IMG/VR virus record: IMGVR_UViG_3300030118_005192
Coordinates: 1 to 40,901 of that record
DNA: 40,901 nucleotides
Strand: one strand, 5' to 3'
Source: a virus
Both the position numbers and the translations under genes were made by a program. Below are positions 1 to 40,901 of the stretch, piece by piece; the first letter of the stretch is position 1, and each line of letters begins with the position of its first letter. The notes beneath the pieces were generated by a model, which saw only the letters and a program-made list of their open reading frames with translations, was not told the origin of the DNA and ran no database searches.

Positions 1-1
1 C

Positions 2-1132
2 CAGACTAGCTCGGGATTATATAGTTTGTTCATACCTATGGAATGGAACTACGAAGGATTCATTGATTCTTATGGACATCCTGTATTCGGAACACCAGAG
101 AAAGAAGTCTTTGGAAACGATGGCGAGCTTATTGACACAGGTGTAGTTGACTTTTGGAATAATGAAGTTGAAGGATTAAAGCACGATGGGGATGCTTTAA
201 ATGAATATTATAGGCAATTTCCAAGAACAGAAGCTCATGCTTTTAGAGATGAAACTAAAAACAGTATATTCAATTTAAGCAAAATTTATGAGCAAATTGA
301 TTATAATGATGATTTAATGCGTAAAGGATATATTACGCAAGGTTCTTTTTCTTGGGAAAATGGAATAAAAGATTCAAAAGTAATGTTTACTCCAAATAAA
401 AATGGTAGATTTTTTATTTCGTGGACACCACCTAAAAATTTAGAAAATAATATCATTTTAAAAAATGGTATTAAAACACCAGGTAATCAACATATAGGTG
501 CATTTGGATGTGACTCATACGATATATCTGGAACAACAGACGGGCAAGGCTCAAAAGGAGCTTTACACGGATTAACTAAGTTTAGTATGGAAGATGCTCC
601 TGCTAATTCATTCTTTTTAGAATATGTAGCAAGACCTCAAACAGCTGAACTGTTTTTTGAAGATGTATTAATGGCTTTAGTTTATTATGGTATGCCTGTA
701 CTTGCAGAAAATAATAAACCAAGATTACTATATCATTTAAAAAGAAGAGGATACAGGGCTTATTCAATGAATAGACCTGATAAAGTTTGGAATAAATTAT
801 CTATAACAGAAAAAGAAATAGGTGGTATTCCAAATACGTCGGAAGACATAAAACAGGCACACGCAGCTGCAATTGAAACGTATATAAATAATCATGTTGG
901 CATTGACGAAAATGGAGGTGGGAACATATATTTTAATAATACGCTTAATGATTGGGCTAAGTTTGATATAAATAAAAGAACTAAATTTGATGCAACAATA
1001 AGTTCAGGTTTAGCAATTATGGCGTGTAATAGACATTTATATCATCCAAAACCTAAATATATGAAACCTAGTTTAGATATTAAAATATCAAGATATAATA
1101 ATAAAGGATCTCATTCAACAATAATAAAATAG
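2..1132 (+). CDS. terL: Terminase large subunit, C-terminal part (5' partial)
   Basis: DNA-packaging motor subunit that cuts and translocates the genome into the prohead. Only the end of the ATPase domain and the nuclease domain are present: the frame is open to the window edge (codons ...Q-T-S-S-G-L-Y-S-L-F-I-P-M-E-W-N before the first ATG), so the gene continues to the left and any start inside the window would be artificial. The nuclease domain shows an acidic strand in GAFGCDSYDISG (about residues 165-176), a second acidic region around FFLEYVARPQTAELFFED, and a third near FDINKRTKFDATISSG, as expected for an RNase H-like terminase nuclease. It lies directly upstream of the portal gene, one base apart, the usual packaging order. 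Family assignment is by recognition of these motifs; fairly sure. Confidence 0.9.
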   Translation, partial: QTSSGLYSLFIPMEWNYEGFIDSYGHPVFGTPEKEVFGNDGELIDTGVVDFWNNEVEGLKHDGDALNEYYRQFPRTEAHAFRDETKNSIFNLSKIYEQIDYNDDLMRKGYITQGSFSWENGIKDSKVMFTPNKNGRFFISWTPPKNLENNIILKNGIKTPGNQHIGAFGCDSYDISGTTDGQGSKGALHGLTKFSMEDAPANSFFLEYVARPQTAELFFEDVLMALVYYGMPVLAENNKPRLLYHLKRRGYRAYSMNRPDKVWNKLSITEKEIGGIPNTSEDIKQAHAAAIETYINNHVGIDENGGGNIYFNNTLNDWAKFDINKRTKFDATISSGLAIMACNRHLYHPKPKYMKPSLDIKISRYNNKGSHSTIIK

Positions 1133-1133
1133 C

Positions 1134-3557
1134 ATGGCTGAAACAATTTTAAAAAGTTCATTTCCTAGTCAAATAGCTTCTGATGAAGAAAAATCAACAT
1201 TTGAATATGGGGAAAAAGTAGCAAAAGCAATTGAACACGAGTGGTTTAAAAGAGACAATGGTGCTACAAGATTTTATTCCAATAGGGATGAATATCATAG
1301 ACTTCGTTTATATGCAAGAGGAGAACAATCAGTAAAAAAATATAAAGATGAATTATCTATTAATGGTGATTTATCTTATTTAAATTTAGATTGGAAACCT
1401 GTACCTATTATACCTAAGTTTGTGGATATAGTTGTAAATGGAATGTCAGATAGATTATTTGATATTAAAGCTTTTTCACAGGATCCCGCATCTGTAAAAG
1501 AAAGAACTGATTATGTCCAAAAAATTATGGATGATATGCAGGCTAAACAGTTTAATGATAATGTGCAAGAAAAATTAGGAATAAATTTATTTAATACTGA
1601 TCCAAATAAATTACCTTCTGATGATCAAGAATTAGCTTTACACATGCAGACAGAGTATAAGCAAGCTATTGAAATTGCAGAAGAACAAGCTATAAATACT
1701 ATATTAAATCAAAATAATTATGATTTAACACAAAAAAGGGTAAATTATGATTTAGTTACATTGGGTATTGCATCGGTAAAACATGAGTTTAATAAAGCAG
1801 AAGGTATTAAAGTTAGATGTGTTGATCCTGCTGATTTAGTATATTCATACACTTATTCTCCTTATTTTGATGATATTTATTATATAGGTGAGGTAAAATC
1901 TGTAACAATAAATGAAATAGCAAAACAATTTCCTAATTTAGATGAAGACACGCTTAAAAAAATATCTAGTCAAGGTTATCAAAGTGCATCTTCACATAAT
2001 AGATATATAAATGAAGATAGCGTATTAGATTCAAATAGTATACAAGTATTATACTTTAATTATAAAACATACAACAATGAAGTTTACAAAATTAAAACAA
2101 CAGCTACAGGAGCTTCTAAAGCGATTCAAAAAAATGATCAATTCAATCCGCCAGAGGATATTGAAAATCTTTTCGAAAAAGCAAGCAGATCAATAGACGT
2201 AGTATATGAAGGAGTATATGTATTAGGTGTTAATATGCTTCTTAAATGGGGTCTTGCAAAAAATATGATTAGACCTAAAAGTGATACAACAAAGGTAATG
2301 ATGAATTATCATATTGTTGCACCTAGAATATATAAAGGAAGAATTGAGTCTTTAGTTAGTAGAATTACAGGATTTGCTGATATGATTCAACTAACACATT
2401 TAAAATTACAACAAGTAATGTCAAGAATGATACCTGACGGTGTTTATCTTGATGCAGATGGTCTTGCTGAAATAGATTTAGGTAACGGCACAAATTATAA
2501 TCCGCAAGAAGCATTAAATATGTTTTTTCAAACAGGTTCTGTTATTGGTAGATCTTTAACGCAAGATGGTGATATGAATCCAGCTAAAGTGCCAATACAA
2601 GAACTTACATCTAATGGTGGTAATAATAAAATAGCTTCTTTAATACAAACGTATAACTATTATCTTCAAATGATAAGAGATGTAACCGGATTAAATGAAG
2701 CAAGAGATGGAAGTAAACCTGATCAGTATGCTTTAGTTGGTGTACAAAAATTAGCTGCCGCTAATTCAAATACAGCTACAAGACATATATTGCAAGCTAG
2801 CTTATATTTAACGGCAAGAGTTGCTGAAGCAGTTAGTTTAAGAATATCAGATATATTAGAATATTCACCAACTAGAGAGGCTTTTATATCTTCAATAGGA
2901 AGATTTAATGTAGGAACATTAGATGATATTAAAAATATGCATTTACATGATTTTGGAATATTTATAGAGCTTGCTCCAGATGAAGAAGAAAAAGCAAGAC
3001 TTGAAAATAACATACAAGCAGCTCTTTCAAAAGATCAAATATTTCTTGAAGATGCAATTGATATTAGAGAAATAAAAAATATTAAATTAGCTAATCAATT
3101 GTTAAAAGTAAGAAGAAAAAAGAAAATGAATGATGATATGCAACGTCAGCAGCAAAATATACAAATGCAAACACAATCAAATGCACAAGCCGCACAGGCT
3201 TCAGCACAAGCTGATGTTCAAAAACAACAAGCATTAACTCAACAAAAAGCGGAATTAGCTCAAATTGAGTCTAATCTTGAAATACAAAAATTACAACAAG
3301 AAAAAGAATTGAAAAAAGAATTAATGTCATATGAATTTCAATTAAATATGGCATTAAAAGATAAAGAATCTGAAGTCTATACTAGCAGAGAAAAATTTAA
3401 AGAAGATAGGAAAGACGAAAGAACAAGAATTCAAGCTAGCCAACAGTCTAAATTAATTGAACAAAGAAAAGATAGAAAAGGAGAGCAAGAATTTGAATCC
3501 GCTGGTAATGATACAATGGGCAGTGGATTTAATTTAGAGGCATTTGAACCTCGTTAA
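1134..3557 (+). CDS. Portal protein
   Basis: The 807-aa product is most likely the dodecameric portal at the capsid vertex through which DNA passes. Supporting points: position between terminase and scaffold/capsid genes, size typical of the large podovirus portals, a conserved-looking N-terminal block (YARGEQSVKKYKDEL, then LNLDWKPVPIIPKFVDIVVNGM, about residues 60-105), and a C-terminal third (about 640-790) that is Gln/Lys/Glu-rich and predicted to be helical coiled coil, like the barrel/crown of portals. The N-terminal block resembles portals of marine environmental phages and crAss-like phages from memory. Starts at ATG two bases after the terminase stop, no Shine-Dalgarno. No missing parts seen. 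Confidence 0.85.
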   Translation: MAETILKSSFPSQIASDEEKSTFEYGEKVAKAIEHEWFKRDNGATRFYSNRDEYHRLRLYARGEQSVKKYKDELSINGDLSYLNLDWKPVPIIPKFVDIVVNGMSDRLFDIKAFSQDPASVKERTDYVQKIMDDMQAKQFNDNVQEKLGINLFNTDPNKLPSDDQELALHMQTEYKQAIEIAEEQAINTILNQNNYDLTQKRVNYDLVTLGIASVKHEFNKAEGIKVRCVDPADLVYSYTYSPYFDDIYYIGEVKSVTINEIAKQFPNLDEDTLKKISSQGYQSASSHNRYINEDSVLDSNSIQVLYFNYKTYNNEVYKIKTTATGASKAIQKNDQFNPPEDIENLFEKASRSIDVVYEGVYVLGVNMLLKWGLAKNMIRPKSDTTKVMMNYHIVAPRIYKGRIESLVSRITGFADMIQLTHLKLQQVMSRMIPDGVYLDADGLAEIDLGNGTNYNPQEALNMFFQTGSVIGRSLTQDGDMNPAKVPIQELTSNGGNNKIASLIQTYNYYLQMIRDVTGLNEARDGSKPDQYALVGVQKLAAANSNTATRHILQASLYLTARVAEAVSLRISDILEYSPTREAFISSIGRFNVGTLDDIKNMHLHDFGIFIELAPDEEEKARLENNIQAALSKDQIFLEDAIDIREIKNIKLANQLLKVRRKKKMNDDMQRQQQNIQMQTQSNAQAAQASAQADVQKQQALTQQKAELAQIESNLEIQKLQQEKELKKELMSYEFQLNMALKDKESEVYTSREKFKEDRKDERTRIQASQQSKLIEQRKDRKGEQEFESAGNDTMGSGFNLEAFEPR

Positions 3558-3586
3558 AAATTTTATTAATTATATAATATTTTATC

Positions 3587-4891
3587 ATGTCAAATAAAAA
3601 AGAACAACAAGAAGAAGTTGTTGAAGCAATAGAAAAAGTTGAAGAAACAACAGAACAACCTAAAGAAGAAGTTAAAGCTGAAGAAAAGGTTGAAGAAAAA
3701 AAAGAAGAACCAAAAAAACCAGCAGCAGAGGTTGCTGATGATGGTACAATAAAAATAGATTTACGTAATTTTAAAAAAGAAGAAGATGCCACTGGAAAGC
3801 AAAGCACAGATGAGGTACCTGTTCGCAACGAATCCGAAACTAGCGAAGAAGTTCGTGAAGAAAACAAGCAAACAGAAGATGAAAAACCTTCCGGAGAAAG
3901 TACTGGCGAAACTAAGCAAGAAGAAGAAAAAGTTACTGAAGAAGAGCCCGTATTAGAGCTTGTAAATGAGGAAGAAGAAAAAAGTTTACAGGAAAAAATA
4001 AAAGATATTCCAAATAAACTTAAAGAAGAGCCAAAAAACGTAAATAATAAAGAAGAAACACAAGAATTACCTGAAAATATTAATAAACTAGTTGAATTTA
4101 TGAATGAAACTGGAGGTAGTCTTGAAGATTATGTAAAATTAAACAAAGATTACAGTAAAATGGAGGATATGGATGTCTTACGTGAACACTATAGACAAAC
4201 AAAACCACATTTATCTGAAGAAGAAATAAGCTTTTTAATGGAAGATACTTTTTCTTATGACGAAGAAGAAGATGAAGAAAGAGATATTAAAAGAAAAAAG
4301 CTTAGATTGAAAGAATCAATCGCGGAAGCAAAGTCAAATCTCACCGGTCTGAAGCAAAAATATTACAATGACCTTAAGTTAAGCTCAAAGTTAACCCCAG
4401 AACAAAGAGAAGCGGTTAAATTCTACGATGATTATAAACAAGAGCAGCAACTCTCAACAGAAACAGCTCAAAGGCATAGATCAATATTTGAACAAAAAAC
4501 AAATGAAGTATTTTCCCAAAATTTCAAAGGTTTTGAATATAAGGTAGGCGAAAACAGATATAGATTTAAAGTCAAAGATGTAAATAGAGTAAAAGATACA
4601 CAGTCAGATATTAATTCATTAGTTAGTAGATATGTAAATAAAGAAAACGAAATGAATGATGCTGCTGGTTATCATAAAGCTTTGTTTACAGCAATGAATG
4701 CTGATTCAATAGCTAATCATTTTTATGAGCAAGGAAGGGCAGACGCTATTAAAGAGTCTATGGCCAAATCTAAAAATATAGATATGGATCCCCGAGCTAC
4801 TCATCAAGAGGTTACTACGAATACAGGATTTAAAGTTAGAGCTGTAAGTGGAGATGATGCTGACAGATTAAGAGTAAGATTTAAACAATAA
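3587..4891 (+). CDS. Acidic Glu/Lys-rich protein, probable scaffold or head assembly protein
   Basis: The 434-aa protein lies between portal and major capsid genes, the usual place of a scaffolding protein. Residues 1 to about 170 are almost entirely Glu, Lys, Thr and Val in low-complexity repeats (for example KKEEPKKPAAEV), predicted disordered. The rest is helical and charged, with a Glu/Asp cluster (EEEDEERDIKRKK, about 225-240) and a likely coiled coil. The C-terminal end is basic (DRLRVRFKQ), which in scaffolds contacts the capsid protein. No enzymatic motif is visible. The role is inferred from position and composition, not from a recognised domain. The 29-nt leader is pure A/T. Confidence 0.6.
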   Translation: MSNKKEQQEEVVEAIEKVEETTEQPKEEVKAEEKVEEKKEEPKKPAAEVADDGTIKIDLRNFKKEEDATGKQSTDEVPVRNESETSEEVREENKQTEDEKPSGESTGETKQEEEKVTEEEPVLELVNEEEEKSLQEKIKDIPNKLKEEPKNVNNKEETQELPENINKLVEFMNETGGSLEDYVKLNKDYSKMEDMDVLREHYRQTKPHLSEEEISFLMEDTFSYDEEEDEERDIKRKKLRLKESIAEAKSNLTGLKQKYYNDLKLSSKLTPEQREAVKFYDDYKQEQQLSTETAQRHRSIFEQKTNEVFSQNFKGFEYKVGENRYRFKVKDVNRVKDTQSDINSLVSRYVNKENEMNDAAGYHKALFTAMNADSIANHFYEQGRADAIKESMAKSKNIDMDPRATHQEVTTNTGFKVRAVSGDDADRLRVRFKQ

Positions 4892-4908
4892 CTTAAAATT
4901 TAAAAAAA

Positions 4909-6414
4909 ATGGGATTATTTTCATCGAGTGGGTCGTTTCCTGCGGGACTTACGCCTACTCCTACAAAAACGTTGTTTTCGGGCAACTATCTAACATTTGA
5001 CTCAAATTCAGGTGGAGGAACATTTGCCGAAAGATTTTTACCCGATGTATATGAAAAAGAAGTTGAAAGATATGGTAACAGATCTGTTTCTTCTTTCCTT
5101 CGTATGGTCGGCGCTGAAATTCCTTCTGCTTCGGATCAAATAATTTGGTCAGAGCAAGGAAGACTACATATTGCATATAGCGGTGTATCCGTTGATACTG
5201 CAACAAACAGTAGAGTTACATCTAATGGCCACGCTGTTAGAGTTGGACAAACTGTTGTAATTATAGAAGCAGATTCTTCAAATTCTAGATCACCTTTTGT
5301 TGCTGGTAGTGGACAAACTACTTGGAACGCTGATAAAGTTGTAAAAGGAGTTGTAAAAGCTGTAACTGCAAATACTTTTGATGTTGCTCCTTATAAAGGT
5401 GCTACACTAACAGCGGCTGGATTAACATCTGGTGGTTCTGTTACTTGTTCAGTATTTGTATACGGTTCAGAATTTAAAAAAGGAACTGCTGGTATGGATG
5501 GATCTATAGATGCAGGTTTTCAACAGTTTAGTAACAACCCTATTATTATCAAAGATAAATATTCTATCAATGGTTCTGATACTGCTCAAATTGGGTGGGT
5601 TGAAGTAACAACTGAAAACGGAGCATCTGGATACTTATGGTATTTAAAATCAGAGCATGAAACAAGACTTAGATTTGAAGATTACCTTGAAATGTCAATG
5701 ATAGAAGGAGAAAAAGCTTCTGCTACTGGCTCAGGTACTGCTGCAAATGAAGGTTTTGTTGGTACTGAAGGTCTTTTTGCTGCTATAGAATCAAGAGGTA
5801 ATATTTATCAAAACTTTAACTCTAATGAAACAGCTTTAGATACTTCAGACGGTAATCCAAGAACAGCCTTACAAGATTTTGATGAAATTCTTAAAAACTT
5901 AGATAAACAAGGTGCTATAGAAGAAAATATGCTTTTCTTAAATAGAGCTACTGCACTTGCTTTTGATGATATGCTTGCAGGTTTAAACCCACATTCAACA
6001 GGTGGTGTTAACTTTGGTGTATTTAATAACAGTGAGGATATGGCACTTAATTTAGGATTTAATGGTTTCAGAAGAGGATCTTATGATTTTTATAAGACTG
6101 ACTGGAAATACTTAAACGATGCTACTACAAGAGGTCTTGGTGGTAATATAGACGGTGTACTTGTTCCTGCAGGTACTTCAACTGTATACGATCAACAACT
6201 TGGTAAAAATATCAAAAGACCATTCTTGCACGTAAGATATAGAGCTTCAGAAGCTGATGATAGAAAAATGAAATCTTGGATCACTGGATCTGTAGGTGGA
6301 GTTTATACATCTGATATTGATGAAATGAATGTACACTTCTTATCTGAAAGATGTTTGTGTGTTCAAGGAGCTAATAACTTCGTATTATTTAAGACTGCTA
6401 CTCAGCAAGCTTAA
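4909..6414 (+). CDS. Major capsid protein
   Basis: A 501-aa protein directly after the scaffold-like gene and before a strong hairpin terminator. The N-terminal region (FDSNSGGGTFAERFLPDVYEKEV, about 28-48, and NRSVSSFLRMVGAEIP) fits the N-arm and spine helix of HK97-fold capsid proteins of large podoviruses, and the Gly/Ala/Thr-rich beta regions plus size fit too. Base composition is less A/T-rich and codon use appears more even than in the neighbours, as expected for a very highly expressed gene. Starts at ATG after a nine-base A/T leader. The call rests on order, size and resemblance to capsid proteins of environmental phages; a minor chance remains that it is another abundant head protein. 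Confidence 0.85.
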   Translation: MGLFSSSGSFPAGLTPTPTKTLFSGNYLTFDSNSGGGTFAERFLPDVYEKEVERYGNRSVSSFLRMVGAEIPSASDQIIWSEQGRLHIAYSGVSVDTATNSRVTSNGHAVRVGQTVVIIEADSSNSRSPFVAGSGQTTWNADKVVKGVVKAVTANTFDVAPYKGATLTAAGLTSGGSVTCSVFVYGSEFKKGTAGMDGSIDAGFQQFSNNPIIIKDKYSINGSDTAQIGWVEVTTENGASGYLWYLKSEHETRLRFEDYLEMSMIEGEKASATGSGTAANEGFVGTEGLFAAIESRGNIYQNFNSNETALDTSDGNPRTALQDFDEILKNLDKQGAIEENMLFLNRATALAFDDMLAGLNPHSTGGVNFGVFNNSEDMALNLGFNGFRRGSYDFYKTDWKYLNDATTRGLGGNIDGVLVPAGTSTVYDQQLGKNIKRPFLHVRYRASEADDRKMKSWITGSVGGVYTSDIDEMNVHFLSERCLCVQGANNFVLFKTATQQA

Positions 6415-6422
6415 TATTTTAT

Positions 6423-6466
6423 GTAAAGCTAAGGGCATCTTAATTGGTGCCCTTGCCTTTACTTTT
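6423..6466 (+). terminator. Strong stem-loop terminator after the capsid gene
   Basis: GTAAAG-CT-AAGGGCA pairs with TGCCCTT-GC-CTTTAC: 15 positions with only one mismatch and one G-T, around a 10-nt loop, followed by TTTT and a T-rich stretch. It starts nine bases after the capsid stop codon. It probably ends or attenuates transcripts so that capsid mRNA is made in excess over the downstream genes. It also acts as a 3' stabilising hairpin if transcripts are processed. Confidence 0.8.
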
Positions 6467-6488
6467 AACAATTTTATTATATCATATT

Positions 6489-7253
6489 ATGAAAACAAAA
6501 ACAATTTCTCCTGAAAAAAATTGGGAGATAAAAGATAGAACTTATGTGTTAACAGGCAATTCAACGCCTATAACATTTACATTAGCATCTAAACATCATT
6601 CAAGAACACCTCTTCTTTGGTTTGACGAAGAAAAAGGTTATGCTAGAGAATTAAGATATGCTACTAATCAACATACTCCATTTAGAGACGAGCAAAAAGG
6701 GCATGTTACTTTAGCTCATATTGTTTTTAGAGATGGTGCATTATATGTACCTAGAACTAATCAATGTTTACAAAAATTACTTTCTCTTTATCATCCTGGT
6801 AAAGGTGGTTTTTATGTAGAAGTTGATAATGTTGAAGAAGCTAAAGACGATTTAGTAGATTTAGAATTAGAAATAGAAGCTTTAAATTTAGCTAGAGAAT
6901 TAGAAATTGACCATGCAGAAGCCGTACTTAGAGTTGAGCATGGATCTTCCGTTACTAGCTTAACTAGCCAAGAAATAAAAAGAGATATATTATTATTTGC
7001 AAAAAATAATGCAGGTCTTTTTATAAATCTTGTTAAAGATGAAAATGTTCAGTTAAGAAACTTTGCTATTAAAGCAGTTGAAGCTGGCATAGTTGATTTA
7101 GATGGTGATCAAAGAAATTTTTATTGGGCAAAAAATAAAAAGAAATTGATGACAGTTCCTTTTGAAGAAAATCCATATTCAGCATTTGCTGCATATTTAA
7201 AAACTGACGAAGGTACACAAGTTTATAAATCAATAGATAAAAAATTAAAATAA
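6489..7253 (+). CDS. Unknown structural-region protein following the capsid gene
   Basis: 254 aa. I start it at ATG 6489 rather than at the longer in-frame ATG 6444, because the upstream stretch would translate the terminator hairpin and its T-run into an implausible hydrophobic leader, and the ATG at 6489 has the A/T leader common here. N-terminal part is beta-like (residues 1-120); residues 120-160 form an acidic helix (EEAKDDLVDLELEIEALNLARELEID), followed by an alpha-helical C-terminal region. I do not recognise a family. Position between capsid and ring proteins suggests a head-stabilising or head-tail joining role, but that is inference only. It is bracketed by two independent hairpins. 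Confidence 0.75.
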   Translation: MKTKTISPEKNWEIKDRTYVLTGNSTPITFTLASKHHSRTPLLWFDEEKGYARELRYATNQHTPFRDEQKGHVTLAHIVFRDGALYVPRTNQCLQKLLSLYHPGKGGFYVEVDNVEEAKDDLVDLELEIEALNLARELEIDHAEAVLRVEHGSSVTSLTSQEIKRDILLFAKNNAGLFINLVKDENVQLRNFAIKAVEAGIVDLDGDQRNFYWAKNKKKLMTVPFEENPYSAFAAYLKTDEGTQVYKSIDKKLK

Positions 7254-7262
7254 TTTATCTTA

Positions 7263-7299
7263 TAGTGGTAGGGCTGCTATAAGGTAGCCCTATACACTA
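7263..7299 (+). terminator. Second stem-loop, likely attenuator or terminator
   Basis: TAGTG pairs with CACTA at the base and AGGGCTGC pairs with GTAGCCCT above a small internal loop, with loop TATAAG. It begins nine bases after the preceding stop codon. No T-run follows (AAAATAATAATT instead), so it may slow polymerase or protect mRNA ends rather than be a classical terminator. The core AGGGC/GCCCT is the same as in the hairpin before this gene. Confidence 0.6.
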
Positions 7300-7313
7300 A
7301 AATAATAATTAAT

Positions 7314-8021
7314 ATGGTTAGCGTAGATACAGTATATCAAAGAGTATTAGCAATTTTGAATAAAGAAAATCGTGGTTATATGACACCACAGGAATTTAAT
7401 CTTTTAGCTAATCAAGCACAATTAGAAATATTTGAACAATACTTTTATGATTTAACACAGTTTAATAGAGGTGGTCAAATAAATAATGAGTTTGCAAATA
7501 TTGTAAAAAATATAAAAGAAAAAATAAGTTTATTTAAAAAGACAGCAACATTAACTTATTCAACAGATACATATGCGTTGCCGTCAGATTTATATAGGTT
7601 AGGCACAGTTTATTACAATGATTCAATTGAAGTTGAACCAATTGATCAAATAGAATTTTTATATATAAATACTTCACCTTTAACAAAGCCTGATACTACA
7701 AGGCCTATATACACTAGATCAGGATTATTAATAAAAGTATATCCTACAACAATTACTTCTAATACAGAAATAGCAGCTTCATATATTAAAAAACCCGCTA
7801 CAGTCGAATGGGCTCACGTGGAGGTTACAGATGATAATTCAACAGATATGGTAAAGCTGTTTGATTCTTCGTCTGCTGTTGATTTTGAATTACACGAATC
7901 AGAAGAAACTGTATTAGTATATAAAATATTAGCTTATGCTGGATTAGTTATAAAGCAACCTGAAATAAGTCAGGTAGCAGAAACTAAAGACAGTTTAAAA
8001 ACACAAAAAGAAAAATCATAA
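7314..8021 (+). CDS. Probable head-tail connector / ring (adaptor) protein
   Basis: A 235-aa protein. The start is helical (VYQRVLAILNKENRGYMTPQEFNLLANQAQLEIFEQYFYDL, about residues 7-47), then beta-rich segments with Tyr and Pro (YALPSDLYRLGTVYY). This helix-then-sheet layout, size, and the place between head genes and the nozzle gene match T7 gp11-type adaptors and the ring proteins of crAss-like podoviruses. The start was chosen at ATG 7314, 15 nt past the hairpin. No direct family motif, so the function is inferred from layout and context. Confidence 0.65.
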   Translation: MVSVDTVYQRVLAILNKENRGYMTPQEFNLLANQAQLEIFEQYFYDLTQFNRGGQINNEFANIVKNIKEKISLFKKTATLTYSTDTYALPSDLYRLGTVYYNDSIEVEPIDQIEFLYINTSPLTKPDTTRPIYTRSGLLIKVYPTTITSNTEIAASYIKKPATVEWAHVEVTDDNSTDMVKLFDSSSAVDFELHESEETVLVYKILAYAGLVIKQPEISQVAETKDSLKTQKEKS

Positions 8022-8024
8022 TAG

Positions 8025-8939
8025 ATGGCATTAGGAACCTATAACACAGACGGGACTAAACAAACCCAAAAAGAATATTATGCTGGAAACCAAAAAGGTA
8101 ATTATCAATTTATTTCAATAACAGATATTATAAATAACTTTATAGTATCACAGGTTGGTGACGATAAAATAATTAAAAGTGCTAAAAGAGCAGAAGTTGC
8201 TTTTCATGCACAAAGAGGAATCCAAGAATTAAATTATGATACTATAAATAATTTAAAAACACAAGAAATAGATTTACCACCTTCACTTAGTGTAGATTTA
8301 CCACATGATTTTGTAAGTTATGTACAAATATCAATGGTAGACGACAACGGTGTTGAAAGGCCTATTAAGCCTAGCCCAGTATCAACTGCTCCTACCTCTG
8401 TATTACAAGATTCAGATTATAATTATTTATTTGATTCAAACGGTAATTTATTAGTAGGTTCGTCATCATTAACTGTACAAAGATTTCAAACATCAACAAA
8501 TGACACATCTGCAACAACTACGGATAGTAGTATAAATTTTTTAGAAGAAGGTTACGGATACAATGTTGACTACGGTAAAAGATATGGATTAGATCCTACG
8601 ACTGCAACAAGATCCGGGTTTTTTATTATAGATGATAATAACGGTACTATATCTTTTTCAAGTGATTTAAAAAATAAAGTAATTACTATAAAATATATTT
8701 CTGATGGGTTGGATTCAGACGGGGACATGCGAGTACATAAGTTTGCAGAAGAAGCATTATATAAGTGTATAGCACATGGTATTATGACTGCAAAATCAAA
8801 TGTTCCTGAATATCAAATAAACAGATTAAAAAAAGAAAGAAGAGCAGCTATAAGATCTGCAAAACTTAGGCTTGCTAAAATAAATATTACAGACTTAACT
8901 CAAACTATGAGGGGTAAGTCTAAACACATTAAACACTAA
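8025..8939 (+). CDS. Probable second ring / tail adaptor protein
   Basis: 304 aa. It follows the previous gene after three bases. Residues 25-85 contain a helix pattern (ITDIINNFIVSQVGD, then AKRAEVAFHAQRGIQELNYDT) that I associate with connector-like proteins of marine podoviruses. The middle is Ser/Thr/Asp-rich and beta-like; the C-terminus is strongly basic (RLKKERRAAIRSAKLRLAK). Likely forms a ring between portal and nozzle, together with the upstream gene. Function inferred from order and the helical repeat; not verified. Confidence 0.6.
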   Translation: MALGTYNTDGTKQTQKEYYAGNQKGNYQFISITDIINNFIVSQVGDDKIIKSAKRAEVAFHAQRGIQELNYDTINNLKTQEIDLPPSLSVDLPHDFVSYVQISMVDDNGVERPIKPSPVSTAPTSVLQDSDYNYLFDSNGNLLVGSSSLTVQRFQTSTNDTSATTTDSSINFLEEGYGYNVDYGKRYGLDPTTATRSGFFIIDDNNGTISFSSDLKNKVITIKYISDGLDSDGDMRVHKFAEEALYKCIAHGIMTAKSNVPEYQINRLKKERRAAIRSAKLRLAKINITDLTQTMRGKSKHIKH

Positions 8940-8942
8940 TAC

Positions 8943-11900
8943 ATGTCTGAATTAAAGCATACGTTTACGTCAGGTCGAATGAATAAAGACCTTGACGAAA
9001 GACTTATTCCTAATGGAGAATATAGAGACGCTTTAAATATTCAAGTATCTACATCTGAAGGTTCAGACGTAGGTGCTATTGAAAATGTATTAGGTAATAA
9101 AGAATTATTTAATTTAAATTTAACTAATGCACTATGTATTGGTACGGCAAAAGATTTATTAAATAAAAAAATATATTGGTTTGTTACAGCTGATGAATTA
9201 GATGGAATATTTGAATATGATACATTAAATGATGTTATAGCGCCTATTTTAATTGATACAAAAAATACAAATATTGATGTAATAAATAGTGTTTCTTTTT
9301 TATCAAATGAAGATCAACATTTAGTAATAAGTAATAATTTTAACGCTGAATTTGAAAAAATTTTTGGAATAGAAACTTTGCCAACTATATTAAATCAAGA
9401 GGCTTTAGTAACTAAAAATGTAAGCATTTCAATCCAAAATATAGAAACAACTATTTCAATTCCAAAAGGAACAATTATTTGTTTAAATGAAGATGATAAT
9501 TTTATATTTAAAAATATAAATTATGAGTTACAAGATTTAGGAGATTTAGTTGTTACATTTACTCATTCTGATGGTGCTATTTTAAGTTTTTTAAAAAATA
9601 ATTTTATAAATGGTGCTAATATTATTGATGGTTTATTATTTTTTACAGATAATTTAAATGAACCAAGAGTAATAGATATACAAAAATTTAAAAAATATTC
9701 AAAAAAATTAATAAATACTAATGGCAATATTTTAACTAATATATCTACAAGTATAGATGTTTATGGTAAAGGCCAAAGAGAATTATTAGAAGAAGATATT
9801 ACTGTAGCTGTTAAAGCTCCTCAAGCTTGTCCTGATGTTGAAATTAAAAATACATTAAGAGATGGTCAAGTTTCTGAAATACTTCCAAATTTTAATTTTT
9901 TTAGTACTGGACAATCAACTAATAATAAATTAATATTACCTAATGATCAAAACAATACTTTTAAAATAAATTATTCTTCAACTTTAGATTGGAAAATTGG
10001 AGATAATATTTCTTTTGAGCCTACAGGAGATACTGATGATTTTTCCGCTATTGCTACTATAAAATTAATTGAGGTTGGCCCTATTATTACATTTCAAATA
10101 CTTTCTTATATTAATAGAGAAAATATAGAAGATAAAGGGTATGAAATAGAGCAAACATTGGTACAAGATGATTCTATATATGAATTAAAATTTCCTAGAT
10201 TTGGATATAGATGGAAATATAAAGATAATAGATTTTCAGCATTTTCTCCTTTTTCAGAACCAGCTTTTTTTCCCGATGAATTTAAATATGATGGTAAAAA
10301 GGGATTTAACGAAGGTGTTATAAATCAAACAAAAAAAATACTTTTAAAAAATATTAATCAAGGTACTGATTTAGTAAAACAAATAGATATATTATTAAAA
10401 TTTGATGATGATAATAATGTATATATATTAGAAAGTAAGAAAAAAAAATATATAGATATTGATTATATATTTGAAATAACCAAAGAACAAATAAAATCTA
10501 CTGTTGATAATAAACAATTGCTTAGACAATGGGATAATATACCTAAAAGAGCTAAAACTCAAGAAATTACAGGAAATAGAATTATATATGGTAATTACTT
10601 TCAAAACTATAATATATATGATGATCCTAAATTTGAAATAACATTAGTAGGTAGAGAAGATAATTTTAAAAGAAGTTTAAAAACTAATAGAAATTATGAA
10701 ATAGGTGTAGTTTATATAGATAAATTTAATAGACAAACACCTGTATTATCTGATGAAACAGGCTCTTATTTTATAAATAAAAATCAAGCGCCTAACGAAA
10801 ACGCTTTTAATATTAAATTAATGAATAACCCGCCAGCGTGGGCTACACATTTTAAATATTTTATAAAAGAAACATCTGCAGAATATTATAATTTAGCTGC
10901 AGATAGATTTTATTTTGATAATAAAAATGGGTATGTATATATTTCTTTTTCATCAGCAGAAAGAAATAAAATTACCGAAGACACTTATTTATTTGTTAAG
11001 AAGGTTCATGGAGAAGATGTTCCTATTACAGATGCTAATAATAGATTTAAAGTATTAGAAATATTTTCTGAGCCACCTGAATTTGTGCATGAACGAATTA
11101 CTAAAATTGATGCTTTATCAAATGTATTATTTGCAACAGCTTTTGGGGCTAATGATGTTCAAGCAACTAAAAGTGCTGGTTTAACACCTGTAAAAGATAA
11201 TATTACAGTACAAATACATTCTGTTGCAACAGACGGAACTACGGCTTCAGGCACAAATCTTACAGATTATGGTTTTGACGAAATTACTAAAACAAATTTA
11301 AAAGTTGGTAAATATATTAGATTTGAAGCAGGTGGTAAAAGAACAAATAAATATCAAATTAAAGCTTTAAGGTATCATGCCTCAGGTGAAGATGAATTAG
11401 AACTTAAGGTTGAAAAACCTTTTGGTGATGATGTAAACATATTATATTCAGATTCTACAGATAATTTAAAAGGAAGTATTACATTAGAAATTTATGAAGA
11501 TAAAGCTTTTGCAGGAGATCCTGAATTTAATGGTAGATTTTTTGTAAAATTAGAAATAAATAATACTTTAAATGCTGTAGTTCCTGAAAATGAAGCTATA
11601 GATGGTAATATTAAATATCATGCGGCAATGTCTGTTAATGTTGACGGTAAAGATAGAAGCAGTAGAAATTTTGAACAAGATAGCGTAAAAGGAATACCTG
11701 TTTTTATTAATGGTGGAGGAGGTCTTCCAGGAGATCCAAATAACATAACAAGATATAGTGAATTTACAGGAGATAAAAAACAAGCACATATTGTATTTGA
11801 ACAAACTGGCCCTAGCGATCAATCAGGTGCTGAATTTATTAATAAAATTGAATTAGGTGATAGAATAAAATTTTCAAATCAAGATACTTTATATAGAGTT

Positions 11901-14900
11901 GGTAGAACTCAAAAAGAATTTAGCAAATTTGTTAAACTAAGAAGTGAGGGCTGGAAAGGATCTACAAAACATCCAGTATGGCAAATTAAAATTTTATTTA
12001 CAGAAGAAGATGGTACTGAAACCCCTTTACAAAAAAAGGTTGCTACACTAGATCCTAAAAATGGATTAGATGTTCCTATAACAGTTAGTATAATGAGGCC
12101 TTCTGAAGATGAAAAAAGTGTATTTACTCCAAATCCAGCTATTTTTGAAACAGAGCCGGTAAGACAAAAAACAGAATTAGATATTTATTTTGAAACAGAA
12201 AAAGCATTTCCTATAGAAGAACATGGCCTAAATCAAAAATTAAATTGGTATAATTGTTTTAGTTTTGGTAATGGTGTTGAATCTAATAGAATTAGAGATG
12301 ACTTTAATGCACCTTTTTTAAAAAATGGTGTAAAAGCTTCAACTGTATTAGAAGAGGGTTATGAAGAAGAACATAAGTTTAATGGTTTAATTTTTTCAGG
12401 TATTGTAAACTCTAAATCTTCAGTTAATAATTCAAATCAATTTTTACAAGCAGAATCAATAACAAAAGATTTTTTACCTTCATATGGTAGAATTCAGAAG
12501 CTTCATTCATGGGATGATAGTTTAGTTGTATTTTTAGAAAATAAAATATTAAGAACCCCTGCAAATAAATCAGCTTTATTTAATGCTGATGGATCAACAA
12601 ATTTAATAGCTAGTTCAAATGTTATAGGCAATCCTATTGAATATAATGGAGAATATGGTATATCAAATGATCCTCAATCCTTTGCTTTTTTTGGTTTTAG
12701 ATGTTATTTTGTTGATCGTAAAAATGGAAAAGTATTTAGGTTATCTAAAGATGGGTTAACGCCTATTTCAGATGTTAACATGGGTGATTTTTTTAGTGAT
12801 AGATTAGAAACAACTCAAACTATTTTTGGTTCATTTGACGAAGATAATCAGTTATATAATTTGTCTTTTGGGACTGACGCAGATACAGTGTGTTTTTCAG
12901 AAGCTGTAAATGGCTGGACAACAAGAAAATCTTTTGTTCCTGAATTTGCAATATCTATAAATAGTAAGTATTATACATTTAAAAATTCTAATTTATTTTT
13001 GCATGGTCATTCAGCAGCTATTAGAAATAATTTTTATGGAGTTCAAGGTTTTTCTCAAGTGCAATTTGAAATAAATGATGATCCTTCTACTATTAAAAAA
13101 TTTAGAACATTAGTTTATGAAGGCACAAAAGGGTGGACTGCTGATATAAAAACAGATTTAGAAAAATCTAATAATATATCTTTTAAAAGAAAAGAAAATA
13201 AATATTTTGCAAATATTTCAGGAGAATCAAAAACAATATCAAATTTAGATTTAAAAAAGTTTAATTTTCAAGGTATAGGCAGACCATCAAGTATTGATAC
13301 TATAGTTGATAGTAGGCCAAATACAACATATAATTTTACAGTTTCTTCTTCTCTTTCTAATTTAGATATAGGTTCTAAATCTTTACCATCTAAAAAGCCT
13401 GGAGAATCAATTTTAACAGGAACTGTAAAAATAAATATTAAACCTAATAGTGATAGATTTAAATTAGTATCTACAGATTTTTCCGGAACAAATTGTGTAT
13501 TTCAACAAAATGGAGACGGAATAACACTTATTTATACTCATGGATTTATACTATATCCTACAGTAACAACTGATATTATAATACCTATTGTAGGTGGAAG
13601 ATTAATTGAAAAAGATGTTACTTTATCAGGCGAATATGATGTTAATTTAAGCGGATGCACAGCCAGCGAAGGTAAAAATACATATTCAATTACAGGAAAA
13701 CCCGGCTCAATTGTAAATATTATTTCAAGAAATATTGAAGCAAATGCAAATTTTAAATTATTAAAAAGTGATATTACTATAGACAATACTTTAATTGCAA
13801 ATAATTCAAGTATTATACAAAATACAAATAATGATACTTTTGTTACTGTAGTAGAAAAAACAGTTTTACCTTCAACTGATCAATCAGGTAGAAATTATAT
13901 TATAAAAGCTATAGCAACAGAAGTAAAAACACAATCTAAAATTTTAATAAATAAAATAGTACCCGGCCCATTTGAATTAGCTAACTCTTATGAGGCAAGA
14001 GAAATAATTGTAATAGGGGATCCAGGGGCAAAAATTTTATATGATTTTAAAGAAGGTAGTAATTTAATAAAGCAAGAATCACTTACTATTCCAGATTCAA
14101 AAGAAATTAATATATTTTTAATATTTGATACAACAACAACAAATTTTGATCTTGCAAAAACATTTACTGTAACTTTTAAATCTGGAGATAATACAGAGTT
14201 TGGCTTAAATTTTGGAGATCAAATTTTAACTTTTGAAAGAAAAGCAGTAACAAATCATGGTGTTAAGCTTAAAGTAATTCATGATGATATTTCTACAGCA
14301 AAAAAATATGCTTTAAGAGATTATTCAGTATCTAGTGTTGGTAATTTTTTATTAACAAATCAATCTATAAGCTTAACTTTAAATTCAAGTTTTGCTTATG
14401 GAATTAATACTCAAAAAATATTAAATCAGGCTGTTGATGAATTTAAAAGTTTAACGCAACTTGATAATAATTTTGATTCAAAAGGGTTAAATGTTATTAC
14501 ATTTAAAAATATTAAACTTGATGTGGGAACGGGTAGTAATGATCATATAATAACATTAATATATGACATAGAAGTTACAGATATAACTACGGATCATGAG
14601 TTTGAATTAAATTTAAATAATTTTGTAAATAAAATAGTAACTCTTACTTTTGCTTATGCCGCAGATACAGGAGGAACAGAAACTGTAGGTTCTTCTGGTA
14701 ATTATACTGCTGTAGTAGGCTCTTTTAATAGTCCACAAACAAGACAAGGAGTAACAAATTCATTTGCTAATGCTGTAGACACATTTATAGTACTAACATG
14801 CAACTCTAATAACGAGTTTGAAGATTCCCTAACTCCTCCTAACGCAACTACTAAATTTAAACTTTTTGATTCTAGTAATAATGATGTTACAGAAGAATTT

Positions 14901-16910
14901 ACCGATAAAAAAGAAATAGCATATAATGTTGATACTGTAAATAATACAGCAACAATAAGTCTTAGAACAATAGGTTTTAATTTTCCTGCTGCAAATACAA
15001 CTTTAACAGTAAGGCCTACTGCACCAATAGTTAGAACGCCTGTTGCTGTAACTAATAACTTTACATTTACAATAGAAAATTTATATGGATTAGCTGTAAA
15101 AGCTCCTTCAATAGGTACGAATTTGGATGAAATAAAAGAATTAAGAAGCAAACAGTTTGTTGGTTCAAGCACAGGTAAACCTTGGATTGCAAGAGATTCT
15201 AGAGGTGGATCAAAAAATTTAATTAATGGGCCAAAAAGCACAAAAACAATAACTGAAACGTCAAGCGACGCAAATTTAAGAAGATTAGCACAATTTGAAT
15301 ATACTTTTAATAGGGCAGCTGATTATTTAAGATTAGAAGAAGGGTTTTCAAGAATATGTAAATTTGGCAATGCATCTACATATAGTAGTAGTTATACCTT
15401 AACTGGTATTGGTAGTGCTAGTAGTTATTTTGAATTAGCCCCAAATGGTAATAGTACTCAAACAGATATAAATGGAGCAAGTAAAACAATTACTGGGCCT
15501 TTTGAAATTTCTAATAATGGAACAACCATAGTAGTAAATGTTTTATTAAAAATTGCTGCTATAACAACAGCACAGGTTTCAAGTGCAGAAGCTAAATTAC
15601 AAGTTGCATTAGATATGGAAGAAGATGTTAAAATTGTTTCAGGTAATATTAAAAACACAAAAGATGAAGCTTGTAAATCATCTACTAAGCTTAACACGCT
15701 TATATGGAATCCTACTCCAGGTACTAACACTATAGCACCTGAAGCTTGGATTAAAGTATTTAACGTACCGGGTGCTAAACCTTGGAATTTATCAGGAAGT
15801 GGCGGTGCTGCTAATACGTTTATTAAAAGTAGAGAATCTAAATTTGTAAAAGATTTTACAAATGATAAAATAATTAAAATAAAAACTTCTAGTAATATAC
15901 AAGAATATCCAATTAATTTATGTCCAGGACAATTAGGGCCAATAAGACATTTTTATTTAAGAGAATTGTTTTTAAATAAAACAATGACTACAATAAGGTC
16001 TAGTTCTCTTCCTGATCCATGGCCTGGTGGTAGAGTTAATGCTTTTATAGACTATGATAATATTCCATCTAATGAAAAAGTACCTTATGAAGGAAGTAAA
16101 AAATTAAGTGTATTAAGAAAACAATATGTATCTCATGCTACCCATGGTGTAAACGACGACTTTTTAAGAACTAATTATCCTAATTTATTTGTTGCTAAAA
16201 GTGGAGGAGGAACAAAATTTGATATAAATCAAGTATCAGGAGGTAATAACGTTGGCCCTATTCCAAAAAGGAATTCTGATCTTTCTTTTGCAGCAACAGC
16301 AATACAATTTAAAGGTAATAATATATCAGAACTTTTTTCAGATGAAAATTTTGTAGGAGTTTATAATTATTTTACAGATAATTTTATGAGTAGCCGTTCT
16401 AATACTAGAACATTAAACAACGAAAGAAATAATAATCCTAGAGTAGCTTCGTTCCCTGGTGATTTATTTATTGAAAACCACCTCGTTTCAGCATTAAAAG
16501 ACGTTACTCCTAATCCAGGTGTTTCTTATGTTCATATAGGTTTAAGAGGAGTAAAATATTATAAATTATTAAATCCTGAAGTACATAAAGTAGATAAAAA
16601 TAATATTATACTATTATTAAATGATGTATATGTAAGTAGAGGTGGACAAACAGGTGGCGTAGAATTACAATTTTATTTTAGAAAAAGAGGTTTTGCTAAT
16701 TTATCAGAGGTGGCTATTTCTAGAGCGTATAGAGCCGATATTTCATTAATACCTTTAACATTAGATAAAATAAGGGCACAAAAATTTCACGAAAGATTTT
16801 CTAATTTCTTATATTTAGATTTACCGTCAAGTAAATATCCTTATAATGTAACAGGCCAATATGGCTGGCACACGGGCCCTACAAATACTCCTAATCTTAA
16901 AAATGAATAA
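8943..16910 (+). CDS. Giant nozzle / tail-tube-like structural protein with long C-terminal extension
   Basis: A 2655-aa protein, the largest in the window. The N-terminus (TSGRMNKDLDERLIPNGEY then RDALNIQVSTSEGSDVG, residues 9-46) is a signature I know from large structural proteins of uncultured marine podoviruses, which match T7 gp12-like nozzles. Beta-rich from start to end, Asn/Thr/Ser/Phe-rich, few Cys. A conserved-looking block around residues 1370-1450 (LVYEGTKGWTADIKTD ... FNFQGIG) seems to close the shared part. Beyond it lie about 1200 residues of beta-sandwich-like, Ser/Thr-rich repeats, probably receptor-binding or carbohydrate-binding. No signal peptide, no membrane segment. Role as tail nozzle plus host-contact domains is inferred from position and composition. 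Confidence 0.75.
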   Translation: MSELKHTFTSGRMNKDLDERLIPNGEYRDALNIQVSTSEGSDVGAIENVLGNKELFNLNLTNALCIGTAKDLLNKKIYWFVTADELDGIFEYDTLNDVIAPILIDTKNTNIDVINSVSFLSNEDQHLVISNNFNAEFEKIFGIETLPTILNQEALVTKNVSISIQNIETTISIPKGTIICLNEDDNFIFKNINYELQDLGDLVVTFTHSDGAILSFLKNNFINGANIIDGLLFFTDNLNEPRVIDIQKFKKYSKKLINTNGNILTNISTSIDVYGKGQRELLEEDITVAVKAPQACPDVEIKNTLRDGQVSEILPNFNFFSTGQSTNNKLILPNDQNNTFKINYSSTLDWKIGDNISFEPTGDTDDFSAIATIKLIEVGPIITFQILSYINRENIEDKGYEIEQTLVQDDSIYELKFPRFGYRWKYKDNRFSAFSPFSEPAFFPDEFKYDGKKGFNEGVINQTKKILLKNINQGTDLVKQIDILLKFDDDNNVYILESKKKKYIDIDYIFEITKEQIKSTVDNKQLLRQWDNIPKRAKTQEITGNRIIYGNYFQNYNIYDDPKFEITLVGREDNFKRSLKTNRNYEIGVVYIDKFNRQTPVLSDETGSYFINKNQAPNENAFNIKLMNNPPAWATHFKYFIKETSAEYYNLAADRFYFDNKNGYVYISFSSAERNKITEDTYLFVKKVHGEDVPITDANNRFKVLEIFSEPPEFVHERITKIDALSNVLFATAFGANDVQATKSAGLTPVKDNITVQIHSVATDGTTASGTNLTDYGFDEITKTNLKVGKYIRFEAGGKRTNKYQIKALRYHASGEDELELKVEKPFGDDVNILYSDSTDNLKGSITLEIYEDKAFAGDPEFNGRFFVKLEINNTLNAVVPENEAIDGNIKYHAAMSVNVDGKDRSSRNFEQDSVKGIPVFINGGGGLPGDPNNITRYSEFTGDKKQAHIVFEQTGPSDQSGAEFINKIELGDRIKFSNQDTLYRVGRTQKEFSKFVKLRSEGWKGSTKHPVWQIKILFTEEDGTETPLQKKVATLDPKNGLDVPITVSIMRPSEDEKSVFTPNPAIFETEPVRQKTELDIYFETEKAFPIEEHGLNQKLNWYNCFSFGNGVESNRIRDDFNAPFLKNGVKASTVLEEGYEEEHKFNGLIFSGIVNSKSSVNNSNQFLQAESITKDFLPSYGRIQKLHSWDDSLVVFLENKILRTPANKSALFNADGSTNLIASSNVIGNPIEYNGEYGISNDPQSFAFFGFRCYFVDRKNGKVFRLSKDGLTPISDVNMGDFFSDRLETTQTIFGSFDEDNQLYNLSFGTDADTVCFSEAVNGWTTRKSFVPEFAISINSKYYTFKNSNLFLHGHSAAIRNNFYGVQGFSQVQFEINDDPSTIKKFRTLVYEGTKGWTADIKTDLEKSNNISFKRKENKYFANISGESKTISNLDLKKFNFQGIGRPSSIDTIVDSRPNTTYNFTVSSSLSNLDIGSKSLPSKKPGESILTGTVKINIKPNSDRFKLVSTDFSGTNCVFQQNGDGITLIYTHGFILYPTVTTDIIIPIVGGRLIEKDVTLSGEYDVNLSGCTASEGKNTYSITGKPGSIVNIISRNIEANANFKLLKSDITIDNTLIANNSSIIQNTNNDTFVTVVEKTVLPSTDQSGRNYIIKAIATEVKTQSKILINKIVPGPFELANSYEAREIIVIGDPGAKILYDFKEGSNLIKQESLTIPDSKEINIFLIFDTTTTNFDLAKTFTVTFKSGDNTEFGLNFGDQILTFERKAVTNHGVKLKVIHDDISTAKKYALRDYSVSSVGNFLLTNQSISLTLNSSFAYGINTQKILNQAVDEFKSLTQLDNNFDSKGLNVITFKNIKLDVGTGSNDHIITLIYDIEVTDITTDHEFELNLNNFVNKIVTLTFAYAADTGGTETVGSSGNYTAVVGSFNSPQTRQGVTNSFANAVDTFIVLTCNSNNEFEDSLTPPNATTKFKLFDSSNNDVTEEFTDKKEIAYNVDTVNNTATISLRTIGFNFPAANTTLTVRPTAPIVRTPVAVTNNFTFTIENLYGLAVKAPSIGTNLDEIKELRSKQFVGSSTGKPWIARDSRGGSKNLINGPKSTKTITETSSDANLRRLAQFEYTFNRAADYLRLEEGFSRICKFGNASTYSSSYTLTGIGSASSYFELAPNGNSTQTDINGASKTITGPFEISNNGTTIVVNVLLKIAAITTAQVSSAEAKLQVALDMEEDVKIVSGNIKNTKDEACKSSTKLNTLIWNPTPGTNTIAPEAWIKVFNVPGAKPWNLSGSGGAANTFIKSRESKFVKDFTNDKIIKIKTSSNIQEYPINLCPGQLGPIRHFYLRELFLNKTMTTIRSSSLPDPWPGGRVNAFIDYDNIPSNEKVPYEGSKKLSVLRKQYVSHATHGVNDDFLRTNYPNLFVAKSGGGTKFDINQVSGGNNVGPIPKRNSDLSFAATAIQFKGNNISELFSDENFVGVYNYFTDNFMSSRSNTRTLNNERNNNPRVASFPGDLFIENHLVSALKDVTPNPGVSYVHIGLRGVKYYKLLNPEVHKVDKNNIILLLNDVYVSRGGQTGGVELQFYFRKRGFANLSEVAISRAYRADISLIPLTLDKIRAQKFHERFSNFLYLDLPSSKYPYNVTGQYGWHTGPTNTPNLKNE

Positions 16911-16922
16911 TTAATATATATT

Positions 16923-17249
16923 ATGGCTAATAAAACTATTAATTTTACAAAAAAAATAAATGTATCTTTACAGCCAACAGATTTAATTTATTATTTAGAT
17001 ACTGCTGGCAATAAAATACAACTTGGAAGCTGTGTAAGTGTAGCAGAAGATAGATTATCTTTTGTAGTTAATGTGCTTTCTACAGCTAAACCGCCACAGG
17101 ACAATGCATACTTTATGTTTAATAAAAATAATGTAATACATAGTAATGGGGTGCTTGGCTATCATGCCACAACAACTTTTAAAAATACATCAACAGAATT
17201 CTGTGAATTATACGCAGTAAATTCTGAAGTTAACTTAAGTAGTAAATAA
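16923..17249 (+). CDS. Small structural protein, unknown
   Basis: 108 aa, beta-rich (INFTKKINVSLQPTDLIYYLDTAGN at the N-terminus; a VVNVLSTAKPP strand in the middle), two Cys. It sits between the giant tail gene and the ejection-type genes with 12- and 2-nt spacers, so it is probably a minor virion component such as a tail-tip or nozzle plug. I know no family for it. Confidence 0.7.
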   Translation: MANKTINFTKKINVSLQPTDLIYYLDTAGNKIQLGSCVSVAEDRLSFVVNVLSTAKPPQDNAYFMFNKNNVIHSNGVLGYHATTTFKNTSTEFCELYAVNSEVNLSSK

Positions 17250-17251
17250 TT

Positions 17252-18070
17252 ATGAGTGAATTATCAGGAAGATACGGAAAATATGTACAAGAGGTAGGTG
17301 CTAATAATATTACCGCAGCATTGAGTCCTGGGCAAGGTAAAACAATGCAAGATACTCTATCAAGATCTGCATTTAAAGCAGCAGGGGGAGGTACTGGTGT
17401 AGGTAAAGTTTTAGGTGCTATAGGTAGAGGTGCTGGTGGTGCAGCCGGAGCTGAAGCCGCTAAAGGCGGTGGAGGAGGTGCTTTTGGACAAATAGCAGAA
17501 GGATTAGGTGGTATTGCTAGTGGTTTAATAGGCGGTGGTAAAAGAAGAAGAGAACAAAGAGAAGCCGCTGCAGAATTAAAACAACGTAAACAAGATTACG
17601 AGCAGTTTGAGTTTAAAGATCACACTAGAAACATGACAAATCCTTTTGAGGATTTAACTGTTAATCAACAACAAGCTCAATTTCAATCTCAACAACAACA
17701 ACAAGCACTTGCAGGAACTTTAGGTGGCTTACAACAGGCAGCAGGAGGTTCTGGTATTGCAGCACTTGCTCAAACACTTGCACAACAAAGCTCGGCTAAT
17801 TTACAAGCTTCAGCTGCAAGTATAGGCCAACAAGAACAAGCAAATCAATTACAAAGAGCACAAGGCCAACAAAACTTAGAAGCCGCAAGGGCAGAAGGTT
17901 CAGCTGCTTTAGAAGCAAAAGAATTTGGAAGAACAGAAACTTTATTGGGTCAAGCACAACAAAGAAAAGCTGCTGCCGATGAAGCAAGAAAAAAAGCTAC
18001 TCAAGGTTTAGTTGGTGGTATAGCTAATGTAGCTGTAGGCGCTGGTAGACTGGCAGCAGGAGGAATGTAA
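17252..18070 (+). CDS. Gly/Ala/Gln-rich internal virion (ejection) protein, T7 gp14-like by context
   Basis: 272 aa. Residues 45-100 are Gly/Ala-rich with possible membrane-inserting helix (GLGGIASGLIGGG), followed by a Gln/Ala-rich coiled-coil-like region (about 140-230, runs of QQQQQ) and a second Gly/Ala hydrophobic tail. Such composition is typical of the smallest ejection protein, which forms the pore in the outer membrane during DNA entry. It is the first of four genes in the order gp14-gp15-gp16 of T7-type phages. Similar proteins occur in many marine podoviruses from memory. Start ATG two bases after the previous stop. Confidence 0.65.
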   Translation: MSELSGRYGKYVQEVGANNITAALSPGQGKTMQDTLSRSAFKAAGGGTGVGKVLGAIGRGAGGAAGAEAAKGGGGGAFGQIAEGLGGIASGLIGGGKRRREQREAAAELKQRKQDYEQFEFKDHTRNMTNPFEDLTVNQQQAQFQSQQQQQALAGTLGGLQQAAGGSGIAALAQTLAQQSSANLQASAASIGQQEQANQLQRAQGQQNLEAARAEGSAALEAKEFGRTETLLGQAQQRKAAADEARKKATQGLVGGIANVAVGAGRLAAGGM

Positions 18071-18081
18071 AACAATATAAT

Positions 18082-19650
18082 ATGGCAAATTTAGCATTAA
18101 TAAGAGGCGCACGAGATGCAGCAAATAAATTCGTAGACGTAACAGGCGTTATAAGACAAGCTGTGCTTAGAGGTGAGGCGGCACTTTTAAGACAAGACGC
18201 ATTAGAAAGAGCTGAAAAAGAAAAAAGTGAAACTTTCAGACTTCAACTTTTAGCACGAGGTGATACTTTACAAAAAAGTAAAATTGCACCTGAAATGCAA
18301 GGATATGCTACAAATAAAGCAATGCAGTTACAACAACAATTTAGACAAACACTATTAGATCCTAATGTTTCTAAAGAAGATCAAGTTATAGCTTTACAAA
18401 ATTATAATTCTCAAATAGATGAAATCACATCTTTTAATCAACAGTTTTTAGAATTTCAAGATAATTTTCGTAAACTTGAAACTAGCCAGTTAAGTGATTT
18501 AAACGATGCTGAGCGGCTATCAAATGCTAGAATGATAGCAACAGGTCAATTTCAATGGGACGGTGAAAATTTTATATTAGGCCAAGAAGAAAATCAAAAA
18601 GTAGTAAATGCACAACAATTATTTTCTGAAGCTAATCAGGAGATAATAAAAGAAACTGTAGGTTATACTAAATTATTATCTGAATTTCAAAATTTTGGTT
18701 TAACACAAGGATACCAAAAAATGGATCCGGCTTTATTTGAGCAAATGGTAGATCAAAAATTATTAGGCTCAGAATTAAATAATATGAATACTTCTGGTTT
18801 GGCTAGTATAGTTGTAGATTATATTTCAAATGAAAGTGTAGATCCAAGTACAGGAGAAGACAATAGAGCACAAAAACAAATACTAAAGGATGCATTAAAA
18901 CAGGATTATGCAGACGATGGTTTGTTTAATGCTAGTTCATCCGCTGCAAAAGGTTTAGTGCAAAATTCAGGATTAGGATATAGAGATTATCTAATAAAAT
19001 ATATTGGAGACAACGTTAAAAAAGCTGTTCAAAAACAATATGATTTAGGATTTAGTAAAGCTCCAAAAGACCCATCAAAACCACCTACAAAAGAAGACCT
19101 TGCTTACCAAAATGCTGCAGTTGTTGCACAAGATGTGTTAGGTGGTATATTTAAAATATATAATGAAGAAATAAATGCATTACCTAAAAATAAAGCTGGT
19201 ATCATATTAACTCAAAAAGTATTAGATGATATTAAAGTTGATTTATCAGACCCTGAAGGGCCTAGTTATACAAAATTAAAATCTTTAATGAAAAACTTAG
19301 GCTGGTATGTTTCTAATCCTATTTATGCAGATGATAGGAAAAGAAAATTAGTTGGTGTAGAATTTAAAAATCAAGCTGGAACTAAAATATTAAATGTTGA
19401 TGACGGAGACAGTCTAGGGCCTATAGTAGAAAGTTTATTATTATTAGAAAAAATACAAAGATCTAATGCTAAAACTCTTATGAAAGTTATACAAAGTTCT
19501 GCTATGGAAGCATCATTAGCAAATGCTCAACTTCCTACATATGAAGAACTTTTAGAAATAGAAAGAACAGGAAACTATGCTAAGTATAAAATGTTTGTAA
19601 CAGATGATGAATTCGGAAAAGTTAGTAATGAGTTTAATAGTAAAAAATAA
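18082..19650 (+). CDS. Probable internal virion protein, T7 gp15-like by position
   Basis: 522 aa, nearly all helical, rich in Gln, Leu, Lys and Asp, no membrane segment. Residues 1-110 and 150-230 have long amphipathic helices (NKFVDVTGVIRQAVLRGEAA; QQLFSEANQEIIKE). It sits between the Gly-rich protein and the giant polyvalent-type gene, as T7 gene 15 does. No enzymatic motif seen. Likely part of the ejectosome tunnel across the periplasm. Position and secondary structure are the only evidence. Confidence 0.6.
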   Translation: MANLALIRGARDAANKFVDVTGVIRQAVLRGEAALLRQDALERAEKEKSETFRLQLLARGDTLQKSKIAPEMQGYATNKAMQLQQQFRQTLLDPNVSKEDQVIALQNYNSQIDEITSFNQQFLEFQDNFRKLETSQLSDLNDAERLSNARMIATGQFQWDGENFILGQEENQKVVNAQQLFSEANQEIIKETVGYTKLLSEFQNFGLTQGYQKMDPALFEQMVDQKLLGSELNNMNTSGLASIVVDYISNESVDPSTGEDNRAQKQILKDALKQDYADDGLFNASSSAAKGLVQNSGLGYRDYLIKYIGDNVKKAVQKQYDLGFSKAPKDPSKPPTKEDLAYQNAAVVAQDVLGGIFKIYNEEINALPKNKAGIILTQKVLDDIKVDLSDPEGPSYTKLKSLMKNLGWYVSNPIYADDRKRKLVGVEFKNQAGTKILNVDDGDSLGPIVESLLLLEKIQRSNAKTLMKVIQSSAMEASLANAQLPTYEELLEIERTGNYAKYKMFVTDDEFGKVSNEFNSKK

Positions 19651-19655
19651 AATTC

Positions 19656-22600
19656 ATGAAACAATTTAATGCTTTAGTAAATAATGAACCTCGTCTTTTT
19701 AATGTATCTGAAGATAGAGAGTCGGATTTTTTTTCAAAATATCCTGATGCTACTTTAGCTAGTCCTCCTTCAGATGATGATATTATTCCAGTTTCGGAAA
19801 AATTAAAATTAAATTATGCTGAAAGAAAATATTTATTAAGATATAATTTAGAATTTACTTATAAAAACGTTAGAGAAGCAAAAGCTGAATTAGAAAGACG
19901 AGCAAATCTACCATTTAATGAAAAAATTCAAGAATTAAAAAATGATATTATAGGGGATAAAAAACTTAATTTACAAAAATATAAAAATATAAGTTATCAA
20001 TTATTTGGTGAAGATGGATTTGGTGGTGAATCCGGGCCTCTTATGAAACAAAGGCTTGAACAAGCTGCGTTTGCTTATGCAACAGCACTTCATGAAATAT
20101 ATAATGATAAAGATACAGCTAAGCGATTAAAAGAATCTCAGGCAAATCTTGCTAAAATAGAAAAAGAAGCTTCTTTGAGACCAATGCCTTCTGTTACAGA
20201 TGATGACGTAGATGGCTTACTAGGTTTTCTTTTAGGTATTGGTGGTGATGCTATTCAAGTTGGAACATCTGTTATACCTACTGTTGCAGCTGCTTATGGC
20301 GGTGGATTAATAGGAGGTTCGGTTGGTGGTGGTCCAGGTGCCGTTGCTGGTGGAATTATTGGTGGAGCAACTAGTATTTTTAGTCAAATAGCTCCTGGAT
20401 TTATAGTAGATTATAATGTTGAAAAAGCTAAAACATTATATCCTAGAATGAACGAAGAAGAAGCTTTTGCAAAATATGTAAACAATGACCAAACAGAACT
20501 TTTAATACCATTAGCAGGAGCAGCGGTTGCAACTATTCCAGAATATGTTGGTTTTAAAGGTATATCAAAATTTTTATTTAATTCACCTGTAGGTAAAAAA
20601 ATAGTAGGAGATCTTGGTAGAAGAGCTATTTCAAGTCCCGCTTATGTTAGAGGTGTAAAAGCAGCTTTAGGAGAAGGAGGAACTGAAACTGTTCAACTTT
20701 TTCCAGAAGCTTATAATATAGCTCTTGCGCAGGGTAAATCTATAGAAAATGCTGCAATAGATGCTTTTGATTTTACTTATGACAATAGTACTAAAACTTT
20801 TTTATCTGCATTTACAGGTACTCTTGCTTTTGGAGGATTAGCTAAAGGTGCAGGAAGCATAACTAAAAAAGCATGGAAGAGTTCAAAAAACATGCGTGTT
20901 GCTATTGATCAACAAAAAATGGAAGCTGTTATAGATGAAATAGCTGTTTTAAATGAAAAAAGAATTGAAGCAAATAGTAATGAATTAAAAGAGGCTATAG
21001 ACGAACAAATAAAAGAAAAAGTTAATGAATTAGAATCTTTAGTTGTAAGAACTGCTTCTATTTTTAATTTTGCTGAAGATAAAGATTTTGATCAAATAGA
21101 TAATTTAGAGGATTTAAAGAAAAAATATATTGATAAAGTTAAAAATATTCAAAAAGAAAGAGACAACCTTGATCCTGTTGAATATAAAAATGCTTTAGAA
21201 TTATATAAACAAAAATATTTAGCAGCACAAGCTAAAATAAAAGGAGTAGTAACTGAGGTATCAGATAAATCTAATAAACAAGCACAAGAAGTAAATAAAA
21301 TATTTGAAAATGAAGTTCTTAATGAAACTAATCCAGAAAAACAACAAGCAGGAATCGGTAAAATAGTTGAATTATATAGAGGAATGGCTAGAAGATTAGC
21401 CTTAAAAAGAAAAAATGCACCTAATTTTGATTTAGATTTACTAACCGATGAAATTTTAACAGGCAAAAGAGGTATATTAGATCTTATTAATAGTTATCAA
21501 AAATACGTTACAAAACAGCAAAAAGAAAATAAACCTGTAGCACCCTTATCTGGATATATAAATACAAATGTAGCAAGAAGAGCTATAGAATCTTCTAATA
21601 GAGTATTAGGTGATGAATTTACAGAAGATGTTACTACACAGAAAAAAGTTGCTCAACCTGAAACAACAGAAGATATAATTGAAAATCAAGCTACAGAAAT
21701 ACAAAAGCAATTAGCTGATAAGCTTAATCTTAAAGAAGAATTTAAAAAATTAATATCTGATAGTGCTAAAAAAATATTAGGAACACGTTTACCTGAAATA
21801 GGTTCAAAAGATTTTAAATCTAAAATTGTTAAATCATTAAGAGATGATTTATTTAAATTATTTAAGAAAGATGTGTTTCAAGTAGATCGTACTTATAAAG
21901 ATTTTTTATCTGATAACTTTGAAAAAATATTTGCTAGTATACCACAAGCTACTCTTAATAAAAGATTTTCACAATTATTTACTGAAAAAATTAAAAAAGA
22001 TGGTAAAGCTTTAAGAGAAAAAACACCAGAAGGAAAATTTGTTTATAAAAGGCCTCCTATTACTAAAGAACAATGGGTTGATTATTTTACTAAACAACCA
22101 GAGGGTTCTTCGGATAAATCATGGGGTAACACAAAATCTTCAAGAAAAGGTTCTTTAGCACAAGTTTTAGCAGATGAGGCAGGGCTAGATCAAATAGTAC
22201 AAAATATTGCTGATCCTGAGATTGCAAAAAAGTTTAAAGAAATACAAGAGTTATCTGGTAAAAAGCTAAAACCTGGATTTGCTAAAAAAGTAATTCAAGC
22301 AATTGATAGAAGTATTGAAGAGTTAACAAAGTTTCAACAAGAAAATTTAATGATGGATGGTGGCTTTGTAAAAGCACTAGAATTAACTTTAAAAGGTATT
22401 AAAAAACTTCTTGAAGCTGGAGTTACTTTAGCTAATGCTATTAAACAAGCTGTAAATAATTTAAAAAATAACACTGGCTTTGCTAAAGACATAGAAAAAC
22501 AAACCCCTCTTTCAAAATATGATAATCAAGTTTATTCCGAAGTATTAGAGCCTTTACAAGAAGAACTTAAAAATTATATTGAAGAAGAAAAATATTCTAA

Positions 22601-23567
22601 AGCAAAACAATTTATTAAAAAAATTGATTTAGAATATAAGAAAAAAAGAAAAGAGTATATTGATTCTGCATATTCAAAATATTTTGTAAATGCACAAAAA
22701 AATATTTATAACAAATTAAAAACACAAGATGAAAAAGTAAGATTTCTTTTTAATTTTGATAATCTATATTATGTTTTATTTAAAAACAGAGATGGAAGTC
22801 CTTTTAATTATAATTTTAATAAAACAACAAAAAAAGGTTTAACAGAATATAATAATTTTATTAAACAAATTACTAATAATGAAATGGAATTTGTATTTAA
22901 AAAGAACATGAAAAAAGATAGAGTAGTAATTAAATTTAATAATAAAAATATTCCAATTAATCCATATAATTATAAAAGAAGTATAAATATGGATGGAAGA
23001 GATAAATATGGAAGATACTTTTTAAATAAATTAACACCTGCTCAAAGAGAAGAAAGAAATAATTACGAAAAAGAAGTTATACAAAATAGAAAGCACTTTT
23101 TTGAATTATTAGATAATCTTAAAGAAAATGTTACTAATAATTCTAAAAATGAAAATTTAAAAAGAGATATATATTTTGTAATATCTACATTAGGCGCAAA
23201 TATGAATGGTATTGCAAAAAGATTATATAGAATAGGCGATGATCCTAGAATTGAAGAATTAATGGACAATGAAATAGAAAAAAACATTAAGAAAGGTAAA
23301 AAAGGATATGCTACAATGAAAGCTGAACATAATCCACCCTCTACTTGGATGTTAAAAAATATTGCAACCCCTTATGTATTTGGGGCTATAAATAAAAAAG
23401 AAGCACTTGATTTTTATAAAAAAGGTAGATTAAATATGATACCTGAATCTGAAGATAAAAAAATTGTAAAGGCTAATTTACAATATACTATGCCTGAGGG
23501 TTTTGATTTTAGAAAAGACAGCCCTGATATGCGATATGAGGAAGCTCAAATAGGATGTAAGATATGA
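19656..23567 (+). CDS. Large ejection / polyvalent-type protein, N-terminal gene of a split pair
   Basis: 1303 aa. N-terminal 180 residues are helical and charged. Residues 188-260 contain a Gly-rich hydrophobic stretch (FLLGIGGDAIQVGTSVIPTV then a GGG/GGxxG zipper), a candidate membrane-inserting segment, and another hydrophobic stretch lies at 280-320. The middle is Lys/Glu-rich, long coiled coil. The C-terminal 120 residues hold a short block (EHNPPSTWMLKNIATPYVFG) and end with the motif DSPDMRYEEAQIG, which I know from the polyvalent proteins of phages. It overlaps the next gene by four bases (ATGA), so the pair is translationally coupled. By order it is the T7 gp16-like protein, which would enter the cell with the DNA. 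Confidence 0.65.
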   Translation: MKQFNALVNNEPRLFNVSEDRESDFFSKYPDATLASPPSDDDIIPVSEKLKLNYAERKYLLRYNLEFTYKNVREAKAELERRANLPFNEKIQELKNDIIGDKKLNLQKYKNISYQLFGEDGFGGESGPLMKQRLEQAAFAYATALHEIYNDKDTAKRLKESQANLAKIEKEASLRPMPSVTDDDVDGLLGFLLGIGGDAIQVGTSVIPTVAAAYGGGLIGGSVGGGPGAVAGGIIGGATSIFSQIAPGFIVDYNVEKAKTLYPRMNEEEAFAKYVNNDQTELLIPLAGAAVATIPEYVGFKGISKFLFNSPVGKKIVGDLGRRAISSPAYVRGVKAALGEGGTETVQLFPEAYNIALAQGKSIENAAIDAFDFTYDNSTKTFLSAFTGTLAFGGLAKGAGSITKKAWKSSKNMRVAIDQQKMEAVIDEIAVLNEKRIEANSNELKEAIDEQIKEKVNELESLVVRTASIFNFAEDKDFDQIDNLEDLKKKYIDKVKNIQKERDNLDPVEYKNALELYKQKYLAAQAKIKGVVTEVSDKSNKQAQEVNKIFENEVLNETNPEKQQAGIGKIVELYRGMARRLALKRKNAPNFDLDLLTDEILTGKRGILDLINSYQKYVTKQQKENKPVAPLSGYINTNVARRAIESSNRVLGDEFTEDVTTQKKVAQPETTEDIIENQATEIQKQLADKLNLKEEFKKLISDSAKKILGTRLPEIGSKDFKSKIVKSLRDDLFKLFKKDVFQVDRTYKDFLSDNFEKIFASIPQATLNKRFSQLFTEKIKKDGKALREKTPEGKFVYKRPPITKEQWVDYFTKQPEGSSDKSWGNTKSSRKGSLAQVLADEAGLDQIVQNIADPEIAKKFKEIQELSGKKLKPGFAKKVIQAIDRSIEELTKFQQENLMMDGGFVKALELTLKGIKKLLEAGVTLANAIKQAVNNLKNNTGFAKDIEKQTPLSKYDNQVYSEVLEPLQEELKNYIEEEKYSKAKQFIKKIDLEYKKKRKEYIDSAYSKYFVNAQKNIYNKLKTQDEKVRFLFNFDNLYYVLFKNRDGSPFNYNFNKTTKKGLTEYNNFIKQITNNEMEFVFKKNMKKDRVVIKFNNKNIPINPYNYKRSINMDGRDKYGRYFLNKLTPAQREERNNYEKEVIQNRKHFFELLDNLKENVTNNSKNENLKRDIYFVISTLGANMNGIAKRLYRIGDDPRIEELMDNEIEKNIKKGKKGYATMKAEHNPPSTWMLKNIATPYVFGAINKKEALDFYKKGRLNMIPESEDKKIVKANLQYTMPEGFDFRKDSPDMRYEEAQIGCKI

Positions 23568-25672
23568 CATGTTTTAAAAAAAAGGGAAGACCCAAATCTT
23601 TAAGTAGACAGTTTAATGAAATATTAGAAACTAAATTAGGGAAAGAAAAATTTGCCTGGGATAAAGCTGTCCTTGAAAATGATGCTACTATAATGGGTAA
23701 ATTTAAAGGTGAAAAAGGTCTTGCAGGACTTCTTAAAAAAATTGCATTTGTTCCATATTCTGCAGAAGATTTTATGGGGTTATTATATTCAACTTTACCA
23801 AAAGGAAAAAAAGGGGATGAAGCAGTAAAATTTTTTAATGATAATTTAATTCGGCCTTATACATTAGGTATATATAAATATACTATAGATAGGCAAGATG
23901 CTTTAGAAAATTGGGAAAAATTAAAAAAAGAAGTAAAAAAAACAGTTCCTAAAGCGTTAACTGAAATAACAGATGAAAATATTACAACTCAAGATGCTGT
24001 AAGAATATATATATGGAAGAAACAAGGTATGTTAGATCCTTCTATTATAAAAATGAAACCTTCAACACTTAATAAATATTTAAAAATAGTAAGAGATAAT
24101 AAAGATTTACAAAATTTTGCTGATAGATTAATGGGGCTATATCCTGAAGGCTATCCTGCACCTTCTAAAAATTGGTTAGCAGGTGATGTTACATCTGATA
24201 TTGCAGGGTTTGTAAATGAAACTAAAAGACCTGAATATTTAGAAGATTTTATTGAAAAAGTTGATGAAATTTTTAGTAAAGAAAACCTAAACAAATTAGA
24301 AGCTGCTTTTGGAAAAGAATATGTTGATAGTCTAAAAGATTCAATAGATGCAATGAAAACAGGCCGTAATAAAAGTTTTGGGCAAGACCCTGAAACAAAA
24401 GGATTTACAAGATGGGCAAATTATTCTGTAGCATCTATTATGTTTTTAAATGTAAGATCAGCAATATTGCAAACAATTTCAATAGGTAATTATTTAAATT
24501 GGTCAGATAATAATCCTATTGCAGCAGCAGCAGCCTTTGCTAATCAAAAACAATTTTGGAAAGATTTTGCTTTTATTTTTAATTCAAAATATTTAAAAGC
24601 TAGAAGGGGTGGATTAAAAACAGATGTAAATGCAGATGATATAGCTAGAGCAGCTGCACAAGATAAAAAACCAGCTCAAGCTGCATTACATACAATATTA
24701 TCTAAAGGTTTTATTTTAACTCAAATAGCTGACTCTTTTGCAATTTCTTCAGGTGGCGCATCTTTTTATAGAAATAGAGTTAATAAATATAAAAAAGAAG
24801 GAATGAATGAAAAAGAAGCAGAACAACAAGCTTTTTTAGATTTTGTAGAAGTAACTGAAGAAAGCCAACAATCAGCAGACCCCTCTAAGCTTTCAAGGCA
24901 GCAAAGAAGCCCAATAGGACGCTGGATACTTCAATTTGTTAATACACCTATGCAATATGCTAGAATAAATAAAAAATCTATTTTAAACTTACTTAATAGA
25001 CGAGGGGATTGGAAAACTAATTTATCTAAAGTTGTGTATTACACAACTCTTCAAAATTTAATTTTTACTGGATTACAACATGGTTTATTTTCTATGCTTT
25101 TTAGAGATGAAGATGATGAAGAAGAGCTAACAGTAGATGATAAACGAAAACTTTTAGATATGGTTAATTCTATGGTTGATACTTTATTAAGAGGATCTGG
25201 AATATATGGAGCTATTGCTGCAACTGCAAAAAATGTAATAATGAGAGCATCGCGAATAGAGCTAACGCAAGATTCTAAAATAGGAGATTATCAAGATCTT
25301 GCTATAGAAACTGCCCAGATTTCTCCCTCTATATATTCAAAACTTAGAAAAATTAGAAGAGCTGGTACATATGGTGATTGGAAACAATATAGAAGTAAAA
25401 TGGGAGATCTTAATTTTAAAAATCCATTAATTCCAGCAACTACATCTTTAGTAGAAGGAGTTTTTAATGTTCCTGTTGATAGAGTATATAGAAAAATAGA
25501 TAACGTAGGGTTAATATTTGATAGACAAACGGAATATTGGCAAAAAGTAGCTCTTGCTAGTGGATGGCCAGCTTGGCAATTAGATATAAAAGATTCAGAT
25601 TTTAAACCTGCATTTACCCCAGGTAAAGTAAGAGGTAAAACAAGTGGTAAAACAAGAGGAAAAACAAGATAA
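23564..25672 (+). CDS. Large polyvalent-type protein, C-terminal gene of the split pair
   Basis: 702 aa. It carries a block around residues 440-500 (SRQQRSPIGRWILQFVNTPM, then YARINKKSILNLLNRRGDW) and hydrophobic TLQNLIFTGLQHGLFSMLF that I recognise from large polyvalent-protein associated domains of phage ejection proteins. The hydrophobic region (about 490-515) is a candidate membrane helix, followed by an acidic linker DEDDEEEL. C-terminal part ends in a basic GKxR repeat. Coupled to the upstream gene through ATGA; in related phages I would expect one longer protein, so this looks like a natural split. Confidence 0.65.
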   Translation: MTCFKKKGRPKSLSRQFNEILETKLGKEKFAWDKAVLENDATIMGKFKGEKGLAGLLKKIAFVPYSAEDFMGLLYSTLPKGKKGDEAVKFFNDNLIRPYTLGIYKYTIDRQDALENWEKLKKEVKKTVPKALTEITDENITTQDAVRIYIWKKQGMLDPSIIKMKPSTLNKYLKIVRDNKDLQNFADRLMGLYPEGYPAPSKNWLAGDVTSDIAGFVNETKRPEYLEDFIEKVDEIFSKENLNKLEAAFGKEYVDSLKDSIDAMKTGRNKSFGQDPETKGFTRWANYSVASIMFLNVRSAILQTISIGNYLNWSDNNPIAAAAAFANQKQFWKDFAFIFNSKYLKARRGGLKTDVNADDIARAAAQDKKPAQAALHTILSKGFILTQIADSFAISSGGASFYRNRVNKYKKEGMNEKEAEQQAFLDFVEVTEESQQSADPSKLSRQQRSPIGRWILQFVNTPMQYARINKKSILNLLNRRGDWKTNLSKVVYYTTLQNLIFTGLQHGLFSMLFRDEDDEEELTVDDKRKLLDMVNSMVDTLLRGSGIYGAIAATAKNVIMRASRIELTQDSKIGDYQDLAIETAQISPSIYSKLRKIRRAGTYGDWKQYRSKMGDLNFKNPLIPATTSLVEGVFNVPVDRVYRKIDNVGLIFDRQTEYWQKVALASGWPAWQLDIKDSDFKPAFTPGKVRGKTSGKTRGKTR
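25622..25669 (+). repeat. Four 12-bp tandem repeats at the end of the polyvalent gene
   Basis: Four in-frame units of 12 bp (GGTAAAACAAGA-like) with small differences encode the tail GKVR-GKTS-GKTR-GKTR just before the stop codon. Basic repeats can bind DNA or RNA. Simple repeats like this change copy number easily by slippage, so length may vary between strains. Confidence 0.9.
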
Positions 25673-25673
25673 A

Positions 25674-26048
25674 ATGAACGGATATAAAAAAGATTTAAGA
25701 CATTACATAGGAGCAGCGGGTATATTTTTATTGGTAATAGCTTTATTATTATTTTTAAGCTTTTATCAGATACCTAGAGAAAACAAAGATATATTTGTAT
25801 CTATAATTGGTATGATTGTAGGTTCTCTTTCTGTAGTTGTATATACTATTATAGGTAAAAATCCGGATGAAGTAAATGCATTACAGAAAAAAGTTGAATC
25901 ATTGCAGTCTCTTGCAGATCAAATGGAAAAAAGAAATGATCAATTAGAAAACATGATAATTAAAATGCAGGAAGAAACTATCGAAAAACTATCTTTAATG
26001 GGCACATTTTATGTAGATGATTTAAGAAATAATTTAAAAACTAAATAA
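25674..26048 (+). CDS. Two-TM coiled-coil protein, holin candidate
   Basis: 124 aa. The start is ATG 25674 (MNGYKKDLRHYIG), two bases after the upstream stop; an in-frame upstream ATG lies inside the preceding repeat and is less likely. Two transmembrane helices (about residues 14-34, FLLVIALLLFLSFY, and 44-64, IIGMIVGSLSVVVYTIIG) separated by a short charged loop, then a coiled coil of about 50 residues (LQKKVESLQSLADQMEKRNDQL). Holins of some phages have two TMs with a charged tail, but coiled-coil tails also occur in membrane anchors and spanins. No endolysin is adjacent, so the lysis role is inferred only. Confidence 0.6.
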   Translation: MNGYKKDLRHYIGAAGIFLLVIALLLFLSFYQIPRENKDIFVSIIGMIVGSLSVVVYTIIGKNPDEVNALQKKVESLQSLADQMEKRNDQLENMIIKMQEETIEKLSLMGTFYVDDLRNNLKTK

Positions 26049-26228
26049 ATGACGGGATATAATATAATAACATCAAAAGCAAAAAATATGGCATTAAAAA
26101 AAGATGCCTGTTATAGAAAAGTTGTGAGTCGTTATGGGCCGAAAAATTCTGCTTATAGAAGCGGTGCTATGGCAAAATGTAGAAAAGTTGGTGCAGCCAA
26201 TTGGGGTAATAAATCTAAAGGTAAATAG
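26049..26228 (+). CDS. Small basic protein of a marine-phage type
   Basis: 59 aa, starting at the ATG directly after the previous stop codon. The core KKDACYRKVVSRYGPKNSAY and a Cys-Arg-Lys-Val-Gly-Ala-Ala-Asn-Trp-Gly ending is a pattern I remember from small proteins of cyanophages and other marine phages, where function is unknown. Strongly basic, two Cys, no membrane segment. It sits at the end of the late operon, so it is probably made late, perhaps a minor virion or DNA-binding protein. Confidence 0.7.
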   Translation: MTGYNIITSKAKNMALKKDACYRKVVSRYGPKNSAYRSGAMAKCRKVGAANWGNKSKGK

Positions 26229-26229
26229 T

Positions 26230-26484
26230 ATGAAACCTTCGTTTTCTCCGTTTAAAAAAGTACGAAAAACAGCAAAAGGATTAGCTCTTAAAAGATGGTT
26301 TAAAGAAGATTGGAGAACACCTAGTGGTAAAAAAGGCTATGAAGGTGGAGAAAATACATTTAGGCCTACTAAAAGAGTTTCAAGTAAAACCCCTGCAACC
26401 TGGAGTGAATTGACTCCGAGCCAAAAAGCACGCGCTAAAAGAGAAAAAGATACTAAAGGTAGGGTAAGTAAATATAAAAAATAA
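26230..26484 (+). CDS. Small basic protein of a marine-phage type
   Basis: 84 aa from ATG 26230; any longer version would read through the previous gene in another frame. Highly basic, with pattern KGLALKRWFKEDWRTPSGKKGY, FRPTKRVSSKTPATW, and SELTPSQKARAKREK. I know this family as a small uncharacterised protein in cyanophages and other marine phages, but not its function. Conserved Trp/Arg/Lys suggests binding to nucleic acid. It overlaps the next start by one base. Confidence 0.75.
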   Translation: MKPSFSPFKKVRKTAKGLALKRWFKEDWRTPSGKKGYEGGENTFRPTKRVSSKTPATWSELTPSQKARAKREKDTKGRVSKYKK

Positions 26485-26630
26485 TGGAACCACTAAAAGT
26501 ATACGGAATTAACATAACAGCTTTATTCGCAACAACTATGCCATTAAACCAAACCCTTCAAACCTGCGTATTAATATTGACTATAGTATATACTATAATA
26601 CAAATATATTATAAAGTAAAACCTAAGTAA
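26484..26630 (+). CDS. Small one-TM membrane protein
   Basis: 48 aa (MEPLKVYGINITALFATTM ... KVKPK). One strong transmembrane helix (CVLILTIVYTIIQIYY, about residues 28-43), short N-terminal hydrophobic stretch around position 10-18, basic end. Its start overlaps the previous stop by one base. Small membrane proteins with this layout sit next to virion or lysis genes in marine podoviruses; it could be a holin or a lysis helper. It ends on the strand-switch hairpin. Confidence 0.6.
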   Translation: MEPLKVYGINITALFATTMPLNQTLQTCVLILTIVYTIIQIYYKVKPK

Positions 26631-26640
26631 GATAGGTTTT
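26618..26640. terminator. Bidirectional terminator hairpin at the strand switch
   Basis: AAAACCTA pairs perfectly with TAGGTTTT around a 7-nt loop AGTAAGA. The A-run on one side and the T-run on the other make a usable terminator for both strands. The hairpin overlaps the last codons of both converging genes (stops at 26628-26630 plus and 26623-26625 minus). Confidence 0.65.
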
Positions 26641-26826
26641 TACAGTTTTTATTCTATCATCAGCATCTACTAACATTTGTAAAGCTTCTTCAGCATTTTT
26701 ATAAAAATCTTCAGTAGAATGATCTCCTATACCTACAGCTTTATTATTTAATAATTCTAAAGTTAATAGTGCTTTTGCTTTATCTGCTTCTGCTGAAGCT
26801 AATAACATTTCTTTTAAAGTTCCCAT
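26623..26826 (-). CDS. Small acidic helical protein, unknown
   Basis: 67 aa. All helix (LKEMLLASAEADKAKALLTLELL), short motif GIGDHSTEDFYKNAEEAL, net acidic. I have seen similar small proteins in marine phages but no function is known. It is the last gene of the leftward block and ends inside the bidirectional terminator. 16 bases separate it from nrdA. Confidence 0.65.
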   Translation of the reverse strand: MGTLKEMLLASAEADKAKALLTLELLNNKAVGIGDHSTEDFYKNAEEALQMLVDADDRIKTVKTYLT

Positions 26827-26842
26827 AATTTTATTTATTTAT

Positions 26843-28585
26843 TTATCCGTCGCAAGACACACAGTTAGGATCCATAGCTGCTTGTGCAATATCTCCTCTT
26901 AATACACTTTCCGTTCTAACATAATATAAAGTTTTTATACCTTTTTTCCATGCTTCAAAATGAACTTGATTTATCCATTTTGGTGTAGCTTCTGATGGAA
27001 ATGCTAGATTAAGTGATACAGACTGATCTATATAATCTTGTCTTATACCTGCCTGCCTTACTAATTCTAATTGATTTATTTCTTTAAATGTTTTGAACAC
27101 GTTTTTAACGGGTTCGCCTTCTTCTTGGTTAAGTCTTCCGAATTCGTCATAATACCATCCGTTGAGTGATTTAAGCCCTTGAATGGACCCACCATCCCTA
27201 AGAATCTTATCCCATGTTTCTTTATTATCAATCCCAATTTTTCTTAATGCTTTTTTAAGTTCTAAATTTTTTCTTATAAATGTTCCTTTAGCCGTCTGTT
27301 CTGTAAATACATTTGCAGCCCAAGGCTCTATACCTGGTGATATATTACCAGCTAGTTTGCTATTTGATACAGTAGGTGCAATAGCACGGAGATGAGTATT
27401 GCGCATCCCAGTTCCAGCACACCATAAAGGTTCACCATAAATTTCCGCCAAAGCTCTTGATGCCCTTTCTGTTTCAATCTTAATTTTTGAAAATATTTCA
27501 CGTGTTTTAAATTGTGCAGTTAAACCTTCAAATGCTATACCTTTTTTTTGCAAAAGACTATGCCATCCTAAAACTCCTAATCCTAATGCCCTACCTTTAG
27601 ATGCACTTCTTACAGAGTTTTCAAATCCTCGCATATTTTTAGCTCTTTGAATAAATTCTTCTAATACTCCATCTAAAAACCATATAGAATCATATATTAG
27701 ATTTGTATTCTTCCATTCATCATATTTTTCTAGATTAACGGAAGATAAACAACAAACAAAACTGTGAGACTCATCTGTATGTAATACTATTTCACTACAT
27801 ATATTTGTCATATGTACCTTAAGTCCATTGGTTTTGTATGCTTCTGGATTACTTTTGTTTGTATTTCCTTTAAAAAGGATATAAGGTTCTCCAGTAGCTT
27901 TACGCTTTTGTAATAATTTTCCCCACTTTTTTCGTGCTTCTTGATCTCCAGTTTCAAGCTTTCGCATAAACTTATCACCGACCACAGCGCACTGGTGTAG
28001 GTTGAGAGATTGTCTATTGATGTCTCCTTTAGGCTCTCTGATTTCCAACCATTCTTCAAAGTCCGCATGGTCAATATTGATATTAACTGATGCAGCTCCT
28101 CTTCTGACAGATCCTTGATTAGTGGCAAGTATAGTTGAATCGTATATCTTGCAAAACGGTACCACGCCATCGGATGTTCCATTACCTGTAATTTTAGCTC
28201 CAGCGGGTCTTATCATATTAACGCCTATGCCAACACCGCCGCCATGCTTGGCTAAAAGCATCATTTCTAAATTTTTATTTCCTATATCCTGTATACTATC
28301 CGCAACGTCTATTCCAAAACAACTTATAGGTAAACCTCTATCAGAACCTGTATTGGATAAAACAGGGGAAGCAAGGCATAGCCATCCTTTCCATATATAA
28401 TCAAAAAACTTATCTGCTAATTCTGGTTTATATAATCTTTTGGCCACCGTTTTTGCAACACGCATATAAGCGTCTTTAGGTGATTCTCCATTTATAAGAT
28501 AACCTCCGGAAATTGTTTTTTTATATATCTCTGTATCTCCCCATACTGGGTAATCTACGCCTTTCTTCCACTCACTTCTCCACAT
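26843..28585 (-). CDS. nrdA: Ribonucleotide reductase class Ia, alpha subunit
   Basis: Makes deoxyribonucleotides from ribonucleotides with NrdB for phage DNA synthesis. Catalytic features are visible: Cys89 (LPISCFG), the N-x-C-x-E site (Asn261, Cys263, Glu265 in TNICSEI), a second redox Cys near VCCLSSVNL (279), paired Tyr in TLYYVRTES near the C-terminus, and a terminal CVSCDG tail whose two Cys can pass electrons from thioredoxin. At 580 aa it is shorter than the usual 700-760 aa; the N-terminal ATP cone that gives overall activity control is missing, as in many phage enzymes. It overlaps the preceding small gene by 14 bases. Sure. Confidence 0.95.
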   Translation of the reverse strand: MWRSEWKKGVDYPVWGDTEIYKKTISGGYLINGESPKDAYMRVAKTVAKRLYKPELADKFFDYIWKGWLCLASPVLSNTGSDRGLPISCFGIDVADSIQDIGNKNLEMMLLAKHGGGVGIGVNMIRPAGAKITGNGTSDGVVPFCKIYDSTILATNQGSVRRGAASVNINIDHADFEEWLEIREPKGDINRQSLNLHQCAVVGDKFMRKLETGDQEARKKWGKLLQKRKATGEPYILFKGNTNKSNPEAYKTNGLKVHMTNICSEIVLHTDESHSFVCCLSSVNLEKYDEWKNTNLIYDSIWFLDGVLEEFIQRAKNMRGFENSVRSASKGRALGLGVLGWHSLLQKKGIAFEGLTAQFKTREIFSKIKIETERASRALAEIYGEPLWCAGTGMRNTHLRAIAPTVSNSKLAGNISPGIEPWAANVFTEQTAKGTFIRKNLELKKALRKIGIDNKETWDKILRDGGSIQGLKSLNGWYYDEFGRLNQEEGEPVKNVFKTFKEINQLELVRQAGIRQDYIDQSVSLNLAFPSEATPKWINQVHFEAWKKGIKTLYYVRTESVLRGDIAQAAMDPNCVSCDG

Positions 28586-28778
28586 TCTTTTCTTGTTTCT
28601 TTTTAACGTCCTCTTTTAATTTTTCTATTGCTTTATTATATTGTGGAAACTTTTTTATTAATGACATTGTTCCTACACTTAAATCTCTTAAATGATGTAA
28701 TTCGGTAAGAACCTGTTCCATTAATTTACCAAGTGTTTCCACTTTATTTTTCATTTCAATTAATTTACTTTCTTTCAT
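28572..28778 (-). CDS. Small coiled-coil protein, unknown
   Basis: 68 aa, Lys/Glu-rich with heptad-like Leu/Met spacing (MKNKVETLGKLMEQVLTEL), no Cys, no membrane segment. It overlaps nrdA at its end (14 bases) and the upstream membrane protein at its start (14 bases), so it is in the same transcript. Function unknown; coiled-coil oligomer suspected. Confidence 0.6.
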   Translation of the reverse strand: MKESKLIEMKNKVETLGKLMEQVLTELHHLRDLSVGTMSLIKKFPQYNKAIEKLKEDVKKKQEKNVEK

Positions 28779-29007
28779 TATTATATATAGTTAAAAATAT
28801 TACTGTTTTAATTAAGGTGCCTGCTATTATACCTGTCATAATTTCATGGTTAGACATATTAGTTTTTAAAAAAAGAATAACTATTGCATCCAAAATTAAC
28901 ATTAAAAATATTAATACAATAGATGCATGCTTATTAATAATATCTTTTAATAAACATATTATATATGCATTTATACCCATTAAAAATGTTACCATAAATA
29001 TGTTCAT
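28765..29007 (-). CDS. Small multi-TM membrane protein
   Basis: 80 aa, two or three hydrophobic helices (MVTFLMGINAYIICLL, then ASIVLIFLMLILDAIVILFL, then MTGIIAGTLIKTVIFLTIY). Four-base overlap (ATGA) with the upstream zinc-finger gene and 14-base overlap with the coiled-coil gene. An opposite-strand reading of the same bases is also hydrophobic but has no operon context. A small inner-membrane protein of unknown role; lysis or superinfection exclusion are options. Confidence 0.55.
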   Translation of the reverse strand: MNIFMVTFLMGINAYIICLLKDIINKHASIVLIFLMLILDAIVILFLKTNMSNHEIMTGIIAGTLIKTVIFLTIYNNERK

Positions 29008-29126
29008 TTATTTTTTTTTATAAACTGTTTTAAATGTATTTTTTCCCAATGTATTCTATAATCTGCGCCTGTATAAAATTCTTTATTGCATTGACTGCAT
29101 TTAATTAATTTTTTTTTACCATACAC
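29004..29126 (-). CDS. Small C2H2-type zinc-finger protein, start uncertain
   Basis: Residues CSQC...HWEKIH give Cys-x2-Cys-x12-His-x4-His, the spacing of a classical zinc finger, in a 40-aa protein ending in basic residues. The frame has no clean ATG. The nearest in-frame start is GTG at 29126-29124, inside the nrdB tail. An ATG at 29122-29120 is out of frame and would be joined to the finger only by one extra A (or -1 slippage) in the run of nine A (29109-29117). The product from that ATG, MVKKKLIKCSQC..., is the more natural protein. Likely binds DNA, RNA or a protein. Confidence 0.5.
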   Translation of the reverse strand: MYGKKKLIKCSQCNKEFYTGADYRIHWEKIHLKQFIKKNK

Positions 29127-30084
29127 TTTCAAAATCTTCATCTTCGTTAGCTTTTGAATAATCAGTTGGCCTAATAGAAAAGAAATCAGTATGAGTGTGC
29201 CCGCCGGTAAGATGATAGAACCAATCCAAATTACTCGATGCAGCTTCGTCATATTTGAAGTACTCCTTGACATCTGTATAGCCAAGCTCATGTAGTTTTT
29301 CATTAAGGCGTTTCCTAATAAATTGTTTAAGATCGTATGATTTAAGATTTTCAATATCACCTTGTTCAAACATTTTATCAATATATTTTTCTTCTGCTTT
29401 AAGCATTGTTTCTGCTGCTTTAATAATGTGATCATAACATTCTTCTTTTAATCCTTTAGTTTCTTCGCACATATGTCTAAATAATTTACATCCCATTTTA
29501 GAATGTAACGATTCATCCCGCACAGACCATTTCATTTGTTGACCTATACCTTTTAATAGATTACGCAATTGGAAGCTATATAAAACAGCAAATGCAGAAT
29601 ATAAAGAAACACCTTCTGCAAATGCACTAAACACAGCAAGAGACTTACCTATACCAACAGGATTTTTACCTGTATAACTTACAAGATTTTCAAATCTTTC
29701 AGCAGTAGCAGGCTCATGCAAAAAAGCTTCAAAGTTTTCTAATTTAAGAGTTTCATTTAAGTAACTATAAGCTACTGCATGTATTGTTTCTTGTGAACCA
29801 AACATCATGGCCATTTGTTGTATTTCATGCTTAGGAAACCAAGCTACAACTTTTTGTGTCCAATAATCTGATACTGCACATTCTGTTTGTGCAAAACCTA
29901 AAAGTATATTACCTACTAAATTTTTTTCTGATTCAGTAAGTTTTTCATTCCAATCTTTTACATCACCAGACATTGGTATTTCTGTATGAAGCCAAAATGC
30001 TTGTGCCTGTTTTAACCATCCGTCATTATAATATTCTGGATATTCAAATGGCTTATAAGGTATTCTTTCGTCAAATAGTCCCAT
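29116..30084 (-). CDS. nrdB: Ribonucleotide reductase class Ia, beta (radical) subunit
   Basis: 322 aa. Carries the di-iron centre and radical that NrdA needs. Iron ligands are visible: Glu68, Glu99 and His102 in GSQETIHAVAYSYL, Glu157 in FAEGVSLY, Glu191 and His194 in RDESLHSK; the radical Tyr106 follows four residues after His102, as in the E. coli enzyme. The C-terminal tail (ANEDEDFESVW) is the peptide that docks to NrdA. Length is a little below the bacterial type. The start ATG at 30084 follows a pure A/T leader. The end overlaps the zinc-finger reading frame. Confidence 0.95.
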   Translation of the reverse strand: MGLFDERIPYKPFEYPEYYNDGWLKQAQAFWLHTEIPMSGDVKDWNEKLTESEKNLVGNILLGFAQTECAVSDYWTQKVVAWFPKHEIQQMAMMFGSQETIHAVAYSYLNETLKLENFEAFLHEPATAERFENLVSYTGKNPVGIGKSLAVFSAFAEGVSLYSAFAVLYSFQLRNLLKGIGQQMKWSVRDESLHSKMGCKLFRHMCEETKGLKEECYDHIIKAAETMLKAEEKYIDKMFEQGDIENLKSYDLKQFIRKRLNEKLHELGYTDVKEYFKYDEAASSNLDWFYHLTGGHTHTDFFSIRPTDYSKANEDEDFESVW

Positions 30085-30090
30085 TAATTA

Positions 30091-30225
30091 TTATTTATAA
30101 ATTGTTAAACAAATATCTACAAAAGGCAAATATAAAACAATATCAACATAATCTTTTTCGTCGTAATGTCTTATGCCTATTAATACTCCGGGGTATAAAC
30201 CCACATGTAACTCCCACGCTGTCAT
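30091..30225 (-). CDS. Small protein of unknown function
   Basis: 44 aa, mixed beta-like and hydrophobic (MTAWELHVGLYPGVLIGIRH, then YVDIVLYLPFVDICLTIYK). I recall similar short proteins in phages of several groups, but no function. Its start overlaps the stop of the upstream basic gene (ATGA, four bases). It lies just before nrdB, 6 bases away. Confidence 0.65.
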   Translation of the reverse strand: MTAWELHVGLYPGVLIGIRHYDEKDYVDIVLYLPFVDICLTIYK

Positions 30226-30356
30226 CTTCCTTGTCCTTTATAACGTTTTACATAATTTTTACTGCTTTTCAAATTTGATGTTTTTGATTTAGCATGTACA
30301 CCCGGTCTTCTTATTTTTTTCTTTTCTCTATATATAAAAGCTGCTTGTCTAGCCAT
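30222..30356 (-). CDS. Small basic protein, unknown
   Basis: 44 aa, half Lys/Arg (MARQAAFIYREKKKIRRPGV, then SNLKSSKNYVKRYKGQGR). The ending SSKNYVKRYKGQGR is a pattern I remember from small proteins next to nucleotide-metabolism genes in marine phages. Probably RNA- or DNA-binding. Overlaps the next gene (ATGA) and the previous one by 8 bases. Confidence 0.7.
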   Translation of the reverse strand: MARQAAFIYREKKKIRRPGVHAKSKTSNLKSSKNYVKRYKGQGR

Positions 30357-30522
30357 AACATTTAATATTATATTTATTATGTATTTCTATCAAATCTTTC
30401 CATCTTAAACCACCTTTGTTTTCAATAGACCATTTGATAAAATGTTCAATTTTTCTTTGTTTGTATTTTATTCTAGCTATTTCTTTTTCGCTTCCTTTAT
30501 AAGTCTTATGACTATATCGCAT
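30349..30522 (-). CDS. Small basic protein, unknown
   Basis: 57 aa starting inside the end of the endonuclease gene (overlap 46 bases) and ending over the start of the next small gene. Sequence is Lys/Arg/Ile-rich with a short motif WSIENKGGLRWKDLIEIHNKY, which resembles a small helix-turn-helix. No family recognised; a possible partner of the nuclease because of the overlap. Confidence 0.55.
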   Translation of the reverse strand: MRYSHKTYKGSEKEIARIKYKQRKIEHFIKWSIENKGGLRWKDLIEIHNKYNIKCYG

Positions 30523-30929
30523 TCTTTTTGATTTTGTGGTTTAAACAATGTGTAATTAGGAAATTGTTGTGAAACAAGTTTTTTAAATAATTTCCATCTA
30601 AGAGGGAAAGATTCATTGGGCCTACCTTTACATTCTATAATAAAATTATCTCCTATAAAATCAGGTGTATATTTTATAGGTAATATTCTTTTACATCCTC
30701 TATTAATAAATTCACCTTTAGAATTAGATTGTCTTTCTATTACCTGATTATCAAAATGAAATCCATTCATTAATACAAAAGTTTCACCTTCATATTTAGC
30801 ACGAATTCTATTTTTTTTTAACACCATATACATATATTTTTCTAAGCCTGATGCAAACTTAATTCCATCATAGCTCATTTTTTTTGCTGTTACAGGCCCT
30901 CTTTTTTTACTCCTCTTTTTTCGTAGCAT
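30477..30929 (-). CDS. T7 endonuclease I-like Holliday-junction resolvase / PD-(D/E)xK nuclease
   Basis: 150 aa, usual size for T7 gp3-type enzymes (149 aa). Visible PD-(D/E)xK residues: Glu30 in SGLEKYMY, Asp90 in YTPDFIGD, and Glu99-x-Lys101 in IIECKGRP. Such enzymes cut branched DNA before packaging and help degrade host DNA to give nucleotides, fitting this cluster. N-terminus is very basic (MLRKKRSKKRG), good for DNA binding. The upstream 80-aa MazG-like gene overlaps it by 23 bases. Confidence 0.75.
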   Translation of the reverse strand: MLRKKRSKKRGPVTAKKMSYDGIKFASGLEKYMYMVLKKNRIRAKYEGETFVLMNGFHFDNQVIERQSNSKGEFINRGCKRILPIKYTPDFIGDNFIIECKGRPNESFPLRWKLFKKLVSQQFPNYTLFKPQNQKECDIVIRLIKEAKKK

Positions 30930-31149
30930 CTCTTAAATAGCATTCTTCTATTTCATCTCTTAATACTGATCTTGCTTTTTCAATATAATTAGCAGCATCC
31001 ATAAGCTCTTCTTGTAAATGATTGAGCCAAGTATCAAGTGTTTGTTCGTCTTTATCTAAGCCTACACCATATTTTTTATAGCCAGCTTCTGCACGTTTTT
31101 GAATCTTTTCAATTACGCGGTTAATTATTTTGTCGCTTATTTTACTCAT
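30907..31149 (-). CDS. Short MazG-fold nucleotide pyrophosphohydrolase-like protein
   Basis: 80 aa, all helix. WLNHLQEELMDAANYIEK (residues 41-58) has the Glu-Glu-x-x-Asp pattern of the all-alpha NTP-pyrophosphatase fold; YKKYGVGL (25-32) fits related phage proteins annotated as MazG-like or dATP/dGTP pyrophosphohydrolase. Likely trims or balances nucleotides, or alters ppGpp signalling. Overlaps both neighbours (8 and 23 bases), so it is in the same transcript. Substrate unknown. Confidence 0.7.
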   Translation of the reverse strand: MSKISDKIINRVIEKIQKRAEAGYKKYGVGLDKDEQTLDTWLNHLQEELMDAANYIEKARSVLRDEIEECYLRDATKKEE

Positions 31150-31888
31150 CTTTTACAAATGTTCCGTTAATCATTTTACCTGTTCTTTTAGATATTACAT
31201 TATAAGATTCTTTAATACAATCCTCTATTTCTACATGTCTTAACTTAGCTAAGTTAGTTAAAACTATTACCATATCACCAATAGCATCAACTATTTCGGC
31301 TTGATTATCTTGTAATAAAGCTTGAGCAAGTTCTCCTGCTTCTTCCATTAGTTTCACATATTGTGTTTTAAAATCACCTTTACCATATAAACCTCTTTCA
31401 TTAGCCCAATTTCGTATTAAATCAAAATGATTTTCTTTAGTAGATGAATTTAAAAACTTTTCAGAAAAAGCTTTATTATAAATGTAACATCTTTTCTTAT
31501 TAAACATAGATACTTTAGCATTTTTTAATATCCATTCTATAGTATCAAATGTAACAGGAAATATTCCGTGCTGCGTATTCCAACTTTGCCCTATTGCTTC
31601 GTTTAAAAAATCTTCAAGATTTTCTAATGTGCAAGGGAAAGTAGAAGTTTGTTCTGTAGGATTTACTTTCATTTTCTTTTTAATTAAATTACAATATAAT
31701 TGTCTGTCAACTTTATAACCATAATGCTTTTGTAAACTTACTTCTCTTTCTGAAATATATTTAACATCATTAGAGCTATCAAGTATTTCATATTCGTCTT
31801 CATTATATCCCTGAGTAAGCGTAACGCGCTTATATAAATTACGCGTTACACCTATCTTTTTACCGGGAATATGATAAATATAATACAT
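31142..31888 (-). CDS. Fusion of GIY-YIG-like domain with MazG nucleotide pyrophosphohydrolase
   Basis: 248 aa. Residues 1-65 look like a degenerate GIY-YIG nuclease: YYIYHIPGKKIGVTRNLYKRV (strand, then a YIG-like K-I-G-V-T and Arg/Lys helix) and a later Glu (SEREV, 49) that would be the metal ligand. Residues 75-160 are an unrecognised middle part. Residues 170-245 are a MazG domain: KLMEEAGELAQAL (Glu182, Glu183, Glu186) and EIVDAIGDMVIVL (Glu198, Asp201, Asp205) are the EExxE...ExxD metal sites. The MazG half hydrolyses NTPs or ppGpp in other phages. GIY-YIG half may be inactive and act in DNA or RNA binding. Confidence 0.75.
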   Translation of the reverse strand: MYYIYHIPGKKIGVTRNLYKRVTLTQGYNEDEYEILDSSNDVKYISEREVSLQKHYGYKVDRQLYCNLIKKKMKVNPTEQTSTFPCTLENLEDFLNEAIGQSWNTQHGIFPVTFDTIEWILKNAKVSMFNKKRCYIYNKAFSEKFLNSSTKENHFDLIRNWANERGLYGKGDFKTQYVKLMEEAGELAQALLQDNQAEIVDAIGDMVIVLTNLAKLRHVEIEDCIKESYNVISKRTGKMINGTFVKDE

Positions 31889-31892
31889 ATTA

Positions 31893-32321
31893 TTATCTAT
31901 ATTTAGCTACTACAACTATCTCTCCATTACCATATGCAACACCCATTCCTATACTACTATAAATTGGCATGCACATATTTCCATATGAAATACCATCTCC
32001 GCCTCTATTAGTAGCCCAAAACAAAGCCGCATCTAAATATGGATTATAATTTGAAATAGTATTAGCTTCTTGTTGTTCAATAAAAAACAAATTTTGTCCC
32101 ATACCGCTAGGTAAATTAGGATCAATATCAAAATTTCCAGTATTAATAATTACATTAGCCCATTCTTCAGCTGATAATGATAATCCATTATCATATGCTA
32201 AAATAGGGTTTGATTGATATGTTCTAACTGTATTATGAAAATTAACAGCATTTAACAAATCAACTGTTTGTGCCTTCATTATAAAAGGCAAAAAGAATAA
32301 AATAAATTTAATTGTTCTCAT
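31893..32321 (-). CDS. Secreted CAP (SCP/PR-1-like) domain protein
   Basis: 142 aa. Starts with a signal peptide (MRTIKFILFFLPFIMKA then QT, likely cleavage after Ala17, the KA|Q ending is typical of Bacteroidota). The mature part looks like a short CAP domain: HNTVRTYQSNPILAYDNGLS, then LSAEEWANVI, then SGMGQNLFF (the GENL-like motif), then a W-and-Gly stretch and a GMGVAYGNGEIVVVAKY end (G(I/M)G motif plus strand). The central His of the CAP site seems replaced, so binding may differ. It is odd in a phage nucleotide-metabolism operon; roles in host surface change or in attacking competitors can be imagined, nothing shown. Confidence 0.6.
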   Translation of the reverse strand: MRTIKFILFFLPFIMKAQTVDLLNAVNFHNTVRTYQSNPILAYDNGLSLSAEEWANVIINTGNFDIDPNLPSGMGQNLFFIEQQEANTISNYNPYLDAALFWATNRGGDGISYGNMCMPIYSSIGMGVAYGNGEIVVVAKYR

Positions 32322-32332
32322 ATTAATTTAAT

Positions 32333-33160
32333 TTAAATTGATAATTCCGCTTTTATTGGAGGGTGCGGATTATAACCCTCTAGCTTTATATCTTTATGAC
32401 TAGGTAATTCTAATTCTTGTCGTCCTTTTCTTTTATGAATCCTAATCCCATTATTAATAATAACATTAGGTAGTTCACGAAAACTACGGGACAATTGCTC
32501 TTTACTTTGATTGATATGATTATTGTAAAGGTGGCAATCCCCAAAGGAACCAATAAGTTCCCCAGCCACATAATTTGTGTTTTTACAGAGTAACTGTAAC
32601 AGCAAAGCGTAGATAGCAATGTCATAAGGAAGACCCAAAAAGACATCGACAGATCGCTGTTGCCACATAAGATCAAGTTTTCCATCGTTTATATATATTT
32701 GAAAATTGTAATGACAAGGAGGCAAAACCATATTAGGTAAATCAGATGGGTTCCAACAAGAGACCATAAGGCGACGGGAGTGGGGACATTCTCTGATGTT
32801 ACGAATAAGTCTTGTAATTTGGTCCACGCCATTAAAACTACGCCACTGATGCCCATATACAGGCCCCAATGTACCGTCCTTTCTTCCTGATTTTTCATAA
32901 TTGTTATCCCAATAACGAACACCGTTAGTATGAAGATAATGCAAATCCGTACGTCCTTGCAGCATCCAAAAAAGTTCTGTAATCGCATGATTAAAATATA
33001 TTCTTTTAGTTGTTAATAAAGGGAAGCCAGCAGACATATTATGCCTAATGATCCTACCAAACACAGACCTTGTGCCAGTACCTGTTCTATCTTCTTTTGG
33101 TTTACCACCGTATAATATTCCTGAAAGTAATCCTCTATATTCATCTTGTATGTTTATCAT
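32333..33160 (-). CDS. thyA: Thymidylate synthase
   Basis: 275 aa, near the bacterial length (264). Converts dUMP to dTMP with methylene-tetrahydrofolate, raising dTTP for this AT-rich genome. The active Cys149 lies in VLPPCHYNFQ, the phosphate-binding QQRSVD at 167-172, and the N-terminal DRTGTGTRSVFG with its Arg at 25-36. LGLPYDIAIYALLLQLL completes the signature. Overlaps the upstream gene by 20 bases; part of the nucleotide operon with nrdA/nrdB. Sure. Confidence 0.95.
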   Translation of the reverse strand: MINIQDEYRGLLSGILYGGKPKEDRTGTGTRSVFGRIIRHNMSAGFPLLTTKRIYFNHAITELFWMLQGRTDLHYLHTNGVRYWDNNYEKSGRKDGTLGPVYGHQWRSFNGVDQITRLIRNIRECPHSRRLMVSCWNPSDLPNMVLPPCHYNFQIYINDGKLDLMWQQRSVDVFLGLPYDIAIYALLLQLLCKNTNYVAGELIGSFGDCHLYNNHINQSKEQLSRSFRELPNVIINNGIRIHKRKGRQELELPSHKDIKLEGYNPHPPIKAELSI

Positions 33161-33428
33161 AATAGTATTTGCATGTTTTATAAAACTCTTCCCATATTGT
33201 GTGTTTATTATAAATACTAGGAGATAAATTTATTTTTTCACCTCTTTTATATTTACCAATATTTATACCTATTCTCCATTGCCCTGGTTCTTTAAAAATA
33301 CCAATAGGAGATATTCTTATATTATTATCCATGCAATATTTATGCCATTTTTCTTCTTCAATAGAAGTTGTATAAAGAGGCATTTTATATGCATCTTTTT
33401 TACCTCTACTTCTTAATCCACTTCCCAT
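33141..33428 (-). CDS. Small basic protein, unknown
   Basis: 95 aa, rich in Lys, Tyr and Trp. N-terminus GSGLRSRGKKDAYKMPLY is likely flexible. Motif WRIGINIGKYKRGEKINLSP suggests a beta-hairpin nucleic-acid binder. It overlaps thyA (20 bases) and the primase-helicase gene (16 bases), so it is co-transcribed with replication genes. I do not know the family. Confidence 0.65.
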   Translation of the reverse strand: MGSGLRSRGKKDAYKMPLYTTSIEEEKWHKYCMDNNIRISPIGIFKEPGQWRIGINIGKYKRGEKINLSPSIYNKHTIWEEFYKTCKYYYDKHTR

Positions 33429-35128
33429 GGCATAATTTGTTCTTTTGTTTCAACTTCGTGTGGTATAAAACATCCTGAGTTAGGTTCCCATTTAAAATAT
33501 GCTTCAGCTCCATTTTCACCTAAGTTTTGAAACTTTACTTTTAATACTTTAGCTTTAACCGTTTTATTTTCCCAATCTCTATGTACTAATATCCCATGAT
33601 AACTTGCATCATACCATTCACCTCCACCTTTAATATTATACATTGTTGGTTCTTCAATCTTACCTTCTTTATCTTTATACATTTTTGTAGGATGTGCTAC
33701 TATAAAAACTAAAACATCAAACTTTTTAGCAAAGGTTTCTATTTTAGTTAAGTATTCCATTGTATATTTATTTACATCATCTGTATTAGAATTTGTATCT
33801 CTTATTTTATTGAATGGATCTATAACTAAACATTTAATACCTTTACGTTTTACAAGTTCAGCACCTTTTTTTAATACAGATTCTAAAGTATATCTATCCA
33901 TATCTATAAAGAAAAAGTTATCATTTACATATTGTGCAACTTGATTCCATTTATCTGTACCTATATCATATTTAGTTGGCATACCTTCCCAAACTTTACG
34001 CATAAGTTTATGAGCATGTAAATATGTTGGTGCATTTTCAGGTGAAGCAAAAGCTATTTTCCATTCGTAATTTCTGTTATACCCCACCACCATTTGATCA
34101 ACAAAATCAGACTTGCCAGAGGAAGGGATACCAGTAACAGTGATAAACTGACTCGTATAAGTACTGAAAATATTATCAAAATTATGTAACCCAACTTGGT
34201 AGCCTTTTTTAAAACCATTTTTAACAAAATCTGTAATTTCTGCTTCGATGTCTTTGAACGTAGTAACATTCTCCAAAGGGACTGGGGTTGCACCCGATAA
34301 ACAGTTCTTAAGTTTTTCTTTTCCATACTTTAATAAATATTCATTCGCATCTTTACAATCTTCATAATTTACTAAATAACATACATCAGCTCCTAATCTT
34401 CTAACTAATTCCTGTTGTAATGCTAACCCAGCCTCATCCTTATCTACAGCAATAATTATTTTTTCTTTATCTTCAAAATAATCTATACAATTATCTAAAT
34501 ATTCTAAATTATTAGAGTTTAGAGTGGCTCCATTAGGTACAGAAATAACATTAGGAATACCAGCTTCATGAATGCTAAGAGCGTCAATTTCCCCTTCAAC
34601 AATATAACAGCTATTGTAACCAATGATGCTGTTGATATTATAAAATATTTTTTCCGCTCCTTTATATAATTTAAAATTTTTACGACCATCTCTATATTTT
34701 ATATTTATTATTTGATTACCCATCATATAATTAAACTTGATGGTATTTTCTTTTTTATTTGTTTGTGGCATAAACTCTACACCTTCTGAAACATTAAATT
34801 TTTGTATTGTTTCTTTACTTATGCCTCTTGTTTCAAACCATTTTAATACTTTACTATTGCATTCTTGTTTTTCTAATACAACAGGCCTAGTATATTCTTT
34901 TTCACTTGTACCTTTTCTTTTATAAGTATGCATTTGAAAAGTATTATTACAGTTATGACACGTGCCTAATCCTCTATCCCAATCGTATGAGGCACATTTC
35001 TTTTTTTGATTTATAGGTTTTCTACTAGAAGAACAAAGAGGGCAAATACCCTCTTTCTTGCCTTCTGGTAATTTGTATTGATTATAATTATCAATAACAA
35101 ATCCGTTAATTTCAGTTTTATTTATCAT
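33413..35128 (-). CDS. DNA primase-helicase, T7 gp4 / Twinkle type
   Basis: 571 aa, primes and unwinds DNA at the fork. Order of domains: zinc-binding (Cys29, Cys32, Cys57, Cys60 in CPLC...CHNC), TOPRIM (Glu178-Gly-Glu180 in IVEGEIDALS, then AVDKDEAG with Asp229 and Asp231), linker, then a DnaB-family RecA-like helicase with Walker A GIPSSGKS (333-340), an ASPENAPTYLHAHKL block (361-375), Walker B CLVIDPFN (433-440) and a His/sensor motif HPTK (479-482). All residues expected for both activities are present, and size matches T7 gp4. Followed by SSB, exonuclease and annealing genes upstream in the operon. Confidence 0.9.
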   Translation of the reverse strand: MINKTEINGFVIDNYNQYKLPEGKKEGICPLCSSSRKPINQKKKCASYDWDRGLGTCHNCNNTFQMHTYKRKGTSEKEYTRPVVLEKQECNSKVLKWFETRGISKETIQKFNVSEGVEFMPQTNKKENTIKFNYMMGNQIINIKYRDGRKNFKLYKGAEKIFYNINSIIGYNSCYIVEGEIDALSIHEAGIPNVISVPNGATLNSNNLEYLDNCIDYFEDKEKIIIAVDKDEAGLALQQELVRRLGADVCYLVNYEDCKDANEYLLKYGKEKLKNCLSGATPVPLENVTTFKDIEAEITDFVKNGFKKGYQVGLHNFDNIFSTYTSQFITVTGIPSSGKSDFVDQMVVGYNRNYEWKIAFASPENAPTYLHAHKLMRKVWEGMPTKYDIGTDKWNQVAQYVNDNFFFIDMDRYTLESVLKKGAELVKRKGIKCLVIDPFNKIRDTNSNTDDVNKYTMEYLTKIETFAKKFDVLVFIVAHPTKMYKDKEGKIEEPTMYNIKGGGEWYDASYHGILVHRDWENKTVKAKVLKVKFQNLGENGAEAYFKWEPNSGCFIPHEVETKEQIMPWEVD

Positions 35129-35434
35129 TTAAAATGGTAAATCCGGCTCTTCTTCTTTTTCTTGTTTTATTTCCGGTCTAGGTGTAAGCGGTGCAGGGTC
35201 AGGCATCATACCATTTCCCCATACAACTTTTACATTTCCTAAATAAACTTTATCAACTTTTGTTTCTCTTTCTTCTTGAGATTGAGAAACAATTATCGGT
35301 CCTTGATTACCGAATTGATCGACTTCATCATTGATTGTAATAGTAATTGGTAAATACTTACCTTTTTTACCTTCAATAATTTTGTCTTTTGGTATTGATG
35401 AAAGATTAATACTTCCTTTTACAATTCCTGCCAT
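35129..35434 (-). CDS. Probable single-stranded DNA-binding protein
   Basis: 101 aa, beta-rich N-terminal 75 residues (INLSSIPKDKIIEGKKGKYL, then LPITITINDE and KVYLGNVKVVWG), then a Pro-rich linker and an acidic C-terminus ending EEEPDLPF, the SSB-type tail (similar to DDDIPF) that recruits partner proteins. Adjoins the primase-helicase gene and the RecE-like/ERF pair, as expected. The OB fold is inferred from strand pattern and tail; fairly sure. Confidence 0.8.
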   Translation of the reverse strand: MAGIVKGSINLSSIPKDKIIEGKKGKYLPITITINDEVDQFGNQGPIIVSQSQEERETKVDKVYLGNVKVVWGNGMMPDPAPLTPRPEIKQEKEEEPDLPF

Positions 35435-35444
35435 ATTATATAAT

Positions 35445-36185
35445 TTAAAGTGTTTTTGTTATAAAATATTGATTAGGATCAAAATCTTCTGTTTTACACC
35501 ATAACTCGTATACCTCAGTAGCTTTTAATACCTTCTCTTTTCCTGACTCATAAAAGTCATCTGAACAATCAAATAAACCTATTTGATGTGTATTTTTGTC
35601 TATAACCATAAATAGTATATCATAACCAAAAAGCTCTCTATATATATAAGCTTGACTGTTATAATTATATTTACGTGCACTATAGTCAAAAGTCTCTATA
35701 TTACTAGTTGTTTTTAAATCTATAACTAGTTTTTCATTATGATTTAATATATCTGCTTTACCTTTCCATAAGTTACCATATAATTCAGCAATACCAGGCA
35801 TTTCATATTGTACATTTCCTATTATGTAATCCTTACATACTTTATTACTTAGTAATTTGTCTCGCATTTTTTCAATCATATCAACTTCATGTTCTAACAA
35901 ACATATTTCACCACCAGACATTTCTCTGTATACTTTAGTATTCCTTGTTGTGCTTTCAATTATTTTAAATTTATGCAACTTATCAGGTTCTAAAATACAT
36001 GTATGAAAATAACTGCCTACGACCATAGGTAATGTGCGCTCATTATTTTTATGAAACATCAAAGGATTTTTCATTAAAATTGATATATCACTATTACTTA
36101 AAAATTGTTGACCAAATTCTCCGTAGTAGTTTTCGTCGTCTGTAAGTTTCTCTAATATTTTAGAGACTTGCGTGTCTAATTTCAT
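35445..36185 (-). CDS. RecE-like / PD-(D/E)xK exonuclease
   Basis: 246 aa. Digests DNA to give 3' single strands for annealing by the adjacent ERF protein. Motifs: LSNSDISILMKNPLMFH (29-45), GSYFHTCILEPDKL (57-70), GKADIL with Asp145, VIDLKTT with Asp156 and Lys158, and QAYIYRELF (178-186). This order matches the RecE / DUF3799-type nuclease. It overlaps the ERF gene by 26 bases, supporting a functional pair. Size about as in the family. Confidence 0.85.
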   Translation of the reverse strand: MKLDTQVSKILEKLTDDENYYGEFGQQFLSNSDISILMKNPLMFHKNNERTLPMVVGSYFHTCILEPDKLHKFKIIESTTRNTKVYREMSGGEICLLEHEVDMIEKMRDKLLSNKVCKDYIIGNVQYEMPGIAELYGNLWKGKADILNHNEKLVIDLKTTSNIETFDYSARKYNYNSQAYIYRELFGYDILFMVIDKNTHQIGLFDCSDDFYESGKEKVLKATEVYELWCKTEDFDPNQYFITKTL

Positions 36186-36750
36186 GTGATTCTAAAAACA
36201 GTTTGTCTTTATCGGATATATTATATTTAGATTCAATTTTTGATGTTGAACCTTTGCCATTGTCTTTAACATAATCTAGTGCTGATTGCCACTCATCTGA
36301 GTTTCTTTTTAAACTAGGTTTTGTTGGAGGAAAAGAAGCTGATGAGCTTTTCCCATGTGTATTAATAGCATCTGAATCTGCGGTATCATCTATTAATAAT
36401 AGATTACCAAGTGCATATTTTTTACCATATGAAGATGCACTACCAAATCTTTGAGGCATTTGTTGCCCTTTAGCATTTAAATCAACACCAACTATTGCTG
36501 TTGCTTCAATTGTTTCACCAGATTTAGCATCAACCATAATAGCTGTTGAATGTATTATAGGAAAGTCTACACCCATTACAGTTAAATTTTCTTTAACTGT
36601 AAAATACACATCATACTTTTTATTAAATGGTTTAAGTGCTTCGAGAATATCTTCGGCAGATCTGAAGTTATATTTGCCGAATGAATTATAACGCGACTTT
36701 TTCGCCTTAAATTCTTTTTGAATTAAACTTAATTTTTCGTGAATTGTCAT
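36160..36750 (-). CDS. erf: ERF-family single-strand annealing protein
   Basis: 196 aa. The block GSASSYGKKYALGNLLLIDDTADSD (residues about 102-126) and the preceding helix-strand pattern (MTIHEKLSLIQKEFKAKKSRYNSFGKYNFRSAEDILEALKPF broken in parts) are hallmarks of ERF. It anneals complementary ssDNA in recombination-dependent repair and replication. The C-terminal 60 residues are a flexible, Ser/Lys-rich tail. The pairing with a RecE-like nuclease and an SSB is a classical phage module. Confidence 0.85.
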   Translation of the reverse strand: MTIHEKLSLIQKEFKAKKSRYNSFGKYNFRSAEDILEALKPFNKKYDVYFTVKENLTVMGVDFPIIHSTAIMVDAKSGETIEATAIVGVDLNAKGQQMPQRFGSASSYGKKYALGNLLLIDDTADSDAINTHGKSSSASFPPTKPSLKRNSDEWQSALDYVKDNGKGSTSKIESKYNISDKDKLFLESHEIRHASL

Positions 36751-36794
36751 ACTTTATATATTACGTGATTTAATTAAAATTTATTATTTATAAC

Positions 36795-37535
36795 TTAAAG
36801 GAAATCAATTACTTGTGCCGGATCAACTGTTTCTATAAGTCTGTTTATTGCATCTTTTTTTATTTGAGAAACACGTACATAAGACGCGCTTCCTTTCATG
36901 TTTAATTTAGTTGCAATTTCTTTTGCAGACATTTTATCACAGTCTAAACCATAGCTCATTCTTAATATATCATATTCCTTTATACTGAGGTGAGTTTCCA
37001 TGATACTTAATAAATATTTATTTAATATATCAATATTATATTCCTCCTTTTTATCCTCTATTTCGTTAATCATATTATTTTCATCAGGTTCATCAATAGA
37101 TGAAAATATACTGTTAAAAAACATTTCAACAGTTTCTTTTTCTTTTTCAGAATTTTTACGCATTTCATTTAACTTATGCTCAGGTATTCTAATATTACCT
37201 CTATTTATATCTATAGCTCTTCTTATTGCACCTTTAATTCTTTTAGACATAAAAGATTTAAGTGTTTGGTCAGGATCTTCAGATTCATCAATAATTTTCC
37301 AATCTAATTTATCAACTGCTTGTATTAATCCTATATATCCTTCTTGCAATAAATCTAATATACTCATAACACCACTTGCTTGTTGTGTTGTAGAAAATCT
37401 TCTTGCAATCTTTTCAACTAATTCTAATTCTTTAACTATCATATCGTTCCTATGACTATTGCTAGGTAAATTTTTAATAGAAGCTATAATATCTTCTTTA
37501 TGTCTTATATAGTTTGGTACATTATACTTTTTCAT
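36795..37535 (-). CDS. Sigma-70 family RNA polymerase sigma factor
   Basis: 246 aa. Regions: sigma 2 (DLLQEGYIGLIQAVDKLDWK about 63-82, then FMSKRIKGAIRRAIDINRG), a middle helix with acidic linker (SIDEPDENNMINEIEDKKEE), and sigma 4 with an HTH (LSIKEYDILRMSYGLDC then MSAKEIATKLNMKGSASYVRVSQIKKDAINRL, about 186-236). It would redirect host polymerase, probably to the late promoter of the plus-strand block, since no phage RNA polymerase is seen here. 44-nt A/T-rich gap before the ERF gene. Overlaps the HTH gene by 14 bases. Confidence 0.85.
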   Translation of the reverse strand: MKKYNVPNYIRHKEDIIASIKNLPSNSHRNDMIVKELELVEKIARRFSTTQQASGVMSILDLLQEGYIGLIQAVDKLDWKIIDESEDPDQTLKSFMSKRIKGAIRRAIDINRGNIRIPEHKLNEMRKNSEKEKETVEMFFNSIFSSIDEPDENNMINEIEDKKEEYNIDILNKYLLSIMETHLSIKEYDILRMSYGLDCDKMSAKEIATKLNMKGSASYVRVSQIKKDAINRLIETVDPAQVIDFL

Positions 37536-38139
37536 TATTAAGTACTTTCTTTTCTTTTTTCAATTCATCGGTCATGTTACGATAAATTGTTCTTGGGGTT
37601 ACATTTAAACTATTAGCAATCTTTTTTATTGTAATAATTTCTTTTTGTTCATGAATAAGCAACATAGCTTCATATATCCCTTCTTCTGTACATTTTCTAA
37701 TTCTTCCAATGAATCGTCCTACTATTTGTAATTTTTGATTCGTTTTAAGTCCAGAAAAATCTTTAAATATAATTTTTCTTTTCCTATTTTTTGGTGGCTT
37801 ACGATAATCTAAATTATAAATACTATCTATAATTTCGTTAAGCATATTCAAAGATACTAAAAAAGTAACAAACTCATTACTTTTATTTGACAGATGTTGT
37901 GCTAATCTTATAAACTTACTTTTAGTTATATCTTTATTTAAATATAATAAAACAAGTAAATGCCATTTCAAAGACTTGTATGTAGTTATTTTTGCACGAC
38001 TTCTAAACAAATCATAACATTGATATGTACCATCTTCAAAATAATATCCCCAATCATATGTTTCTGTAGGTATATCAGTTATTGGATTTCGTTTATATAC
38101 AATTCTATTTTTATTAAGCCATTCCAAATTATGTGACAT
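37522..38139 (-). CDS. HTH protein of unknown role
   Basis: 205 aa. C-terminal helix-turn-helix IKKIANSLNVTPRTIYRNMTDELKKEK (about 171-197); the N-terminal 130 residues include several helices with hydrophobic faces (LKWHLLVLLYLNKDITKSKF) that I cannot place. It may be a transcription factor or replication initiator acting with the sigma factor encoded after it. Overlap of 14 bases with the sigma gene gives coupled translation. Confidence 0.65.
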   Translation of the reverse strand: MSHNLEWLNKNRIVYKRNPITDIPTETYDWGYYFEDGTYQCYDLFRSRAKITTYKSLKWHLLVLLYLNKDITKSKFIRLAQHLSNKSNEFVTFLVSLNMLNEIIDSIYNLDYRKPPKNRKRKIIFKDFSGLKTNQKLQIVGRFIGRIRKCTEEGIYEAMLLIHEQKEIITIKKIANSLNVTPRTIYRNMTDELKKEKKVLNNEKV

Positions 38140-38173
38140 TAGCTTGTTATTTATTTATAATATATACCTTTTG

Positions 38174-38389
38174 TCATGCTTTTAATAATTTCAATCGTCT
38201 AGAATATTTTTTAATTAGCGTTGCTTTTAATTTTAAAGTTCTTACAGGTATTCTATTTTTAGAATGGCCTATTAAAACCTCATCAATTATTTCTTTTCTA
38301 AGTATATATATTTGTTTCCAAATAAACTCAGCGTGTTCTCTTTTTTTTGATCGGCCTATTAACCTTTTTAATATTCTTACGAAATTCAT
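38174..38389 (-). CDS. Small basic protein, possibly the 3' half of an interrupted gene
   Basis: 71 aa, very rich in Lys/Arg (IRRLKLLKA-like end, RSKKREHAEFIWKQIYILRKE). It overlaps by 62 bases the frame coded next to it; the two frames meet at a run of eight A (38341-38348). With one A fewer they would make a single protein of about 94 aa. Could be a separate gene starting at ATG 38389. No family known. Confidence 0.45.
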   Translation of the reverse strand: MNFVRILKRLIGRSKKREHAEFIWKQIYILRKEIIDEVLIGHSKNRIPVRTLKLKATLIKKYSRRLKLLKA

Positions 38390-38453
38390 CGCATTTAGTT
38401 TTAATTTTGAAAAAATCGGTGTATAGCAAATGCTTATATAGTTTATGACTCAT
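38328..38453 (-). CDS. Small basic protein, possibly the 5' half of an interrupted gene
   Basis: 41 aa (MSHKLYKHLLYTDFFKIKTK, then CDEFRKNIKKVNRPIKKKRTR). Its ATG overlaps the end of the preceding small gene, typical of this operon. It ends 11 codons after the A8 run; a +1 slip or a one-base length error there would join it to the 71-aa frame. Confidence 0.4.
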   Translation of the reverse strand: MSHKLYKHLLYTDFFKIKTKCDEFRKNIKKVNRPIKKKRTR

Positions 38454-38556
38454 TATTTAATATATTATATATTTCTCCTAAACTCATTTGTTCTATTTGT
38501 TCATCTGTGTAACCAGCTTCAATTAATTGATTACGAAACTTTCTCCAAGAATTCAT
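38443..38556 (-). CDS. Small helical protein, unknown
   Basis: 37 aa (MNSWRKFRNQLIEAGYTDEQ then IEQMSLGEIYNILNNES), predicted helix-turn-helix-like two-helix unit. The start overlaps the preceding stop (ATGA), and the stop overlaps the next ATG. Its operon position and regular spacing support a real gene; the function is unknown. Confidence 0.55.
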   Translation of the reverse strand: MNSWRKFRNQLIEAGYTDEQIEQMSLGEIYNILNNES

Positions 38557-38711
38557 AACCAAGGATGCATTGGTTCTATATGCCAATCTGCATTTTCAGG
38601 ATATGCATCTAATATAGAATTAATTGTTTCTTGTTGAAACTCAGGTGACGTATACCCATTAATTGCATATTTATTATTGTCTACTACTAAATAATATAAT
38701 GATTTATTCAT
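38553..38711 (-). CDS. Small acidic protein, unknown
   Basis: 52 aa (MNKSLYYLVVDNNKYAINGY, then TSPEFQQETINSILDAYPEN, then ADWHIEPMHPWL). Compact alpha/beta pattern: a strand, a turn, a helix and a strand. Overlaps the next gene by three bases at ATGA and the previous gene by 8. No family recognised. Confidence 0.6.
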   Translation of the reverse strand: MNKSLYYLVVDNNKYAINGYTSPEFQQETINSILDAYPENADWHIEPMHPWL

Positions 38712-38901
38712 AATGATTTATTTTAAGTTTTTCTATATAATCTTTTTGAGATATAATTTCTTCAGCTGCTTCAACTAATTCACGTAAAGCTTGACATTCT
38801 CTATCTGTGAGTGGCCTTTCTTCATAATCACCACCTGTAATTTTTAATATAGTACTCCATATAGAAGTAGCGGTTTGTTCTAATTCATATATATTATACA
38901 T
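38704..38901 (-). CDS. Small acidic helical protein, unknown
   Basis: 65 aa, two helices (MYNIYELEQTATSIWSTILK; DRECQALRELVEAAEEIISQ). Acidic, no Cys. Overlaps the DnaA-domain gene by 8 bases. Early-expressed inhibitor-type small proteins have such composition, but that is only a guess. Confidence 0.6.
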   Translation of the reverse strand: MYNIYELEQTATSIWSTILKITGGDYEERPLTDRECQALRELVEAAEEIISQKDYIEKLKINHYE

Positions 38902-39364
38902 CTTTATCTATTTTATTTAATATTTGATTTAATTTAGTTTTTAATTTATCTGTATATTTATGGCCCTTAAGTTTAAGATGAAATAAAAGTTCTTTATTAT
39001 AATTATATAACATTCTGCTTTGCAGCAGTTTAACTCTATATTTTTTTCTATAATAACCCTCAGGGTCTTGTTTGCCTTTTTGTCTTTTAATTTGCACATT
39101 CATTATATATTTTATGTCTTCATATATTTTTACATATTGAGGTTCATAATGAAGTAACAAATCAAAGTTACGTAAGCCATGTAATACAGTAGCATGATTC
39201 ATATTTAATGATTTAGCAATATTTTTTAAAGGCTTTTTAGTATATTCTCTACATAATTTAAAATACATCCATCTAGCATATACAATGTTTCTTTTTCTAC
39301 TTACCTGTGATATGTCACATTTGCAAAATGTTGTAACGTGCTGCTTAATAGTTGCTAAGTTCAT
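38894..39364 (-). CDS. Free-standing DnaA domain IV-like protein
   Basis: 156 aa. Residues 10-70 match the DNA-binding domain of DnaA: SQVSRKRNIVYARWMYFKLC, RE, then LKNIAKSLNMNHATVLHGLRNF, where the NHATVLHG loop is the DnaA-box-binding motif (in bacterial DnaA, DHTTVLHA). The ATPase domain and domains I/II are absent. C-terminal half is basic and helical. It could compete with host DnaA on its boxes, or mark the phage origin. Overlaps neighbours on both sides. Domain match is clear; function is inference. Confidence 0.75.
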   Translation of the reverse strand: MNLATIKQHVTTFCKCDISQVSRKRNIVYARWMYFKLCREYTKKPLKNIAKSLNMNHATVLHGLRNFDLLLHYEPQYVKIYEDIKYIMNVQIKRQKGKQDPEGYYRKKYRVKLLQSRMLYNYNKELLFHLKLKGHKYTDKLKTKLNQILNKIDKDV

Positions 39365-39557
39365 TGTTATAATTTTTACGTTGTTTTTTAGTTAGTCTGT
39401 GTCCAGTTAATGAATTTTGTATGTACTTACGTCCTAATATAGGATTAACATCATAGTTCCAAAAATCAAATGGAAACTCTTCACCTTCTTTTAATGTTTT
39501 TAATTTAACTCTTCTGCTAATATTATTGTCTTTAAATCTTTTATCTGTATTATCCAT
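39345..39557 (-). CDS. Small basic protein, unknown
   Basis: 70 aa. Polar and charged, with an FPFDFWNYDVNPILGRKYI core and a basic tail (TGHRLTKKQRKNYNNELSNY). Overlaps the DnaA-like gene by 20 bases, so possibly a functional partner. Family unknown. Confidence 0.6.
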   Translation of the reverse strand: MDNTDKRFKDNNISRRVKLKTLKEGEEFPFDFWNYDVNPILGRKYIQNSLTGHRLTKKQRKNYNNELSNY

Positions 39558-39580
39558 TAATGTTCGTGTTAGTTAAGGGG

Positions 39581-39907
39581 TTACTTTAATTTATCGTAAT
39601 CCTTTTTAATTTTTTCATATATTTCTTTTAATTCGTTTAGTAGTTCATATTTTTCGTCTTTAAGTAATTCTTGCCACTTTTCTTCAAGCTTATGTAGCTC
39701 GTGCTCAAGTATTTCTTTTTGAGTAGGTTGTGGTTTTAAATTACCAAATATGTCTACATTTTTTTCTATAAAATCTTTTGTACTTTTTTTATCTAGTTCT
39801 TTAAACGTAGCAAAGCTAAGCTTTTGTTCGGTTAAAAAACCTTTTAATTTTAATATTACTGCATCAGATACCATCTCACACAGTAAGTCCATTTGTGCTC
39901 TTGTCAT
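39581..39907 (-). CDS. Coiled-coil protein, unknown
   Basis: 108 aa. N-terminal half helical (MTRAQMDLLCEMVSDAVILK), C-terminal half a Glu/Lys coiled coil (ILEHELHKLEEKWQELLKDE, LNELKEIYEKIKKDYDKLK). Located early in the leftward operon, 23 bases from the next gene. Could be an early host-takeover protein; no domain recognised. Confidence 0.65.
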   Translation of the reverse strand: MTRAQMDLLCEMVSDAVILKLKGFLTEQKLSFATFKELDKKSTKDFIEKNVDIFGNLKPQPTQKEILEHELHKLEEKWQELLKDEKYELLNELKEIYEKIKKDYDKLK

Positions 39908-39909
39908 AT

Positions 39910-40191
39910 TTATTTACTTAATTGTTTTGCCATTTTAACTGCTGTTGGTTCAGAATAAAAATGACTTCCATAATGAACTATATTTCCTGCTCTTATTAAA
40001 TAAGCCATTTGAATCCACGTTTTTAAATTTCTAATGTTTGCTTTTAATGACGTATAATGTAATTCAGGATATTCAGCTTTGTGTCTTAATTGAAAATCTT
40101 CGTTTATTTTATTTCTATAATAAGTTATTTTAGAAATAAGTTTAGCTTCAATTCGGTCGTTAAAATATTCAGTGTTGTATTTCTGTATCAT
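39910..40191 (-). CDS. Small basic protein, unknown
   Basis: 93 aa from ATG 40191 (MIQKYNTEYFNDRIEAKLIS). A longer in-frame version exists but would overlap the next small gene heavily, so I prefer this start. Basic, with helix pattern KANIRNLKTWIQMAYLIRAGN and a beta-like end (HYGSHFYSEPTAVKMAKQL). No known family. The end is two bases from the next gene's start. Confidence 0.6.
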   Translation of the reverse strand: MIQKYNTEYFNDRIEAKLISKITYYRNKINEDFQLRHKAEYPELHYTSLKANIRNLKTWIQMAYLIRAGNIVHYGSHFYSEPTAVKMAKQLSK

Positions 40192-40315
40192 ATAATTTTT
40201 GTTCAAATTTAACAGCTTCTTCTTTACCATAAAAATCTTTATAACCACCTTGATGATTATGTGACCATACAACACGCCAAGTGTGGAATAAAGTTTTACC
40301 TAATTTTGTTTTCAT
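40169..40315 (-). CDS. Small protein, unknown
   Basis: 48 aa (MKTKLGKTLFHTWRVVWSHN, then HQGGYKDFYGKEEAVKFEQK). Overlaps the next gene by 23 bases and starts about 21 bases from the tRNA 3' end, thus it is the first protein gene after the RNA cluster in the leftward transcript. The A/T leader contains TAAATAAAT, a good Bacteroidota start region. Confidence 0.6.
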   Translation of the reverse strand: MKTKLGKTLFHTWRVVWSHNHQGGYKDFYGKEEAVKFEQKLYDTEIQH

Positions 40316-40336
40316 ATTTATTTAATTTAAATTTAG

Positions 40337-40409
40337 TGGCGCTGGCAGGATTCGAACCTGCGACCTTCGGGTTATGAGCCCGACGAGCTGACCTCTGCTC
40401 CACAGCGCA
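40337..40409 (-). tRNA. tRNA-fMet (initiator, anticodon CAT)
   Basis: Full cloverleaf on the minus strand: acceptor 2-7 GCGCTG with CAGCGC, D-stem GAGC/GCTC, anticodon stem TCGGG/CCCGA around CTCATAA (anticodon CAT), T-stem GCAGG/CCTGC with TTCGAAT loop. The marks of a bacterial initiator tRNA are present: unpaired first base (T1 against C72), A11-T24 in the D-stem, and three G-C pairs next to the anticodon (GGG/CCC). The CCA end is not encoded (CTAAAT follows A73), so it is added by the host enzyme. The D-loop is one base shorter than in the E. coli tRNA. Confidence 0.9.
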
Positions 40410-40416
40410 ATAAGAA

Positions 40417-40566
40417 AGAAGTGGATGAAACAGGAATGATTTCGTGGCCGCGACTATCAGTACTTTCTGTTTATATCATCTTTCCGACCTACAATTACTT
40501 GTCAGTGCGTAGGACGCACCTTGCACCATCTGACTTTCATTATCTACAGTCGTTCCTGACACTTCT
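40417..40566 (-). ncRNA. Structured RNA, copy 1 of a tandem pair (strand inferred)
   Basis: AGAAGTG (40417-40423) pairs with CACTTCT (40560-40566); CAGGAA (40431-40436) with TTCCTG (40553-40558); CGACT (40451-40455) with AGTCG (40548-40552), adjacent to the previous helix. A perfect 6-bp hairpin GTGCGT/ACGCAC (40505-40519) and GTCAG/CTGAC around it are extra in this copy. Unpaired blocks TCTGTTTATATCATCTTTC (40466-40484), CCTACAAT (near 40488) and ATTATCTACAG (40539-40549) are identical to copy 2. It is next to the initiator tRNA. I think it is read leftward with the tRNA and the early genes, but the sequence alone does not fix the strand. No known RNA family recognised. Confidence 0.75.
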
Positions 40567-40573
40567 ATATTGT

Positions 40574-40718
40574 GGAGGCGGATGAAACTGGAATGAACCG
40601 GCTTTAGGTGACATTCCCCCCGTTTCCGGTAATCTGTTTATATCATCTTTCTAGCCTACAATCCAACCAACGGGGTTGTTTAATACTCTGATTATCTACA
40701 GCCTTCCAGACTACCTCC
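40574..40718 (-). ncRNA. Structured RNA, copy 2 of a tandem pair (strand inferred)
   Basis: Same plan as copy 1 with changed pairs: GGAGG (40574-40578) with CCTCC (40714-40718); CTGGAA (40588-40593) with TTCCAG (40704-40709); GGCT (40600-40603) with AGCC (40700-40703). The GATGAAA spacer between the first two helices is the same in both copies (40581-40587 here). The shared blocks lie at 40633-40651, 40655-40662 and 40691-40701. The two hairpin arms differ between copies (here CAACC/GGTTG near 40664-40679 and ACCGG/CCGGT). In the leftward direction this is the first RNA, then copy 1, then the tRNA. Confidence 0.75.
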
Positions 40719-40731
40719 TCTATAGTTGTAT

Positions 40732-40767
40732 GTTCCTGAATGAGATTTAACCATTTGAACAAGGAAC
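40732..40767. other. Hairpin between the last gene and the RNA pair
   Basis: GTTCCT (40732-40737) pairs with AGGAAC (40762-40767) around a 24-nt A/T-rich loop. In the leftward direction it lies directly after the stop codon of the gene at the window end, so it may be a processing or weak termination site that separates the coding mRNA from the RNA cluster. No T-run is present. Confidence 0.4.
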
Positions 40768-40769
40768 TA

Positions 40770-40901
40770 TCAATCTATATATTTATCGTCAATTTTCCAT
40801 TCTTTTTCTTGGTCTATTTCCATCAATTTAATGGTCATATAATCTATAATTTGTTGCACAGTAAACTTACCTGTTTTCATAAGAGGTGGGTAAACTTTGC
40901 G
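40770..40901 (-). CDS. Unknown protein, C-terminal part (cut by window end)
   Basis: The last 43 residues of a leftward gene; the frame is open to the window edge, so the start is outside or is the internal Met. Sequence ...RKVYPPLMKTGKFTVQQIID and then YMTIKLMEIDQEKEWKI is helical and acidic at the end. No recognisable domain. It lies upstream of the RNA cluster in the leftward direction. Confidence 0.55.
   Translation of the reverse strand, partial: RKVYPPLMKTGKFTVQQIIDYMTIKLMEIDQEKEWKIDDKYID

Follow-up and report, generated by a model that had tools for sequence, protein, structure and literature searches.

The tandem RNA pseudoknots of the ToxI type III antitoxin are near-identical repeats of about 36 nt, and the put antiterminators of phage HK022 are small folded RNA elements that occur as a pair where early transcripts begin. 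TLD-only tmRNA, which is reduced to the tRNA-like domain (TLD), has been reported from phage DS6A and from plastids, with the tmRNA of mycobacteriophage DS6A comprising scarcely more than this domain and a molecule similar to it shown to inhibit tmRNA strongly, perhaps through titration of SmpB (PMC4131195, PMC11915505). GOLLD and ROOL are phage RNAs that lie near tRNA islands and form nanocages, with the marine GOLLD env-38 located downstream of a Met-tRNA (PMC12286853).

The two tandem units of ~150 nt described here lie at the right end of the 40,901 nt of IMG/VR virus record IMGVR_UViG_3300030118_005192 (the window). Like GOLLD and ROOL, they are structured phage RNAs beside a tRNA, with pseudoknots and variable domains (PMC12286853), however GOLLD and ROOL are about five times larger and differ in architecture, and their Rfam covariance models find no match in the window at gathering thresholds or at E<=10. 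Rfam 15 as a whole, a search asked for in the preliminary description of the locus, matches the tRNA alone at gathering thresholds, and relaxing the cut-off to E<=10 adds no relevant family; as that description had supposed, the fold is neither GOLLD nor ROOL, and the pseudoknot RNA class is new to Rfam. Hammerhead, RNase P and attC-like readings find no support.

Setting, fold and strand of the two units

The G+C content is 29.7% across the window and 43% in the two units. Genes of the left half lie on the plus strand and those of the right half on the minus strand, the latter encoding RNR, thymidylate synthase, a T7-type primase-helicase, an exonuclease, ERF and a sigma factor. A marine Bacteroidota bacterium is the probable host, since among named phages the primase is best matched by that of Cellulophaga phage phi10:1 (44%). 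Read on the minus strand, the right end runs from unit 2 across 7 nt to unit 1 and, after a further 7 nt, to a tRNA-Met and the early genes, with both units on the same strand as the tRNA and these genes (Table 1); the tandem arrangement and the tRNA neighbour are as first described. By sequence, the tRNA has initiator features, namely three G-C pairs (GGG/CCC) in the anticodon stem and a 1-72 mismatch, U1xC72, and it is the only match in the window to the cloverleaf with anticodon arm (RF00005), which the units do not match. The record stops about 180 nt upstream of unit 2, and a minus-strand hairpin, GUUCCU...AGGAAC, at 40732-40767 is possibly one more block of the array.

Each unit is a pseudoknot RNA, and both belong to one new class. 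On the minus strand the elements follow in the order P1, short linker, P2, arm B, AAA, GAUGA, UAUAAACA, arm A, P2', GUU, UCAUC, C, P1', with GAUGA of the joint pairing with UCAUC outside P2 to form a 5-bp pseudoknot, and with the joint AAAG-NNNN-UAUAAACA invariant between the variable arms B and A. Two of the helices noticed earlier, AGAAGTG/CACTTCT (GGAGG/CCTCC in the other copy) and CAGGAA/TTCCTG (CTGGAA/TTCCAG), do have different bases in the two copies, and they covary among relatives. For the third, the 3' strand (AGTCG or AGCC) was correctly placed, however it pairs with CGACC (~40485-40489) in unit 1 and with AGCC (~40653-40656) in unit 2. The partner first proposed, CGACT (~40453) or GGCT (~40603), does not hold in L013 and is missing in L006. 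The blocks taken to be single-stranded are indeed identical between the copies, however they hold the pseudoknot GAUGA/UCAUC, which had been missed and is backed by variants in relatives.

The strand of the preliminary description needs correcting, and a fold on the plus strand is rejected. In favour of the minus strand, the arm B pairs of L013 (CGGC/GUCG) and of unit 2 (GGC/GCU) include G.U wobbles there that become A.C mismatches on the plus strand, and arm B of the short relatives L020, L028, L177 and L220 is a GCC-GAAA-GGU hairpin on the minus strand; relatives are, furthermore, co-directional with their tRNAs. Single-sequence folding (MFE) of the units gives z values of -1.7 to 0, which are not significant on either strand, and the evidence for the fold is therefore comparative.

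Table 1. Positions of the two pseudoknot RNA units, their parts and the adjoining tRNA in the window, with supporting evidence.
Feature	Position	Strand	Evidence and remarks
Unit 1, complete pseudoknot RNA, 150 nt	40417..40566	-	Aligned in A6; covariance model R1 matches the core only (22.5 bits), because arm B is long
Unit 1 P1 5' strand AGAAGU (+G at 40560)	40561..40566	-	Pairs with 40417-40422 ACUUCU; covariation, fold
Unit 1 P1 3' strand ACUUCU	40417..40422	-	Covariation, fold
Unit 1 P2 5' strand CAGGAA	40553..40558	-	Pairs with 40431-40436 UUCCUG; covariation, fold
Unit 1 P2 3' strand UUCCUG	40431..40436	-	Covariation, fold
Unit 1 arm B	40484..40552	-	Basal helix CGACU/GGUCG and apical hairpin; fold; basal pairs covary
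Unit 1 pseudoknot strand GAUGA	40476..40480	-	Partner UCAUC 40424-40428; covariation
Unit 1 pseudoknot partner UCAUC	40424..40428	-	Covariation
Unit 1 invariant UAUAAACA	40468..40475	-	Alignment of 15 units
Unit 1 arm A, variable	40437..40467	-	Common to L013/L019 and L222 elements
Unit 2, complete pseudoknot RNA, 145 nt	40574..40718	-	R1 match over full model, 40.4 bits, E 1.4e-6, with unit 2 in the training set
Unit 2 P1 5' strand GGAGGU	40713..40718	-	Pairs with 40574-40579 GCCUCC; 6/6 P1 pairs change on both sides (15 units)
Unit 2 P1 3' strand GCCUCC	40574..40579	-	Covariation, fold
Unit 2 P2 5' strand CUGGAA	40704..40709	-	Pairs with 40588-40593 UUCCAG; 100% of cells paired; U-A/A-U switch 5/15
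Unit 2 P2 3' strand UUCCAG	40588..40593	-	Covariation, fold
Unit 2 arm B, variable	40651..40703	-	Basal helix GGCU/GGCU, conserved interior UGUAGAUAAU ... GAUUGUAG; fold; basal pairs covary
Unit 2 pseudoknot strand GAUGA in joint AAA-GAUGA-UAUAAACA	40643..40647	-	100% of cells paired; two-sided changes in 4/5 pairs
Unit 2 pseudoknot partner UCAUC	40581..40585	-	Covariation
Unit 2 invariant UAUAAACA	40635..40642	-	Identical in 15/15 units; imposed by the search pattern in some of them
Unit 2 arm A, variable hairpin ACCGG...CCGGU	40594..40634	-	34 nt, 88% identity to internal arm of L155 TLD-only tmRNA (1612-1645)
tRNA-Met(CAT), initiator-like	40336..40409	-	ARAGORN; Rfam RF00005 66 bits; 7 nt downstream of unit 1

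Relatives and covariation

Exact and gapped pattern scans of viral contigs, together with 80 related phages fetched from the 538 relatives reported by the primase alignment A3, yield 16 units in 15 virus contigs, two in the window and the others in L006, L013, L019, L020, L021, L028, L174, L177, L189, L220, L222, L226, L229 and L231. P1, P2, the AAAG-NNNN-UAUAAACA joint and the covarying 5-bp pseudoknot define the class and are common to 15 units, which range from ~75 to 190 nt and are each closed by their own P1. Nearly all adjoin a tRNA or tRNA-like unit: a co-directional tRNA-Met in the window, L013, L019, L021, L174, L177, L189 and L222, tRNA-Met on one side and tRNA-Gly on the other in L020 and L028, and, in L220, L226 and L231, a tRNA-like unit that lacks an anticodon, with the L229 element lying inside a tmRNA-like gene.

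In alignment A6, whose 15 units are related to one another and were segmented by hand with the structure in mind and the arms trimmed, 96.1% of 307 cells are standard pairs compared with 78.2 +/- 1.3 after shuffling (0 of 500 shuffles as high), changes on both sides occur in 15 of 21 pairs compared with 8.7 expected, and the covariation score is 0.550 against 0.211. Pairing falls to 24-51% in slid controls, in which partners were moved by 1-3 columns. The pseudoknot helix is 100% paired, with 4 of its 5 pairs changing on both sides across the 15 units, complementarity here having been part of the acceptance criterion for L220, L222, L226, L229 and L231. Its variants are GAUGA/UCAUC, GACAA/UUGUC, GGUGA/UCACC, GACAG/CUGUC and GGAGC/GCUCC, the second to fourth of these coming from L174, L177 and L189 respectively, which were found by searches without a pairing requirement. 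When the pseudoknot strands were left almost free in the pattern, all matches adjoining tRNAs or tRNA-like units proved complementary and the others did not, except L229. The preliminary description attributed the fold to selection rather than chance and staked this on homologs with compensatory changes in the helices; relatives exist, and they carry such changes in every helix, the pseudoknot included. Its observations are in sum partly confirmed, and its interpretation is supported.

Several further matches are regarded as chance: five in genome contigs, none with pseudoknot complementarity, and nine others (L217, L219, L221, L223, L224, L227, L228, L230 and L232) that have neither strict complementarity nor an RNA context. 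A loose viral pattern scan gave 74 stretches, of which the real ones were those already known, and R1 run over the 80 relatives added no member to the known set.

Arms in common with TLD-only tmRNAs

In related phages the site upstream of tRNA-Met is a hypervariable RNA array, with many relatives carrying a run of small structured RNAs in place of the pseudoknot units. Scanning for an acceptor stem and T-arm without a tRNA call gave 43 candidate tRNA-like units, some of them doubtful and mostly of 70-120 nt, the majority with acceptors of the GGGCGUG/CACGUCC type (G3.U70), a D-loop like AUAUGGU(UUUGACG) and A-CUA 3' ends. G3.U70 is the alanine identity element. The Rfam tmRNA model RF00023 (gathering score 47) scores 64.7 bits on L144 231-312, 42.6 bits on L226 1390-1480, 35.6 bits on L155 1595-1676 and 31.4 bits on L220 1042-1120 (-), and does not call the tRNA-like unit of L231. 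We read the short units as tmRNAs reduced to an alanine-type tRNA-like domain, since about 80 nt leaves no room for the usual tag frame. Such TLD-only, CDS-less tmRNAs appear widespread among relatives of the window phage, sometimes several to an array and many with G3.U70. A pseudoknot unit directly adjoins a TLD-like unit in L220, L226 and (uncalled) L231. ARAGORN and Rfam found no TLD-only tmRNA in the window, where only the pseudoknot RNAs and the tRNA are seen before the record ends about 180 nt beyond unit 2.

The arms of the pseudoknot RNA recur in other RNAs of these phages. Arm A of unit 2 matches an internal arm of the L155 TLD-only tmRNA at 30 of 34 nt, arm B of L226 is a 94-nt module that is free-standing in L181, L135 and L136 (84-86%), arm B of L006 and L013 recurs in L151 (92-94% over 48 nt), and arm A of L006 recurs in L135 (93% over 44 nt). 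On these matches, arms are shown to have been exchanged between TLD-only tmRNAs and the pseudoknot RNA. The window copies therefore do not reflect simple duplication followed by divergence, as had been proposed; the core was kept and the arms, which are interchangeable, were exchanged.

Other modules circulate in the same arrays. The module GACGAGUAGCUUAAUUAGG...CACAUAAGUGAAUUGC, which is arm B of the L226 pseudoknot RNA and whose 5' end resembles a tRNA D-arm, stands free in the arrays of L135, L136, L140, L144, L181 and L212, and an internal module, AAAUAGGAG-hairpin-CACACUAA, recurs in the L134, L181 and L191 arrays both free-standing and inside TLD-only tmRNAs. A second pseudoknot-like RNA of the same P1/P2/PK topology (GAGAGAC ... 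ACAGGU ... UUGUGG ... ACCUGU CCACAA ... GUCUCUC) is seen at L136 ~2980-3100, L178 ~2480-2630 and L181 ~485-640.

A further link to tmRNA comes from L229, an otherwise different and unrelated contig in which the pseudoknot core (P1 GACAUG/CAUGUC, P2 CUGGAA/UUCCAG, PK GGAGC/GCUCC) lies inside a tmRNA-like gene at ~6572-7921. This gene consists of a GGGGGUG acceptor, an GGUUUUGACAG D-loop, a candidate 27-aa tag GKTKSDRVAEGEAILASLFSAPVAIAA, the pseudoknot element and the 3' half, with the T-loop holding a group I intron (RF00028, 32.1 bits, below gathering, E 2.9e-6). T-loop introns are already known (PMC11915505); that of L229 carries an ORF at 7265-7873 (-). ARAGORN does not recognise the gene even with the intron removed, and R1, built without L229, does not find its element, so that the link rests on motif, helices and position. 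The candidate tag resembles in length the open tag frame of the annotated tmRNA of Cellulophaga phage Calle_2 (L277 1511-1870), which is unusually long at about 30 codons; read by eye, the fold of the pseudoknot units is not evident in that tmRNA. R1 matches inside none of 30 bacterial tmRNA loci, and the pseudoknot domain therefore appears not to be a general tmRNA feature; an R1 match in L258 (25.7 bits), outside the bacterial tmRNAs, lacks the joint and is put down to chance.

The pseudoknot RNA thus resembles tmRNA, itself pseudoknot-rich, in having arrays and arms in common with TLD-only tmRNAs and in its position inside the L229 gene, however the unit lacks a tRNA-like domain, a tag frame and an RF00023 match. 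RF00023 reaches at best 6.4 bits on the units, with the G3.U70 acceptor and T-arm domain found instead in the neighbouring RNAs of relatives, and ARAGORN at default settings calls no tmRNA in the window, the units being short, structured and closed by P1. Lowering the ARAGORN thresholds produced hundreds of meaningless matches, which were disregarded.

Possible roles of the pseudoknot RNA

The reading we prefer, with a little less than even confidence, is that this new pseudoknot RNA class, whose structure stands on covariation, belongs to a tmRNA-derived modular array that would act on host translation or ribosome rescue. The array suggests viral interference with host translation by means of RNA, and the initiator-like tRNA-Met beside the units also appears to point towards translation. 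The units, which on the minus strand open the early gene block and directly precede this tRNA, are one module of a hypervariable RNA array kept by phage relatives at the same site. Because the tmRNA-like gene of L229 contains the pseudoknot, the most economical origin may be a detached tmRNA pseudoknot domain, or else a domain borrowed by the L229 tmRNA. The array would be co-transcribed with the tRNA and cut by tRNA-processing enzymes, with an RNase P cut at the tRNA 5' end expected to free unit 1, and the products could occupy SmpB, alanyl-tRNA synthetase or the stalled ribosome, such that trans-translation would be blunted or redirected during infection. The precedent for such an action is DS6A, with its TLD-only tmRNA and the strong inhibition of tmRNA by a similar molecule (PMC4131195, PMC11915505). 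The interchangeable arms would then reflect an arms race or host-specific partners. Counting against this reading, only about 6 of the 80 close relatives of the window phage carry the RNA (pattern search and R1), and it is therefore dispensable.

A cis-acting leader, in which tandem structures that open the early transcript modify RNA polymerase as do the put sites of HK022, or set the stability or processing of the downstream tRNA and genes, is unlikely. The two copies do lie on the 5' side of the early genes and share the minus strand with these and with the tRNA, an arrangement also seen in several relatives, and like the put sites they are paired structures at the start of an early transcript; however, the pseudoknot RNA is not confined to operon starts, with units found between two tRNAs in L020 and L028, before a TLD-like unit in L226 and L231, and inside the tmRNA-like gene of L229. 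Furthermore, most relatives are without the unit, and the operon therefore does not depend on it.

Quite unlikely, too, is a decoy role against a host toxin or nuclease, in which a mimic of a type III antitoxin or tRNA-like substrate soaks up an abortive-infection or tRNA-cutting enzyme, with specificity provided by the variable arms. Tandem pseudoknots, hypervariable arms, tRNA-like neighbours and a patchy distribution would all suit such a role, however ToxI repeats are much shorter and near-identical, in contrast to ~150-nt units with different arms, and no toxin gene partner was identified among the proteins scanned, a subset of those of a window that ends about 180 nt upstream of unit 2, similarity having been compared within Rfam. 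In favour of a decoy, the ways in which phages evade type III systems, ToxIN among them, have been investigated (PMC5449768).

Very unlikely is a structural RNA in which the pseudoknot forms one domain of a larger RNA-only particle: GOLLD and ROOL do lie near phage tRNA islands and the window RNAs do adjoin tRNA-Met, however a match to the GOLLD or ROOL models is absent, and units of ~75-190 nt are each closed by P1. More improbable still are RNA-gene cassettes of a selfish or neutral kind, whose structured modules would recombine through their helix ends and be retained at a site that tolerates them, with no service to the phage. Such cassettes would account for modules that are patchy, mosaic and interchangeable, however four helices and UAUAAACA are constrained across diverged phages, which indicates selection on the RNA itself. 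Least probable of all is a self-cleaving ribozyme trimming the tRNA precursor, as might be imagined from the compactness of the pseudoknot, its invariant joint and the tRNA that directly follows, given that known ribozyme families in Rfam do not match and that cleavage of the L229 element would destroy the tmRNA-like molecule around it.

Extending the preferred reading, that of a tmRNA-derived array acting on translation or rescue, we offer as a doubtful but broader proposal that marine Bacteroidota phages may carry, beside an initiator tRNA, a recombining small-RNA kit from a dismembered tmRNA, in which TLD-only tmRNAs are joined by free pseudoknot domains whose arms can be swapped. This kit could take over or jam host ribosome rescue and initiation, as an RNA-based counter-defence or means of host takeover that diversifies by module exchange.

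The present analysis adds a covariation-supported RNA class absent from Rfam, and a group of uncultured marine phages in which TLD-only tmRNAs and pseudoknot RNAs are arrayed at one site and exchange parts. TLD-only arrays with swappable arms suggest that viruses may commonly use RNA to interfere with ribosome rescue, an idea open to testing in E. coli and in flavobacterial phages in culture.
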